Made by a program: the position numbers and the translations under genes
Assembly (NCBI GenBank): GCA_945881985.1
Contig: CAMCVL010000002.1
Span: forward strand, 124,001-188,000
DNA length: 64,000 nucleotides
Reading direction: 5' to 3'
From: Rickettsia typhi
GTDB taxonomy: Bacteria; Pseudomonadota; Alphaproteobacteria; Rickettsiales; Deianiraeaceae
The notes under the pieces: model-generated
Database searches by the model: none
Seen by the model: only the letters and a program-made list of their open reading frames with translations
What the model was told of the DNA's origin: nothing
Part shown: positions 1 through 64,000 of the stretch, in pieces
Layout: each line of letters starts with the position of its first letter
Position numbering within the stretch: position 1 is the stretch's first letter

Positions 1-362
1 AAAGATGCGTCTCCATGCACCCTCCTCAGTATTTTGTGTAAGTTTTGCTTTATCCTCCATGTCGTCTGCAAAGCTTTGTAAGCTAGCCTTTTCTATATTG
101 ACCTGTTTAAATTTTAATTGTGATTCTATTTCTGTTTTTGCCGTCTGTACTAATTTTGGCGGTAGCTTCGGTCGATCTGCAGGATTTGTAATGTCGGGGT
201 TGTATCTTCAATTTAAAAATTAATATATAGCAAAATATTTATTTCTTATGCTTACCTTCTACTTGGGGACTACTGAGAAAAAGAAAGCACAATCCAATGT
301 TACTGGTTAAAGTTATACAAAATCATTTGTAAAAAGATAATGTAAGTTCACTTTAGCAATCT

Positions 363-764
363 TTATTTAATTGATTTGGTATTGTTTTGCAAATCAATAG
401 CAGAGCCAATGCACCATCCATAATAGGTATCGCCAATTTGTTTTATGTAGGAAGATGAAAAACCTCTGGCAGTACACTCGCTTTGCAGATTGGATTTTAA
501 AGATACACTGCTAATAAAAAACACACCAAAAGGTAGCAAGATTGGCGTTAGCAAAAGTCTTATTGTGCGTGATTTGTCTTTTAAAATCACATCGGGTTCC
601 CTGCCGTAGTACAAATTACACTCGGGGTCGTAATCTTTTGCAAGTTCTTTGTTTTTTGCCTCGCAAATTTCCAGCTGTTTAGGTGTAAATTTTTTACCGC
701 CGCAAGAATTTAAAAACAACAAGCAGGCACACAAAAAAATACTAAAACTTTGTTTAACGGTCAT
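363..764 (-). CDS. putative lipoprotein of unknown function
   Basis: 133-aa ORF, N-terminal hydrophobic stretch followed by lipobox-like LNSC; second hydrophobic segment. Confidence 0.6.
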   Translation of the reverse strand: MTVKQSFSIFLCACLLFLNSCGGKKFTPKQLEICEAKNKELAKDYDPECNLYYGREPDVILKDKSRTIRLLLTPILLPFGVFFISSVSLKSNLQSECTARGFSSSYIKQIGDTYYGWCIGSAIDLQNNTKSIK

Positions 765-847
765 AATGTTTTTAAAAAATATAGCAAATAAAACTTACAA
801 CAGGGTAATGGCAAAATCTAAAAAATGTCATTTTATGGCATAAATAT

Positions 848-1960
848 TTATGTTATATCAATAATGCCGCCGCCGCATAGCCTTGTACCGATGTAAAAAA
901 CGCAGGCTTGCCCGGGGGAAATTGCCCTCGCCGGTGTTGTAAGTTTTACGGCGTAGCTGCCACCATCGTCCAGCCTTGTTAAAAAGCCGCCAATAAGCTC
1001 TGCTTGGCTTGACCTAAGCCTTAGCTTAAGCTCCTTGCCTTTTAGCTCGGTATCAAAATCAGCTAAAAAGTTGACATCTTTAATAATAAACTCGCTTTTG
1101 TAAAGATGCTTAACCGTGCCAGCGTAAATTATATTTGTATTTTTGTCTATCTTAACAACAAACAAGGGCTCGGGGCGTGCAATGCCAAGCCCCCGCCTTT
1201 GCCCTATTGTGTAGCCGGCAATACCTGCGTGCTCGCCAATTTTTGCACCGCTTTCAATATCCACAATATCGCCGCCTACAAAGCCTTTGTCGCTATGTTT
1301 TTTAATCACGCTTGCATAGTCGCCGTTTGGCACAAAACAAATATCCTGACTATCTGGTTTTAAGGACACGCCCAGCCCATAGTCTAAAGCAATTTGCCGT
1401 GTTTGCTCCTTGTTAAGCTGCCCTAGGGGAAACTGACAAAACTCAAGCTGCTCCTCTGTTGTAGCATATAAAAAATAGCTTTGGTCTTTTTTAGGGTCAA
1501 GTCCACGATGCAGCTGAGCCTTGCCATCCACGATAATTTTTGTAACATAATGCCCTGTTGCCAAAAATTTTGCCCCAAGCTGTTTTGCAAAATTATATAG
1601 ATCTTTAAATTTAACACTTTGATTGCAAGACACACATGGTATAGGAGTGTATCCGTTAAGATAGCTATCCACAAATTTGTCAATCACCTGCTCCTTAAAA
1701 ATGCTCTCGTAATTTAACACATAATGCCTAAAGCCAATTTTTTTTGCCACTTGGGCCGCATCGTCAATGTCCCTACTGGCACAGCAAGTTTTTTGCTTAA
1801 GCCCACTAACATCGCCGTAGTCGTAAAGCTGCATGGTAACGCCAATTACCTCGTAGCCTTGGCTATGTAGCATTGCCGCCACAACAGAGCTGTCCACCCC
1901 GCCAGACATTGCAACCACAACCCTGCCTTTGCCGCTATTGTTAGCCATAAAAATACACAA
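848..1960 (-). CDS. mnmA: tRNA-specific 2-thiouridylase MnmA (start probably MANNSGKG..., about 1948)
   Basis: PP-loop VVVAMSGGVDSSVVAAML, CVSCNQSVKF, TGHYV, DQSYFL, DSQDICFVP motifs. Confidence 0.97.
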   Translation of the reverse strand: MCIFMANNSGKGRVVVAMSGGVDSSVVAAMLHSQGYEVIGVTMQLYDYGDVSGLKQKTCCASRDIDDAAQVAKKIGFRHYVLNYESIFKEQVIDKFVDSYLNGYTPIPCVSCNQSVKFKDLYNFAKQLGAKFLATGHYVTKIIVDGKAQLHRGLDPKKDQSYFLYATTEEQLEFCQFPLGQLNKEQTRQIALDYGLGVSLKPDSQDICFVPNGDYASVIKKHSDKGFVGGDIVDIESGAKIGEHAGIAGYTIGQRRGLGIARPEPLFVVKIDKNTNIIYAGTVKHLYKSEFIIKDVNFLADFDTELKGKELKLRLRSSQAELIGGFLTRLDDGGSYAVKLTTPARAISPGQACVFYIGTRLCGGGIIDIT

Positions 1961-3130
1961 TTATATCAAAGAGTTAATAACCGAGTTAAGCACATAAACA
2001 CCAGCCTTGCTTGCCTTAAGGCTGCCATTGTTTAGCTCTAGCATATTTGCATCCAGCAATTGTTGCAACTTTTTTTTGTTAATGTAATCTAAAATGTCAA
2101 TATTAAATTTTTGTTTTACAAAGCTCAGGTCAACACCTGCGGAGGTTCTAAGCCCCATCATTAGGGCCTCGTGAGCTATGTCAAAGCCTTCAAGCTTGCA
2201 ATTTGTTTGCAGGGCGTTGCCGCTTAAGCTGCTTGCATCAAGCCATTTTTGAGGCTCGTGAAAGCTATTGGCAGCAAACCTACAACCATCAATCGTATAA
2301 CGCGAAAACGCCCCAGCCCCAATGCCTATCCAGTCCTGCATTGTCCAATAGGCAATGTTGTGGCGGCACTCAAAGCCAGTTTTTGCATAGTTTGAAACCT
2401 CGTATTTACCAAATCCAGCCGCACCAGTTAGCTCGTCCGTTAGGTTGTAAAAGTCGTAGCTTGCATCGCCTTCTGGCACGATAATCTTGCCAGCTCTTGC
2501 AAGAGAGTAGTATTCCGTACCCTTTTCAATCGTTAAAGTATAAAGAGATATATGGTTTTTAACAAGGTTGCTTAATGCAAAATTTAGTTCAGTCTTCCAG
2601 TCCTGCAGTTTTTGCCCGTGTCTTGCGTAGATAAGGTCAATGGAGTAATTGTCAAAAATGCTACTTGCAAGATACACCGCTTTGATTGCTGTTTGTGCGT
2701 CATGCAAGCGGCCTAAGGTTTGCAGGTCAGCATCGTTTAAAGCCTGCACCCCGATTGACACTCTATTGATACCTGCCTCTTTAAAGCCTGCAAATTTTTG
2801 AGCTTCAAATGAGGATGGATTTGCCTCAAGAGTTATCTCGCAATTTGCATCAATACTAGCTTGTTTTGCAAGATTGTTAATAATGCCACCAACCAATGAC
2901 TCCCCCATGAGACTTGGCGTGCCCCCGCCAAAAAAAATGGTTTTAATGTTGTATTTAACGCCTTGTTTAAGGATATTGGTAAAATAAAAGTCAATTTCTT
3001 TTGTGTAAGCTTTAAGCCATTCCTTTGTTTTTGGATTTGTAGTTGCAACATGGCTGTTAAAGTCGCAATAGGGGCATTTTTTTTTGCAAAACGGATAGTG
3101 TATATATATTGATATATCTCTAGCTTCCAT
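1961..3130 (-). CDS. hemW: radical SAM heme chaperone HemW
   Basis: YIHYPFCKKKCPYCDFNSH (CxxxCxxC), FFGGGTPSLM, GVQALND motifs. Confidence 0.95.
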   Translation of the reverse strand: MEARDISIYIHYPFCKKKCPYCDFNSHVATTNPKTKEWLKAYTKEIDFYFTNILKQGVKYNIKTIFFGGGTPSLMGESLVGGIINNLAKQASIDANCEITLEANPSSFEAQKFAGFKEAGINRVSIGVQALNDADLQTLGRLHDAQTAIKAVYLASSIFDNYSIDLIYARHGQKLQDWKTELNFALSNLVKNHISLYTLTIEKGTEYYSLARAGKIIVPEGDASYDFYNLTDELTGAAGFGKYEVSNYAKTGFECRHNIAYWTMQDWIGIGAGAFSRYTIDGCRFAANSFHEPQKWLDASSLSGNALQTNCKLEGFDIAHEALMMGLRTSAGVDLSFVKQKFNIDILDYINKKKLQQLLDANMLELNNGSLKASKAGVYVLNSVINSLI

Positions 3131-3134
3131 TTAG

Positions 3135-4013
3135 TTAATAAAAATAATCTGCCCTAGGGTTAAAAAATAGATGATTATGATAAGCACTAATGTCGCTAAC
3201 ATGCAAAGCCTCTCTTTGCTTTGCCTCTATGGCTTTTTGCATGGCTCTTTTTGCGCTCATTGCAAAAAAGAAGCCCCTTTGTGCAGAGTATAAATCCAAA
3301 GAGCTCCTGCGTGCATTTGTCACTATATCGTCAACATCGGCTCTTGCGGTGATAATTGTACCAAAAACTCTGTATCTATTGATTGTATTTAGGCCGTTAA
3401 AGTCGTAGACGCTAACAAACATGGATTGCATCATGGAGCCGGCATCAATTAAATTGCCGGGCATGCCACCAATCGGGCTTATAAAATAAGGACCATTTGG
3501 CACGCCAAAGCTACGCAAAACATCGGCAAAAGTAACATCAAACTCTTTAATGCCAATCTCCGTTGCTAGATCTTTTTTAAAAAACAGCCCAAAGCTTAGA
3601 TTAAGCAAAAACCTGTTTAGCGATGCAGCAATGCCGTCTTCATGCCTGCTAACAATTGCATTGACTAAAGATACTGGCTCGCCTAGAGTTCCTCTAAGAC
3701 TGCTAATTTTTTGCCTTACTGGCTTTGGGGTGGCAAATAAATATAGGTGTGCGATGTGAGAAAGTGCGTATTTATCCAAATTGTCGTAGATAAAAAAGGT
3801 TGTGCGATTGATTTTTTCAAGAGGGTCTTTTACCGCAGGTTGTGACTTTGTAGCATTTTTATTGCTTATTGCCTTGCTTTGGTATTGATTTAAGAACTCA
3901 TCGTCCTCAGCTTCGTCAGCCCTTGCAATGTTGCAAAAGCAGGTAAAAAAGTAGCAAAAAAATAGGCAAGAAAATACTTTGCAAATTTTATGCAATGTTT
4001 TGCTTTGGTTCAT
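3135..4013 (-). CDS. mlaA: MlaA/VacJ family outer-membrane lipid asymmetry protein
   Basis: DPLEKINRTTFFIYDNLDKYAL, FGVPNGPYFISPIGG typical of MlaA. Confidence 0.9.
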   Translation of the reverse strand: MNQSKTLHKICKVFSCLFFCYFFTCFCNIARADEAEDDEFLNQYQSKAISNKNATKSQPAVKDPLEKINRTTFFIYDNLDKYALSHIAHLYLFATPKPVRQKISSLRGTLGEPVSLVNAIVSRHEDGIAASLNRFLLNLSFGLFFKKDLATEIGIKEFDVTFADVLRSFGVPNGPYFISPIGGMPGNLIDAGSMMQSMFVSVYDFNGLNTINRYRVFGTIITARADVDDIVTNARRSSLDLYSAQRGFFFAMSAKRAMQKAIEAKQREALHVSDISAYHNHLFFNPRADYFY

Positions 4014-4020
4014 AAAAAAC

Positions 4021-4971
4021 TTAATGTTGTGCCTCTATGTATTTTAAGGCATCCAAAGCAGCCATACAACCAGAGCCAGCTGCGGTTATTGCTTGCCTGT
4101 AGCGTTTGTCAAAAACATCACCAGCCGCAAAAATACCAGGTAAATTTGTAAGGCTTGTGCCGGCTACAACTTTGATGTAGCCTTCCTCGTCTAGCTCTAT
4201 GCCAGAGGTTTTGAAAACTTCCGTTGCAGGCTTATGCCCAATTGCAATAAATAGACCATCCATTTTGACATCTTTTTGTCCTTCGCCATTTGTGGAGTTT
4301 AAAATTACGCCCTGTACCTTTTTTGGCTGAGCGGAGCCGTAGACATGATCAAGCTGAGCATTGAAGATAACTTCTATTTTTGGATTTGCAAAGAGTCTGT
4401 CCTGAAGGATTTTTTCGGCTTTAAACTTGCCTTGACGGTGTATTAAATAAACTTTTGAAGCATGATTTGTAAGATACAAAGCCTCCTCAACAGCGGTATT
4501 GCCGCCGCCAATGACCCCAACAACCTTATTTTTAAAAAAGAAGCCGTCGCAAGTAGCACACCCACTAACCCCAAAACCCCTAAACTCCTGCTCACTAGGA
4601 TTGTTAAGCCATTTTGCCTGTGCCCCTGTTGCAATAATCACAGCTTTTGCGTGATAAATGGTGCCACTATCGGTTTTAAGTTCAAATGGTTTTGATGTAA
4701 AATTTACCGAAGATACATAATCGCTAACAAACTCGGTACCAACATGCTCCGCCTGCTTTTTCATTTGCTCCATAAGCCAAGGACCCTGTATTACCTCGGC
4801 AAAGCCGGGATAGTTTTCAACCTCGGTTGTTGTGGTAAGCTGCCCTCCCTCCTGATAGCCAGATATTAAAATTGGTTTTAAATTTGCTCTTGCAGCATAA
4901 ATTGCAGCACTGTATCCTGCTGGGCCAGAGCCTATAATTACAACATCGCATTCTCTTTGGGTAGCAGACAT
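4021..4971 (-). CDS. trxB: thioredoxin-disulfide reductase
   Basis: GSGPAGYSAAIYAARA, CATCDGFFFKNK redox motif, GIFAAGDVFDKRYRQAITAAGSGC. Confidence 0.97.
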   Translation of the reverse strand: MSATQRECDVVIIGSGPAGYSAAIYAARANLKPILISGYQEGGQLTTTTEVENYPGFAEVIQGPWLMEQMKKQAEHVGTEFVSDYVSSVNFTSKPFELKTDSGTIYHAKAVIIATGAQAKWLNNPSEQEFRGFGVSGCATCDGFFFKNKVVGVIGGGNTAVEEALYLTNHASKVYLIHRQGKFKAEKILQDRLFANPKIEVIFNAQLDHVYGSAQPKKVQGVILNSTNGEGQKDVKMDGLFIAIGHKPATEVFKTSGIELDEEGYIKVVAGTSLTNLPGIFAAGDVFDKRYRQAITAAGSGCMAALDALKYIEAQH

Positions 4972-5082
4972 AGCTTTTAAAACAAATAAACAAACTTATC
5001 AATAAATACCAATTTAAATTTAAAATTAAAGATTGTATTTGGTATTAGATGTATAGCAGATAACAGCTTTTTCAAGTGTTTT

Positions 5083-5115
5083 TAAACCTAATACCAAAAC
5101 AATATTAGGTTTAAA
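5083..5115. other. perfect inverted repeat (13-bp stem, 9-nt loop), possible terminator/attenuator hairpin between tsf and trxB
   Basis: TTTAAACCTAATA ccaaaacaa TATTAGGTTTAAA approx. 5081-5115. Confidence 0.6.
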
Positions 5116-5141
5116 TGAGCAAAAAAAGCACATAATACCAA

Positions 5142-5186
5142 TTTGCCACTTTGCCACTTTGCCACTTTGCCACTTTGCCACTTTGC
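5142..5186. repeat. short tandem repeat, 8-bp unit TTTGCCAC x5 plus partial
   Basis: five consecutive identical TTTGCCAC units then TTTGC, just downstream of tsf. Confidence 0.95.
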
Positions 5187-5209
5187 TAAGCTATTAATTC
5201 TAATAAGTA

Positions 5210-6106
5210 TTAAGCCTGTGCGTTTTTAACAAATTGAGCAACTTCGTCAGCAAAGTTTTCCTCTTTTTTTTCAATACCTTCGCCAAGTTTAAAGCACACA
5301 AATTCTGTTAGTGTAACTTTGCAAGAATTTGCACCCTCAAAAGCCTTGATTACATCAGCAACACTTTGCTTGCTATCCATAACAAATTGTTGTTGCAGTA
5401 AAACGCTTTCGGATAGATACTTTTTAATTCTGCCCTCAACCATTTTGTCAACAACATTTTGTGGCTTGCCGCTATCTAGAGCTTGCTTAACAAAAATATC
5501 TTTTTCGTTTTGAATAAGCTCAGCAGGCACGCCGCTTTCATCAATACTAACTGGGTTCATTGATGCAATGTGCATACAGATTTTTTTACCAAGGTCTTTA
5601 AGCTTTTCAGCATCGCCATCCGAGTTTATACCAAGCAAAACAACAATTTTACCCATGCTACCATTAACAGCGTTGTGAATATAGCTTGCAACAACACCTT
5701 GAGCAACTGATGCCTTTGCAAATCTACGAGGGTTGATGTTTTCGCCGGTTTTAGCTATAGATGCCTTAATAAAATCCTCACTAATTTTTTCACCCTTTGT
5801 AAATGTTGAAATACATTCTTCCACAACTGCTTTAAAATCATCGCCTTTTGCAACAAAGTCAGTTTGACAATTAACCTCTGCAACATAGCCAGTTTTGCCA
5901 TCGCCAGACAAAGCTAATGCAACCAAACCCTCGCTTGCAACATTTGATGTTTTTTTTGCAGCACTTGCAAGACCCTTCTCTCTTAATACTTTAATTGCTT
6001 GTTCAACATCGCCGTTAGATGCTTCAATAGCTTTTTTGCAGTCGCTTATACCAGCACCTGTTCTTTCTCTTAAAATTTTAATTAAGGACATCACATCATT
6101 ACTCAT
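5210..6106 (-). CDS. tsf: translation elongation factor Ts
   Basis: LRERTGAGISDCKKAIEASNGDVEQAIKVLREKG, EVNCQTDFVAK. Confidence 0.98.
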   Translation of the reverse strand: MSNDVMSLIKILRERTGAGISDCKKAIEASNGDVEQAIKVLREKGLASAAKKTSNVASEGLVALALSGDGKTGYVAEVNCQTDFVAKGDDFKAVVEECISTFTKGEKISEDFIKASIAKTGENINPRRFAKASVAQGVVASYIHNAVNGSMGKIVVLLGINSDGDAEKLKDLGKKICMHIASMNPVSIDESGVPAELIQNEKDIFVKQALDSGKPQNVVDKMVEGRIKKYLSESVLLQQQFVMDSKQSVADVIKAFEGANSCKVTLTEFVCFKLGEGIEKKEENFADEVAQFVKNAQA

Positions 6107-6256
6107 ACTCTTAATCTAAAAACAATAAAACTAAATTGTAGCCACTAAAACACCTGTGGCAAAATATAAAAATTGGATTTGCATAATCCGCTTAATATTT
6201 AAATTTACATTGATTTAAATGCAAGACAATCTTAAAAAAATTTAGAACCTAGATTT

Positions 6257-6496
6257 TTAAGATTGCGGTATTTTGGTTTTAATTGCTATTGCATGAACGG
6301 TTTTTGCATAATCACCCAAAGCATCAATAACCATGCGATGCTGAGCAATTAGGGTTTTTTCAATAAAATCCCTAGAGGTAACGCTAATATCCCAGTGGTC
6401 GTTATCCATAGCGGTTGCCTTGATTACAATTGCATCCTCAGGTTTGTTAAATTTTGTAATTAAGGCATCCAAAAGTTGTTGCTTGGTGGCTGGCAT
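6257..6496 (-). CDS. BolA/IbaG family protein
   Basis: 79 aa, ...IVIKATAMDNDHWDISVTSRDFIEKTLIAQHRMVIDALGDY... BolA-like HxV/L-RHR-region pattern. Confidence 0.75.
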   Translation of the reverse strand: MPATKQQLLDALITKFNKPEDAIVIKATAMDNDHWDISVTSRDFIEKTLIAQHRMVIDALGDYAKTVHAIAIKTKIPQS

Positions 6497-6516
6497 AAAT
6501 GTAGCTAAATAATAAT

Positions 6517-7134
6517 TTATTCTGGTTTTGAATTTGCAGCAGAGTCAAAATTTGGCTGAGGCACTCTCACCCCGCTTTCAATCTTTTTTTGCAAAAGTAA
6601 TATACCATGTATTAGGGCCTCGGCACTAGGGGGGCAACCTGGCACATAAACATCAACCGGAACTATTCTGTCGCAGCCTCTAACAACTGAATAAGAGTAG
6701 TGGTAATACCCACCTCTGTTAGCACAGGAGCCCATTGATATTACATATCTTGGCTCTGCCATCTGGTCGTAGACCTTGCGGAGTGCTGGTGCCATTTTGT
6801 TTGTAAGGGTGCCAGCAACTATCATTACATCACTTTGGCGAGGAGAAGGTCTAAATACCATGCCGTATCTGTCAAGGTCGTATCTTGCAGCTGCTGCTTG
6901 CATCATTTCAACCGCACAACAAGCTAAGCCAAATGTCATTGGCCATAGCGAGCCACTGCGAACCCAGCCAATGAGTTTTTCAAGATTTGCAACAACAAAA
7001 CCCTTGTCTGATACTTCGTCCAATGCGTGCTTTAAAAAAATATCCTGCTCGTAGCCCTTAGTAAGGGACTGAGCATTGTAATACATACCCTTAAAACTAG
7101 ATGAATCCTTAAGATTTATGTCGTTGCCGCTCAT
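6517..7134 (-). CDS. nuoB: NADH-quinone oxidoreductase subunit B
   Basis: [51 protein letters not shown]. Confidence 0.97.
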
Positions 7135-7389
7135 AATGTTAATAATTAATATCTATACAAGTTTTGCCATAATCTAAACCAAAATGGATTTTGCATCCGC
7201 AATAAAAATCCTAACAAGTTTATTGTATTGCATTATTTTTAAAAACAAAGAAAAATTTATTTTATTTTTACACCCCTTCAATTTATAAGTTTGCTTACTA
7301 AATAACTTTTGTGTTGATATAAAGTTCAATGCAAAATTGCAATTACAGCAAAATATTTATAAATTGTAGATAGACAATCAACTAAAAAC

Positions 7390-7540
7390 ATTTTTCAAAA
7401 AAACTATACTTTAATTTTAACTTTATTAAAATCAACAAGGCTGTAATTTTGCAAAAAACTCTTTACAAATTGGTATCAGCGACTTATAATATTATATTCA
7501 AGATGTGATTGCAGATTTGCAAGTTTTTTGAATAATATTT
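7390..7540 (+). repeat. copy 1 of intergenic repeat (CAAAAAAACTATACTTTAATTTT...AAGGCTGTAATTTTGCAAAAAACTCTTTACAAATTGGTATCAG...GATTTGCAAG(T)TTTTTGAATAATA)
   Basis: by-eye match to 8797-8982 and 10035-10076. Confidence 0.85.
7462..7490 (+). promoter_or_regulatory. sigma70-like promoter within repeat copy 1
   Basis: TTTACA (7462-7467) - 17 nt - TATAAT (7485-7490). Confidence 0.55.
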
Positions 7541-7601
7541 TGACATTGCAAAAAAATTGAGTGATAAATATTATTAAGATATTCTTTACCGTTTATTGTT
7601 T

Positions 7602-7745
7602 ATGGCAAGATCTTATTCTGGATATTCACCATATTATTCCTATCGCTATCGTTATGCAGATGTTAATTTGCATGAAATTAGTCCAAATAGCAATGGTGAA
7701 TTGGTTTTAAGTGATGTACCAAGCTTTCCACAAAATAATATCTGA
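7602..7745 (+). CDS. short ORF, likely 5' part of a frame-interrupted gene
   Basis: ATG at 7602: MARSYSGYSPYYSYRYRYADVNLHEISPNSNGELVLSDVPSFPQNNI*; overlaps the next ORF in the +1 frame. Confidence 0.4.
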   Translation: MARSYSGYSPYYSYRYRYADVNLHEISPNSNGELVLSDVPSFPQNNI

Positions 7746-8160
7746 AATTGATATTTATAAAATTGACAGTGATATCTCCATTAATAAACACTTGGCAAGC
7801 CAAACGGTGCCAAAAGGCTATACAATAAGAATTAACAAAGAATTATATACAATAAAAAATGAGGATTTAGTTAAGCTTGGTAATTCAGGTCAAATTATCG
7901 TAAAGGCAAAGGATGGATCGTTTTTAACAATCAACTCTGATGAGAAGCAAAATTTTTCATTGTCAAGCGACACATCGGTTTTATCTAAATCAATTAAACC
8001 TCAGGCAGACCTAATAGATTTTATAAACAAAAGACCCGATGTTTCGGCTGGTGCAATAGCTATTTTAGCAATTTATTTAACACTCGTTGTTTTAATGATT
8101 GCGGCTTTAGTATGTTCAATTTATATCTCTATATCAAATTATATTAATAAAAAAAATTAA
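7711..8160 (+). CDS. hypothetical protein with one TM segment, middle part of a possibly frame-interrupted gene
   Basis: 149-aa ORF with GTG start, TM segment SAGAIAILAIYLTLVVLMIAALVCSIYI near the end. Confidence 0.45.
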   Translation: MMYQAFHKIISEIDIYKIDSDISINKHLASQTVPKGYTIRINKELYTIKNEDLVKLGNSGQIIVKAKDGSFLTINSDEKQNFSLSSDTSVLSKSIKPQADLIDFINKRPDVSAGAIAILAIYLTLVVLMIAALVCSIYISISNYINKKN

Positions 8161-8819
8161 ACGATATTGCATCGGATTTACAAGCAGCATGTAACGAAAT
8201 TAACGAAGAACCGAATAAAGAAAGTAAAGTACAAATACAAACAATTGCTAACAAAGTAAGGCGGGCATCTAGGCTTATTAATCATCACGATTGTTGCGGA
8301 TGCAATAGTGATACTGCTTACGAAAAGGTAGACCAAGCTTTGTCAGACCTCAGGGATTTTTGTCAAACATACGAAATAACAAAAACAAATCTTACAGACT
8401 CTAATGAAGAAAATGAATCGCAAACCCAATCTTTTGCACAAGGACTTTATAATCGGATAAAACAATTGTTTACTTTTACATCGAGAGAAGGTCAATATAC
8501 CATTATACCAGAGGAATCTTCAGGAAAAAATTCAAAAGATAATCAAGCAAACCCCCCTAAAACCACCCAAAGCCTTGATGATAAAATTGAAGAGCTAAAG
8601 CGTTTAACAAATGCGGTGTGTCAGCAGGGTAAAAACAAAACCTCTTCTCGCTTAGGCATTTGTTCCGCCACTAGCGACGCAGCCGCACAATACAATACTA
8701 GACTTGATGCGCCACTACTTCATCTTAGCGATATAAAGATTAATATTACTGGTAATAAAGCAACAACTGTTAGCAAAAGCCAAATCAATGACTCTTCTTT
8801 CAAAAAAACTATACTTTAA
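8156..8819 (+). CDS. hypothetical protein, 3' part; frame is open upstream of the listed 8340 start back to the A8 tract near 8150
   Basis: ORF track 8340..8819; upstream in-frame reading LNDIASDLQAACNEINEEPNKESKVQIQTIANKVRRASRLINHHDCCGCNSDTAYEKVDQA without ATG. Confidence 0.4.
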
Positions 8820-8982
8820 TTTTGGCTTTGTAATTTGACTTTTGTAATTTTACCTTTGTTAAAATTTACAAGGCTGTAATTTTGCAAAAAACTCTTTACA
8901 AATTGGTATCAGTGGTTTAATTTTAGGTATAATACAAAAGACTTTGAAGATAATCAAAGATTTGTAAGCTTTTTGAATAATA
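8797..8982 (+). repeat. copy 2 of intergenic repeat; overlaps the 3' end of the preceding ORF
   Basis: TTCAAAAAAACTATACTTTAATTTTGGCTTTG...AAGGCTGTAATTTTGCAAAAAACTCTTTACAAATTGGTATCAG...GATTTGTAAGCTTTTTGAATAATA. Confidence 0.85.
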
Positions 8983-9025
8983 CAAAAAATAGGTTAAGTT
9001 ATTGTGAGTTAGTTAATTAGAAAGT

Positions 9026-9619
9026 ATGAACAATATAGACAAAGATATAAAATATATTGGCATTGAAAATGTTAGCGCATCCGCATTGGCAAATTACCTG
9101 CTTCATGACAATCCATATACAAAAGGACAAATAACAAATTTACATTTACAAAAAATTATATATATTATACATGGATTTTCGTTGGCTTTGGAAAATTTAC
9201 CTATTATCAATGATGATTACGATGAAAAAATAGAGGCTTGGAAACTTGGTCCAGTTGTGCCTTCTGTGTATCACGAAATGAAAGAATTTGGCAATGCCAT
9301 TATTAAGCCAGAAAAAATATCGTTACTAACACAGGAAATTAACGATAATCAAACAATAATTAGTAAACCATCGCTATCTCAAGGTAGTGTTGTAAGAAGC
9401 ATTGCAGAATGGGTTGTGGGGAAAATTTTGACTGTAAATAACAAGATACAAGACGCTGACAAGCTTGTTAATTTTACGCATCTTGAAGGTTCACCTTGGC
9501 ACGATGTCTATAAATCAGGAATACATAATATTATCATTGACAATAAAAGCATAAAGGAATATTTTATTTGGTACAAAAATTGGTTGTACGATACTTATAA
9601 AGTTAGTTATACTAAGTAA
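9026..9619 (+). CDS. Panacea-domain (SocA/GepA-like, DUF4065) protein, putative antitoxin
   Basis: ASALANYLLHDNPYTKGQITNLHLQKIIYIIHGFSLALENLPIINDDYDEKIEAWKLGPVVPSVYHEMKEFG is the characteristic Panacea/DUF4065 pattern. Confidence 0.8.
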   Translation: MNNIDKDIKYIGIENVSASALANYLLHDNPYTKGQITNLHLQKIIYIIHGFSLALENLPIINDDYDEKIEAWKLGPVVPSVYHEMKEFGNAIIKPEKISLLTQEINDNQTIISKPSLSQGSVVRSIAEWVVGKILTVNNKIQDADKLVNFTHLEGSPWHDVYKSGIHNIIIDNKSIKEYFIWYKNWLYDTYKVSYTK

Positions 9620-9620
9620 T

Positions 9621-9968
9621 ATGAGCTATTTAGATCCGGCAACAAAAAATAAAACAAATAAACAAATAAATTTTGAATCTCAAAAAGTTACACATGATGG
9701 GATACAGAACTGGAAGAGAATATTTTTTATAGCCCTTAGACATAAAACGCTATTGAAAATTTTTATTTTCTCTATTTATTTAATTAAAATATTATTTTCT
9801 TGCTGCTTTGTAATTTTGTTATTTTCTTATATTTTTCCAGACTTAACACAATTTATTTTTAAAGGCTTCAATAGAAATGAACTGCAAGATTTTTTGTTAA
9901 AAATTATAGCAGGTGGTTTTTTTAACCAATTGTTTATAAATGTTTTTGGTAAAAGTAAGGAAAAATAA
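9621..9968 (+). CDS. small hydrophobic membrane protein, putative toxin partner of the Panacea ORF
   Basis: 115 aa; TLLKIFIFSIYLIKILFSCCFVILLFSYIFPDLTQFIF hydrophobic stretch; starts 1 nt after the stop of the preceding ORF. Confidence 0.6.
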   Translation: MSYLDPATKNKTNKQINFESQKVTHDGIQNWKRIFFIALRHKTLLKIFIFSIYLIKILFSCCFVILLFSYIFPDLTQFIFKGFNRNELQDFLLKIIAGGFFNQLFINVFGKSKEK

Positions 9969-10034
9969 TCTCTATCAAATTATATTGAACTAGCTAAAGT
10001 TAAATATAATCTAACAATATTACCAAAACATTTT

Positions 10035-10076
10035 ACAAAAAAAACTATACTTTAATTTTGGCTTTGTTAAAATTTA
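10035..10076 (+). repeat. copy 3 (short) of intergenic repeat, directly upstream of serA
   Basis: ACAAAAAAAACTATACTTTAATTTTGGCTTTGTTAAAATTTA. Confidence 0.8.
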
Positions 10077-10112
10077 GGAGTTAAGATTTTACCAATATTT
10101 ATTTTGTGATTT

Positions 10113-11708
10113 ATGACATCTTCTTACAAAGTGCTAATTGCCGATAAAATGAGCAATGCTGCAATTTCAATCTTTGCAAAATACGGTATTACGGCGGATG
10201 TAAAAACAGGCTTGCCGGAGGATGAAATTATCAAAATTGTCAACGATTATGATGCTATCGTTGTGAGATCCTCAACTAAAATTACCCCAAAGATTATTGA
10301 GGCATCAAGCAGAGTAAAGGTTTTGGGTAGAGCAGGTATTGGGGTTGATAATATTGATATTCCTGCTGCTTCAAAAAAAGGGATAATTGTTATGAACACA
10401 CCTTTTGGCAACTCCACAACAACCGCCGAGCATGCAATAGCTATGATTTTTGCAACTGCAAGGCAAATTGCTCAGGCTAGTGCCTCAACACACGCTGGCA
10501 AGTGGGAGAAAAATAAATTTATGGGTATTGAAATTACAAACAAGACTCTTGGCATAATAGGCTGTGGCAACATCGGTAAAATAGTTGCCGACAGAGCAAA
10601 CGGGCTTAAAATGAAGGTCTGTGTGTACGACCCATTCCTAACCGAGCTTAAGGCGGAGGAGATGAGGGTAAAGAAAGTCTCTCTTGACGAGCTTTTGGCG
10701 GTGAGCGACTTTATAACATTACACACCCCATTAATTGAGGCTACAAAAAACATCTTAAACAAGGACACTCTTGCAAAAGCAAAAAAAGGCGTGATTATCG
10801 TCAACTGTGCAAGGGGTGGTCTTGTGGATGAACTTGCTTTAAGGGATGCAATACTATCGGGTCATGTAGGCGGTGCAGGTTTTGATGTATTTAGCGTTGA
10901 ACCAGCTAAGGACAACCCCCTCTTTGGGCTTGAAAATGTTGTTTGCACTCCTCACCTTGGGGCTTCAACATTTGAAGCACAGGAGAATGTATCCTTGCAA
11001 ATTGCCGAGCAAATATCGGAGTTTTTAACCACAGGTAAGGTTGAAAACGCTCTTAATGCACCATCGCTTTCAGCGGAGGAATCTGCGGTTTTAAAGCCTT
11101 ACCTAGAGCTTACCGAAAAGCTTGGATTTGTTTTAAGTAACTCAATTAACGAGAGTGAAATTCAAAAAATTGAAATTAAAACCTCTGGCAAGGTAGCAAG
11201 CTTTGCCATAAAACCATTTGTAAATGCTGCAATTCTTGGTGTTTTAAAAACCCACATTGAGGATGTTAATTACATCAACGCCCCTGCAATAGCTAAGGAC
11301 AGAGGGATTGAAATCATCACCTCAACCACCGAAAACAACGAGAGCGACTTTTACAAAAACCTCATCTCAATATCAATCGTTACTTCAAAGGATGCCTATA
11401 ATGTAAAGGGCTCAGTTTTTAGTAGCACAGTGCAAAGACTTGTTGAAATCAACGGAGTAAAAATTGAAACCGCACTTGAAGGCAGCATGATATACATCAA
11501 CAACAACGACAAACCCGGGGTTGTTGCAAAAGTTGGTGCCGTGCTTGCTGATGCTAAGATTAACATTGAAAACTTCCTTTTATCCTCAAACCGCAAAAAC
11601 GAGGACGCTGTTGCATTTATCAAAACCTCAACAAAGGCTGGGGATGGCGAGATTGCAGCTCTTGCAAATATTGATATTATTAAAAAAGTTGTAAGGCTTG
11701 ATTTTTAA
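10113..11708 (+). CDS. serA: D-3-phosphoglycerate dehydrogenase
   Basis: GRAGIGVDNIDIPAASKKGIIVMNTP, LGIIGCGNIGKIVADRA, NCARGGLVDE, C-terminal ACT-like domain. Confidence 0.97.
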   Translation: MTSSYKVLIADKMSNAAISIFAKYGITADVKTGLPEDEIIKIVNDYDAIVVRSSTKITPKIIEASSRVKVLGRAGIGVDNIDIPAASKKGIIVMNTPFGNSTTTAEHAIAMIFATARQIAQASASTHAGKWEKNKFMGIEITNKTLGIIGCGNIGKIVADRANGLKMKVCVYDPFLTELKAEEMRVKKVSLDELLAVSDFITLHTPLIEATKNILNKDTLAKAKKGVIIVNCARGGLVDELALRDAILSGHVGGAGFDVFSVEPAKDNPLFGLENVVCTPHLGASTFEAQENVSLQIAEQISEFLTTGKVENALNAPSLSAEESAVLKPYLELTEKLGFVLSNSINESEIQKIEIKTSGKVASFAIKPFVNAAILGVLKTHIEDVNYINAPAIAKDRGIEIITSTTENNESDFYKNLISISIVTSKDAYNVKGSVFSSTVQRLVEINGVKIETALEGSMIYINNNDKPGVVAKVGAVLADAKINIENFLLSSNRKNEDAVAFIKTSTKAGDGEIAALANIDIIKKVVRLDF

Positions 11709-11735
11709 CAATATTATATTTTTGCCTTTAAGGTT

Positions 11736-11993
11736 ATGAATCAAAGCCAAGCAAATCAATCGCAAGGGCAAGGTGACAAGTGTTACAGCTTGCAAAGCAA
11801 TCTAATCTCAGGCACTTTAAATGCAGATTTAGCAAGTGTAATGTCTTTAGGTTTTAAAGAGGAAAGAACAAGCAATTTTACAAATGCACACATTACCGCA
11901 GCAACCGATACCGCAATAACTGACGCCACTCACGGTCGCAAAAAACCTAAAAGTGCCACAATGCCTGATAGTGGCTCCACCCCTTGCTTTTAG
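11736..11993 (+). CDS. small hypothetical protein
   Basis: 85-aa ORF, Q/N/T rich, no recognised domain. Confidence 0.35.
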   Translation: MNQSQANQSQGQGDKCYSLQSNLISGTLNADLASVMSLGFKEERTSNFTNAHITAATDTAITDATHGRKKPKSATMPDSGSTPCF

Positions 11994-11995
11994 AT

Positions 11996-13132
11996 ATGAC
12001 AATACTTAATCAAATTATCCAGTATAAAACAGAATTTGTTAAAAACTGCAAAGCAAGCTTAATCTTACTTTTGGTGATTTTTTGTTTTACATTTCACCAA
12101 AAAGCATTTTCGCAAATTCATAGCCATGGATACATAGGAGCCATGCAGTTTGATATAAAAGAGGATAGATTTAATCTTAAAAATTCTGGTGGCAAATGTA
12201 AATATATCTTTAAAGATTCGCATTTTCACCCAAGGGATTTTACTGTGAATGGTCAAAGTCTTGCCCTAATTGCCAAGCAGGCAAGTGATAATTGTGTTGA
12301 TAGAATACTTTTAAACTCTCTACCTCTTATAAACCACTGGGGTGACGATAGCGATGTTAGACCAACTTATTACACCGATGATAAGTCAAAGTTTTACTGG
12401 AACACTATATCCGACATTCCAACATTTGAAGAGTATAGAAAGCTTGATAAAAAAACAAAAAGTAAGTTCTATTTTTTAATTAACGGCTTTTTGCATTTTG
12501 ACCGCAGTGCTAAGGATGCAGTTTTGCAAACTATTCAAACATACAAAGATTTACCGATTGTTGGATTTGGTGAAATTTTTGGCGATCACGATATAATGAG
12601 CGATCAAATGAATCCCCCTTCCAGCATAAACTCAAAAGCAATGGATGAAATTTACGAGATTGCAGCAAGTAAAAATTGGTTTGTTTTGTTTCATAACAAT
12701 ATATCTCACCGCTCTTTTAAGGGTGCAACTGGCACAGATTATTTAACTAAAGTTGAGTCAATGCTATCAAAACATTCTAGCACAACCTTTGTATGGGCAC
12801 ATGCTGGCATAATGCGTAACATAGTTATTGAAAACCTTACCGATGTTTTAGATTTAATGCTTGCAAAGCATTCAAATTTATACATTGACATATCTTTTGT
12901 AGTCTACGAAAACTACATAATGGCAAGTGGTATGCCGGACGCAAAATGGATTGAACTTATTGAAAAATATCCCAATAGATTTTTGTTTGGCACTGACGAC
13001 CTTGGGGGCTATAAAGATTTTAGCGATGTAAAAAAATATATACCTTTATTAAATGCTTTAAAACCAACCACTGCTGAAAATGTTGCTGGTAAAAACTTGC
13101 AAAACTTAATTAATAAAGCTTTATCATCATGA
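11996..13132 (+). CDS. putative exported amidohydrolase-like (TIM-barrel metal-dependent hydrolase) protein with trpC-derived N-terminus
   Basis: DSHFHPRD, VGFGEIFGDHD, LFHNN, FVWAHAG, RFLFGTDDLGG motifs; hydrophobic LILLLVIFCFTF near N-terminus; first ~20 residues match downstream TrpC. Confidence 0.75.
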   Translation: MTILNQIIQYKTEFVKNCKASLILLLVIFCFTFHQKAFSQIHSHGYIGAMQFDIKEDRFNLKNSGGKCKYIFKDSHFHPRDFTVNGQSLALIAKQASDNCVDRILLNSLPLINHWGDDSDVRPTYYTDDKSKFYWNTISDIPTFEEYRKLDKKTKSKFYFLINGFLHFDRSAKDAVLQTIQTYKDLPIVGFGEIFGDHDIMSDQMNPPSSINSKAMDEIYEIAASKNWFVLFHNNISHRSFKGATGTDYLTKVESMLSKHSSTTFVWAHAGIMRNIVIENLTDVLDLMLAKHSNLYIDISFVVYENYIMASGMPDAKWIELIEKYPNRFLFGTDDLGGYKDFSDVKKYIPLLNALKPTTAENVAGKNLQNLINKALSS

Positions 13133-13941
13133 GTATTTTAAATCAAATTATCCAGTATAAAACAGAATTTATTAAAAACTGTAAAGCAAACCTTAGCTAT
13201 GCTAGCCTTTTACAAAATGTTAAACCTTTGCAATCTACAAAGCCTAGCTTTAAAACCGCCATACAAAACAAGCACAAGCTTGGTGAGATTGCTATTATTG
13301 CCGAAGTTAAAAAAGCATCCCCATCTGCAGGGCTTATAGACAAGGGTGAAAATTTTGATTACCTTGCAATTGCAAAGCAGTATCAGGCTGGCGGGGCAGC
13401 TTGCCTTTCGGTTTTAACCGATGAAAAGTTTTTTCACGGTCATCACTCTTACCTAAGCAATATCAAAAAAGCATTACCTAACATGCCCCTTTTACGCAAG
13501 GACTTTATCATTGACCCTTACCAAATTATTGAGGCAAAATTTATTGGGGCGGATTGCATCTTGCTCATTGCCTCCTGCCTTGATAAAAGTCAGTTAAAAG
13601 AGCTTGAGTCCGTAGCTATAGAGTACAATCTTGATGTTTTGTGCGAGATACATGACGAGGCAGAGCTTGACATAGCCTTAAGCAACCTAAAAACAAGCTT
13701 AATTGGCATTAACAACCGCAATTTAAAAACTTTTACTACAGACATATCGCTTACAAATAAGCTTTTTAACAAGGCAAGTAACGGGGGCAAAAATATTGTG
13801 GTAAGCGAGAGCGGAATTAACACAAAAGATGACATAGATTTTATCACCCAAAACTCTGGCTGTAAAACATTTTTAATTGGCACCGCTTTAATGGCTAAGC
13901 AAAACAAGGCACAGGCTATTAAGGATCTATGTGGTTTGTAA
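13129..13941 (+). CDS. trpC: indole-3-glycerol phosphate synthase
   Basis: IAEVKKASPSAGLI, AACLSVLTDEKFFHG, LLRKDFIIDPYQI, IGINNRNLKTF, VSESGI. Confidence 0.97.
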   Translation: MSILNQIIQYKTEFIKNCKANLSYASLLQNVKPLQSTKPSFKTAIQNKHKLGEIAIIAEVKKASPSAGLIDKGENFDYLAIAKQYQAGGAACLSVLTDEKFFHGHHSYLSNIKKALPNMPLLRKDFIIDPYQIIEAKFIGADCILLIASCLDKSQLKELESVAIEYNLDVLCEIHDEAELDIALSNLKTSLIGINNRNLKTFTTDISLTNKLFNKASNGGKNIVVSESGINTKDDIDFITQNSGCKTFLIGTALMAKQNKAQAIKDLCGL

Positions 13942-13948
13942 GCCCAAA

Positions 13949-14203
13949 ATGCATGATAAAGATATTGACATTGCAATTATTGATGGCAAATACGACCTTA
14001 GAAGCTATCAATGCCCTATGAATCTTGTAATTGCAAAGCATATCATTTATACAAAAAACCCGCAATCTGTGGCATTTTTACTTGCTAGCGAACAGGCGAC
14101 CATTAATATTGCAAACTTTTTGCAATTTAAAGGTTTTAAAACAGAAAAAACACAGCTAACAATACAAGGATTGACTTACTACACTTTGTTGGCAAAAATG
14201 TAA
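13949..14203 (+). CDS. TusA/SirA-like sulfurtransferase family protein
   Basis: YDLRSYQCPMNLVIAKHII resembles the TusA LDLRGxxCPxPxxK motif. Confidence 0.5.
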   Translation: MHDKDIDIAIIDGKYDLRSYQCPMNLVIAKHIIYTKNPQSVAFLLASEQATINIANFLQFKGFKTEKTQLTIQGLTYYTLLAKM

Positions 14204-14337
14204 TTGTTTTTTAGATTTAGTTTTTAGATTTATTACTCTTGCTTGCAATTTAGATGCCCTCTTTGTTTAAGTGACTTAAGGGGGTGCGTTGCGGCTATTT
14301 TACAAGAATAATTTAGTGCATTGATGTTGCTAAGCTG

Positions 14338-15036
14338 TTAAGCGGTTTGGGTTTTTCTTTGCCTTTTACGATATTTTATAACCTTCATTGGATTGCGAAC
14401 ATGTAATGCTTCCTTTACACAAGAGTCTATTGAGTCAAACAGCATCTGGTCGCAGCCCTGAAAAAAGTGACTCGCTCCCTCTACCATTTCAAGAGAGATT
14501 CTGCTATTACCGTTTTGCCTAACTTTTGAAACAAGATTTTCGGTGCTTGCGGGCAGTGATATTTCATCGTTTTCCGGTTGTATAACAAGCCCGGGAGTGG
14601 GGCAGGGTATAAAAAAGTTAAAATTATATCTACTAACTGGTGGCGATGCAACAACAAAAAAGTCAACCTCTGGCCTACGCATAACAAGTTGCATGCCTAT
14701 CCATGCACCAAAGGAAAATCCACTTATCCAAAACTGAGTGCTTTTTGGATTTTGTGCCTCAAGCCAATCAAGAGCTACGCCAGCATCATCAAGCTCGCCT
14801 AAGCCGTTTGCAAACTTACCATCCGAGTTACCAACGCCTCTAAAATTTATCCGTAAAACCGAAAAGCCATTTAAGGCAAATTGCTTTGCCATGCCGTGAG
14901 TTAGTTTGTTTTGCATAGTTCCACCGTAAAGCGGATGAGGGTGAAACACTATTACGCAAGGTGCTCCATCCTTTTCGGCAGGATTGTACATTGCTTCAAT
15001 TCTACCAGCGGAACCTGTAATGTAGACTTTTGACAT
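14338..15036 (-). CDS. alpha/beta hydrolase
   Basis: HPHPLYGGTMQNKL, RINFRGVGNSDG, GFSFGAWIGMQ nucleophile elbow, GASHFF. Confidence 0.85.
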   Translation of the reverse strand: MSKVYITGSAGRIEAMYNPAEKDGAPCVIVFHPHPLYGGTMQNKLTHGMAKQFALNGFSVLRINFRGVGNSDGKFANGLGELDDAGVALDWLEAQNPKSTQFWISGFSFGAWIGMQLVMRRPEVDFFVVASPPVSRYNFNFFIPCPTPGLVIQPENDEISLPASTENLVSKVRQNGNSRISLEMVEGASHFFQGCDQMLFDSIDSCVKEALHVRNPMKVIKYRKRQRKTQTA

Positions 15037-15262
15037 TTATTACAAAATAAACAAATAAGCTAAGAATTTTTAATGGTATTCAATTGTATAAGAAAAATTA
15101 AAAAAATCAAGTTATTACTTACCATACCCTGATAAATAAGCTTTTGTAAGTTATTTTTTATTTTCTTATTAAAAAAATATTGCAAAGCAAAGAGTAAGCT
15201 ATAAAATTACATTCAAGTTTTTATTGAAGTAAAATTTTGAAAGGTTTTGAAAGATGTAAATT

Positions 15263-16270
15263 ATGAATGATAAAACAATAAGAATCGCCATTGACCTCAT
15301 GGGCGGCGACAAAGCACCTCAGTGTGTCATGGATGGACTAAGACTCTTTGACAAAAAAAATCGTGACAAAAACTTAAGCTATATACTAGTGGGTAATGCT
15401 GAGCTTAAGGCCAAAATTTGCAAAAAGGTGATGTCCCGTGCAAGATTTGTTGAAACCGATGAAGTTGTTAAATCCACAGACAAGCCATCTCTTGTAATAC
15501 GCAACAAAAAAACATCAATGGCCGTTTGCATAGCCTTGGTTGCCGATGGTGAGGCGGATGTTTGTATGTCATCTGGCAATACTGGTGCTTTAATGGCAAT
15601 GAGTAAGCTTTATTTTAAAACTATTGACGGCATAGACAGACCTGCAATTTGCACTATTATACCAACTATGAACGAGCCTTCAGTATTTTTGGACATGGGG
15701 GCTAGTCTATCATACACCAGCGACAACTTGGTGCAATATGCAATGATGGGATCGGTTTTTGCAAGTATTTTATTTGACATAAAAGAGCCAAAAATTGGTA
15801 TCATAAATGTTGGTAGCGAGGATAACAAGGGCAATGAGGCAATACAGCAAGCCGCCGAAACGCTCAAAGCCTCTAATTTAAAAGATAACTTTTGTGGCTA
15901 TGTTGAGGGTGACCAAGTAACCAAAGGTAATGTAAATGTTGTTGTGACGGATGGATTTACTGGAAATGTGGTTCTTAAAGCCATTGAAGGCTCCGCCAGA
16001 CTAATGAAGCACTTTGTAACGGCAGCATTTAAGGAATCTTTGATGGCAAAAATTGGTTATTTATTTGCAAAAAATAGCCTTAGCAAGATGCGTGATAAAA
16101 TAAATCCAAACAACTACAATGGTGCATTGTTTTTAGGTCTTAACAAAATTGCAATTAAAAGCCATGGCGGTGCCGATTTATACGGCATTGCAAATGCAAT
16201 TAAGGTTTCTTACACTTTGGCAAGTCAGGATGTTGTTGAAAAAATCAAGAGCAAAATGCAAAGCTCTTAG
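15263..16270 (+). CDS. plsX: phosphate acyltransferase PlsX
   Basis: IAIDLMGGDKAPQ, SSGNTGALMAM, EGDQVTKGNVNVVVTDGFTGNVVLK, GLNKIAIKSHGGAD. Confidence 0.97.
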   Translation: MNDKTIRIAIDLMGGDKAPQCVMDGLRLFDKKNRDKNLSYILVGNAELKAKICKKVMSRARFVETDEVVKSTDKPSLVIRNKKTSMAVCIALVADGEADVCMSSGNTGALMAMSKLYFKTIDGIDRPAICTIIPTMNEPSVFLDMGASLSYTSDNLVQYAMMGSVFASILFDIKEPKIGIINVGSEDNKGNEAIQQAAETLKASNLKDNFCGYVEGDQVTKGNVNVVVTDGFTGNVVLKAIEGSARLMKHFVTAAFKESLMAKIGYLFAKNSLSKMRDKINPNNYNGALFLGLNKIAIKSHGGADLYGIANAIKVSYTLASQDVVEKIKSKMQSS

Positions 16271-16372
16271 CTTTGCCTAGTAGCATTTTGTGTTTTAATT
16301 AAAGGAGGTTGCTGTTACAAGCTTAATACTTGAAACGCATAAGTTGTTTTAAAAAAATTTATTTTTATAAAA

Positions 16373-17425
16373 ATGTTTGCAAAAAAAATGAACCTATACG
16401 AAGGCTCTCGCCACTCTGACGAGTTTTTAAACTCGGAGTCCAGCGACATAAAAAAGGATGCAAATTTGCTAAAATGTGCTCCTATTTACAAGCCGTTTAA
16501 ATACCCTTGGGCTTTTGACGCATGGAAGGTGCAACAACAACTACACTGGCTACCAGACGAGGTGCCAATGGCAGACGACATTAAGGACTGGAAGTACAAC
16601 CTAACCGAGGCGGAACGCCAGCTTTGCACTCAGCTTTTTAGGTTTTTTACTCAGGCGGACATTGAGGTGAATGACTGCTATATGCAAAAGTATTCTCGCA
16701 TCTTTCAACCAATTGAGGTTAAAATGATGCTTGCGGCTTTTTCAAATATGGAGACAATCCATGTTGCTGCCTATTCTCATTTAATTGAAACCCTAGGCAT
16801 GCCGGACTCACTCTATGCAGAGTTTTTAAAACACAAGGAGATGCGTGACAAATACGACTATATGCATAAATTTGGGGTTGAAACCAAAGAGGGCGTTGCA
16901 AAAACCATGGCGGTTTTTGGTGCTTTTACTGAGGGGGTGCAGTTGTTTTCAACCTTTGCTATACTTTTGAACTTTCAACGCTTTGGTAAGATGAAGGGCA
17001 TGGGGCAGATTGTCTCTTGGTCTGTGCGTGACGAAACCTTGCACACAAACTCCATCATCCGCCTTTTTAGGTCATTTGTTGAGGAAAACCCCGAAATCTG
17101 GCACGAGGAGCTAAGAAGCGACATTTACGAAGCCTGTGCAACAATAGTTCACTTTGAGGACGCATTTATTGACCTTGCCTTTAATGTTGCAAACGAGGTT
17201 GAGGGGCTAACTGGGCTTGAGGTAAAAAGATACATCAGATACATTGCTGATATGAGACTTTGCCAAATTGGCTTAAAACCAATCTACTTGATTGACAAAA
17301 ACCCCCTGCCTTGGCTTGATGAAATACTAAACGGGGTTGACCACACAAACTTTTTTGAAAACCGCGTGACCGAGTATTCAAAATCGGCAACTACAGGCTC
17401 TTGGGAAGATGTTTTTGAGGCTTAG
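16373..17425 (+). CDS. nrdB: ribonucleoside-diphosphate reductase class I beta subunit
   Basis: FRFFTQADIEVND, NMETIHVAAYSHLI, VRDETLHTNSIIRLF. Confidence 0.97.
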   Translation: MFAKKMNLYEGSRHSDEFLNSESSDIKKDANLLKCAPIYKPFKYPWAFDAWKVQQQLHWLPDEVPMADDIKDWKYNLTEAERQLCTQLFRFFTQADIEVNDCYMQKYSRIFQPIEVKMMLAAFSNMETIHVAAYSHLIETLGMPDSLYAEFLKHKEMRDKYDYMHKFGVETKEGVAKTMAVFGAFTEGVQLFSTFAILLNFQRFGKMKGMGQIVSWSVRDETLHTNSIIRLFRSFVEENPEIWHEELRSDIYEACATIVHFEDAFIDLAFNVANEVEGLTGLEVKRYIRYIADMRLCQIGLKPIYLIDKNPLPWLDEILNGVDHTNFFENRVTEYSKSATTGSWEDVFEA

Positions 17426-17438
17426 TTAAAGATATATC

Positions 17439-18215
17439 ATGATAAACGCAAAGTACTTTAAGGAGTATAGAGAATTGCTTGGCTTTGGCAATCAAAACAA
17501 TGTAAAAGCTTTTTTTGGAGCTAAAGATATTATTCCAGCTTTTGACTATAATTATGTTGAAACATTAAATATTAGAATTTGCGATATTATTAAACGCATA
17601 AATGACATAGTTCACGACAGCATTAAGGTTGACGATATATCATTATTTCTTGAAAATAGGTTAACAAATGTCTTTAAAACGCTAAAGAATAACGACATTT
17701 TGTTAAAATTAAATAATCAAGGTCGCAGACCTGAAGAAGTTTATTTTTCTTGGATGCGTGGCTTTGTTGTTTCGGCTTATTTTTTAAAGTCAATCGGTAC
17801 TGTCTTTGGTGTAAATAAAGATAAAATTACCACGATTGGCGATGATGATTTTTTAAACATTGAAACATTTAAAAGAACTCCAAAAGCCGACTTGGAAATT
17901 GAACTATTTAATAATAAAAAAATTAGAATTGAAGTTCAATCAGGCTTTCAGGGTATTAATGACATCAGGCAACATAAAGTTTTAGAGTCCAGAAAGGTCA
18001 AAGATATAAGCGGCATATTGTCTATTGTGATACACTTTGATTTATTTAACGGACAAGTTGCTTTTGTTAGAATTGATGACATTGAAGACGATAATATAAA
18101 TTGGATAACCAGACAGCAAATGGAAGGTCAAACGGTTTTTAATATTGATCAAAATTACTTTTGTTGGAAAATAACAGATGTTCCGCCAAAAATTCAAAAT
18201 ATTTTATCTATTTAA
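17439..18215 (+). CDS. putative type II restriction endonuclease
   Basis: PKADLEIELFNNKKIRIEVQSGFQG resembles a PD-(D/E)XK-type core; overlaps and precedes a C5 methyltransferase. Confidence 0.7.
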   Translation: MINAKYFKEYRELLGFGNQNNVKAFFGAKDIIPAFDYNYVETLNIRICDIIKRINDIVHDSIKVDDISLFLENRLTNVFKTLKNNDILLKLNNQGRRPEEVYFSWMRGFVVSAYFLKSIGTVFGVNKDKITTIGDDDFLNIETFKRTPKADLEIELFNNKKIRIEVQSGFQGINDIRQHKVLESRKVKDISGILSIVIHFDLFNGQVAFVRIDDIEDDNINWITRQQMEGQTVFNIDQNYFCWKITDVPPKIQNILSI

Positions 18216-18216
18216 A

Positions 18217-19329
18217 ATGCCTAAGAAGATTAAGGTTGTTGATTTGTTTGCAGGGGTTGGAGGCTTGAGTTACGGTTTTGCTAAAGATGACAGATTTGAA
18301 ATAATAGCAGCAAACGAAATACTACCAAATATGGCAAAGGCATATCAGTTAAATCACAAAAACGTTAAAGTGTATTGTAAGGATATTAAAGATTTTGGGA
18401 TAGGGGACCTAAAGAAAGATTTTAATATTAATTCTGGAGATATTGACTTGATTGTGGGTGGTCCACCTTGCCAAGCTTATTCAACTGTTGGAAAAAGATT
18501 AATAGATGACCCTAGGGGCAAGTTGTTTCAAGAGTATTACAGGGTGTTAAAAGAGATAAATCCAAAAATCTTTCTTTTTGAAAATGTAAAAGGTCTTTTA
18601 TCAATGGAAAGTGGTGAATTGTTTAGTACGATTATAAAGTTATTTGAATCTTTAAATTACAATATTTCTTATAAGGTTTTAAATTCTGCCGATTTTGGAG
18701 TTCCGCAAATTAGAGAGAGAGTTATAATAATAGGAACCAAGCTTGATAGGCGGTTTATTTATCCAAAACCAACTCACTACAATAAAGAAGAATGTGGTTC
18801 AATTTTTGATAATCAATTAGAACCTTATTTAACACTTGCGGAAGCGATCAGTGATTTACCATTTATCAAATCTGGCGAAGAGGCTGTTGAGTACGCGACA
18901 GACCCAGTTAATGAATTTCAAAAATTGATGAGAAAGAATGCTTCATTAAAAATCAACGACCATAACGCACCAAAAAACAATGAAAACTTAATTAAAATAA
19001 TGGAAATTTTACCAGATGGCGGTACGCCGCAAGATTTACCTGAGGAATTGAGACCAAAAAGTGGATTTGCAAATACTTATTGTCGCCTGTGGTGGAACAG
19101 GCCAAGTACCACAATAACCAGAAACTTCAGCACTCCATCTTCCGCAAGGTGTATTCATCCAAAGGCCCCAAGACCTTTAACAACAAGGGAGGGTGCGAGG
19201 ATACAATGCTTTCCTGATGATTATATTTTTTACGGTTCAAGAAGTGATAAAAATTTACAAATAGGCAATGCCGTACCAACATTTCTTTCTGTGGCATTAA
19301 AAAACTCTATCTTGCAACACTTGAAATAG
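18217..19329 (+). CDS. DNA (cytosine-5)-methyltransferase (track start 18178; ATG at 18217 preferred)
   Basis: motif I DLFAGVGGLSYGF, IV GGPPCQAYS, VI ENVKGLLS, VIII QIRERVIIIG, X QIGNAVP. Confidence 0.95.
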   Translation: MPKKIKVVDLFAGVGGLSYGFAKDDRFEIIAANEILPNMAKAYQLNHKNVKVYCKDIKDFGIGDLKKDFNINSGDIDLIVGGPPCQAYSTVGKRLIDDPRGKLFQEYYRVLKEINPKIFLFENVKGLLSMESGELFSTIIKLFESLNYNISYKVLNSADFGVPQIRERVIIIGTKLDRRFIYPKPTHYNKEECGSIFDNQLEPYLTLAEAISDLPFIKSGEEAVEYATDPVNEFQKLMRKNASLKINDHNAPKNNENLIKIMEILPDGGTPQDLPEELRPKSGFANTYCRLWWNRPSTTITRNFSTPSSARCIHPKAPRPLTTREGARIQCFPDDYIFYGSRSDKNLQIGNAVPTFLSVALKNSILQHLK

Positions 19330-19343
19330 AAAGTAGTAAAATT

Positions 19344-21134
19344 ATGAAAAAAACATTCAATTCAAAAGGCATTTTTGGCAGTATTGCAGATTTTAAAGAC
19401 ATTCCATCTGGCGTGGTAAAGGACATAGCCGACAGGATGGGCTGCGACTACATTGTTGCAACCTTGCTTGCCAGCCGCGGCACCCAGACGGAGGAGGAGG
19501 CAGATGCCTTTTTAACCCCAAATATTAAAAGCCAATTACCTGACCCATTTACCGCTCTTATGGACATGCAGGATGCAGTAAGAAGGGTGCAAGAGGCAAT
19601 CAGCAAAAAGCAAAAAATTGCAATTTTTGGTGATTATGATGTTGATGGGGCGTGCTCCTCTGCCATTTTAAAAAGATACTTCAAGGCAATTGGCACCGAG
19701 GCTTTAATTTACATACCGGACAGATTTAAGGAAGGTTACGGCCCAAACTCCAATGCTCTTATAGAGTTAAGACGGCAAGGCTACGACCTTGTGATAACTG
19801 TTGACTGCGGCACCGTTGCCTTTGAACCCCTAGAGGCAGCACACAAACACGGGCTTGATATCATAGTTATAGACCATCATCTTGGGGTTAAGCAAAAGCC
19901 AAAATCAATAGCCGTGATAAACCCAAATAGATTTGACGAAACCAGCGAGCTTACCTATCTTTGCGGTGCGGGCGTTGTTTTTATGCTTGTTGTTGCCCTT
20001 AATCGCAGCCTGAGGGAGGTAGGATTTTTCACCATAAACAAACTAAAAGAGCCTAATCTTATCAATCTTACTGACCTAGTTGCCTTGGCAACCGTGTGCG
20101 ATGTTGTGCCTCTTGTAGGGCTTAACAGGGCATTTGTTAAAACTGGGCTTAAAATTGCTAATCAAAAAGCAAATATCGGCATTAAAACCCTCTGTGATGT
20201 TGCAGGCATGGAGGGGGTTTTAACAGAGTATCACTTTGGCTTTGTTATTGGTCCAAGGATTAATGCTGGGGGGCGTATTGCAAACTCGGCACTGGGGGCA
20301 GAGCTTTTGTCTACAGCTGACGAAGTTAGGGCTGTGCAAATTGCAAGCGAGCTTGAGGGTCTAAACAAAAAACGCAAAGAGGAGGAGGAATGTGTAAGAC
20401 TACACGCTTTGGACATGGTGCATAAGCACAACCTGCATGCCTCGCCTGTGATATTTGTGGGCGACGAGGGTTATCATCAGGGGGTGATTGGTATTACTGC
20501 CTCAAGAATCAAGGAGGTTTTTAACAAGCCAGTTTTTGTGATGAGCTTTAAGGATGGGCTGGCTAAGGCGTCTTGCAGGTCGGTAAAAGGTGTTGACATT
20601 GGCAGCATAATAAACGAGGCAAATAAAAAAGGCTTGCTAATTGCCGGCGGGGGGCATGGCATGGCGGCTGGATACACCTGCGAGCTTTTGCATCTTAGCG
20701 AGTTTAAAAAGTTTGTAATAGATTATTTTAACCAAGCCTACCCAGATTTTACCTTTTGCAAGTTTACCGAAATTGACGCAAAAATATCTCTAAGTGCAAT
20801 TAACGAGGATTTTTTTGACAAAATCAACCTCTTTAGCCCCTTTGGCAGCGGCAACGGCGAGCCTGTGTTTTTTACCTCTGGCTTAGAGCTTTTAAAGCTT
20901 GACAAAATAGGGGGCGACAAGACTCATGCCGCACTCGTGCTAAAATGCAGCCTTGGCGGAGGAGTTATTCGTAGCGTTATCTTTAGCTACGCACAAAAGC
21001 TACAAGGCTCCGGCTTTAATATTGAGGATTTAAAAGGCAAAAAACTCTCTATAGCTTACAAAATTAAGGCAAACGACTTTTATGGCACCCGCAAAATTGA
21101 GGCGGATATTTTGGAAATTTTTGTTGACAATTAA
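19344..21134 (+). CDS. recJ: single-stranded-DNA-specific exonuclease RecJ
   Basis: IFGDYDVDGACSSAIL, VDCGT, VIDHHLG, GPRINAGGRI, GGGHGMAAG. Confidence 0.96.
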   Translation: MKKTFNSKGIFGSIADFKDIPSGVVKDIADRMGCDYIVATLLASRGTQTEEEADAFLTPNIKSQLPDPFTALMDMQDAVRRVQEAISKKQKIAIFGDYDVDGACSSAILKRYFKAIGTEALIYIPDRFKEGYGPNSNALIELRRQGYDLVITVDCGTVAFEPLEAAHKHGLDIIVIDHHLGVKQKPKSIAVINPNRFDETSELTYLCGAGVVFMLVVALNRSLREVGFFTINKLKEPNLINLTDLVALATVCDVVPLVGLNRAFVKTGLKIANQKANIGIKTLCDVAGMEGVLTEYHFGFVIGPRINAGGRIANSALGAELLSTADEVRAVQIASELEGLNKKRKEEEECVRLHALDMVHKHNLHASPVIFVGDEGYHQGVIGITASRIKEVFNKPVFVMSFKDGLAKASCRSVKGVDIGSIINEANKKGLLIAGGGHGMAAGYTCELLHLSEFKKFVIDYFNQAYPDFTFCKFTEIDAKISLSAINEDFFDKINLFSPFGSGNGEPVFFTSGLELLKLDKIGGDKTHAALVLKCSLGGGVIRSVIFSYAQKLQGSGFNIEDLKGKKLSIAYKIKANDFYGTRKIEADILEIFVDN

Positions 21135-21200
21135 AGCAAAATTTGTAGAATAGAATTAGAAATTTAAAAAGGCAATCCAATCTTTGTAATTAATATTTAT

Positions 21201-22775
21201 ATGCAAATCATTTTGAGTTCATTTGGTATAGGTAGCAGTTCTAAGCAGAGTGTGGACAGTCAAGATAATACGCTACCCAATTCTCAAGAAACAAAAGATT
21301 TTAACGAGGGAAAATTTTGGATTGTTAAAGATGTTACAAAGTACTACCTTGACCCAAACGATGTAAAGCAATATTACATTGGTAGCCTAGCCCTTGAAAA
21401 CATTAAAGTTTTTGACGATCAAAAAAAACAATATGTTCAAAACACAAGCGTGTTTAGTGGATTTGATCAATACGCACGAGATAGATCCTTTACAGGCCTT
21501 GTTGATTATTTTACCAAAGTAAAAGAAGCAGACTTTGAAAAAGGTCATAACTGGGTGCAAACTGTAACGCCAAGTATTTGGAGTGGACATAGCTATAACA
21601 AACGGTCCATTACAGGTAATGTTGCAACTCTGTTTGCAAACCAAGATGATAAGCAAGGTGCACAAGATTTTGCAAACAACATTATAACACTTTTTAACAA
21701 ATCTAGAGAACAAATTAAAACAAACTATAAAGACCACAATTCTTTGAGGCTTTCAAGATACTTATATAACTTATCCAATTTAGCTAGTATAGTGCCTGAT
21801 GTTTGGATGAATTTTATTAAAAAACACAAAGAATGGCTAGAAAAACACACTAGCTATAAAGATTTTTATAAACAGCATATTGATGTTGGCAATCAAATAG
21901 CTCAGCCAGAAATAATTAAGCGGCAAAATGTGAAACAAAATGCACGGGATATTCCTGGGGCACAAATTCTACAAACAGATGTAAAAACTTTAAATCAACA
22001 ACTGCAATATCAGAATCGTGATAACAAGGATACAGGTGTACAGCAACAAAAAATTAAAGTTTCTAATGAAAGCCAAACTGACTGCAATACAGCAACATCG
22101 CAAAATAAAGGCTTAAAACTTAATTTAAGTGACATACCAACAGATAGACAAACCTCCGCTTTGTTAAGCCGATCAATGCTACCAAGCAAATCAAACTCAC
22201 TAAAATCAAAATCTGCGACATATAGCATGCCAGCTTTTTTTCAAGAAGTCATTAAACAAAAGCAGGGAAATCTTGTAAGTAGCAAAAAATCCCAAAATCA
22301 ATCGTCAAAACTCATTGAAATGCCTGACAAATCCATTACTCAAACCCTGCAAGACACAAAAGTTAGTAACTACGATAAGTATCATGTACTAAAGCAAGAA
22401 GATAGTACGGGTAAAATACCACAAATATTTATCACAAAACTAGAGTTTAAAATTGCCGACAGTGAAAAACACAATGGTAAAATGAGAATATCCGTGGGCT
22501 ACGAGGCAAGCAATAAAGCACAAGTGCAAGGTTTAATTGATGCACTTAACAAAGTTGGGGTTGGCGCTGAAAAGGCTGATAATCCAGATTATGCAAATTG
22601 CATATACATAAAACCAAGCGATTTAGCTAAAGCATGGCAAACTTTGAGTAAAAAACAAGGATACGAGGCTTATCCAGCTAACCATGATAAAACTATAGAA
22701 GAGTTTTCCAAATGTGGATTGAAATCTGAGTGCATCACATCAAATATATCCACTGTAGCCAATCGGCTACATTAA
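21201..22775 (+). CDS. hypothetical protein, Q/N/S-rich central region
   Basis: 524-aa ORF on + strand, no recognised domain. Confidence 0.6.
   Translation: MQIILSSFGIGSSSKQSVDSQDNTLPNSQETKDFNEGKFWIVKDVTKYYLDPNDVKQYYIGSLALENIKVFDDQKKQYVQNTSVFSGFDQYARDRSFTGLVDYFTKVKEADFEKGHNWVQTVTPSIWSGHSYNKRSITGNVATLFANQDDKQGAQDFANNIITLFNKSREQIKTNYKDHNSLRLSRYLYNLSNLASIVPDVWMNFIKKHKEWLEKHTSYKDFYKQHIDVGNQIAQPEIIKRQNVKQNARDIPGAQILQTDVKTLNQQLQYQNRDNKDTGVQQQKIKVSNESQTDCNTATSQNKGLKLNLSDIPTDRQTSALLSRSMLPSKSNSLKSKSATYSMPAFFQEVIKQKQGNLVSSKKSQNQSSKLIEMPDKSITQTLQDTKVSNYDKYHVLKQEDSTGKIPQIFITKLEFKIADSEKHNGKMRISVGYEASNKAQVQGLIDALNKVGVGAEKADNPDYANCIYIKPSDLAKAWQTLSKKQGYEAYPANHDKTIEEFSKCGLKSECITSNISTVANRLH
22754..22771 (+). 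other. perfect hairpin (7-bp stem, 4-nt loop) overlapping the end of the preceding ORF
   Basis: TGTAGCC AATC GGCTACA. Confidence 0.6.
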
Positions 22776-23128
22776 GAGCTTAAACTTTTCCACTCCTAAT
22801 TACAATCTCAACCTAGGAGCTTTTGCAGACATATAGGGAGGCAGGCTTAAGCTAGTTTTGCTGATAACAAGGATTTTGTATAGAGTTTTTGTATAGAGTT
22901 TTTGTAATGGTTTAATATACTTGGTGTTGCAATATAAAAAAGAGTTTAAGAACATTTAGAATGCGAAAATGATATAAAACAAAAGCAAGGGTTAAAATAA
23001 AAACACCTTGCTATCATTGCTGAAGTTTGAGTAGGTTTAGATAGTTACAAGCCACGCGATATGCAAAAGTTATTCGTAAAAGGTATCTGCAAAAAGTAAG
23101 GCATGTAACTATGTATTGCTAGATATTG

Positions 23129-23680
23129 TTAAAATGCAGAGATTGAAACAACACCTTTAACAAGATGGTCCGAGCCCGAAGTAGAACCGCCAATACCAAA
23201 TAATACATTTTTGTATTTAGCTGTTACGCCTAGTGATGTTGCAGATTGACCTTTATAAGCTGCACTACCAATAACAACATTTAACAATTTGCCGTTGTCG
23301 GGAGCTACAAAGTCCATAGCGGCAGCCATAGAAATTGCACGGTTAATTCTTGAGTTAAGAGTGCTAACTTGTGCTTCAAGAGCCTTGTTGCCAGATGTTG
23401 CAAGTCCAGTATTTTGAAGTGCTGCAATTTGTGTGTCAACATAATTTTTTGTTGCAAGCTGTACATCTGTAGCGGAGTTGTCAAGGTACTTTGTGTTACC
23501 ATCCTGATTTTTACTATCTGCAAATTTAATTGTTGCGGCACTTGTAAAATTTGGTGTTATGTTAATATCAATGGTAGGGTCTTCAAATGCTATTGTAGCA
23601 TCGGTAGCAAAGGATTTTGCACTTACCGTAGATGAAATTGCAACAGCTGCTGCAATTTTTGAAATATTTTTAAAAGACAT
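23129..23680 (-). CDS. short trimeric-autotransporter-like protein (YadA-type C-terminal anchor)
   Basis: signal peptide; ATKNYVDTQIAAL stalk-like segment; C-term RINRAISMAAAMDFVAPDNGKLLNVVIGSAAYKGQSATSLGVTAKYKNVLFGIGGSTSGSDHLVKGVVSISAF resembles the YadA anchor and ends in aromatic F. Confidence 0.7.
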   Translation of the reverse strand: MSFKNISKIAAAVAISSTVSAKSFATDATIAFEDPTIDINITPNFTSAATIKFADSKNQDGNTKYLDNSATDVQLATKNYVDTQIAALQNTGLATSGNKALEAQVSTLNSRINRAISMAAAMDFVAPDNGKLLNVVIGSAAYKGQSATSLGVTAKYKNVLFGIGGSTSGSDHLVKGVVSISAF

Positions 23681-24059
23681 AATTTATTATAAAAAACAAA
23701 TACATTAAACATCATTATTGCTTTATGGATAAAAGATTATCTAAAAGACAAATAAAGCTGGTAAAGCAATTAACGCAATAAAATATAATTAAACTAAAAA
23801 TAAAAGAGTCAAGTTTTTTGTGCATTTTTTATTTTTTTTGCAAAGTTTGCATCTAATTCTTACCTTGTATCTAAAATAGTAGATGTTTGTGGCGTATTCA
23901 ATAGAAACTTCAATGTTTCACAATCGGTTTAAATTTAATACTAATTTTGATTTTTACATTTTTTACACTTGAATTTGCTTTTTTAAAAATTACATTTATT
24001 TTACGGCGGCTGTGCTGCCTTAAGTAAAATTTTTATTTTATTATTTTTTGTTTGCCATT

Positions 24060-24365
24060 ATGAGTATCAATGTTAAACCTTTACACGACAAAGTGATTGT
24101 TAAACTTATTGAGGCCGAAACCAAAACAGCAGGCGGTATTATCATACCGGACACAGCAAAACAAAAACCACAAGAGGCAATTGTTGCTGCGGTTGGTGCT
24201 GGTAAAAAAACTGAGGATGGCAAGATTATTGCCTTGGATGTTAAAGTAGGCGACAGAGTGTATTTTGCAAAATGGGGCGGCACAGAGATTAAAGTTGACG
24301 GAGAGGATTACATAATTTTAAGCGAGAGCGACATTTTGGCGGTAAATTTAGCGGCAAAATCTTAG
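24060..24365 (+). CDS. groES: co-chaperonin GroES
   Basis: [57 protein letters not shown]. Confidence 0.97.
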
Positions 24366-24380
24366 TTTAAACTTAACCAT

Positions 24381-24414
24381 AGCCCTCCTATTTGTTTAGG
24401 CTGTAGGGCTTTTT
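24381..24414 (+). terminator. rho-independent terminator after groES
   Basis: AGCCCT CCTA tttgt TTAGG ctgt AGGGCT TTTT. Confidence 0.7.
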
Positions 24415-24439
24415 AAATAGGCTTGTTGCTGTAATAGTA

Positions 24440-25129
24440 ATGATAAAAATTTGCGGACTTACCAAAAAAACAGAGCTTGACCTTGTTTGCAGCCTGCATT
24501 TTGGCTTTGCAGGCTTTGTTTTGTATAGCAAATCCCCAAGATACATATCTATTGAAAGCCTAAACAAATTAGATTTACATCACGAGCAATATAAAAACAT
24601 CATCAAAACAGCCGTTTTTGTAAAACCAAGTAAAGATGATATTAAGCAAGCGGTATCTGCGGGCATTGATGCGGTTCAGCTACACGGGGGTGAAGGCTTG
24701 CTTTGCACTCTAAGATTGCAAAAATTTTTGCGACAAAAGCATCCTAGTATTTTGCTAATAAAAGCCTTTGGCGTTAAGGGCGGTGTGGGGCTTTTTTTAA
24801 ATTTGTTTTTGATGAAAATATTGCAAAAAAAAGTAGATTATTTTTTACTAGACGCCCCCTCAAAGCAACACGGCGGCACTGGGCAAAGCTTTAATTGGCA
24901 ATTGCTTGATAATAAAATTTTTAAATTCTTCTTTAAAATAGCAATTGGCAAAACCCCATTTTTTATCTCCGGCGGAATCAGCGAAAGCAATATACAAAAA
25001 GCCTTAAGATACAGCAACTTTGTTGATTTGTCATCTGGGGTTGAGTTAAGCAGGGGCGTTAAAAGTGAGGCAAAAATTATATCTTTGGCAAAATTTTTAC
25101 AAGATTTAAGTTTATTAAAAGATAAGTAA
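24440..25129 (+). CDS. trpF: phosphoribosylanthranilate isomerase
   Basis: IKICGLT, GFVLYSKSPRYI, VQLHGGE, DYFLLDAPSKQHGGTGQSFNW, FISGGIS. Confidence 0.95.
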   Translation: MIKICGLTKKTELDLVCSLHFGFAGFVLYSKSPRYISIESLNKLDLHHEQYKNIIKTAVFVKPSKDDIKQAVSAGIDAVQLHGGEGLLCTLRLQKFLRQKHPSILLIKAFGVKGGVGLFLNLFLMKILQKKVDYFLLDAPSKQHGGTGQSFNWQLLDNKIFKFFFKIAIGKTPFFISGGISESNIQKALRYSNFVDLSSGVELSRGVKSEAKIISLAKFLQDLSLLKDK

Positions 25130-25821
25130 TGATGAATTTAAAAGCTGAGGATTTAAAGCTAACTAAAGCCAATCTGGTAAAAAAATTAAAAGCAGAGTTT
25201 TTAGTTAACGGCGATACTGCTGAATACTTTGTGGAAGATTTCTTTAATTACATAATCAGCCAACCGGCATTTGAGCTTGTGGGTATCGGCAGGTTTGAAA
25301 AAAGGCAAAAACGCAGTTCAAATTTATTGCAACTTAAAACTGCAACAGATTTGTCAAAAACTACACTTGCAAAATACAAAGTTTGTTTTAAAACTTTTAA
25401 GTCCCTTAAGCAACAAATTTATGCAGAGGGCGGTTTTATTAATGCGGAGGTTATGGCAAAAAGCAAAGAAACTGGCAATATGCCGATAGGCGAAGTTGCA
25501 AAACTTTTAGGCGTTGAGGCTCACACAATAAGATTTTGGACAAAAGAATTTGAGCCCCATATCGCTTATACAATTGGCAAAGGCGAGCGTAAGTATTACT
25601 CTCTTAGCTCGGTGGAAGTGTTTAAAAAAATTCAGGAACTCATTCATGTTAAAGGCGTTAAAATTAGATTTATCAAGGAAAATAACCTCTTGTTTCAAAA
25701 CTACGCACCGCAAAGCCTTGCTAGCCAAGATTTACCCTCTGGCAATGAGGCAAAAATAAATGATGTCTTAAGTCAAATATCCACCGAAATTCAAAAGCTT
25801 ACTGCAAAGCTTAAGTCTTAA
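25129..25821 (+). CDS. fusion ORF: IHF/HU-like N-terminal domain plus MerR-family HTH C-terminal domain
   Basis: N-term LTKANLVKKLKAEF...FVEDFFNYIISQPAFELVGIGRFEKRQKRSSN...YKVCFKTFKSLKQQI (IHF-like); C-term MPIGEVAKLLGVEAHTIRFWTKEFEPHIAYTIGKGERKYYSLSSVEVFKKIQELIHVKGVKIRF (MerR). Confidence 0.85.
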   Translation: MMNLKAEDLKLTKANLVKKLKAEFLVNGDTAEYFVEDFFNYIISQPAFELVGIGRFEKRQKRSSNLLQLKTATDLSKTTLAKYKVCFKTFKSLKQQIYAEGGFINAEVMAKSKETGNMPIGEVAKLLGVEAHTIRFWTKEFEPHIAYTIGKGERKYYSLSSVEVFKKIQELIHVKGVKIRFIKENNLLFQNYAPQSLASQDLPSGNEAKINDVLSQISTEIQKLTAKLKS

Positions 25822-26074
25822 AAAGTTCATGGCTTAGCTACGATAAAAGGATAGGCAGGTTCTATATAAATAAATTTGCCAAGTTGTTAAGGTAGCTAAA
25901 TATAGACTTATTGTAAGTTTATATTTTTATAGCTAGTAAAATGCCTCGCACCAAACTACAGACACAATCGCACAATACCTAACTGAGCAAGGATTGAAAT
26001 TGGATTGCAAAAAAGCAATTGATGCTTGGCTAGTTGCATGTTATGCAATTACTATCATCTCATGCCACTAGCCT

Positions 26075-26476
26075 TTAATTGCCGCCCTTATCCTCACTAG
26101 ATTGATTGTTTGTGATGTGTAGCGTGCACGACAGCCCCAGTGCCCCAAGTATTAACTCAAGGTTATTAACGCTTATGCGAGATTTGTTTTCCTCGTATTT
26201 TTTAATTTGTTGATAAGATATATTGGTTGTGTTTTGAATATCCATTAGCGTCATTAGTTTTATCAAACGCATAGACTTCAAAAAAGAGCCAATTTTTTTG
26301 TTATCAAGGTCCAGATTAATCTCAAAATTACCTTGTTCGTTATCACTTGTTTGAAGTAAAACATTTAACAAATTGTTGGCTTTTTCGCTTGAGGGGTCGC
26401 CCACAGTCCCGTTTTTTATTTTTTTGTTTTGCATAGCAAAATATTCAGTTAAATAGAAAATCATAAATAAAAACAA
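26075..26476 (-). CDS. XRE-like helix-turn-helix protein
   Basis: IGSFLKSMRLIKLMTLMDIQNTTNISYQQIKKYEENKSRISVNNLELILGALG. Confidence 0.7.
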   Translation of the reverse strand: MFLFMIFYLTEYFAMQNKKIKNGTVGDPSSEKANNLLNVLLQTSDNEQGNFEINLDLDNKKIGSFLKSMRLIKLMTLMDIQNTTNISYQQIKKYEENKSRISVNNLELILGALGLSCTLHITNNQSSEDKGGN

Positions 26477-26786
26477 AACATTTTTAGAAAGGGTTGTAAA
26501 AAATGTTTTGCATAATATAAATATAACATTTTATTTTTTAAAAATGCAAATATATTTTACAAATATCTTAAAAATACCTTATTATTTAATCATATAGATT
26601 TACTTTTACCTAAGAATTAGGAAGTCTTGTTATAAGATATAAAACAAATTTTTATTCATATTTTACAATATATTATTATTAAAATACCACCATAGGTTGT
26701 AATGCTAATTTCAATTTAACATTAAAATTGCAACCCATCGCAAAGATTGCAGTTTTACAAAAACACTTGCTAAGATAGATGCAATA

Positions 26787-29036
26787 ATGTATAATGAAGT
26801 TGAAACTTTTAAGTATATTGTTTTTATTTTTTCATTATTTTTTGCAATTAAAATGATGCAGGCAAATAAAAAGCAGTTCTTTATTATCAGAGCTACGGAA
26901 TATGCCTTATCCTTTTTGGAATCTGCTTTGGACCTTGATATAAGAGTAAATTTTGAAGACCAAATACCCCAAAATCGCCCAGTGCTTTTTGTTGCAAATC
27001 ACTTTACTCGTGCCGAGACTTTATTGGTGCCGCATATTTTAAAAAAATATATATCAGTAATGCCTCGCAGCCTTGCAGACAAAGGGCTGTTTGCTAGCAA
27101 TTTTTTAAAAGACTATCTTGCAAAAGCAAATGTAATATCAACTGGCGACCCAAAGAGAGACGATATAATTGTTGCCGATCTTGTAAGCGGCGATGAGCCT
27201 TGGATTATCTACCCAGAGGGCAAGATGCTAAAAGATAAGCTTGCAACCGAGATTGTTGATGGCGAAGAGCGTTTTGTTGCAAAAACTGGTGCGGCGGTGC
27301 TTGCTATTAAAGCCGAACAAAAAAGACTTAATCTTATTAAATCCTACTTAAAACAAAACCCCGATATAAAAAAACAAGACTTGCAAAATAAGGATTACAT
27401 AATTTTTGATGGGCAAAAAGTTGCAACCAGATCTCTTGCAATTGTTCCAATTTCAATTACCTATACGCCAATAAAGCCACAGCCAAACAGCCTTGAAACA
27501 AATATTATGAAGTTTATCAAAAAAACATCACCAAGGCTAAAAGAAGAAATAAGAATGGAAACATCTATCCTTTTAAACTCTACAATGGATATATACTTTA
27601 CAAGACCCATTGAAACAAGCGATTACATCACAAGTCAAGGCGTGATGAGTGCCTTACCTTTTTTAAATGTAACATCAAGAGAAAACTACGCAATTGACAA
27701 GCTACGCCACAAAGTTACAAAAGCAATGATGAAGCAAATTTACGACAAAACATTGATAAACATGGAGCATATTCTTGCCAGCACAATCTTTGAGCTTTTA
27801 AAACTTGGTAAAAATGAGATTAAAATACAAGACCTAAGCAGCATTTTACTTGTAAAATGCCAGATACTTGAAGATAGCTTTACCTCGTCTCACAGGCTTG
27901 ATGAGGCTCTTAAAAAAGGAGAAAATATTATTAAATCCGAGGAATTTAAAAGCGTTATAGATAACGCCATCTATCAAAATCTTTTACATCTTGATGGTAA
28001 TGTTATTAAATTTAACACCAATAATTTACTAGCCGAGCATCAAATACACGCAATCCGCACATCTAATATACTAAAAGTTTTTGATAATGAATTCAGTTAT
28101 TTTAAAAATATTAAAGCAAAACTTGCTAAGGTTAGTTCAACATCTTTAAAACACCTCAACATGGCTGCTGCAGACATTTTAATTAAGCACGATGCAGAGA
28201 ACTTTGAAAATGATTACGCAAACTATGCCATACAAGGCGAAAGTAAGCCAAAAAACATCTGTAAGCCTTTTTTGTTAAGGGCAAAAAATGGCTCAGATGA
28301 GCTTGGTATTGTTTTGTCGCACGGTTATAAATCTGCCCCAGAGGAAGTGCGTGAACTAGCTCAGCATCTAAGCAATAACAATATAAATGTTTATTGCGTT
28401 AGGTTAAAAGGGCATGGCACAGCGGCACGCAACATGCAGCACATTAATTACACAGACTGGATTGACAGTTTTGAAGCTGGCTACAACATAATAAGCCGTG
28501 TTGCTAAAAAAGTGTTTGTTGGAGGTTTTTCAACAGGGGGGCTTGCCTCAATTGCCTTTACAAACAGGCTTAAAACTCAGCTTGGGGCAGCGGGTGGCAT
28601 TTGCGGGATAGTATCGATTAACTCCGCCCTTAGAATAGGTGATATTAAATTTAAATTTGCCCGTGTTGCAAAGCTTGGTATTGACTTAGTTAATAAATTT
28701 AAATCTGGCGAGGCAAAGATACACGATTATGTTGTTGATAAACCCGAAAATCCTCACATCAACTACTCAAAAAATTACCTGCACGGACTAAGTGAACTTG
28801 CTTTACTTATAGAGCATTGCGACAAAAATCTTGAAAACATATCCGAGCAGATACTTGTGATACAAGGCTCAAACGACCCAGTAGTTGACCCAGTTAGTGG
28901 AGATATTATTTTTAACAAGGTTAGCTCAATGTCAAAAAGTCTTTACAAGCCACAAAGAAGCCGTCATGTTATCATAAGGGGGGATGGCTCGCAGGAAGTT
29001 TTTGAAAAAATCACAAACTTCATTCGCAGCGTCTAA
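26787..29036 (+). CDS. fusion: PlsC/LPLAT-like acyltransferase domain plus alpha/beta hydrolase (esterase/lipase-like) domain
   Basis: VLFVANHFTRAETLL and WIIYPEGKM (LPLAT motifs); GIVLSHGYKSAPEEV, VRLKGHG, VFVGGFSTGGLASIAF, VIQGSNDPVVDP, SRHVI (hydrolase). Confidence 0.85.
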   Translation: MYNEVETFKYIVFIFSLFFAIKMMQANKKQFFIIRATEYALSFLESALDLDIRVNFEDQIPQNRPVLFVANHFTRAETLLVPHILKKYISVMPRSLADKGLFASNFLKDYLAKANVISTGDPKRDDIIVADLVSGDEPWIIYPEGKMLKDKLATEIVDGEERFVAKTGAAVLAIKAEQKRLNLIKSYLKQNPDIKKQDLQNKDYIIFDGQKVATRSLAIVPISITYTPIKPQPNSLETNIMKFIKKTSPRLKEEIRMETSILLNSTMDIYFTRPIETSDYITSQGVMSALPFLNVTSRENYAIDKLRHKVTKAMMKQIYDKTLINMEHILASTIFELLKLGKNEIKIQDLSSILLVKCQILEDSFTSSHRLDEALKKGENIIKSEEFKSVIDNAIYQNLLHLDGNVIKFNTNNLLAEHQIHAIRTSNILKVFDNEFSYFKNIKAKLAKVSSTSLKHLNMAAADILIKHDAENFENDYANYAIQGESKPKNICKPFLLRAKNGSDELGIVLSHGYKSAPEEVRELAQHLSNNNINVYCVRLKGHGTAARNMQHINYTDWIDSFEAGYNIISRVAKKVFVGGFSTGGLASIAFTNRLKTQLGAAGGICGIVSINSALRIGDIKFKFARVAKLGIDLVNKFKSGEAKIHDYVVDKPENPHINYSKNYLHGLSELALLIEHCDKNLENISEQILVIQGSNDPVVDPVSGDIIFNKVSSMSKSLYKPQRSRHVIIRGDGSQEVFEKITNFIRSV

Positions 29037-29141
29037 CACCAAATTTATTGCCCTTTTTATAAATGCAATTGATATACTTTGTAAAATAAGATATATATAC
29101 CAATCTAAGCCTTATTTTCAAGGCGTCAACTAAAGCAGATT

Positions 29142-29945
29142 TTACAGCAAACCTTCCATTCTGAAGGAGTAAATATTGTTTTTTGCTATGATTATATGGT
29201 CTAGTAGATTTACATCAATAGTTGCGAGTGCCTTTTTAACATTTTGCGTAATCTCTATGTCCGCCTTAGATGGATTTGCGTCGCCAGATGGGTGATTGTG
29301 TGCCATTACAACATTTACGGTGTGGTGCTCAAGGCATTTTTTTACAATCTCTCTTGGGTACACGGCTGATTGATTTGCCGTGCCTTGAGACATAACCTCG
29401 TCTGCAATGATATTGTTTTTTGCATCAAGTAAAATTACTTTAAAGATTTCTCTATCGTGCCTACGGTAAAAAACCTGAAGATATTTTATCAAGTCGTCAA
29501 AATGACTAATTTTTTGCGGAGTATTGTTGACATTTTCAAACAAATTACGCAGTTGAAGTTCTTTAATTAGTTTTAGCAAACATAAAAAATTGTCTCCGAT
29601 ACCTGCAAACTGCTCAAGTTCATGGTGTTTAGTATTTAATATTGCCTGCACGGAGTTGCCAAAATAGCTAGATATTTGTTTTGCTAGCGGTTTAACATCG
29701 GAGCGTTTATTGCAATAGAATAATAACATTTCAATAAGCTCATATGTTTGGTAGCCACAGGTTTGAGGGGTTTTTAAAAATTTTTCACGCACTCTCTGCC
29801 TATGTCCGTCGTAGCTTTTTGTGTCGGCTTTAATTTTTGTTACCTTGTTAGCAATATCCTTTTTTGATTCCGATTGATTGCCTTGTTGCAAGGTTGTAAT
29901 TACTTTATTTTTTTTGGTTTTTGTAGTTTTTACAGCTTTTTGCAT
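29142..29945 (-). CDS. radC: RadC family JAB-domain protein
   Basis: HRQRVREKFLKTP, ELIEMLLFYCNKR, VVMAHNHPSGDANPSKADIEITQNVKKA. Confidence 0.93.
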   Translation of the reverse strand: MQKAVKTTKTKKNKVITTLQQGNQSESKKDIANKVTKIKADTKSYDGHRQRVREKFLKTPQTCGYQTYELIEMLLFYCNKRSDVKPLAKQISSYFGNSVQAILNTKHHELEQFAGIGDNFLCLLKLIKELQLRNLFENVNNTPQKISHFDDLIKYLQVFYRRHDREIFKVILLDAKNNIIADEVMSQGTANQSAVYPREIVKKCLEHHTVNVVMAHNHPSGDANPSKADIEITQNVKKALATIDVNLLDHIIIAKNNIYSFRMEGLL

Positions 29946-29959
29946 AATGCTTTTTGCAT

Positions 29960-30286
29960 TTACTTTTTAATTTTAACCGATGTAACCTTTTGATTAGCAT
30001 CATATGTAACAATAACATATCTTGTTTGCTGAATTTTATCTTTCAAAAATGCACGATTCACCTGTTTAATGGACACAAAATAATCATTGTCTCCAATGCT
30101 AAAACTAGGCTCACCCATTAAATTAATGACATCAAATTTATACATCTGGGTAGTGATTGTAGACTCTGTTTTAAAATCATCCGAAAAATCATATCCGTGC
30201 CAAGTTGGTTTAAAACAAGAGGATGTAATCAGAGTTGATAGCAATATAGCTAAAAAGCGATATTTTTTAAATTGTTTTATGAGCAT
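29960..30286 (-). CDS. BamE/SmpA-OmlA-like lipoprotein
   Basis: lipobox ITSSC; YKFDVINLMGEPSFSIGDNDYFVSIKQ resembles BamE fold. Confidence 0.6.
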   Translation of the reverse strand: MLIKQFKKYRFLAILLSTLITSSCFKPTWHGYDFSDDFKTESTITTQMYKFDVINLMGEPSFSIGDNDYFVSIKQVNRAFLKDKIQQTRYVIVTYDANQKVTSVKIKK

Positions 30287-30438
30287 TTTTCTGCAAAAAT
30301 TATTATCAATATTGATTTTTTAATAATGATTAATCATTTATTTATATCTTGTGTCAGTATTTTTAAATCAACAAGCATTAAATGCAAGATAAATTTTTAG
30401 TTTTATACTAATCCAATTTTGCAATTGAATCAATCTTG

Positions 30439-30789
30439 CTAGCTAACATAAAAGCTTTCGCCGCAGCCACACTTGCCTTTTTCATTTGGATTAACAAACA
30501 CAAAGCCGCTCTTAGTGTCGCTAGTGGCGTAGTCCATAACAAGACCAATGATAAACATTGAAATTTTAGGGTCTATAAAAATGCTAATTTTGTCGCTCAT
30601 AACAAAGATGTCATCGTATTTTGACACATTGAGGTCTTGCCTTGCGTATTCTATACTGTATACCATGCCACTACAACCTTTTTGCTTAATGCCAACTCTT
30701 ATGCCTTGATATTCTGGTTTTTTTGCCATCATGTCCTCAATCTTTGCCCTTGCCTCATCGGTTAAGGATATGTAATTAACAATTGGCAT
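30439..30789 (-). CDS. HesB/IscA/ErpA-type iron-sulfur cluster assembly protein
   Basis: GIRVGIKQKGCSGMVYSIEYA, C-terminal GKCGCGESF. Confidence 0.95.
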   Translation of the reverse strand: MPIVNYISLTDEARAKIEDMMAKKPEYQGIRVGIKQKGCSGMVYSIEYARQDLNVSKYDDIFVMSDKISIFIDPKISMFIIGLVMDYATSDTKSGFVFVNPNEKGKCGCGESFYVS

Positions 30790-30806
30790 ATAAACTTAAT
30801 AAATAA

Positions 30807-31592
30807 TTATTTTTGTCTGTGTTTTGCAAAGTGATGCTTGCTAAGTTTTTTAAACTTAAAATAAGATAAAGGTATAGAGGCTAAATAGAGCGGCATAAAA
30901 AACATAACCGTCTTCCACCTCTCCAAAAACAAGGCTATAACAAAAATCACTAAGACTATCATGATTGGGGTAAGGTATTTCTCTTTAACCTTGATGTTTT
31001 TGAGGGAAAATGTAGGTATTACACTAACGGTAAGAATTGCAATTATGGCAATATAAATCATTGGTAAAATTGGTTCCTGCATGCAGATAAGGCTTACCGT
31101 GTCAAACTCAAAGCTTGCAATTAATGGCATTAAAACTAATATTGCACTTGCAGGTGCAGGCACGCCGTAAAAAAACTTTGACCTTACCGGGTGCCCCTTG
31201 TTAAGGCTTATTTGACTATTAAAACGAGAGAGCCTTATTGCCATGCAAGTGGAACAAAGCAAGACTATGCCCCAGCCAAAAAATCTAACATCGCTAAGCG
31301 TCCATAAATAGGTTATAAAAACAGGGCAAAAGCCAAAATTTATAAAGTCGCAAAGGGAGTCAAAAACCTCGCCAAATTCACTCTGTGCGTTTAATGCTCT
31401 TGCAACCCCGCCATCCATCATATCTAGTATCGCCGCAATAAAGATAAAGGCAACGGCAAGCTCAAACTTCATGCTCATAGCAAGTTTTATAGATGACAAA
31501 CCAAAGCAAAGCCCTAAGGCGGTTATCATGTTGGGGAAGAGCTTTGCAATGCTAACCTCCCTAGAGTCATCATGCTTTTTGATGTAAAACAT
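30807..31592 (-). CDS. pssA: CDP-diacylglycerol--serine O-phosphatidyltransferase
   Basis: DMMDGGVARALNAQSEFGEVFDSLCDFINFG CDP-alcohol phosphotransferase motif. Confidence 0.95.
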   Translation of the reverse strand: MFYIKKHDDSREVSIAKLFPNMITALGLCFGLSSIKLAMSMKFELAVAFIFIAAILDMMDGGVARALNAQSEFGEVFDSLCDFINFGFCPVFITYLWTLSDVRFFGWGIVLLCSTCMAIRLSRFNSQISLNKGHPVRSKFFYGVPAPASAILVLMPLIASFEFDTVSLICMQEPILPMIYIAIIAILTVSVIPTFSLKNIKVKEKYLTPIMIVLVIFVIALFLERWKTVMFFMPLYLASIPLSYFKFKKLSKHHFAKHRQK

Positions 31593-31643
31593 AATCTATT
31601 AAAAAATATTATAAATTAAAATATTATAAATTAAATAAATTAA

Positions 31644-32555
31644 TTAATTTGACATAGAATTTTGCAGCACCGTCTTAACAAGCTCCCTTATTTTTAAGAT
31701 GTATGCTGCCCTATCGTTTTGCGACAGCACGCCCCTTGCATCCAAAATATTCAAAAAATTACTTGCTTTAAGACAATGTTCAAAAGCGGCAAAGGTGTTT
31801 TTAAGCTCCGTTAGCCTTGCTGCCTCACGCCTGCAGTCTTCAAAATTTTTAAATATAATGTCAGTATCCGCCTGTTTTTGATAGTAGTTTGAATAATCTA
31901 CTTCAAAGTCGTAAAAAACATCTTTGTAGGACACGCCGGGTGCGTATTCCAAGTCAAACAAACTATCCTTACCTTGCACGCACATGGCAAGCCTTTCAAG
32001 CCCGTAGGTAATCTCGGCAGGAATCTTGTCAAATGCAATGCCCCCAATTTGCTTCATGTAAGTAAACTGCGTTGCCTCCATGCCGTTAAGCCAAACCTCC
32101 CAGCCAAGCCCCGATGCACCGATTGATGGATTTTGCCAATCGTCCTCCACAAATCTAATATCATTATTTTTTACATCAATGCCTATTGCCTCAAGGCTTT
32201 TAAGATAAATGTCAAGCACATCTGCTGGGCTTGGCTTTAAAATTACCTGAAACTGATAGTATCCGCATAATCTATTAGGATTTTGCCCAAATCTGCCGTC
32301 AGTTGGTCTGCGGGAGTATTGCTCGTAGCAGCAGTTCCATTCATCTTTTTTAAGAGTGTAAATTGCGGTGAAAGGGCTTAAAGTTCCAGCCCCAACCTGC
32401 TCGTCAAAGGAGTGTAAAACCACGCAACCTCTGCTAGCCCAAAATTTTTTAAGCTCAAGCACAATGTCCTGAAAGTAGTAAGGCTTACCTAATCCATCAC
32501 CTAGCATCTGTAATTTTGATATATCAACAATAAAGTTAAGCAAAACACAAAACAA
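31644..32555 (-). CDS. glyQ: glycyl-tRNA synthetase alpha subunit
   Basis: FQDIVLELKKFWASRGCVVLHSFDEQVGAGTLSP, GRFGQNPNRL. Confidence 0.97.
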   Translation of the reverse strand: MFCVLLNFIVDISKLQMLGDGLGKPYYFQDIVLELKKFWASRGCVVLHSFDEQVGAGTLSPFTAIYTLKKDEWNCCYEQYSRRPTDGRFGQNPNRLCGYYQFQVILKPSPADVLDIYLKSLEAIGIDVKNNDIRFVEDDWQNPSIGASGLGWEVWLNGMEATQFTYMKQIGGIAFDKIPAEITYGLERLAMCVQGKDSLFDLEYAPGVSYKDVFYDFEVDYSNYYQKQADTDIIFKNFEDCRREAARLTELKNTFAAFEHCLKASNFLNILDARGVLSQNDRAAYILKIRELVKTVLQNSMSN

Positions 32556-32685
32556 AGTTTATTACTAAATACTTTTTATGCAATATTTTTTTAAAAAACC
32601 CTTTGCAACTATTTAAAACTTTTGGTAAAAGCATTTATTTTCTTGACAAAATGCTAATTGTGTTTTACAATTTAGGTATTCTTTT

Positions 32686-33084
32686 TTGCTGCTTGCTTTT
32701 TGGCAAGCGTGTAAAATAAAATTATTTTTATGGGTCTTATTTTGTGCTTTTATGCTTAAGCTTGCATCACTTAAATCCTTTGCTAAATTTGCCTTAGTTT
32801 TTGCATCATCCTTGTTATTTAGCCAGTTTGCCATGGCGACAAATAGCACCGGTGTATTATGTACTGCAATTAACCTTTTTACCGGTAATATTGGTAAAAT
32901 GCTTGCTATTTTTGCCTTAATTGCCCTTGGGGTATCGTTTTTTATGGGTAAAATATCTTGGGGTACTGTGCTTGCTGTTGCCTTTGGTATGGCATGTATT
33001 TTTGGCGGTTCAACAATTGTTAATAAACTTGCTGGTGGTGGCATGACTTGTGCTATTACCAACACTGATGCTACAGCTTTATAG
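32686..33084 (+). CDS. TrbC/VirB2-like pilin subunit
   Basis: signal-peptide-like N-term, LCTAINLFTGNIGKMLAIFALIALGVSFFMGKISWGTVLAVAFGMACIFGGSTIV two-TM VirB2 pattern. Confidence 0.75.
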   Translation: MLLAFWQACKIKLFLWVLFCAFMLKLASLKSFAKFALVFASSLLFSQFAMATNSTGVLCTAINLFTGNIGKMLAIFALIALGVSFFMGKISWGTVLAVAFGMACIFGGSTIVNKLAGGGMTCAITNTDATAL

Positions 33085-33093
33085 TAAATACTC

Positions 33094-33738
33094 TTGCAAC
33101 AGATTTTTGAGGCTCTACTTTCAAAAAACCCAAATCCTAAAACGGAACTTAACTTTACCAATACATTTACCTTGCTTGTTGCTGTTGTTTTATCGGCTCA
33201 GGCAACGGATGTTAGCGTTAACAAGGCTACAAAAAATTTGTTTTTAAAAGCCAAAACTCCTCAGGATATAATTAACTTAGGTGAGGAATATCTTTTAAAA
33301 GAACTAAAAACCATAAACTACTACAAAACAAAGGTCAAAAACATCTTGGAGCTTTGCAGTATTTTAATTAGCAAATTTAACTCCAATGTTCCGGATAGCT
33401 TGCAAAGCCTTATTAGCCTGCCGGGCGTTGGGCGTAAAACGGCTAATGTTGTTTTGTCCTCTGGCTTTGGGAAGCAGGCATTAGCGGTGGACACCCATGT
33501 TGCAAGGCTTGCAACAAGGCTAGCCCTTACCAAAAACACAAAACCAGAACTTATTGAAGGCGACCTAGTACGCAAAGCAAAACGCCATAATATTGACCTA
33601 AACAAACTGCATCACCTGTTTATACTGCACGGCAGATATGTTTGCAAGGCACAAAAACCAATGTGCGGCGAGTGTGTAATTAAAGATTTTTGCTCTTTTG
33701 CTAAACAAACATACAAAAAACCCATCTGTAAGGCTTAA
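33094..33738 (+). CDS. nth: endonuclease III
   Basis: LLVAVVLSAQATDVSVNKAT, LPGVGRKTANVVL, VDTHVARLATRLAL, C-terminal 4Fe-4S CxxxxxxCxxCxxxxxC pattern. Confidence 0.95.
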   Translation: MQQIFEALLSKNPNPKTELNFTNTFTLLVAVVLSAQATDVSVNKATKNLFLKAKTPQDIINLGEEYLLKELKTINYYKTKVKNILELCSILISKFNSNVPDSLQSLISLPGVGRKTANVVLSSGFGKQALAVDTHVARLATRLALTKNTKPELIEGDLVRKAKRHNIDLNKLHHLFILHGRYVCKAQKPMCGECVIKDFCSFAKQTYKKPICKA

Positions 33739-33982
33739 AGTATGGCTTTGTTGTATGTTATAGGATTTTACTTTTATGACCTATATCTTTTTGACTAAAA
33801 TTACAGTTAAAAATGTTATAATGCACATAGCTTGGATTGAAAAGACGACAATTGATATTTGATTTAGTGTAATATTGATAAATTTTTTACTTGAAAAGTA
33901 ATTTGCAAACAATAAACTAACATTCAAAGTTATCAAAAATAATGATAAAACTTTAAATTAAAATAAATTTATATGATAAAAA

Positions 33983-34869
33983 ATGGATAAAAATCAAGAG
34001 AGAGAGAGTTTATTATTAAGCCTGATTTTGCAAATGGTTTAGAATTTAAAAAATGTGAAGATGTTTTTAAAAGATTTAAGCCATATTTTACCAATCACTT
34101 TGTAAGCAAACACGATATGGACGCTGAATCATTTAGAATTCAATCCTGTATTACATTTTGCAAAAAATATTCCATTGAACATGAAGTGTCCTACAAGCAG
34201 CCAACTGTTGGATGCAAAGAAGTTATTCAATATAGATACAATCCACAAAAAAAAGACTTTGGAATAGATTTACAAGATGAGCAAAAATCTATCATTTTTA
34301 AAAAAAACAAAGATATTTTTTGCTATATAACTCCAGCTAATTGTGACGCTGTATGTCCAAAAAAATCATCTAAATTAGATATTACAAAATATGGATTAAT
34401 TCCTTATACCGTTAATCCTGCAACAATACTGGGGATCTTGCATAATGAAGCAAAAAAAGATGACTTAACGCTTCATCTAGTCGTAAATCCTTTGATTGCA
34501 AAAGATGGACTTGTCTTTAATAATTACGGATCGAGAATTTTAAGTGTTTGTTATAATGGCAAGCAAGTCTTTGATGCTATAATTAAAGAGGCAAGCGACC
34601 TTGGTATTGATGTTGAGATTTCTTCTGATAAATTTATCAAAGCAGATAATATAGATCTATCTGGTTTTAACGAATCTATAATTTTTGACAGTTCTTCAGA
34701 TGGAACAAGTTACTCAAATATGCTTTCGTTAAGTAGTTTTGAAAATTCAACCAAGAGTTTGAATTCTTCAAGTCGCATTTTAAGCGATAACCAACAAGAA
34801 ACAAAGCAAAAACATTGGTCATCTTGTAGTCAGCTTTTGGCAGGTGACCATGACAGATTATATAGGTAA
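33983..34869 (+). pseudogene. hypothetical ORF (track 34117..34869) whose upstream frame is interrupted at an (AG)6 tract
   Basis: ATG at 33983 MDKNQERE then AG repeat 33997-34008; removing one AG unit joins it to EFIIKPDFANGLEFKKCEDVFKRFKPYFTNHFVSKHDMDAESF... Confidence 0.5.
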
Positions 34870-34883
34870 TTATTTTTTACAAT

Positions 34884-35624
34884 ATGAGAAAACTTGGTAT
34901 TATTGGTGGCCTTGGACCCTTTGCTACAATTGAGTTTTTAGATAAATTTTACAATCTGTATAGACAAACATATACACCAAAAAAAGATCAAGATTTTCCC
35001 AATATTTCAATTGAAATGGCATGCTCAACACCCGACAGAACAAGTTTTATCTTAGGTAAAGATTGCAGTGTTAACCCTAAAGATTCACTAAAAGAATCAA
35101 TTGTAAAGCTTTTACAACTTGGATCTAATACCATATTTTGCCCCTGTAATACTGTTTATTATTTTCTTGAGGATGCTTTTAGCGAGGTAAAGGCATTGGC
35201 TAATTATAATACCGATGATTTAATTTTAATTAGCCCCATTAAGGAGGCTGCTCATTTTATAATGCAAAACTTTTACAATAAAGCAATGCAAAAGCCAGTT
35301 TTAATTCTTGGAACAGACGGAACGATTTTTGCCAATACTTATAAAACAGAATTTTTAAAACATGGTATTAGTGTTCTTTACCCCGATGCTGATATGCAGG
35401 ATGCAGTAATGAAAATTATTTACAGTAATGAATACGGCATAAAGCTACACGGTAAAAACAACAAGGCATGCGAAGAATTGAAAAAAGTTTTAAAATTTTA
35501 TCAATATAAATATTCTCTCGTTCTTTTGGCTTGTAGCGAATTACCTATTTGCTATGATAGTAAAGATGAGCTAGTTTTTGATCCAATTGAGATTGCTTGC
35601 GATAAGCTAGTTAAAATTCTATAA
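34884..35624 (+). CDS. aspartate/glutamate racemase family protein
   Basis: LGIIGGLGPFATIEF, FCPCNTVYY, LLACSELP. Confidence 0.9.
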   Translation: MRKLGIIGGLGPFATIEFLDKFYNLYRQTYTPKKDQDFPNISIEMACSTPDRTSFILGKDCSVNPKDSLKESIVKLLQLGSNTIFCPCNTVYYFLEDAFSEVKALANYNTDDLILISPIKEAAHFIMQNFYNKAMQKPVLILGTDGTIFANTYKTEFLKHGISVLYPDADMQDAVMKIIYSNEYGIKLHGKNNKACEELKKVLKFYQYKYSLVLLACSELPICYDSKDELVFDPIEIACDKLVKIL

Positions 35625-35735
35625 CATACCAAAAGTGCAGGATATTGATTATTAAAGTATGTCAACTACTAAATATCATTTGTAGTATTATAAATTTAAG
35701 TTTAAGTCTTTATGTAAAATGTAAAGCTAAACATA

Positions 35736-35947
35736 CCCCTTTTAGGGGAGGCTGGGTGGGGTAATTGCAAAGCCGGCAAAGCCATAACAACCCCACCTGC
35801 TAGGCTAAAGCCTAGCCTCCTCCCCTACTAGGGGAGGTCTTATTTATACAAAAACTCCTTCCCTTTAAGACTACCCAAAGATAATCCATCCCCTTTAAGG
35901 GATACCTCCAGATGGCTCCTTCCCTTTTAGGGGAGGCTGGGTGGGGT
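35736..35947. repeat. GC-rich intergenic repeat/palindrome cluster (CCCTTTTAGGGGAGGCTGGGTGGGG twice; GCTAGGCT-AA-AGCCTAGC hairpin; CCCCTA-C-TAGGGG hairpin)
   Basis: direct copies at about 35737-35761 and 35922-35946; hairpin 35799-35816. Confidence 0.85.
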
Positions 35948-35968
35948 TTGGATTTTATAAAAGTTGCA

Positions 35969-37141
35969 TCAAATCATTTTGGAAGAGCTTGTTAGCTGCA
36001 CTTTTTTGTTTAAGGAGAAGTTCATTACAAGCCCAATGTTTAAGAGGTTGCTAAGTAAAAAGCTACCCCCGTAGGACATAAAAGGCAAGGGGCTGCCCAC
36101 CACAGGCAACAAGCCAATTGTCATGCCGATGTTGACAAAAGTGTGTAAAAACAAACTAAAGCCAATGCCGGCACTGGCAAGCCGCACAAAATGGCTATCG
36201 GCATTTATGGCAACATTGATTATTTGTAGCAAAAGTGCCATGTAAAGCCCAAACAAAACAATTACGCCTGCAAAGCCAAATTCTTCGGCAAAGTGGGTAA
36301 AGATAAAGTCTGTGTGGCTTTCGGGCAAAAAGTTTAATTGCACCTGGCTACCCTGTGCATAACCAGTGCCAATCAAACCACCTGAGCCCACCGCAATTTT
36401 AGACTGAATTATATTGTATCCCGAGCCTAGAGGGTCCTTGTCTGGATTTAAAAAAATTCTCACCCTCTCTTTTTGATACTCATGCATATGACTCCAAAGC
36501 ACAGGCACACAAATGCCAATTGCAACAAGGCATGCAATAACATAGCGATACTTAAGCCCCGAGACAAAAATTAAAAACCCCCCGATTGCAAAAACTATAA
36601 CAGTTGTGCCGAGGTCTGGTTGTAAAAAAATCATTCCGCAGGGCAGGGCAATTAAAAGCAGCACGATTGGATAGTTAAAAATGCTACCAACCTTCTCGGC
36701 TTTTTTAAAATGCAAATAACGCGAGACTGCAAGAACCAAAAAAACCTTTACAAACTCGGATGGTTGTAGTCTAAATCCGGCAAATTCAACCCACCTTCTT
36801 GCCCCCATTGAATAATCACCCACCACAAGCACCATTGCTAGCAGTATCAAGGCTATAGCGTATCCTAGGTAGCAGTAACGCAGGATAAACTTAACATTTA
36901 CAGCCGGCACCAAGCCAAACATTATGGGGGCAAAAAAACAAAATACAAATACCTGCTTGCCAAATACATTGCCTATTGCTGTGTCCTTTGCTGAGTGTAT
37001 CTCGGCAAGTCCAATGAGGCAAATTATTAGGCAGTTGATTAGTATTGCACCGTCCACCTTAAAAAATCTTGTTGAGTGAAAGATGTTATGATTTTTGAAA
37101 AACTTTAACAATCTGCTAACGCTTATCATATTTTTTGGCAA
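35969..37141 (-). CDS. rodA: rod-shape-determining SEDS protein RodA
   Basis: GARRWVEFAGFRLQPSEFVKV, FLQPDLGTTVI, LPESHTDFIFTHFAEEFGF, GLLPVVGSPLPFMSYGGS. Confidence 0.94.
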   Translation of the reverse strand: MPKNMISVSRLLKFFKNHNIFHSTRFFKVDGAILINCLIICLIGLAEIHSAKDTAIGNVFGKQVFVFCFFAPIMFGLVPAVNVKFILRYCYLGYAIALILLAMVLVVGDYSMGARRWVEFAGFRLQPSEFVKVFLVLAVSRYLHFKKAEKVGSIFNYPIVLLLIALPCGMIFLQPDLGTTVIVFAIGGFLIFVSGLKYRYVIACLVAIGICVPVLWSHMHEYQKERVRIFLNPDKDPLGSGYNIIQSKIAVGSGGLIGTGYAQGSQVQLNFLPESHTDFIFTHFAEEFGFAGVIVLFGLYMALLLQIINVAINADSHFVRLASAGIGFSLFLHTFVNIGMTIGLLPVVGSPLPFMSYGGSFLLSNLLNIGLVMNFSLNKKVQLTSSSKMI

Positions 37142-40100
37142 AAAAATTATTACTTAAACAATTACTTAAACAATATAGACTTGGTAGTAAAAAAAGAGTC
37201 AAAATTGCCGAGCTAACAATACCTCCAATAACAACAACCGCTAAAGGAAACTGAACCTCCGACCCTATGCCGCCATTAAAAACCGCTGGCACAAAGCCAA
37301 AGATTGCCACCGCAGCCGTTGCCACAATGGGTTTTAGCCTTTTAACAGCTGTTTGCAAGACGCAATCTTTAAGTTTTTGAGGCTCTGCAAAAGCGTTTGT
37401 AGCAATTGCATCCTGTATAATGTAGCTAATAAGAACTATGCCGTTAAGCACAGCTATGCCAAAGAGGGCAATAAAGCCTATCATTGCCGACACGCTAAGA
37501 GGTACTCCGCCAATCAGCAATCCAAGCACTCCGCCGCATAAAGCAAGAGGTATGCTAAGATAAACTATTGATGCGGTAATAAAAGAGTTAAAAGTTTTAT
37601 ATAGGATAAAAAATATCAAAACAAGCAGCAGAGGCACAAAAATCATCAGTTTTTGCTTTGCCCTTTGAGTGTTTTTAAAACGCCCTCCCCATTCAATGCT
37701 ATATCCACTTGGCAATTTAATTTGCGATGCTATCTTTGCATTGACGGATGCAACAAAAGCCTCGGTATCTGTTTTGCTACTTAAGGCTATGGATAGCCCA
37801 GAGTATCTAACTGCAAAGTTGCGTGCTATGGTCACAACCTTGTTGCTTTGAGTAAATTGCACAACGGAAGATATCGGCACCGAGCCCCCAAGCTCAAGAC
37901 TAACAGGAATGTTTTTAATGTAATTTATATCGTTTTTTACATCCTCGCCCATATGGATAATGATGGGAAACTGAATCTGATTTTCATAAAACCCCCCAAC
38001 CTCAATGCCGCTCATTGCCATTTGCAGGTTTAAGTTTACATCTGATATAGGTATGTCATAAAGGGCAAGTTTGTCGTATAAAATATTTGCCTCAAGTATT
38101 TTGTTTTTTGTAAGGGCGGTAAGCTCTGGCACCTCGGCGGACATTGCTCCCTCTGTTTGCATGATAATAGCCTGTATTTGACGGGTTAAAAGCTCCAGAG
38201 TGTTAAGGTCTGTGCCAAAGATTTTAAGGTTTAAGTCCGCCCTGCTGCCTTCTAGTATCTCGTTAAACTTCATTTTTACTGGCTGATTGATGGCAAACTG
38301 ATACTCAGGATAAAGCTCTTGCAGTTTTTTAGTGATATTTAAAGCAAGCTCCTCACTTGATTTTTTAAGCTCGTGAGGCTTGTCTTTTTTTGTAATAACA
38401 TACATATCGGCAACATTTACGCCCATTGGGTCAAGCCCAGATTCTGAGGAGCCGATACGCGAAAATACATGTTCCACGCCATCAAAGCTCTTGGCGGTTT
38501 GCTCTATTTGCTTTTGAGTGCCTGATGATTTATCAAGAGAAATATCAAAGGGCTTGACGGCAGTGATTGTAAAATCGCCCTCGTTTAGCGATGGTATAAA
38601 CTCGGATGGTAGCCTTAAAAACAAAATAAAACAAGTAATTAACAAAGCAGCCGAAGGGGCAATGATTAACACTGGCTTGTTTAGGCATTTAAACAAGAGG
38701 TTTTTGTAGTGTTTTTGGATAAATGGCTCGCGAGATTGATGGGTAGCATGATTTTTGTGACCATCTTTTACAAACAAAGCCGTAAGCACAGGCACAAGCA
38801 GCATTGCAACAAACAAGCTTGTTAAAAGGGCGGCTATAACGGTTAGTGCCATTGGCTTAAAGGTTTTGCCCTCCGCCCCGTCAAAGGCAAGTATTGGCAA
38901 ATAAACTAAAATTATGATTGAAATACCTATGATTGTTGGCTTTGCAACTTCTTTTAAAGAGCTGCAAACCGCCTCAAGCCTTTGTTTAAAGCTTTGCTGA
39001 CTATTAATTTGGCGATAGGAGTTTTCAATTATAACAATTGAGGCATCCACCAAAAGTCCAAAGTCTATTGCCCCAAGACTCATAAGATTAGCAGATATTT
39101 TAAGATACTTCATCCAAATTGCTGTAATGAGGGCGGTTATGGGTATAACAAGTGCGGCAATGATGCTCGCCCTTACCGAGCGTAAAATAAGACATAAAAT
39201 AATTATCACAAGAACTATACCCTCTATTACATTTTTAAGCACGGTTTTTATGGTGCTATCAAGCAAAAATTGCCTTGTGTAGATTGGCTCAATTTTGATG
39301 CCGTCTTGTAGCTTTAGGCTTGAAATTGCGGATTTTAATCCATCAAGCACCTCCTTGCTATTTGCACCGATTTGCATCATGGCTATGCCCATCACCGATT
39401 CGTCCCCCCCGTATAAAAAGGCACCTATTCGCTGCGGAAATTCTTGTTTTACACTTGCAATGTCGCCAAGTCTTACAATGTGACCCATGGGGCTTATTTT
39501 AATGATTACATTTTTTAAATCCTGCAGGCTTAGAATATTGCTTGAGGTTCTAATTATCATTTGTTTATCATCTGCCTGTATATAGCCGCCGCCGTAGTTT
39601 TGCCCTATGGTTTTAAGTTTTGTAATCAATATGTCAATTGTAAGCCCGTGTTTTATTAAGTCTTGCGGTTTTATGTTGATGTGTATCTCCTTTTTAAATC
39701 CGCCGTTGGAGTCAACCTCGGCAATGCCGTGAATTTTTTTAAGATAAGGGGCGATGATATAATCCTGCACGGAACGCAATTTAATTAGCTCCTCCTCCGT
39801 GTTGTTTAAGTGTTTTTTGTCGTTTTCCTCAAAATAAACTCTATACAACAAAACCTCACCCAAGCCTGTGGTTATTGGCCCAAGCTGGGGAGTGAGTCCT
39901 GATGGTAAGTTTTGCACTGAACTGAGTTTTTCATATACCTGTGCCCTTGCCCAGTAGAGGTCAGTTGCATCATCAAACACAACTATCACCTGCGACAGCC
40001 CGTATTTAGATATTGACCTTACATCTTTAATACCCTTAATGCCAAAGATTGCGGTTTCAATGGGGTAGGTAACTGTGCGTTCCACCTGCTCTGGGTCAAG

Positions 40101-40256
40101 CCCTCCGGTTTTGGTGTTGATTACAACCTGAGTGTTTGTTATGTCCGGTATTGCATCTATCTTGATGTTAACGGCAGCATGCAAGCCAAGCAAGCAAAGC
40201 AAAGCAAAGAGGCATATTATGTTAAACCTCTGCCTTTCAAAAAATCGATATAGCAT
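37116..40256 (-). CDS. czcA: HME-family RND efflux transporter (CzcA/CusA-like)
   Basis: VEQVERTVTYPIE-like DPEQVERTVTYPIETAIFGIKG, DFGLLVDASIVIIENSYRQ, 1046 aa. Confidence 0.9.
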   Translation of the reverse strand: MLYRFFERQRFNIICLFALLCLLGLHAAVNIKIDAIPDITNTQVVINTKTGGLDPEQVERTVTYPIETAIFGIKGIKDVRSISKYGLSQVIVVFDDATDLYWARAQVYEKLSSVQNLPSGLTPQLGPITTGLGEVLLYRVYFEENDKKHLNNTEEELIKLRSVQDYIIAPYLKKIHGIAEVDSNGGFKKEIHINIKPQDLIKHGLTIDILITKLKTIGQNYGGGYIQADDKQMIIRTSSNILSLQDLKNVIIKISPMGHIVRLGDIASVKQEFPQRIGAFLYGGDESVMGIAMMQIGANSKEVLDGLKSAISSLKLQDGIKIEPIYTRQFLLDSTIKTVLKNVIEGIVLVIIILCLILRSVRASIIAALVIPITALITAIWMKYLKISANLMSLGAIDFGLLVDASIVIIENSYRQINSQQSFKQRLEAVCSSLKEVAKPTIIGISIIILVYLPILAFDGAEGKTFKPMALTVIAALLTSLFVAMLLVPVLTALFVKDGHKNHATHQSREPFIQKHYKNLLFKCLNKPVLIIAPSAALLITCFILFLRLPSEFIPSLNEGDFTITAVKPFDISLDKSSGTQKQIEQTAKSFDGVEHVFSRIGSSESGLDPMGVNVADMYVITKKDKPHELKKSSEELALNITKKLQELYPEYQFAINQPVKMKFNEILEGSRADLNLKIFGTDLNTLELLTRQIQAIIMQTEGAMSAEVPELTALTKNKILEANILYDKLALYDIPISDVNLNLQMAMSGIEVGGFYENQIQFPIIIHMGEDVKNDINYIKNIPVSLELGGSVPISSVVQFTQSNKVVTIARNFAVRYSGLSIALSSKTDTEAFVASVNAKIASQIKLPSGYSIEWGGRFKNTQRAKQKLMIFVPLLLVLIFFILYKTFNSFITASIVYLSIPLALCGGVLGLLIGGVPLSVSAMIGFIALFGIAVLNGIVLISYIIQDAIATNAFAEPQKLKDCVLQTAVKRLKPIVATAAVAIFGFVPAVFNGGIGSEVQFPLAVVVIGGIVSSAILTLFLLPSLYCLSNCLSNNFFAKKYDKR

Positions 40257-40317
40257 TTACACAAAAAAATAACTTAAGCTAATCTAGTTTAAGTTAAGCA
40301 AATCTTTTGTCAATTTT

Positions 40318-41238
40318 TTACAGGTATTTGTGTTTGCTAAGCCATTTTTTACGAAAGAAAAATCTCATTTTTTGCAAAATATTATATTTTTCTATAGTAA
40401 CATTAATATTAACATGTACGCAGAGGTTTATAACCACAATCTTAGCATCACCTTGATTTTTAAGTTTCAGTTTTTCTAGCCTGTCCTTTTCCATCTTAAG
40501 CATCCATTCAACTGGTGGTAGTTGTTTAGTAAAGCTAAAATTATTGCAATTTTTTTTCTTTTGAATTTCTAAAAAGTGATATACCGCACTTACACATGTA
40601 TAGCCTCCGTTTTTAATGAAGAGGTCAATCAACCAGCTAAAACAAAACCAAATCCATTTTAATATTCCTAATAAACAAACAACAAACCAAATCAATTTGC
40701 CATATGATTTTTTACAATCACTGTTGCATATTAACTTTACATAGTCGGTAAATTGATATCTTATTAAAGAATAACAGAAGGACTCTTTACAATGTTTATC
40801 ACAAAAAAAAGTGTTCAAATCATTTAAGAGTTCTTTGTCCACTAAAATGCCCGTGTTATACGCTGCAAATCTTTGCATTTTTTGTTTTGTGGCATACCTT
40901 AGCTCATCTTCTATAATATCATTGATTTCGCTTTGGTCTAAATCTCTTATGATTTTTCCGCCGTCCAAGTAGCTTAGTTCTGCAATTTTCCACTTTGATG
41001 ATTTCACATCAAAAAACATAAGTGCAACATGGTTTGCGTTTGGTAATTGATACATGGAATTTTGATGGTACGAAATAGTTTTACCCGCTTGTTTTTGAAT
41101 TTGTTGCCTCATCAATTTAATCAATTTAAAAATCAATTTAATCAATTTAAAACAATTGTCTTGGTTTAAATTAGAGCATTCAAAAATTACATAAAGATAA
41201 TTTTGTTCAAAAGAATTTTTCAAAATTTGTTCAGACAT
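40318..41238 (-). CDS. hypothetical membrane-associated protein with internal FKLIKL repeat
   Basis: 306-aa ORF; FKLIKLIFKLIKL encoded by a DNA tandem near 41110-41152; hydrophobic LIWFVVCLLGILKWIWFCFSWLI. Confidence 0.55.
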   Translation of the reverse strand: MSEQILKNSFEQNYLYVIFECSNLNQDNCFKLIKLIFKLIKLMRQQIQKQAGKTISYHQNSMYQLPNANHVALMFFDVKSSKWKIAELSYLDGGKIIRDLDQSEINDIIEDELRYATKQKMQRFAAYNTGILVDKELLNDLNTFFCDKHCKESFCYSLIRYQFTDYVKLICNSDCKKSYGKLIWFVVCLLGILKWIWFCFSWLIDLFIKNGGYTCVSAVYHFLEIQKKKNCNNFSFTKQLPPVEWMLKMEKDRLEKLKLKNQGDAKIVVINLCVHVNINVTIEKYNILQKMRFFFRKKWLSKHKYL

Positions 41239-41609
41239 TTTTTATATTACAAAAATTATTATTTTTCAACTACAAATCTTTATTATACAAAATAAAGTAT
41301 AAAATAGATAAATATGCTGTCAAGAAAAAAATAAAAAAAATTACAAATCAACATTTAGTTATATTTTGCTACCTTAATCACTTCTTAACCTAGTGTTTGC
41401 GACCTTGTGCAAAATTAAATCTAAGTAGTATTTATTAGACCTATTCCATAACCTAATAATTACAAATCCCTGCAATCAAATTAAGCCTAAGTCCAAAGCA
41501 TTTTCTGCGATTTTGGCATCTGCAATTGTTATGCAGGATGTTTAATCTAAAGGGTTTAATCTAAGCGGTTTAAGCCCTACCTTCCAACCACCCTTAGCCA
41601 GCTCCGCCT

Positions 41610-41624
41610 GCAAGCTTTGCTTGC
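41610..41624. repeat. triloop hairpin GCAAGC-TTT-GCTTGC in GC-rich flank
   Basis: perfect 6-bp stem. Confidence 0.75.
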
Positions 41625-41946
41625 ATGGGGGGGAAGGCGGGCTGGCTAGGATTGCAGGGAGATGGGATTTTTTAGGACTTTTTACCCTCTATCACAGTCT
41701 TTTTACTAAAGAAAGATGGGGTTGAAAGCCTCCCCTAATGTTTAATAAAGCCCCAGCTTTGCCAGCAAGCACAGCTGGCTAATGGGGATTTAGTGCTATT
41801 GCAAGCTGTATTACAAAGGCAAAGCTCTGGGATTGTAATTATATTTTACCGCTGTCAAAGAGATATGTATTTGATTATATCTGCATTAAACTTGACTTTT
41901 AAAAGTGTCAATCTACATTTGTTATAGATAAATTTTTGATAAAATT

Positions 41947-42063
41947 ATGGGCCTTGCTTTGGTAACAATTTTTGGAATATTTTGCTTAATTCCTTTTGGA
42001 ATAGGTATTTTTGAATATTTTGCAAACAAAAAACTAAACAAAAAAAGATATGAAAATTCTTGA
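41947..42063 (+). CDS. 38-aa putative membrane microprotein
   Basis: MGLALVTIFGIFCLIPFGIGIFEYFANKKLNKKRYENS*; overlaps next ORF start (42050). Confidence 0.4.
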   Translation: MGLALVTIFGIFCLIPFGIGIFEYFANKKLNKKRYENS

Positions 42064-42235
42064 TTACGAGTTTTGGAAGGACCCTTCGGCCGTGCTTATT
42101 TACTTCTTTGTCGCTGTGTCGCTTATAACAAGTGTTATTGACCCAAGTTATTTAATTGCAACCTGCATTATGGGCTTTAGCACATTGTCATTTTGTATCT
42201 TGCAGATGGTTTTACACAAAATAAAACAAAATTAA
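42050..42235 (+). CDS. 61-aa putative membrane microprotein
   Basis: MKILDYEFWKDPSAVLIYFFVAVSLITSVIDPSYLIATCIMGFSTLSFCILQMVLHKIKQN. Confidence 0.45.
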   Translation: MKILDYEFWKDPSAVLIYFFVAVSLITSVIDPSYLIATCIMGFSTLSFCILQMVLHKIKQN

Positions 42236-42305
42236 AAAACATCCCCCTATCAACCAATTATCACTTGCTAGGCTTTATTAAACTCCCAGCCAGCCTCCCC
42301 CCCAT

Positions 42306-42322
42306 GCTTAGCAAAGCTAAGC
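42306..42322. repeat. triloop hairpin GCTTAGC-AAA-GCTAAGC in GC-rich flank
   Basis: perfect 7-bp stem. Confidence 0.75.
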
Positions 42323-42480
42323 AGGCAAAGCTGGCTAATGGGAGCTATAGAGGTTTAATTTAAAGTTTGTTTTAGATTGATAAGGTATTATAGCACTCTA
42401 ATTAATCTTATTAAACTCTTTTATACCAAAACCCTAATCATCAAATCTACGCAAAATCCCCACTCTCTTTGGGTGCTTTG

Positions 42481-42525
42481 CCCCAGCCCTCGCCCCCCTA
42501 GCGGCTTTGCCGCCTAGGGCTGGGG
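42481..42525. repeat. long GC-rich hairpin CCCCAGCCCT...GCGGC-TTT-GCCGC...AGGGCTGGGG
   Basis: outer 10-bp stem and inner 5-bp stem with TTT loop. Confidence 0.8.
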
Positions 42526-42703
42526 CAATATTTTTTGCTTTGCAAAAAATTAAGCTTATTAATGTAATTTTGACAATCCTGCTCCCTGTAGTTGTTAGTA
42601 AAGGGCGGCAAGCAAAGCTGGTTAAAAAAAAGTGGAGTGCAGAGGGGTAGTTTATACCAACTCTAATTTAAAAGTAAGTCTATATCTTAAGCTCCTACCC
42701 CAG

Positions 42704-42731
42704 CCCTCCCCCTAGAGGGAGAGGGGGAGGG
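42704..42731. repeat. GC-rich hairpin CCCTCCCCCT-N8-AGGGGGAGGG
   Basis: perfect 10-bp inverted repeat. Confidence 0.75.
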
Positions 42732-42878
42732 AATGGTGCCAAGCCCTAAAGAGAGACTGATAAAGAAGGTTGTTATAGCCCTCCCCCTAAATGGATATAG
42801 TAAGAAAGAATAGACATTGTGCCAAAAAATACTCAAAAAAATGCAGTTGCTACATAACACACACGCCCCCGCCCCCCA

Positions 42879-42893
42879 GCTGGCTTTGCCAGC
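42879..42893. repeat. triloop hairpin GCTGGC-TTT-GCCAGC flanked by ACACACACGCCCC / GGGTGTGTGT
   Basis: perfect 6-bp stem. Confidence 0.75.
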
Positions 42894-43000
42894 GGGTGTG
42901 TGTTTGGGCACTGCTAACCATCCCCAAATGCAGATAGGGCAGGGGGATGAATGTTTTGCTACAAGGATACCTTAAAGATGGGATTTGGTTTAGGGGCTAG

Positions 43001-45856
43001 CTAAGCGGCAAATATATCTTTAATAAGTTTTTCCTGCTCCTTGTTGTGTATTTTTAAATAGCCGCTAGCAGGGGAAGGGCTTGCTGGCCTTGCAACGCAG
43101 TTAACTTTTGCCCCGCAGGCTTCGTCAAGATAGTCGCGAATGAATGACCATGCACCCATGTTTTTTGGCTCCTCCTGTGCCCATGTAAAGCTTTTTGCCT
43201 TTTTAAACTTAGCAAGCTCCGTTTTAAGCAGCGAAGAATCAAAAGGATAGAACTGCTCGACTCTTATAAGAGCGGTTGTCTCTGGCTTTTTATCCAAAAG
43301 TTCATAGTAAAGCTTGCCGCTTGTTATAACAACTTTGTCAGTCTTTGTGGCATCTGTCAAGTTATCGCCAATGATTGTTTTAAAGCCAGCATCGGTAAAT
43401 TCTTCAAGGTTTGACTTAACAAGAGGGTGGCGTAGCAACGACTTAGGGGACATGATGATAAGAGGCTTTCTAAAGCTTGCCTTAACTTGGCGTCTAAGAG
43501 CGTGAAAGAGGTTTGCAGGCGTTGTTAAATTTGCAACAATGATGTTGTTTTGTGCACAGTATTGCAAAAATCTTTCAAGTCTTGCAGAGCTGTGTTCTGG
43601 ACCTTGCCCTTCAAATCCGTGAGGCAAAAGGTTGACAAGTCCGCTCATTCTGCACCATTTATCCTCGCCGGAGGAGATGAATTGGTCGTAGATTGTAACT
43701 GCCCCGTTTGAAAAGTCGCCAAACTGAGCCTCCCAAATTGTTAGGGCATTTGGATTTGAGAATGAATATCCGTATTCAAAACCCAAAACCGCAAACTCGG
43801 ACAAAAAAGAGTTGTAGACCTCGTATTTTGCATCCTTTTTGTTTAGTGGTTCAAGCAGATTGTAAGGTAAGTTTGTGTCTTGGTCATAAAGCACCGAGTG
43901 TCTGTGCGAGAATGTACCCCTCTCGCAATCCTCGCCGGAAAGCCTTACAGCAAAACCTTCATTAACAAGCGAGCCGTAAGCCAAAAGCTCGGCACTTGCC
44001 CAGTCTATGTTCTTGCCGTTTTTGATTGATTCCTTTCTGTCGTCCAAAACCTTTTGCACTTTTTTGTTGACATTAAAGCCGCTTTTTGTGTTTGATATTA
44101 CATCGCCCACTGCCTTAAAAGTGTCTTTTGTAATTTTTGTGTTGGTAAAATTGCAAATTTCGGAGCCATTTTTTACAGGTTTAATCTTGCTCCACACGCC
44201 TTCCAGCCAATCGGTTTTGTCCTTTTTGTAGTTTTTAGATTCCTCAAATGCTCTGTCAAGCTCGGCTTTTATGTCTTGCTTGATTGCATTGTAGTCTGCC
44301 TCCGTTATTACACCTAGGTCTATTAGTTTTTTGGCATAGATTTCGTGAGGATTGCTAAAGTTTTTAATTATATTGTACATCACAGGCTGGGTGAACATTG
44401 GCTCATCACCCTCGTTGTGCCCGTATTTACGGTAGCAGATTAGGTCAATTACTACATCCTTGCCAAACAAGGCTCTGTATTCGCCGGCAAGCCTTGCTGC
44501 CTTAATCACGCTTTCAGCATCGCCAGAGTTAACATGTAAAACGGGAGCGTTCACAACTCTTGCAACATCGGTTGAGTAGTTGCCGCCTCTTGTGTCCCTA
44601 GTGCTTGCGGTAAAGCCTACTTGGTTGTCTATTGATATGTGGATTGTACCCCCAACATAATAGCCTGCAAGTGTTGACATAACAAAACTTTCGTAGACTA
44701 TGCCTTGACCCACCATAGCAGCGTCGCCGTGTATTAGTAGTGGTAATATGCTTCTTCTGGCATCGGTGTCGCCTGCTAAATCCTGCTTTGCCCTAACTCT
44801 GCCGGATACAACAGGATTTACAGCCTCCAAGTGCGATGGATTTGGCGTAAGGGTAAGGTGAATTTGCCCAGCACCTCTAACATCTCTGTCCTTTGAGTAT
44901 CCCATATGGTATTTTACATCCCCGCTGCCGGTAAAGTCGTCTGGCAGATAGTTGCCTCCTGCAAACTCGGCAAAAATTGCCTTAGCTGGCTTGCCAGTTG
45001 TGTGAGTTAGTACATTGAGCCTGCCCCTGTGTGCCATGCCTATAACACATTCCCTAACGCCGTTTTTAATTGATGTTGCAAGTATTTCCTCTATTGCAGG
45101 TATCATTGTCTCACCGCCTTCCGCCGAGAATCTTTTTGCCCCCGGGAACTTTAGGTGAATTTGATGTTCAAACATTTCCGCCTGTGTAACTTCCTTTAAA
45201 ATTTGCTTGCGTTCCTCTTTTGTAAAAGTTAAATTACTAAGCTCTACAGCTTTGTTTTTAAGCCACTGAATCTCATTATCGTTAGCAAGGTAGGCAAAGT
45301 CATACCCAATTTTGTCGCAATAAATTTTGTCAAGCTTGGCACAGATGCTAGGATAAGAGCCCCTTAAGCCTTTAATAATAGCACTACCTGTTGCTGGCTT
45401 TATACCAAGAGGGTCAAAGGCAATTTCAAAGTGTGCATTTTTTGCATATAGGTCGGTAATATAAGCCTCAATTACCGCTAAGTCTGTAGCTTCGGTTGTT
45501 TTACATTCGCTCTTTGCCGCAGGTTGAACAAAGGAAACAGCCGCCGCAACATCTTTATCCTTTAAAGCCTTTTTAACATCATCAATTATTTTTGCTTTTT
45601 TTTGTTCGTTTGCCAAGGTCTCGTCCAAAGGCACGGACACAAGCTCGTTGCTATTGCCAATTACAGATACGCTATGATGAGCTAAGTCCTGTTTAATATC
45701 ATTTACAACCTCTGGGTTTGAAGCGAAAAATTTTTGCCATTCCTCGCTTACTGCAGCAGGATTTTGTGCGTATTTTGCATATACCTCATAAATATAATAT
45801 ATGTTAGAATGCACCATTGCCATGTTAAAGTTTTGAGAGCCGCTACACAAAGACAT
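43001..45856 (-). CDS. sucA: 2-oxoglutarate dehydrogenase E1 component
   Basis: GMAHRGRLNVLTH, FTGSGDVKYHMGYS, HGDAAMVGQG, YRKYGHNEGDEP, LLPHGFEGQGPEHSSARLERFLQ. Confidence 0.97.
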   Translation of the reverse strand: MSLCSGSQNFNMAMVHSNIYYIYEVYAKYAQNPAAVSEEWQKFFASNPEVVNDIKQDLAHHSVSVIGNSNELVSVPLDETLANEQKKAKIIDDVKKALKDKDVAAAVSFVQPAAKSECKTTEATDLAVIEAYITDLYAKNAHFEIAFDPLGIKPATGSAIIKGLRGSYPSICAKLDKIYCDKIGYDFAYLANDNEIQWLKNKAVELSNLTFTKEERKQILKEVTQAEMFEHQIHLKFPGAKRFSAEGGETMIPAIEEILATSIKNGVRECVIGMAHRGRLNVLTHTTGKPAKAIFAEFAGGNYLPDDFTGSGDVKYHMGYSKDRDVRGAGQIHLTLTPNPSHLEAVNPVVSGRVRAKQDLAGDTDARRSILPLLIHGDAAMVGQGIVYESFVMSTLAGYYVGGTIHISIDNQVGFTASTRDTRGGNYSTDVARVVNAPVLHVNSGDAESVIKAARLAGEYRALFGKDVVIDLICYRKYGHNEGDEPMFTQPVMYNIIKNFSNPHEIYAKKLIDLGVITEADYNAIKQDIKAELDRAFEESKNYKKDKTDWLEGVWSKIKPVKNGSEICNFTNTKITKDTFKAVGDVISNTKSGFNVNKKVQKVLDDRKESIKNGKNIDWASAELLAYGSLVNEGFAVRLSGEDCERGTFSHRHSVLYDQDTNLPYNLLEPLNKKDAKYEVYNSFLSEFAVLGFEYGYSFSNPNALTIWEAQFGDFSNGAVTIYDQFISSGEDKWCRMSGLVNLLPHGFEGQGPEHSSARLERFLQYCAQNNIIVANLTTPANLFHALRRQVKASFRKPLIIMSPKSLLRHPLVKSNLEEFTDAGFKTIIGDNLTDATKTDKVVITSGKLYYELLDKKPETTALIRVEQFYPFDSSLLKTELAKFKKAKSFTWAQEEPKNMGAWSFIRDYLDEACGAKVNCVARPASPSPASGYLKIHNKEQEKLIKDIFAA

Positions 45857-45957
45857 ATCTTTTTAAAAAAGAACACCAACAAAATAATACCATAAAAGTA
45901 TAAAACCCCTCTGCAAAAAATGCAACAATATATTTAAAACAAAATAAATATTTTGAA

Positions 45958-48576
45958 TTAAATAAAAGCAAATATCTGTGACCCCTTAGCTTTTGATTGG
46001 TCAAGGTTTTGCAAGTTAAGTTTTGCAGCATAGTTTGCAACCAAAATTTTAGCATCACTTATGCCGTCCAAAGCACAATTTTTAGGGCATTTGCAGGCAA
46101 TGTTTATCACTTCGCCGCCAGCACTGCAAAACTCAATGATGATTGGATTTTTTAAGTTGTTAAAGCCAAGCATTGCAAGCTTTGACACATCTTGCCAGCT
46201 CAGATCGCTTTGGCTAACTTTTAAAACGCTAAAGCCAAATTTTTGCTCAAAAGATTTTGCAGATAGTATTGTTTGCTTAAGCTTTAACAGGTCAGCCTCC
46301 AGACTTTTGTTTTGTTTTTTTAACTCGGCAACAAAGTTTAAAAGCTCGTTGCTATCAGGTTTGTTTTGCACCTTGTTTGCCTCCATAACCTGATTGTAGT
46401 TGTTAAGCTCTGCATTAACAAACTTAAGAGCCTCAGTTCCAGTTTTTGCCTCAATACGCCTGATTCCGCCACCTATGCCTCTTTCGTAGATAATTTTAAA
46501 CATACCTATTTCGCCCGTGTCAAAAACATGGCAGCCGCCGCACAGCTCCTTGCTTTGCCCTGCGGTAACAACTCTCACTTCCTCCTCGTATTTTTCACCA
46601 AAAAGAGCCATAACACCTTGCTTTAAAGCATCTTCCTTGTTTTGTATTTGCTTTTGCACGGGGTGATTGCTTGCAATGAGCGTGTTGACATCGGTTTCTA
46701 TCGCCTCTATGTCCTTAGCTGTAAGGGCTTGGTTAAAAGCAAAGTCAAATCTTAATCTTACAGGCTCAACGAGGGAGCCTTTTTGAACAACCCCATCACC
46801 AAATCTTTGCCTTAATGCGTGATGCAATAGGTGAGTTGCGGTGTGGTTAGCCTCGCAGGCGGTTCTTGCATTAATGTTTGGCTTTAAGTCCGCTAATTTA
46901 GACTTTAAAATATCGCTACTGAGCCCCTCAGGTGATTTACAAAAGTGAATTATCACATCATTTATTTTTTTTACATCAAAAACCTCAAGAGAGCTGCCTA
47001 AGGACGGAATTTCAATAAAGCCAGTGTCACACACTTGCCCGCCGCCCTCTGGGTAAAAGCTTGTTTGACTTAGAGTAATTGCAAGGGTTTGGGGTTCTGT
47101 TGCAATTGCGTCCACAATGTTGCCTTGCCTTGCGAGAGTGTCGTTTTTGCTGTTTCTGTAGCCGCAAAATATGGTTTGACCGTGAGCTTGCTTTACGCCA
47201 GAGGCAAATGCAATAAGCTCCTCATTATTTTTTGCATCGCCGCTGCCTTGCCAAGATGCCTTGCTGCGTGCTTTTTGCTGCTGCATTGCTAAGTTAAAGC
47301 CATCAGTATCAAGGGCTATATTTTTTTGCTTTAAAATGTCCTCTGTAATATCAAGAGGAAAGCCAAAAGTGTCGTAAAGCTTAAATGCAACATCACCTGA
47401 CAAAACAGACTTGCCAGCCGACTCCTTCTCCAAAATCTTTAAACCCTCAGGCAAGAGGCCTAAAAACATGTCTTCCTCGCCCTTTAGAGTTGTGGATATA
47501 AAAGATGCTGCCCTGTTTAGCTCTTGATACTCCCCACTCATTTGACTGATAACACTTTGGCAAAGTTTGTGCATAAAAGCCTGCCTTCCACCATTAACAA
47601 AATAATGTCTTAAGGCACGGCGGATAATTCTGCGTAGCACATAGCCCCTGCCTTCGTTGGACGGCATAATGCCATCGGCAATCATAAAAACCGCTGCCCT
47701 TATGTGGTCGGCAATTATGCGGTGTACATAATCAGGCTTTGCACCATCAATTTTAATCTTTGCCTCTGGCAGATAGGCTTTACTATCGTTTATTATGTTT
47801 GTAAAAAGCGATGTTTCGTAGTTGTCAGTTTTGCCTTCAAGCACGGATACTAATCTTTCAAGTCCCATGCCAGTGTCTATACACTGCTTTGCAAGGGGGG
47901 TGAGAGTGCCGTCCTCAAATCTTTCAAATTGCATAAATACAAGATTCCAGATTTCGGTATATCTAGGACCATCTTCGTCTTTTGTACCGGGTAGTCCACC
48001 AAAAATCTTGTCGCCATAGTCGTAAAATATCTCGCTGCACGGGCCGCATGGGCCAGTGTCCCCCATTTGCCAAAAGTTTGCGTTTGTGTTGATTCTTATG
48101 ATTTTTTCATCACTTACCCCTGCAATCTTTTTCCAAAGGTTAAATGCCTCGTCGTCGTTGTGATAGACTGTAAAATAAAGTTTTTCAAGTGGTAGAGAGA
48201 GCTCTTTTGTTAAAAAGTCAAAGGCATATTTTATTGCTCCCTCCTTAAAGTAGTCGCCAAATGAGAAGTTACCTAGCATTTCAAAAAAAGTGTGATGGCG
48301 ATTTGTAAAGCCAACATTTTCAAGGTCGTTATGCTTGCCGCCTGCCCTGATGCACTTTTGGGCTGTTGTTGCGGTTGTAACCTCAGTGATTTTATCTTTT
48401 TTTGTTAGTTTTTCAAGCCCGGTAAAAACATTTTTAAATTGCACCATGCCGCTATTTGCAAACAAAAGGCTTGGGTCGTTAGCTGGTATTACCGGCGAGG
48501 ATGCAACAATCTCGTGACCATTATCCTTAAAAAAGTTTTTAAAACTAAGCCTAGTTTGCTCATATGTGCCACTCAT
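45958..48576 (-). CDS. alaS: alanyl-tRNA synthetase
   Basis: GNFSFGDYFKEGAI, GDTGPCGPCSEIFYD, TGMGLERLVSVLEG, HTATHLLHHALRQRFGDGVVQKGSLV, ELCGGCHV. Confidence 0.98.
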   Translation of the reverse strand: MSGTYEQTRLSFKNFFKDNGHEIVASSPVIPANDPSLLFANSGMVQFKNVFTGLEKLTKKDKITEVTTATTAQKCIRAGGKHNDLENVGFTNRHHTFFEMLGNFSFGDYFKEGAIKYAFDFLTKELSLPLEKLYFTVYHNDDEAFNLWKKIAGVSDEKIIRINTNANFWQMGDTGPCGPCSEIFYDYGDKIFGGLPGTKDEDGPRYTEIWNLVFMQFERFEDGTLTPLAKQCIDTGMGLERLVSVLEGKTDNYETSLFTNIINDSKAYLPEAKIKIDGAKPDYVHRIIADHIRAAVFMIADGIMPSNEGRGYVLRRIIRRALRHYFVNGGRQAFMHKLCQSVISQMSGEYQELNRAASFISTTLKGEEDMFLGLLPEGLKILEKESAGKSVLSGDVAFKLYDTFGFPLDITEDILKQKNIALDTDGFNLAMQQQKARSKASWQGSGDAKNNEELIAFASGVKQAHGQTIFCGYRNSKNDTLARQGNIVDAIATEPQTLAITLSQTSFYPEGGGQVCDTGFIEIPSLGSSLEVFDVKKINDVIIHFCKSPEGLSSDILKSKLADLKPNINARTACEANHTATHLLHHALRQRFGDGVVQKGSLVEPVRLRFDFAFNQALTAKDIEAIETDVNTLIASNHPVQKQIQNKEDALKQGVMALFGEKYEEEVRVVTAGQSKELCGGCHVFDTGEIGMFKIIYERGIGGGIRRIEAKTGTEALKFVNAELNNYNQVMEANKVQNKPDSNELLNFVAELKKQNKSLEADLLKLKQTILSAKSFEQKFGFSVLKVSQSDLSWQDVSKLAMLGFNNLKNPIIIEFCSAGGEVINIACKCPKNCALDGISDAKILVANYAAKLNLQNLDQSKAKGSQIFAFI

Positions 48577-48831
48577 CTGCTTTTACAAAAAATAAGTTAT
48601 ATATTACTTATGGCAAATCCATTTGTAAAATTGGATTATATCTTTATCCGTTATAATCTTAATTTTAAATTGTATTTGGTATTATTTTTAAAAGCTCAGG
48701 CAAATAATTGCAATATTTTTTTGCTTTCTTTTGTTAAAACGCTAGTCTGCTGTTTGCAAACTTTAACAAAGTTTGTTTTGAGCTAAGGCATAAATTTATC
48801 ATTTGCATCTTTCAATAGATGACTATATTAA

Positions 48832-51312
48832 ATGTTTTTTACTTGCAAGGCTTGTAAAAATAAAGTATTATACAAAATATCCGTTTTATTTTTTGTTATT
48901 ATTTTGTTTTTTATGCTTGAAATTGGGGGTTTTGAGTTGTTTAATAACGCATCTGCTAATTACAGCATCATGCTTAGTCTTGTTGGCACCGCAGGCTTTG
49001 TTGTGTATAAAAAATGGAACACATTTTACATATCTCTTTTGCTAGGCACTGCAATGCTGCTTAAGGGTGTGGATTTGGCGGTTTTTAGCCTTTATCTATG
49101 TCTTAATGGATTGTTTTTTGTGCCTAGTATTAGGTCAAAACTCATCACAAAGCCACTTTTAAAGCTGATTAATGTAAAAAAGGCATTGTCTAAGGTATCG
49201 GAGACTGAAAAAATCGCACTAAACGCAGGTGGAACATGGGTGGATAAGGAGCTGTTTTCTGGCTCGGCGGATTACAAAAAAATACTTGATTACAAGATAC
49301 AAAAGTTAACGGATGAGGAGGAGTATTTTTTAAATCACCAAACAAAAGAGGTTTGCAAGATGACAAACGACTGGGAAGTTTTTGAAAAAAAAGACCTAAG
49401 CCCAGAGGTTTGGCAGTATCTTAAGGATCACAAATTTTTTGGCATGCTTATACCAAAGCAATACGGAGGGCTTGAGTTTTCGCCAATCGCACAAAGCACA
49501 ATAGTTGCAAGGCTTGCTACAAGGTCGCAGGTTTTGGGTATTACTGTTATGGTGCCAAACTCGCTTGGGCCAGGTGAGTTGTTTTTAAAATACGGGACAG
49601 AAAAGCAAAAAAACTACTACCTACCACGCCTTGCGGACGGCAGAGAAGTGCCGGCTTTTGGCTTAACGGAGCCCACGGCAGGTAGCGATGCAACAAGCAT
49701 AAAGGCAAATGGTATAGTGTTTAAAAAAGAGGATGGCAAGCTTGGAATAAGGCTAAATTTTGAAAAACGCTACATCACTCTTGGCGGTGTTGCAAGCGTT
49801 ATAGGGCTTGCATTTAAACTTGAAGACCCTGAGGCTCTTTTGCCAAAGGATGTAAAAACCGGCATAACCTGTGCAATAATTAAGGGTGATGCACAGGGCT
49901 TAACCAGAGGTCGTAGACACAGTCCTCTTGGCGTACCATTTATCAACTCGCCGCTTTGGGGTAAGGATGTTATTATTGACATTGAGGAAGATGTTATCGG
50001 CGGCTTTGCCGGCTGCGGTATTGGCTGGAAAATGCTTATGGAATGCCTATCCGTAGGGCGTGGTATATCCTTGCCTGCAATATCTGCGGGGGGCTCGCAC
50101 CTTGCACTACGCACAGCAATAAGATACGCTCAGGTGCGTAAGCAGTTTAACATGCCAATTGCAAAGTTTGAGGGCATAGCGGAGGTTCTGGCTCAAAGCC
50201 TTTACTTAAACTACACCTGCTCGGCAATTAGAGAGGTTACGGCCTCCGCAGTTACAGATGGGCACAAGCCATCGGTAATTAACGCAATTGCAAAGTACCA
50301 CACAACTGAGATATTCCGCAAGGTAATCAACAATTCAATGGATATTCTTGGTGGCTCGGGTATCTGTCTTGGCGAAAATAACCTCTTGGCACACGGCTAC
50401 ATGGGTGCCCCAATTGCAATCACGGTTGAAGGTGCAAACATCATGACCCGTAGCCTCATGCAATTTGGACAAGGGCTTATTAGATGTCACCCATATGCCC
50501 TTAACGAAATTGAAGCTTTGGAAGCCGGCGACATGACAAAGTTTGACAAGAACTTTTGGGCTCACATTCGTGACTTTACAGGCAATATCACCAGAATGCT
50601 ATTATTAAGCTCAACAAGAGGTGGTATTTTTTGCTTTGTAAAAGGCGATGCAGAACTTAAAATGGCGGTTAAAAAGCTAAAAATGGCATCTTCCACCCTC
50701 TCGGTTTTATCGGATATTGCTCTTATATCTCACGGCGGAGGGCTTAAAAGAATGGAATATTTATCAGGCAAATTTGCCGATGCATTATCGTGGACTTACA
50801 TCCTTTACACCCTAATCATTAAGTATAAAAACGATGGATTTAAGGATACTGACCTCTTTAATGTCTCTGTTAAAAACGCCCTAAACAACATACAGCATGC
50901 CTTTGACGACATTTATACTGATACATTCGCCTCAAAAAACCCGCTATCCTTGGTTTTAAGAACTATGGGTTTTGTAGGCAAAATCAACAGGCTTAGCTCT
51001 AGTATTAACAACAAGGACATAAAAACCCTTGCAAGACTAATAGTAAGCGATGACTTTGTAAAAGACCAAACCCATCTTGCCTTTGTGTGGCACAAGGACG
51101 GCGACCAGTTATCCGACCTTGAAAAGTGCTCGCATATATACAGGTCTTTGGAGCTTGTTCTTAAAAAACATCATTTTAAAAACCTCGCCGAGCTTGAATC
51201 AAGCCAAAAAGCAACTGCCGACGAACTAACTCTTGTAGCTAACTACAAGGAGCTTTACGCAAAGGTTGTATCGGTAAATCACTTTGAACTTAAAACAAAA
51301 TTTGGTGTGTAA
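48832..51312 (+). CDS. fadE: acyl-CoA dehydrogenase FadE-like
   Basis: 826 aa; FGLTEPTAGSDATSIKANG, ITLGGVASVIGLAFKLEDPE, DILGGSGICLGENN. Confidence 0.9.
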   Translation: MFFTCKACKNKVLYKISVLFFVIILFFMLEIGGFELFNNASANYSIMLSLVGTAGFVVYKKWNTFYISLLLGTAMLLKGVDLAVFSLYLCLNGLFFVPSIRSKLITKPLLKLINVKKALSKVSETEKIALNAGGTWVDKELFSGSADYKKILDYKIQKLTDEEEYFLNHQTKEVCKMTNDWEVFEKKDLSPEVWQYLKDHKFFGMLIPKQYGGLEFSPIAQSTIVARLATRSQVLGITVMVPNSLGPGELFLKYGTEKQKNYYLPRLADGREVPAFGLTEPTAGSDATSIKANGIVFKKEDGKLGIRLNFEKRYITLGGVASVIGLAFKLEDPEALLPKDVKTGITCAIIKGDAQGLTRGRRHSPLGVPFINSPLWGKDVIIDIEEDVIGGFAGCGIGWKMLMECLSVGRGISLPAISAGGSHLALRTAIRYAQVRKQFNMPIAKFEGIAEVLAQSLYLNYTCSAIREVTASAVTDGHKPSVINAIAKYHTTEIFRKVINNSMDILGGSGICLGENNLLAHGYMGAPIAITVEGANIMTRSLMQFGQGLIRCHPYALNEIEALEAGDMTKFDKNFWAHIRDFTGNITRMLLLSSTRGGIFCFVKGDAELKMAVKKLKMASSTLSVLSDIALISHGGGLKRMEYLSGKFADALSWTYILYTLIIKYKNDGFKDTDLFNVSVKNALNNIQHAFDDIYTDTFASKNPLSLVLRTMGFVGKINRLSSSINNKDIKTLARLIVSDDFVKDQTHLAFVWHKDGDQLSDLEKCSHIYRSLELVLKKHHFKNLAELESSQKATADELTLVANYKELYAKVVSVNHFELKTKFGV

Positions 51313-51333
51313 TAATTTTTTATAATATAAGAT

Positions 51334-51807
51334 ATGAGCTCGCAAGATAGTCAACAAAATGAACAAAATCAAATTAGTCCACACAATCAATCGGCAAAAA
51401 CAACTGCCGGTGCAATAATGGGTAGTGTAGTGATTCCGGTTTGTGAATATGCTTGGGATGGCATTAAAGCATTGTGGGAAGTGTTAAAAGAAAAAACAGC
51501 AGATTCAAAAAAGAAGGAAGAGAATTACGATAAAAAAGCTGTAACTAAAGAAAATGGCAATCAACAAACCAAAGGTAAGGTAGATGGCAAACAAGAACCT
51601 AAAGCCGAAAAAACAAATGCAAACAATCAACAAACCACAGATGATAAACAGGTTAAGCAAAAACCTAAAGCCAAAGATCAAAGCCAAGGCAATAATCCTA
51701 TTATTGCAGCATTTGAATGTACTGGGCTCAGTAATAATCAAGGCAGGCCACCCTCCGCCCTGCCAAGTAATAATAATTCACCCTCTGTAGGGGGTGGGCA
51801 CGGCTAG
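51334..51807 (+). CDS. low-complexity K/Q/N-rich hypothetical protein
   Basis: 157-aa ORF; C-terminal tail encoded by GC-rich DNA. Confidence 0.45.
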   Translation: MSSQDSQQNEQNQISPHNQSAKTTAGAIMGSVVIPVCEYAWDGIKALWEVLKEKTADSKKKEENYDKKAVTKENGNQQTKGKVDGKQEPKAEKTNANNQQTTDDKQVKQKPKAKDQSQGNNPIIAAFECTGLSNNQGRPPSALPSNNNSPSVGGGHG

Positions 51808-51870
51808 AGGGTATGATTATTATAGTTTTTATTGTTGCCGCACAAAGATGCAGGAGATTGCTTAATTAAC

Positions 51871-52704
51871 TTATAGCTTATTAACAGGAATTTTGATAAA
51901 ATGTGGCACCTTGCCAGCTAACAAATTAACATGCAGTGCCGGCAAAATTAACTGAGGCACAGGCTTGTCTACTTGCTTTGCCTTCATGCGGGCGATGTAT
52001 TCCTGTTTGTCTGTATTTTTGTTTATGGAGCAATTGTTAAGCATTTGCTCTTTAATGGTTGTAATGATAACTGGCTGTGCGTTTGACTCTGGATATTCGT
52101 GTCCAACACATACTTTTGTTTGCGGGGGTAGGGTGTATAGTTTTTGCACGGAGTCAAAAAGTTCGGCACTGCTGCCGCCCGGAAAGTCAGTTCTTGCGGT
52201 GCCAACAAGAGGGGAAAATACTGTGTCGCCAGTAAATAAATAATCATCAATTAAATAGCTAACACATGCAGGGGTGTGCCCCGGTGTTGCAATCACTCTT
52301 ACCTCAAGATTACCTATTTTAAAGCTCTCGCCGTCTTGCCAGAGTTTGTCAAATTGTGAGCCATCAAGGTTCATTTGCTCCTCCTGAAAAATTGGTTGCC
52401 AATAGGCTAAAACTTTTGTGATATTTGCACCAATTGCAATTTTACCACCAAGCCTTTGCTTTAGGTATTGCGATGCAGATAGGTGGTCCGCATGAACATG
52501 GGTTTCGAGTATCCATTCAAGTTCAAGATTGTTTTGCAAGATGTAATTAACCAGATTGTCTGCGTTTTCAGTGTAAGTTTTACCGCTTGCTTGGTCGTAG
52601 TCAAGCACGGAGTCTATTACGGCACATTTTTTTGTTCCTTCGTCCAAAATGATATAGCTTGCAGTTTTGGTGCGTTTTGCATCAAAAAAAACTTCAACCT
52701 TCAT
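51871..52704 (-). CDS. MBL-fold metallo-hydrolase (ETHE1/persulfide-dioxygenase-like)
   Basis: ETHVHADHLSASQYLKQRLGGKIAIG, TPGHTPACVSYLI, FTGDTVFSPLVGTARTDFPGGSS, VCVGHEYP. Confidence 0.9.
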   Translation of the reverse strand: MKVEVFFDAKRTKTASYIILDEGTKKCAVIDSVLDYDQASGKTYTENADNLVNYILQNNLELEWILETHVHADHLSASQYLKQRLGGKIAIGANITKVLAYWQPIFQEEQMNLDGSQFDKLWQDGESFKIGNLEVRVIATPGHTPACVSYLIDDYLFTGDTVFSPLVGTARTDFPGGSSAELFDSVQKLYTLPPQTKVCVGHEYPESNAQPVIITTIKEQMLNNCSINKNTDKQEYIARMKAKQVDKPVPQLILPALHVNLLAGKVPHFIKIPVNKL

Positions 52705-52738
52705 AAAAACATTAAATAAAAATACTAAAGCAGATAGT

Positions 52739-53788
52739 TTAACTTTTTAATTTTGCAATTAGTTCTGGACCCTTAAAAATAAATGCAGAATAAATTTGCA
52801 CGCCAATTGCACCGCAATCAAGCCTTTGTTTAAATTGCTCTTTTGTAAATATTCCACCAGATGATATAATAGGCAACTTGCCTTTAAGTTCTTTTGCAAA
52901 CAGGCACAAGATGTTAAGTGATTGCTCGTTAAGCAATGCTCCACTAAGTCCGCCTTGTTGGCTTGTAAAATTTTTGTGTTTTGAATTTTGCAAGGGTGCA
53001 AAGTCCCTGCGGATTGTTGTGTTTGCGGCAATTATTGCATCAATTTTGTATTTTATGCAAAGTGCCGAGATGTAGATGATTTGCTCCTTAGTTATATCGG
53101 GGGCAATTTTTAAAAAAATTGGTCTTGTAAATCCGTGCATCATGCTTAGCCTTGTGCTTTGCTGACTTACAGACTCAAGTAATGTTTCAAGCGCCTGCTC
53201 CTGCTGAATGTCCCTTAAGCCCTTGGTGTTTGGCGATGATATATTGATTGTTATGTAGTCGCAGCATGGATAGACCTTTTGCATCATTAAAAGATAGTCG
53301 TCTGTGATGCTTGTGCTATCCTTGTTTTTACCTATGTTTGCACCGATGAGGGGGCGGTTTTTAATTTGCATTGCTTTTTGCAGATTTGCAACAAAATAAT
53401 CGGCACCTTTACTATTAAAGCCAAAGCGATTGATTATTGAATTTTGCTTTAATAGCCTAAAAAGGCGAGGCTTTGGATTGCCAGATTGAGGTAGCGGAGT
53501 GCAAGTGCCAAGCTCAAGATAATCAAAACCAAGTTTTGCAAGATTTTTAATACAGTCGGCATTTTTATCAAATCCTGCAGCCAAACCTATTGGATATTTT
53601 TTTATGTAAGCAAGGGGATTGCTTAGTAAATTTTGCTTATCGCTAAGCTCTGCCTGAGTTGTTTTTATAAGGCTAGGTACAAGGTTTAGCCTTAAAAGTT
53701 TTATGGCTACATTATGAGAGGCTTCCGGCTTTAGTAAAAACAAACAAAATCTTGCGATTTTTAATAGGCAAAGCTTTAATAAAAACAT
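52739..53788 (-). CDS. pyrD: dihydroorotate dehydrogenase (quinone)
   Basis: GLAAGFDKNADCI, LGTCTPLPQSGNPKPRLFRL, INRFGFNSKG, ISSPNTKGLRD, QGGLSGALL. Confidence 0.95.
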   Translation of the reverse strand: MFLLKLCLLKIARFCLFLLKPEASHNVAIKLLRLNLVPSLIKTTQAELSDKQNLLSNPLAYIKKYPIGLAAGFDKNADCIKNLAKLGFDYLELGTCTPLPQSGNPKPRLFRLLKQNSIINRFGFNSKGADYFVANLQKAMQIKNRPLIGANIGKNKDSTSITDDYLLMMQKVYPCCDYITINISSPNTKGLRDIQQEQALETLLESVSQQSTRLSMMHGFTRPIFLKIAPDITKEQIIYISALCIKYKIDAIIAANTTIRRDFAPLQNSKHKNFTSQQGGLSGALLNEQSLNILCLFAKELKGKLPIISSGGIFTKEQFKQRLDCGAIGVQIYSAFIFKGPELIAKLKS

Positions 53789-53804
53789 ATTTTATGTTAT
53801 TGTT

Positions 53805-54800
53805 TTACTTAACAAATCCAGCTTCCTTAAAATATCTAAGCGAGCCATTATGCAAAGGCACAACGCCGCCTTGGGATATTTCGTTAGGTTTAATGTCCTT
53901 AAATACATCACTTGCCTGACTTAAAGATTGTAGGTTTTGCGATACAATTTTTGCAATTTGATAAGCGGTTTCGTCGCTAAGTTCTGTGGTTGTAAAAACA
54001 GAGCTTTTAATGCCAAGTGTTTTAATTGCGGCTTGGGTGTCGTTGTAAAGACCTTTTTTAATAAAAGCCTTGGAGTAAAAAGGATATTTTTTAACAAGCT
54101 CTGCAATGTATTTGTCGTCAATGCCCACAAGCTTTGCATTGCATGATTCAATAAGCTCTCTTGTGATAGGGTTTGGGCTACCATAAATCATAAACATAGC
54201 ATCAATTTGACCTTCGCAAAAACTTTTTATTTCGTCTGATGGTTTGAGTTCAAAAGTTTTTTTCAGGTCTTTTTGTTTAACTTTTGTCATTTCAAATAAT
54301 CTTTGAATAGTCCATCTCATACCACTTTGCTCAAGACCTATACTAACATTTTTGCCTACTAGGTCATCAACGGAATTTATTTGAGAATCTTTTTTAACTA
54401 TCAAATAAAAAGCCTCAGTATGCAAAGTGAATAATGTACGCAGGCTTTCATCTGCCCCGTAGTCCTTAAATATACCTTCGCCTCTTGATGAATAATATAG
54501 CCAGTCGTTTTGACTAAAGCCTATTGAAGACTTGTTAGTACGGCTTGAAATCAAATTACCAACTGACCCAGATGTACTCTCGGTAAAACATTTAGTTTTA
54601 ACATCCTTGTTTTCGTTAATCAACTTGCAAATAATACCACCAGCAGGGTAGTATACCCCATTAACCGAGCCAGTTGCAAATGAAATATGAGACATTTGTT
54701 GCCCTCCGTCCCCGGCTAAGGCGGATGCGCTACTTATTAATGCACTACATAGTAAAGCCTTAAGGGATTTTGTATTACAAATACTTAAGATTGTTTTCAT
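53805..54800 (-). CDS. TAXI-family TRAP transporter solute-binding protein
   Basis: ISFATGSVNGVYYPAGGIICKLINEN, STSGSVGNL, FTLHTEAFYLIVKKDSQI. Confidence 0.9.
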   Translation of the reverse strand: MKTILSICNTKSLKALLCSALISSASALAGDGGQQMSHISFATGSVNGVYYPAGGIICKLINENKDVKTKCFTESTSGSVGNLISSRTNKSSIGFSQNDWLYYSSRGEGIFKDYGADESLRTLFTLHTEAFYLIVKKDSQINSVDDLVGKNVSIGLEQSGMRWTIQRLFEMTKVKQKDLKKTFELKPSDEIKSFCEGQIDAMFMIYGSPNPITRELIESCNAKLVGIDDKYIAELVKKYPFYSKAFIKKGLYNDTQAAIKTLGIKSSVFTTTELSDETAYQIAKIVSQNLQSLSQASDVFKDIKPNEISQGGVVPLHNGSLRYFKEAGFVK

Positions 54801-55386
54801 GACTTTAAATTAATAAATAACCAAACAAAATATACGCCAATCAAATAGAAGTTTATGTATTAAAAAAAATAAATCAAACTATTTTTTCTTTACACGCTGT
54901 AAAAAATCCAGTATTATGTTTTTGGCTTTAAAAATTTATTGAAATTTATTGATAATTTTAAATACTTTATATTATTTAAAAATTAAAAAGTAATAATTTT
55001 ATGTATTTTATATTGTATGAATGTTATAATTTAGCGATACAAAGACAAATACTGAGTCAAAAAATATTTAATAACTTAATTTGATATTTTACACTAAGTG
55101 TAATTTGATATAAAACATATCTAATACAGAATTTTTGCAGGGCATATAATGCCTATATTCAATTATACATGAAAATATACACGAGTATTTCGCTTTTTTG
55201 AAATTCAGGTTGTATTTGGCAACTATTCTTATAATTATATAAGAATTATTTATTGAATTATTATTTTATGCTAAAAAAAAAGATAATTTTTCTTGCATTT
55301 TAAAAAAACGCATATTACAATTTAAACACAATTACAATTTCTATGTTTTAGTATAATGTAAATTGTTTAAAAAGCTGTTTCACCTA

Positions 55387-55423
55387 AGGGGGTTAAACCC
55401 CTTGGGTTTAAATTTAACCCACT
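55387..55423. other. paired short inverted repeats AAGGGG-GTTAAA-CCCCTT and GGGTT-TAAATTT-AACCC
   Basis: adjacent palindromes in the intergenic region before hslV. Confidence 0.5.
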
Positions 55424-55584
55424 GCCACTGTAATATATAATCTAAATTCACCTCCGGCTTTACTGCTTATTAAAAATGCTCGCAAACTTGCAAAAAGCTA
55501 TTCTTTGTTAAAGAATTGATTGTTAGTAAATTTGTTTGACAATAAAACATTAATTGCTAAGCTTGATAAAAAAGTGCTTTTGTT

Positions 55585-56166
55585 GTGATTAATTATTGTT
55601 TTGTAATAATGAGTGAGTTAAATGGCGAGGTTAAGATGCATGCAACAACTATTATCTGTGTGCGTAAGGATGGTAAAGTTGCAATAGCTGGCGATGGTCA
55701 GGTTTCAATAGGTAATACAATTTTTAAATCTACAGCGCGTAAAATACGCAGGCTTTACGACAATAAAATTTTAACAGGCTTTGCAGGCTCAACAAGCGAT
55801 GCCTTTACTTTGTTTGAAAGGCTTGAGGGCAAGCTGGAATCCTTTAATGGCAACTTACTTAGAGCATCTGTTGAACTTGCAAAGGATTGGCGTAAGGAAA
55901 GATACCTCCGCAAGCTTGAGGCAATGATGATAGTTGCTGACGAAAAGGAAACATATATAGTAAGTGGCTCCGGTGATGTAATTGAGCCAGAATTTGGCAT
56001 AGCAGCAATAGGTAGCGGCGGCAACTACGCTAGGGCAGCAGCCATAGCTTTGGTTGAGACAAACTCTAATCTATCGGCGGTTGAAATAGCACGCAAAAGC
56101 ATTGAAATAGCTGGCAGAGTCTGTGTTTTTACAAACTTAAACATTATTACAGACGAGCTTAATTAA
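55585..56166 (+). CDS. hslV: ATP-dependent protease subunit HslV (start possibly at ATG near 55636, MHATTIICV)
   Basis: [56 protein letters not shown]. Confidence 0.96.
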
Positions 56167-56177
56167 ATAAACACTTA

Positions 56178-57341
56178 ATGTCTAGTACAAATCAAATTGC
56201 AGAGGCTAAAATAAACATGTTTAGCCTTGGCTTTATGCTTAAATACTCTTGCATTCAGGATAAGTGCATCAATGATTGTTGCAACTCTTGGACGATTGAG
56301 GTTGACAAAACAACCATGCAAAAATGGCAGGCAAATGCTCCAGAGCTTGTTGAATCCGTTGAACAAAACCCCTACAGGCCCGAAGCCCTAAGAATGAAGA
56401 CTCAGGGCGAGCATAAATCCTGCATACAGCTACAAGATGGCATGTGTGCGGTGCATAAAACAAGGGGGGCAGATATGTTGCCAGAAATATGCAACTATTT
56501 TCCCCAGCTTTACAAGGCTTTTAACGGCAAAATATATCTAAGTGGCACCTCAGCTTGCCCCTCGGTTGCATATATTATTTTAAGCGAAGACGAGGAGAAT
56601 AATTTTAAAATTCACCAAGTAAGCTCCGAGGTAAAAAAAGCAATGAACAACATATCAAACTACGATATAAAAGGTGCATCGCCCCAAGTTGTAAGCTCGG
56701 TTTTTGCAAAGATTATGGCTTTTGTCTCGGGGTTTGCAAACACAAGACTTTGTTTAAAGTCGCTTTATTTTGCATCAAAACTGCTTGACGAAACCGAGAT
56801 TTCTACCCTGCCGCAGTCAATTGATTTAATTTTAAAGCTTAGCAACTACTCCGGTAAAAATGTTAAAATCAATCATCAATTTGAGGCTAATATTTTTGAC
56901 AACATAATAGAGCTTACACTTGAAATTAGCACAAGAACCAAGCCTTTTATTAGCCTTATCTTGCAAAAGTTAAAGGATATTAAGTTGCAAGGGCAAAACC
57001 CTTTGCAAATTTATCAAAAATACGAGGCGGCAAAGGATGGGCTTGCCCTAAACAAAAAGTATCTTCGCCGTTTTTTAAAGGCAAAGCTTGGCGAGAGCAT
57101 CTTTCCTTTTACCCCATTTTTTAGCCACGAAGAGGATTTTGTTTTATTATACTGCGAGTATTTAATTATTGATTTTGTGATTGCTGTCTTTTGGTCGCAA
57201 GGTCTTTTAGATGAGCGTGTAATAGGTGATATAATACACTCGGTTGATAGGGAATTTTATGCAAAAAAACGCTCCCGTATAATGGACCTAATCAAGGCAC
57301 AAAACCTTGATAAGATTGAAAACCTCTTTGCCCTTGCTTAG
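56178..57341 (+). CDS. FliB-like / YkgJ-type CxxxxCxxxCC cysteine-cluster protein (annotated family: flagellin lysine-N-methylase)
   Basis: YSCIQDKCINDCCNSWTIEVDKTT, GMCAVHKTRGADMLPEICNYFPQ, TSACPSVAYIIL. Confidence 0.75.
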   Translation: MSSTNQIAEAKINMFSLGFMLKYSCIQDKCINDCCNSWTIEVDKTTMQKWQANAPELVESVEQNPYRPEALRMKTQGEHKSCIQLQDGMCAVHKTRGADMLPEICNYFPQLYKAFNGKIYLSGTSACPSVAYIILSEDEENNFKIHQVSSEVKKAMNNISNYDIKGASPQVVSSVFAKIMAFVSGFANTRLCLKSLYFASKLLDETEISTLPQSIDLILKLSNYSGKNVKINHQFEANIFDNIIELTLEISTRTKPFISLILQKLKDIKLQGQNPLQIYQKYEAAKDGLALNKKYLRRFLKAKLGESIFPFTPFFSHEEDFVLLYCEYLIIDFVIAVFWSQGLLDERVIGDIIHSVDREFYAKKRSRIMDLIKAQNLDKIENLFALA

Positions 57342-57467
57342 TTATAACAAGATTTAAGCTTGCTGCAATAGGATTTGCTATAAATAGAATTTTTGTTGAT
57401 TTTAAAACGATATTTGTTTAAGCTTTTTGTAATGCTAAATTCAATGTAAAATTAAGATTAAAAACCC

Positions 57468-57497
57468 CTTAAATACCTAGGGTATTAAAGAGTTTTT
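57468..57497 (+). terminator. candidate rho-independent terminator
   Basis: CTTAAATACC TAG GGTATTAAAG then AGTTTTT. Confidence 0.55.
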
Positions 57498-57602
57498 AAG
57501 TGCAAAAATAAATCTATAATTTAATTTTATAATTGTTTATCTTTGTGTTGTTTAAGTTTGTAGTTAAAGTTTGTGTTTTTAAGGATTGCGAGGTTTTTAA
57601 CC

Positions 57603-58934
57603 ATGTTAAATTTTAAGTTTTTATTAAATCCAAGGTTTGCAGCTGTGGCAATTTGCATTGCTGGGCTTACTGCCTGTGGCTTTCAGGACGAGATAGCAAA
57701 CAGGCCTTCGGCTGAAGCATCAAGCAATCAAAATGGACCAAAGATTGATAGCTCCTATCAATACAGAGTTAACGATGGTTATGATAAGGTTGTTAGTGTA
57801 AAAAATAACGATACTCAGATAAAGCAAGATGTAAAGCAAGCACCAATTAACGACCCCTTTGTTGTAAAAAAGGAAGATGACTTGCAGCAAGTGCAACCTG
57901 TTGCCGATGTTAAAGATGGTGATTTACAAGTGGCAAAAGAGGAGGTGCAAAATGAGGAATTAAAAAAACAGGAAGAGCCATCTCAAGCTACAGCTCAACC
58001 TGCGGCAGTGGCTACCGTATTGCCAGCCACTAAGCCTGCAAATGTAGCATTGCAACAAGAAGTTGACAAAAAACAAATATCAGCAACAAATGCTACAAAA
58101 TACACGGTGCAACAGGGGGATACTATGTTTGGTATTTCCAAAAAAAGTGGCAAAAGCATAGCAAGTATTAAAGAGCTTAATAATTTACCTCAGGATAGTG
58201 ATAAGGTTTATATAGGTCAAGTGCTTATTTTGCAGCTTGACAAGCCCGAACCAAAGAATTTAAATGCAGTAGGGCAGGGTGCTGGTGATGATTTACCAAG
58301 TTTTCATGTTGTGCAGGCAAAGGAAACCGCCTATTCAATATCCAAAAGATACAATATACCATTGGCTAACCTTGCAAGTCTTAACAATTTAAACGAGCAA
58401 TATGCCTTGCAAAAGGATCAAAAACTACTTTTAAAACCTCTAAGCTCACAACCTAGTCAGCAAAATATTGAGGCGAACAGCCAATATACTCCTAAGGCTA
58501 AGGCTTTAGTGCAAGCTCAGACGGAGCAAAAACCTAAGCAGGAGGAAAAAGTGTTAAAGCAGGCTTCGGTTCAGTCTGGCTATGCCTATCCTAGTACCGC
58601 AAAAATAGTATCATATTTTGGCGAGGGTAAAAAGGGGCTTTACAACGACGGATTGCTTTTTGATGTACAGTTAGAATCCGATGTTTTTGCCGCCAAGGAA
58701 GGCACTGTGTTTTTTGCTTCCTTTGTAAAAAACTATCAAAATCTTATCATACTAAAGCACGACGATGGTCTTTTAAGCGTCTACGGCAATCTTGATAGTA
58801 TGATTGTAAAAAAAGGTGATTTTGTTAGCAAGGGTCAGCAAGTTGGTACTGTGTCGCCACGAACAACAAAGACTCTATTTTTTAGTATAAGAAACACAAA
58901 TAAAGCCTTAAACCCCCTAAATTATATTAAATAA
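57603..58934 (+). CDS. lipoprotein with two LysM domains and an apparently catalytically degenerate M23-like domain (NlpD/EnvC-like)
   Basis: lipobox LTACGF; YTVQQGDTMFGISKKSGKSI and FHVVQAKETAYSISKRYNIPL LysM; C-term NLIILKHDDGLLSVYGNLD...KGQQVGTVSP. Confidence 0.85.
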   Translation: MLNFKFLLNPRFAAVAICIAGLTACGFQDEIANRPSAEASSNQNGPKIDSSYQYRVNDGYDKVVSVKNNDTQIKQDVKQAPINDPFVVKKEDDLQQVQPVADVKDGDLQVAKEEVQNEELKKQEEPSQATAQPAAVATVLPATKPANVALQQEVDKKQISATNATKYTVQQGDTMFGISKKSGKSIASIKELNNLPQDSDKVYIGQVLILQLDKPEPKNLNAVGQGAGDDLPSFHVVQAKETAYSISKRYNIPLANLASLNNLNEQYALQKDQKLLLKPLSSQPSQQNIEANSQYTPKAKALVQAQTEQKPKQEEKVLKQASVQSGYAYPSTAKIVSYFGEGKKGLYNDGLLFDVQLESDVFAAKEGTVFFASFVKNYQNLIILKHDDGLLSVYGNLDSMIVKKGDFVSKGQQVGTVSPRTTKTLFFSIRNTNKALNPLNYIK

Positions 58935-58951
58935 AGGTTTGTGAACTACAG

Positions 58952-60502
58952 ATGGCTGACTTAGATATTTTAAACAAAGTAAAATTTGATAGCAATGGCT
59001 TAGTGCCGGTAATTACAACCGATTATTCAAGCAAAGAGGTTTTGATGCTTGCATACTTTAACAGGCAAAGCCTTGAGCAAACTATGCAAACTGGCATAGT
59101 GTGTTACTACTCTAGGTCTCGTCAGCAACTTTGGGTAAAGGGGGCAACAAGTTCAAACTATCAAAAACTTAGATCCATTAGCCTTGATTGCGATGCTGAC
59201 ACAATACTCTTGCAAGTTGACCAGCTTGGGCCTGCTTGCCACACTGGTGTAAAAAGTTGTTTTTTTAACAATCTGCCAATAAACGCTGATATTGCAAATG
59301 GTTTTGCCCGTCAAAAAGTTGCGGTTTTTGGCTCAACTGGTTCAATTGGCAAAAGTAGCATGGATGTGTTGCTTGAGTGCAAAGATAGCTTTGAAATTGT
59401 CTTGCTTACCTGCGAGTCAAACTATCAACTATTACTACAGCAAGCAAGCGTTTTACGCCCAAGCTTTATACTAATTGAAGCACCATTGCAGCCTTTGGTA
59501 AGGCAACAAATTATAAACGAGGCGTCGCAGTTTAACACTAAGGTAATTTTTGGCAGCATTACAGAGCCGGAAACACTTTTAAATCTTAAGCAAATTGACT
59601 TTAACACTGCAATACTTGCCGTGCCTGGTTTTAGGGCGGTAAGACATCTTGCGGCTATATTTGAAAACAAAAATATAACAAAAATTTGCCTTGCAAACAA
59701 AGAGAGTATAGTGTGTCTTGGCGACCTGTTATTTAAAATGGCTGCGCAAAGATGCGTTGAAATAGTGCCGGTGGACTCGGAGCATAACTCGGTTTTTAGC
59801 ATTCTTGGCGGGTTTAAAACAAGCGGGGTTGAAAGCCTTGTGATTACGGCTTCTGGCGGGGCATTGTTAAATGTTTTAGAGGCTGACCTTGGCAAGGTTG
59901 CTGTTAAAGATGTTATGCGTCACCCAAACTGGAATATGGGTGCAAAGATTACACTTGATTCCTCAACTCTAGCAAACAAGGGGCTTGAGCTTATTGAGGC
60001 ATGCAGACTTTTTAATTTGGATGAGTCAAAAATTGAGGTTTATATCAACAGAACCTCCCATTTACACGGAGGGGTGAGGTTTTTGGATGGTAGCTTTGTT
60101 AGTTTTACATCCAAGCCCAGAATGCAAACTCATATAGCAAGGGCACTTTTTTATCCATTTGAGTCTGGATATAGGCAGGCAATTGGTGATAAAAGCCTTG
60201 ATTTATGCAATCAGCTAAATTTTATCTTAGAGCCTGTTGACTACAAGCGTTTTGACCTCTTGCAACTTGCCAGAGAGGTGAGCTTTAGCGTAAAACTTAG
60301 TATGGCATACAATATGTTTAACGAGCTTGCCGCAAGTAAATTTTTTAACGGAGATTTGCAATTTGCCGCAATAGCACCATATGTGCGTAGCAATATTGAG
60401 TCATTAAAGCAAAAACTCAGCACAGCAGATTTAAAATCTAGCTTTGAAACCTTGGAGGAAGTCTTTGAATTTTACAACACACTAGGCACATTTCAATCTT
60501 AA
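58952..60502 (+). CDS. fusion ORF: phosphoribosyl-AMP cyclohydrolase (HisI) plus 1-deoxy-D-xylulose 5-phosphate reductoisomerase (DXR)
   Basis: HisI: EVLMLAYFNRQSLEQTMQTG, YYSRSRQQLWVKGATSSNYQKL, DCDADTILLQVDQLGPACHTG; DXR: KVAVFGSTGSIGKSSMDVL, LANKES, PVDSEHN, TASGGAL, RHPNWNMGAKITLDSSTLANKGLELIEA. Confidence 0.95.
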   Translation: MADLDILNKVKFDSNGLVPVITTDYSSKEVLMLAYFNRQSLEQTMQTGIVCYYSRSRQQLWVKGATSSNYQKLRSISLDCDADTILLQVDQLGPACHTGVKSCFFNNLPINADIANGFARQKVAVFGSTGSIGKSSMDVLLECKDSFEIVLLTCESNYQLLLQQASVLRPSFILIEAPLQPLVRQQIINEASQFNTKVIFGSITEPETLLNLKQIDFNTAILAVPGFRAVRHLAAIFENKNITKICLANKESIVCLGDLLFKMAAQRCVEIVPVDSEHNSVFSILGGFKTSGVESLVITASGGALLNVLEADLGKVAVKDVMRHPNWNMGAKITLDSSTLANKGLELIEACRLFNLDESKIEVYINRTSHLHGGVRFLDGSFVSFTSKPRMQTHIARALFYPFESGYRQAIGDKSLDLCNQLNFILEPVDYKRFDLLQLAREVSFSVKLSMAYNMFNELAASKFFNGDLQFAAIAPYVRSNIESLKQKLSTADLKSSFETLEEVFEFYNTLGTFQS

Positions 60503-60587
60503 TTTAAAATACCTTTTAATATTTTTTTATTCTTGTAATTTGCCCTAAAAGTAATTATAATAACTACAAAACTAAATTTTTGTTTGA

Positions 60588-61904
60588 ATGTTTTTATATA
60601 CTCTTATGTCAAGTTTGCCACTTAAACGCCTTGCTATTATTGACGGACTAAGAACCCATATGGGTAAATATGGCGGCATCTTAAAAGACATAAATGCAGA
60701 CGACCTAGGGGCTATGGTTTTTAGAGATATTCTGTCTCGCCTGCCTTTTGATAAAAAAATGATTGATGAGCTTGTTGTGGGTTGTGTTGCAAATCCAAGC
60801 CATGCGGCAAATATTGCAAGAGTAATAGGGCTTAAGGCTGGTTTTGACCTTAAAACACCAGCTTTTACCGTAAGCCGCAACTGCGGGGCAGGGCTTGAGG
60901 CACTCTCTAATGCCTTAGTAAGAGTCAACGCTGGCTGGGGCAGGGCATATGGCGTTATGGGCGTGGAGTCTATGAGCAACATTCCAATGCTATTTAACCA
61001 AGAGATGAAGGCTTTTTTTGAAGCACTCTCAAGGGCAAAAACCACAGGGCAAAAGCTATCTGTTTTATCTTCATTTAGACTAAGATTTTTAAAGCCAATC
61101 ATAGCCGTGCAACTTGGGCTAACTGACCCAACATGCGGGCTCATTATGGGTTTAACCGCCGAGAATTTAGTATCCGATTTTAAAATTACCCGCGAGGAGC
61201 AGGATACCTTTGCAGCAAGAAGTCACAATCTTGCCGAAGCCGCAGCAAAAAACGGCATTTTTGACAAGGAAATTTTAAAGCTTTGCGTTAATAAGCAAAA
61301 AGGCATTTTTACCGAGAGTGATGAAGGGGTTAGAAACGGTCAAACCCCTCAGGCTCTTGCAAAGCTAAAGCCATTCTTTTTAAAGCCAAATGGCAGCGTT
61401 ACAGTTGGCAATTCCTCGCAAATTACCGATGGTGCATGCGGTATGATAGTTGTGGACGAGGATTTTGCAAAAGAACAAAACCTCAAACCAATTGCCTACA
61501 TTAAGGACATTACCTTTGCCGGCATGGATCAAACCCGCATGGGGCTTGGACCAGTTTTTGCAATCAACAAATTGCTGCGTAAGCACGGGCTTACAACTAA
61601 AGATTTTGACCTCTTTGAAATTAACGAGGCATTTGCGGCTCAGGTGCTTGGCTGCATCAAGGCAATGGATAGTAAAGATTTTACCGATAAACACTTTGAC
61701 GGCAATGGAGTAGGTAGTATAGAAGTGGACAAGCTAAATGTTAATGGTGGTGCTATAGCCTTGGGGCACCCAGTTGGCATGAGCGGGGCTAGAATTGTTT
61801 TACACCTTGCAAAAGAACTTAATCGCAGAGGTTTAAAACGCGGGCTTGCAAGCCTTTGTATTGGCGGCGGGCAGGGCGGAGCTGCAATAATTGAAATTGA
61901 ATAA
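60588..61904 (+). CDS. acetyl-CoA acyltransferase (thiolase, FadI-like)
   Basis: VSRNCGAGLEAL, FEINEAFAAQVL, NVNGGAIALGHPVGMSGARIV, LCIGGGQGGA. Confidence 0.93.
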   Translation: MFLYTLMSSLPLKRLAIIDGLRTHMGKYGGILKDINADDLGAMVFRDILSRLPFDKKMIDELVVGCVANPSHAANIARVIGLKAGFDLKTPAFTVSRNCGAGLEALSNALVRVNAGWGRAYGVMGVESMSNIPMLFNQEMKAFFEALSRAKTTGQKLSVLSSFRLRFLKPIIAVQLGLTDPTCGLIMGLTAENLVSDFKITREEQDTFAARSHNLAEAAAKNGIFDKEILKLCVNKQKGIFTESDEGVRNGQTPQALAKLKPFFLKPNGSVTVGNSSQITDGACGMIVVDEDFAKEQNLKPIAYIKDITFAGMDQTRMGLGPVFAINKLLRKHGLTTKDFDLFEINEAFAAQVLGCIKAMDSKDFTDKHFDGNGVGSIEVDKLNVNGGAIALGHPVGMSGARIVLHLAKELNRRGLKRGLASLCIGGGQGGAAIIEIE

Positions 61905-61977
61905 TTAATCCTTAGTTGACATTAAATTGTAAATAGAGTATTATTTTTTGCATGAAGTTTTTTTAATAAGAGTAAAA

Positions 61978-64000
61978 ATGACAAGTAATCAAAATAAGCA
62001 CGGCTTAACAAATTATAGGCGTATTGCAAAAAATGCTATAAATTTTAGTTTTGCAGTTTTGGTCCTAAGCATAACATCCTGCAAAACAAGCCAAGAGGCA
62101 ACAAAACAAGTCTCACAGCAAAATAATACCTATAATACTGGTAGTCTTACTGTTGGATCCAATGCTTTTGAGAGACTATACAATGATGTAAATTTACAAA
62201 ACCAAACATCCTATTTCGCAGGTAATAATATCAACATATGGCAGCTTTTTCCAGTGGATAATTTTAGCTCTGCTAGCAAAGCCAAAAATGTAAATCAAGA
62301 TGCTATATCTTATCTGGATTCGTCAAATGCATCCTTATCTACTAACGCTTCCACAACGCCAGTTACAGCTACAGATTTAAATAAAATAGACTTTATAACG
62401 CAAATAATCAAAGCAAATGATGCAAATAAATATCCTGTAACCGTAGCATTAGAAAGAGATGCCTCTGATAAATTTGGATGGTGGGAGGCTTTAAATACTA
62501 TCTTGGATTTAAATACACCTAGAAAGCTTTTTTATTCTTCGGTTCAAAGAGATGTGCCCATCAATGGAATGTCGCCAGATGCAACTTTAAAAAATATAGC
62601 TGCCGGATTGAAGAATCCAACATCTGATATAATGACTAAAATTATAGCTTCTGTAGATAAAAAAAATATTATAAATCTTGCATCGGTACAAAGCAATATT
62701 AATAATAACAATGGCAACATATCGGGTTTTTACAATAGTTTAATAAACACAGACGCTTCAAAAGGACCTACAAATAGTATTGTTATTTTAAGCAGCCAAA
62801 ATACAGATTTACTAAAAAATAATGGACAAAGTGCCACTACATCGGTGGCAAACTCAGTCTATACCGATGCTTCAAAAACAATGTATGATAATTTTACAAT
62901 TAAATGGACATCGATTCAACCGACGGAAGTATTGCCAAAATACGGCACATATTATATAGATTCTTCTAGTTCCTTAAGTAATGCAATACTTGTTGCAAAT
63001 GCGGTTCAGTTAAACAAGGCCGATGTAAGTGGTGGGGTAAGGCTTAACAATAGTAGCGATCTTGGTTGTAATGGCTACGCTTATTGCCTATCCGTGCCTG
63101 GTGTTGTACTTAGCAAAGATGGTACAAGTTATATAAAATCTTTGCAAAATACAGCAAAGTTTTACGATGGCAAGACATATGATTATGTAGACGGTCAAAG
63201 AATGATAAATCTTACTTCTGACTATCAATATGTTAATAACTTGATTAACAATATTTTTAATATTAAAAATAGTACTCCATCTAGTAACCTTTTACAATAT
63301 TCTGGATATATTGACAGAACCACAGTTATATCTAACAACAGTGCATTGAATAATATTTCAAATACAATATTAAATTATACTAAGGCACTTACAAATGGCA
63401 TTGTATCTTCTTTCAACGACGCTATTGCAAGCTTTGCTAAAGACAACCTACCTGAGTTTGCGAAAAATGCAATTGTATTCAGTGCTGTAGATAATTTTTC
63501 CAGTGCGCTAAAAAATGCGTCAGTAAAATTTGTAAATGTTCTTATGGATTTCTCGCTTTCTGGTCAATCTAAGATAGCTGATAAATACACCATTGACAAA
63601 GTTGCCTACGATGCTATGGATGGAATATTTTACACAAAAAATGGGTCTTATCTAAAGATTAATCTTGAAAAATATCTAAATGGCTACGATTTATTACAAG
63701 AGGGATATGTTTTTAACAACTCTGATGTTCAAAATGCCATAAAAACTGGATCTTCAGCATTAGACACAATACGAAATATTTTAAATTTGTTGCATATTGA
63801 TTATGGTGCAGTAAATATTTTAATAAATTTGGCATCTAACACGCTAACACAATTAAGTCAAATGACATGCACTAACTGTGTTATTCGTTTAGCAGATATC
63901 GCTGTCCTTTTGAATAGCTTCAAGATTGATGGAATTGTACCTAGTAACTTACTGTCAAATTCAGCACTCTCGGATATTTTGATACCTTTGGACTCTTCGG
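61978..64000 (+). CDS. large lipoprotein of unknown function, truncated by the right window edge
   Basis: ATG 61978, no in-frame stop seen to 64000 (at least 674 codons); lipobox-like SITSC after a hydrophobic stretch; N/S/T-rich; not in the supplied ORF track. Confidence 0.75.
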   Translation, partial: MTSNQNKHGLTNYRRIAKNAINFSFAVLVLSITSCKTSQEATKQVSQQNNTYNTGSLTVGSNAFERLYNDVNLQNQTSYFAGNNINIWQLFPVDNFSSASKAKNVNQDAISYLDSSNASLSTNASTTPVTATDLNKIDFITQIIKANDANKYPVTVALERDASDKFGWWEALNTILDLNTPRKLFYSSVQRDVPINGMSPDATLKNIAAGLKNPTSDIMTKIIASVDKKNIINLASVQSNINNNNGNISGFYNSLINTDASKGPTNSIVILSSQNTDLLKNNGQSATTSVANSVYTDASKTMYDNFTIKWTSIQPTEVLPKYGTYYIDSSSSLSNAILVANAVQLNKADVSGGVRLNNSSDLGCNGYAYCLSVPGVVLSKDGTSYIKSLQNTAKFYDGKTYDYVDGQRMINLTSDYQYVNNLINNIFNIKNSTPSSNLLQYSGYIDRTTVISNNSALNNISNTILNYTKALTNGIVSSFNDAIASFAKDNLPEFAKNAIVFSAVDNFSSALKNASVKFVNVLMDFSLSGQSKIADKYTIDKVAYDAMDGIFYTKNGSYLKINLEKYLNGYDLLQEGYVFNNSDVQNAIKTGSSALDTIRNILNLLHIDYGAVNILINLASNTLTQLSQMTCTNCVIRLADIAVLLNSFKIDGIVPSNLLSNSALSDILIPLDSS

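What the first reader, a model, noticed from the sequence alone, without database searches (positions are those of the whole stretch)
25129..25821. IHF-like domain fused to a MerR-type regulator
One ORF carries an HU/IHF-like fold (LTKANLVKKLKAEF...VGIGRFEKRQKR) and a MerR HTH (MPIGEVAKLLGVEAHTIRFWTKEFEP). In many alphaproteobacteria ihfA and a merR gene are neighbours downstream of plsX-fabH. Here they appear fused and relocated next to trpF, 9 kb from plsX. The IHF part also lacks an obvious PxTG-like arm motif, suggesting changed DNA bending. The combined architecture would couple DNA bending with sequence-specific recognition.
Basis: partly seen in the sequence, partly recalled or inferred. 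Interest (0 to 1): 0.72.

Follow-up and report, generated by a model that had tools for sequence, protein, structure and literature searches.

The report
IHF-alpha fused to a ZapT-like MerR
In a small alphaproteobacterial genus, two neighbouring genes, one for a DNA-bending protein (IHF-alpha) and one for a MerR-type protein of a kind that in Caulobacter ties the chromosome terminus to the division ring, have merged into one gene, which suggests that the two proteins normally act together on DNA.

Summary
ORF 25129-25821 is one 230-aa frame with an HU/IHF domain (11-97) and a MerR winged HTH (118-184). It is not a sequencing slip: a second species of the genus carries the same fusion (52% identical), also downstream of trpF, and the IHF half evolves under constraint like trpF. 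Of 344 genomes of the order and 385 drawn from the class, only these two show the fusion. Elsewhere ihfA and merR are adjacent but separate (37 of 40 loci read). In sister genus g6 they lie 4-7 nt apart in another frame, and other same-family genera have a lone MerR. The genome has no second MerR, no canonical IHF-alpha and no IHF-beta, only one HU. The GRNPKT arm tip is lost, but the position of the intercalating proline holds Leu (fusions) or Phe (g6), so bending is altered rather than excluded. The merR beside ihfA is, in Caulobacter, zapT, a terminus-binding protein that links DNA to the Z-ring via ZauP-ZapA. Best reading: a ZapT-type nucleoid organiser with its IHF-alpha partner built in, a two-headed DNA binder. 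FtsZ is present, ZapA weak, ZauP not found, so the divisome link is unproven. A new variant of a known kind.

The parts
25129..25821 (+). ihfA-zapT-type fusion gene, 230 aa
   Evidence: single ORF; same-genus orthologue L063:2983-3612, 209 aa, 52% identical
25159..25419 (+). HU/IHF-alpha domain, residues 11-97
   Evidence: PF00216, NCBIfam IHF-alpha best, AF2 fold and Foldseek
25309..25374 (+). beta-arm, residues 61-82; tip lacks GRNPKT; Leu69 (25333-25335) sits where every canonical relative has the intercalating Pro
   Evidence: column 69 is L,L (fusions), F,F,F (g6), P in all 12 canonical rows
25420..25479 (+). linker, residues 98-117, with in-frame ATG (Met109, 25453) near the position of the ancestral merR start
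   Evidence: junction sequences of both fusions and of g6
25480..25680 (+). MerR winged helix-turn-helix, residues 118-184
   Evidence: PF13411 3.5e-14; Foldseek best RacA, GlnR, CueR and other MerR proteins
25744..25815 (+). C-terminal helix, residues 206-229, probable dimerisation coiled coil
   Evidence: AF2 helix 206-229, pLDDT about 85; dimerisation role inferred
24440..25129 (+). trpF, overlaps the fusion start by 1 nt (TAATG); probable cotranscription
   Evidence: PF00697 1.8e-26
24048..24365 (+). groES, upstream of trpF
   Evidence: PF00166 2.2e-36
15263..16270 (+). plsX, the ancestral neighbourhood marker, now 8.9 kb away
   Evidence: PF02504 4.5e-95

Best explanation
The gene is a true, inherited fusion of ihfA with the MerR-type gene that follows it in an operon across this order and class; in Caulobacter that MerR gene is zapT. 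Shown: both domains, one frame, two species, constraint on both halves, sole MerR and sole IHF-alpha-like domain found in the genome, no IHF-beta found, altered arm tip. Inferred: the IHF half pairs with itself (IHF-beta being absent) or with HU, the MerR half pairs through its C-terminal helix, and the protein acts as a two-headed nucleoid organiser that grips or bridges DNA at two places, with the IHF half giving DNA affinity or shape preference that ZapT otherwise gets from separate IHF. The likely task is chromosome or terminus organisation rather than control of one promoter; a link to the divisome is possible but not supported at the ZauP step.
For: Domains and fold. Second species with the same fusion. 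Constraint: IHF half dN 0.48, dS 2.1 against trpF 0.50, 1.61; MerR half dN 0.20, dS 2.71. Ancestral separate pair: ihfA-merR adjacent in 37 of 40 loci read, fabH-ihfA-merR in G064, frr-ihfA*-merR-pgpA in g6 with the ORFs 4-7 nt apart in another frame. MerR tree: the family one clade (100/93), fusions sisters (99/95), g6 apart. Copy counts. FtsZ present, ZapA-like weak. ZapT in the ihfA-zapT operon: PMC7188993; ZapT-ZauP-ZapA: PMC7858052. Closest NCBIfam and PDB relatives of the MerR half include RacA, a chromosome anchor.
Against: ZauP (taken here as DUF4164) was not found in the genus, though that model finds only 18 of 90 relatives. ZapA scores just under cut-off. Orthology to ZapT rests on synteny and family, not on a comparison with the Caulobacter protein, which was not available. 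No dimer model could be made. The C-terminal tail evolves loosely (pN/pS 1.1), which is odd if it binds a fixed partner.
Confidence: 0.55

Rival explanations
1. An ordinary MerR transcription regulator that carries a decaying, functionless IHF remnant at its N-terminus.
For: Arm motif lost; same-family genera g2-g5 have the MerR without an IHF domain, so the domain is dispensable there; IHF half less conserved than the MerR half (49 against 72%).
Against: The IHF half keeps its frame, length, fold core (KLTK, GxGxF, AKYKxxFKTFKS) and a dN/dS like trpF over deep divergence.
Confidence: 0.25
2. Two products from one frame: the fusion plus a free MerR made from the in-frame ATG at Met109.
For: A Met is kept at the junction in both fusions (M109; KIM in G001), close to the start of MerR in the split relatives. 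GGAGG lies 2 nt before it in the window genome.
Against: The 2-nt spacing is too short for a usual ribosome site, G001 lacks it, and the genes of this window that were looked at generally show no such site.
Confidence: 0.15
3. Assembly or sequencing error that removed a stop codon.
For: Both genomes are draft assemblies; g6 needs only a one-base shift to fuse.
Against: A second species, in its own assembly and at 52% identity, has the same continuous frame.
Confidence: 0.02

Closest known systems
Caulobacter crescentus IhfA-ZapT operon (PMC7188993, PMC7858052)
   Same: IHF-alpha gene followed by a MerR-type gene; one MerR wHTH followed by a C-terminal region
   Different: here one polypeptide; IHF arm tip changed; no IHF-beta found; ZauP not found; next to trpF
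IHF-alpha (IhfA/HimA, PDB 1ihf, 8flj)
   Same: fold and best family match
   Different: far below the equivalog cut-off (19.7 against 111 bits); Pro at the arm tip replaced by Leu; no IHF-beta partner found in the genome
RacA of Bacillus (PDB 5i44)
   Same: MerR-type wHTH used to organise or anchor the chromosome; best structure match of the MerR half
   Different: no HU/IHF domain; sequence match weak (22.6 bits, cut-off 165)
HU-HIG (PF18291: HU domain fused to wHTH, Ig or Gly-rich motif)
   Same: precedent for HU-domain fusions
   Different: only a marginal match (15 bits in G001, cut-off 26.2); different HU clade and a different partner domain

Membership tests
HU/IHF superfamily | PF00216 profile match over its gathering score | tested here: met
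   24.3 bits for residues 1-117, 23.7 in the genome search; full-length protein 21.1, just under 22.4
HU/IHF superfamily | helix-helix-beta sheet-arm-helix fold | tested here: met
   AF2 and Foldseek; E-values modest
IHF-alpha (equivalog) | NCBIfam NF001401 cut-off 111 bits | tested here: not met
   19.7 bits; derived from IHF-alpha by synteny and best match, not a member by score
IHF-alpha (equivalog) | intercalating Pro in the (R)NPKT arm tip | tested here: not met
   Leu69
IHF-alpha (equivalog) | IHF-beta partner in the genome | tested here: not met
   only one other PF00216 gene, scoring as HU/IHF-alpha rather than IHF-beta; genome 89% complete
MerR family | MerR_1 wHTH over cut-off | tested here: met
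   53.1 bits against 21.6
ZapT | MerR gene paired with ihfA | tested here: met
   fused here; split pair in g6 and in the order
ZapT | coexists with zapA and zauP | tested here: inconclusive
   ZapA weak, just under cut-off; DUF4164, assumed to be ZauP, not found
ZapT | binds terminus DNA and ZauP | not testable with these tools
   needs ChIP and pull-down

The most novel reading that the evidence does not exclude
A single-chain, IHF-beta-independent DNA organiser in which an IHF fold with a Leu wedge pre-shapes DNA for a ZapT-type head, showing that IhfA and ZapT are physical partners wherever their genes stand together.
Probability: 0.3. Interest if true: 0.7.

Novelty: new variant of a known kind. 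Interest (0 to 1): 0.5.

Why it matters
zapT follows ihfA in many Proteobacteria, and no reason for the pairing came up in the papers searched here. A fusion of two operon neighbours is a classic hint that the products act together, and the ZapT authors themselves suggested that DNA bending might be needed for ZapT to find the terminus. The fusion, with its split g6 relatives, makes that testable in Caulobacter.

Tried and rejected
A search of viral contigs with the fusion found no relative. Phage IHF proteins served only to deepen the alignment. A joint alignment of both halves was misaligned by MAFFT and dropped for two separate folds; the full-length model is poor in the IHF half. PADLOC gave only a weak MerR-type match, mad1, read as generic. 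A literature search for the fusion found none in the held library. Ribosome-site analysis of the internal start was uninformative.

Full report
What is there. The window holds one open frame, 25129-25821 (+), of 230 aa. Its N-terminal 97 residues match the HU/IHF family and its residues 118-184 the MerR wHTH. The HU/IHF match is weak but real: 24.3 bits on its own, best NCBIfam family IHF-alpha, a predicted HU/IHF fold with a loose arm whose top 33 structural matches are HU or IHF proteins or close kin (E-values no better than 2e-3). The MerR half matches RacA, GlnR, CueR and other MerR structures.

Is it real? A second species of the genus (G001, public contig CAMDBF010000001.1, labelled 'Rickettsia typhi' by its depositors, a label I doubt) has the same fusion, 52% identical, also downstream of trpF, with one extra ORF between. 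Synonymous sites are near saturation, yet the IHF half has dN 0.48 against dS 2.1, like the trpF control (0.50, 1.61); the MerR half is tighter (0.20, 2.71). So the joined frame has been kept through deep divergence.

How it arose. In the order and class, ihfA and a merR gene stand next to each other: 37 of 40 loci read, chosen mostly because a pair was likely, so this is not an unbiased frequency. In sister genus g6 the two genes lie between genes I read as frr and pgpA, 4-7 nt apart and in another frame, and their IHF protein already lacks the GRNPKT arm. The family's MerR proteins form one clade (100/93), the fusions are sisters (99/95) and g6 stands apart. Other genera of the family have a lone MerR. 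Either the fusion formed in the window's genus, or it formed earlier and other genera lost the IHF part; these data do not decide. The fusion was seen in none of the other genomes scanned: 344 of the order and 385 drawn from the class (the printed match lists are truncated at weak hits, and E-values are per genome).

The arm. Correct, but the arm is present in length, and the position held by the intercalating Pro in all 12 canonical relatives aligned is Leu in both fusions and Phe in the three g6 proteins. From general knowledge, phage SPO1 TF1, an HU relative, carries a Phe at its arm tip; I could not check this here. So an altered wedge is as likely as a lost one. Alignment in this loop is uncertain, most of all for G001, which has a 3-residue gap there.

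Partners. The genome has one other HU/IHF-family gene, which scores as HU or IHF-alpha and has a normal PSTG arm, and no second MerR. No genome of the family has more than two HU/IHF genes, while most others of the order have three or more. IHF-beta is therefore probably gone, with the caveat of 89% completeness. FtsZ is present. A ZapA-like protein scores just below cut-off. DUF4164, which lies beside zapA in several relatives and which I take for ZauP from memory, was not found in the genus.

Function. In Caulobacter the merR after ihfA is zapT; ZapT binds the terminus region and joins ZauP and ZapA at the Z-ring (PMC7188993, PMC7858052). The authors used ihfA adjacency to recognise ZapT homologues, the same criterion that applies here. 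I therefore favour a nucleoid-organising, two-headed DNA binder over a promoter regulator. Shown: sequence, predicted fold, conservation, genomic setting. Inferred: dimerisation, DNA bridging, role at the terminus. The divisome link is the weakest step.

Verdict. A new variant of a known pair, interesting mainly because the fusion hints that IhfA and ZapT work together.

Noticed in passing
window 26787-29036 (+): 749-aa protein with an acyltransferase domain (PF01553) fused to an S33-type alpha/beta hydrolase (PF12146).
   Followed up: no
window 24048-25129 (+): groES is followed by trpF and the fusion, not by groEL, within the stretch read.
   Followed up: no
window 17439-19329 (+): A DNA cytosine methyltransferase-like ORF preceded by a 258-aa ORF that could be its restriction partner, between a ribonucleotide reductase-like ORF and a RecJ-like ORF; names from sequence reading only.
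   Followed up: no
window 32686-33084 (+): 132-aa ORF that resembles a VirB2/TrbC-type pilin by eye, just upstream of an endonuclease III-like ORF.
   Followed up: no
window 21201-22775 (+) and 34117-34869 (+): ORFs of 524 and 250 aa with no Pfam match.
   Followed up: no
L108:1977-2498 (G000 contig 3): 174-aa ZapA-like protein just under the Pfam cut-off, directly after an SDH-subunit-like gene; orthologue in G001 (L109:1863-2276, minus strand) in the same setting.
   Followed up: partly
L063:2127-2993: 288-aa ORF without Pfam match, between trpF and the fusion in the sister species.
   Followed up: no

Follow-up and report, generated by a model that had tools for sequence, protein, structure and literature searches.

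The question raised by this locus is whether a single bacterial gene really encodes two enzymes of unrelated pathways, and what such a join means. Within the window, i.e., the whole stretch of 64,000 nucleotides analysed, the original prediction placed at 58952-60502 a single 516-aa open reading frame (ORF) in which HisI, an enzyme of histidine biosynthesis, is followed by DXR, an enzyme of the MEP pathway. The ORF itself, together with the Pfam and NCBIfam matches, bears this out: the frame on the plus strand is unbroken and contains a complete HisI (PRA-CH), a linker of about 12 residues and a complete DXR. The proposed fusion between unrelated pathways is thus supported as a genuine HisI-DXR protein, with the following layout.

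57573..58934, + strand: LysM and peptidase M23 (NlpD-like) gene, directly upstream of the fused ORF with a gap of 17 nt (Pfam/NCBIfam)
58952..59275, + strand: HisI (phosphoribosyl-AMP cyclohydrolase) domain, residues 1-108 (Pfam PF01502, NCBIfam PRK00051, 1zps alignment)
59276..59311, + strand: linker, residues 109-120, with neither canonical start codon nor stop (comparison with the second species, AlphaFold)
59312..60499, + strand: DXR (1-deoxy-D-xylulose-5-phosphate reductoisomerase) domain, residues 121-516 (PF02670/PF08436/PF13288, E. coli dxr alignment, Foldseek)
60500..60502, + strand: stop codon TAA, the only one of the fused ORF

Composition of the fused reading frame

The PRA-CH domain lies at residues 32-105 of the fused protein and covers its whole Pfam profile (1-74 of 74; E 1.4e-32, 111.8 bits against a cut-off of 27). 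The score obtained with the NCBIfam HisI equivalog PRK00051 is also above its cut-off (154.9 vs 126). The DXR Pfam domains are found in the expected order, with DXP_reductoisom at 123-257, DXP_redisom_C at 271-354 and DXPR_C at 387-506. The NCBIfam Dxr profile TIGR00243 is covered over positions 3-360 of 389, with a score of 252.9 bits that falls below its cut-off of 315.7, a curated naming threshold that is no property of the enzyme itself. The C-terminal half is thus a divergent DXR, and its placement in the DXR family rests on the Pfam domains, the active site and the fold, this cut-off aside.

The junction had been located at about 59270-59310, which proved right. HisI homology stops at about residue 107-108 and the DXR Rossmann motif KVAVFGSTGSIG begins at 122. 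The standalone HisI proteins of relatives (shortest ORFs 108-119 aa) terminate where the HisI half does, and their standalone DXR proteins (start M-x-KKI..GSTGSIG) begin where the DXR half does, so the join contributes just about 12 extra residues. It had also been proposed that the HisI stop was missing rather than replaced by a linker; the loss of the stop is confirmed, whereas the absence of a linker is not, since this short segment is present. No in-frame ATG, GTG or TTG is found between codons 87 and 137 of the window ORF, or between codons 30 and 150 of its counterpart in the second species, and the DXR half cannot therefore be started alone by a standard codon in either of them. The PRA-PH domain of HisE (PF01503) is absent after HisI in the Pfam analysis of the fused protein, which is thus not a HisIE.

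Recurrence in a second species and distribution

The same fusion is carried by G001, a different species of the same genus represented by a separate MAG (contig CAMDBF010000035.1); both fusion-bearing genomes are incomplete MAGs (about 86-89%). The two proteins are 55% identical over residues 5-508, with identical residues at 74 of 105 positions in HisI, 202 of 387 in DXR and 2 of 14 in the linker, and with no frame-breaking indel. The linker is of equal length in both proteins and its sequence is unconserved. The upstream LysM/M23 gene is common to the two loci. One PRA-CH and one DXR match are found in the genome of the window, both in the fused ORF, with no further hisI or dxr copy.

These data bear directly on the possibility that an assembly or sequencing error (a lost stop or a frameshift) merged two adjacent separate genes. 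The window does sit in a draft assembly of 16 contigs, but the join is found again in another species, whose MAG is separate and whose protein is 55% identical, and a separate DXR would lack a start codon in both species. Sequencing error, which had been raised as the way in which the fusion might prove spurious, is excluded because an independent species bears the same fusion, short of an identical error in both assemblies, and the probability left to any such artefact is negligible.

The domain-architecture search that had been suggested confirmed the PRA-CH and DXR Pfam domains and found their combination limited to one genus among the genomes searched. Of the 352 genomes of the order, 2 carry the fusion, both in this genus (g1). 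No further case was detected in samples of 387 genomes from the class and 399 from the phylum; the cut-off applied to the phylum was one that only matches spanning both domains should pass. A pattern scan of genome contigs, with patterns that reach close relatives only, retrieved G001 as the only fused relative. Open frames of 500-680 aa around DXR in some class members were considered as candidate fusions and rejected, their matches being confined to the DXR part. The literature searches returned no match for a HisI-DXR fusion, and none for Rickettsiales MAGs with histidine biosynthesis. The earlier statement that no standard HisI-DXR fusion is known is thus upheld, with no widespread family in anything searched.

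Comparison with known systems helps to define what is new. With HisI (PF01502; PDB 1zps), the fused protein has in common the full domain, the metal ligands and a score above the NCBIfam equivalog cut-off, but it runs in frame into DXR instead of ending at a stop or continuing into HisE. HisIE and HIS4 (HisI-HisE and HisI-HisE-HisD) are likewise multifunctional proteins with HisI at the N-terminal end. They join, however, steps of one pathway, as do all the known his fusions described in PMC1963479, whereas the partner found here belongs to another pathway and HisE is separate. The whole fold and the catalytic residues are those of type I DXR/IspC (PF02670, PF08436, PF13288; PDB 3a06, 1k5h), from which the fused protein differs by its N-terminal HisI extension, the replacement of E. 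coli H251 by N and its divergent sequence. IspDF, the only MEP-pathway fusion mentioned in PMC10663253, also involves an MEP enzyme, but it couples two of them and the present protein contains one. The HisI-DXR architecture is new as far as searched; it is not a new kind of system.

Signs of function in both halves

The HisI metal ligands D79, C80, D81, D83, C96 and C103 are kept in the alignment with PDB 1zps, within the motifs DCDxD, ACHTG and SCF. Alignment of the DXR half with the E. coli enzyme shows that D275, S276, E277, H278, S301, H324 and W327 correspond to D150, S151, E152, H153, S186, H209 and W212, and that M329, S337, N342, K343, E346 and H372 correspond to M214, S222, N227, K228, E231 and H257; E. 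coli N211 is likewise conserved. The catalytic or substrate-binding roles of these DXR residues are well established. Both fused proteins have N at the position of E. coli H251, a residue present without exception in 24 relatives that belong to the order but not to the family. DXR activity may be weakened, given this replacement and the divergence of the DXR half. The lack of an HPQS motif was considered as a sign of lost catalysis and this interpretation was rejected, since the E. coli DXR alignment shows that the catalytic H257 is retained and that only H251 is altered.

Comparison of the two species gave pS/pN values (proportions of changed sites) of 0.67/0.20 for HisI, 0.75/0.34 for DXR and 0.56/0.73 for the linker, a rough estimate with synonymous sites near saturation, which suggests that protein-level constraint acts on both domains and not on the linker. 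The AlphaFold2 model, based on a 27-sequence alignment, has a mean pLDDT of 92 and consists of two confident domains with a single break at 113-117 (pLDDT <50), and the linker is predicted to be disordered. The best PDB matches retrieved by Foldseek are DXR structures (3a06, E 9e-31, TMt 0.90).

HisA, HisF, a standalone HisE (a separate 106-aa gene elsewhere), DXS and IspG are all present in the genome of the window, so that each activity has a pathway to serve; IspH lies near the fused gene in G001. Each half would be expected to fold and to catalyse its own reaction, phosphoribosyl-AMP cyclohydrolysis for the one and conversion of DXP to MEP with NADPH for the other.

Of note, MEP enzymes have a different status in a sister genus of the same family (g2, family f1). 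In its member G008, neither DXR nor IspG gave a match and DXS gave no strong one; DXR matches are also lacking in other g2 genomes. This genus seems to have lost the MEP pathway.

Origin and significance of the join

By the AU test, the DXR half is consistent with vertical descent in the DXR lineage of the family itself (p 0.69). In three other members of the family (L067, L068 and L069), dxr adjoins or lies near a ruvA-like gene, as judged by eye, and dxr thus seems to have moved in g1. In a tree of weak support, the HisI half clusters with standalone HisI from other families of the order, the sister genera using HisIE; derivation from the family's own HisIE is not favoured by the tree and not rejected (AU p 0.09).

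Several other fusions were encountered in the same family. A HisA-HisI-HisE protein of 458 aa is encoded in G008 (L060:1420-2796, - strand), and HisA is joined to a DNA alkylation repair domain (PF08713) in a 470-aa protein of G003, a single-contig genome (L061:1518-2930). The window itself encodes, at 25129-25818 (+), a 230-aa protein combining an IHF/HU-like domain (weak, E 4e-4) with a MerR regulator. It is present in both g1 genomes, with a nearly full-length match of 54% in G001, and other family members mostly match only its MerR part. Given such repeated gene fusions, the simplest reading is a neutral origin driven by compaction.

Two further loci of the window deserve mention. The opening of trpC, about 50 bp, recurs in near-identical form in the ORF that precedes it, again at the start, and the rest of that ORF encodes an amidohydrolase-like protein (11984-13132 and 13129-13941, +); this looks like an insertion or a duplication at trpC. 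The 749-aa protein encoded at 26787-29036 (+) has an acyltransferase domain at its N-terminal end and an alpha/beta hydrolase domain at its C-terminal end.

The best explanation of the HisI-DXR gene, in which good confidence can be placed, is that it yields a bifunctional protein with N-terminal HisI and C-terminal DXR connected by a short flexible linker, specific to this lineage and tolerated or mildly favoured. The fusion would have arisen once, in the ancestor of the genus. As the most likely route, we infer that hisI came to sit just upstream of dxr, and that the HisI stop and the DXR start were then lost. Nothing points to channelling, and we infer its absence, the best reading being that the enzymes are physically linked and metabolically independent. 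A link without metabolic logic could have been tolerated, or mildly favoured by a single start signal, a fixed 1:1 ratio and a compact genome, the setting being probably a fast-evolving, small-genome Rickettsiales-type lineage with several such fusions; the large number of small genomes in the order is in keeping with Rickettsiales.

Other explanations accept the fusion and differ in what becomes of it. One half, for example DXR, could be decaying as a degenerate passenger, in keeping with its fast evolution, its score below the naming cut-off and the replacement of H251 by N. This is most improbable, considering that the catalytic residues are retained, that the DXR pN is far under its pS, and that the genome, in which DXS and IspG are present, has no other dxr. 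Alternatively, the translated fusion could be cut at its disordered, unconserved linker to give two ordinary enzymes, but no processing site is common to both linkers, and such a cleavage appears very unlikely.

A function of its own is also conceivable for the fusion, either through co-regulation of histidine and isoprenoid synthesis, or because the HisI homodimer dimerises or stabilises DXR, or the reverse. HisI and DXR are indeed both known homodimers, two species retain the fusion though their proteins are just 55% identical, and the length of the linker is the same. Against this stand the lack of any shared metabolite or cofactor logic, a linker that is unconserved (2/14) and predicted to be disordered, and the fact that the family fuses other unrelated pairs too, which favours a neutral origin. 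Such a function is therefore considered unlikely. The same doubt applies to the strong form of this idea, a functional inter-pathway enzyme that couples the two syntheses through a common oligomer, joint regulation or stabilisation of each half by the other and became fixed in one reduced-genome Rickettsiales genus; it is improbable.

Gene fusions serve to infer functional linkage, an approach known as the "Rosetta stone" method. Two metabolically unconnected enzymes in a conserved fusion would be a clean counter-example to this type of inference. If coupling were true, histidine and isoprenoid synthesis would instead be connected in an unexpected way. The other unrelated fusions of this family, such as that of HisA with a DNA-repair protein, offer a natural set of cases for testing how fusions originate and persist in shrinking genomes.
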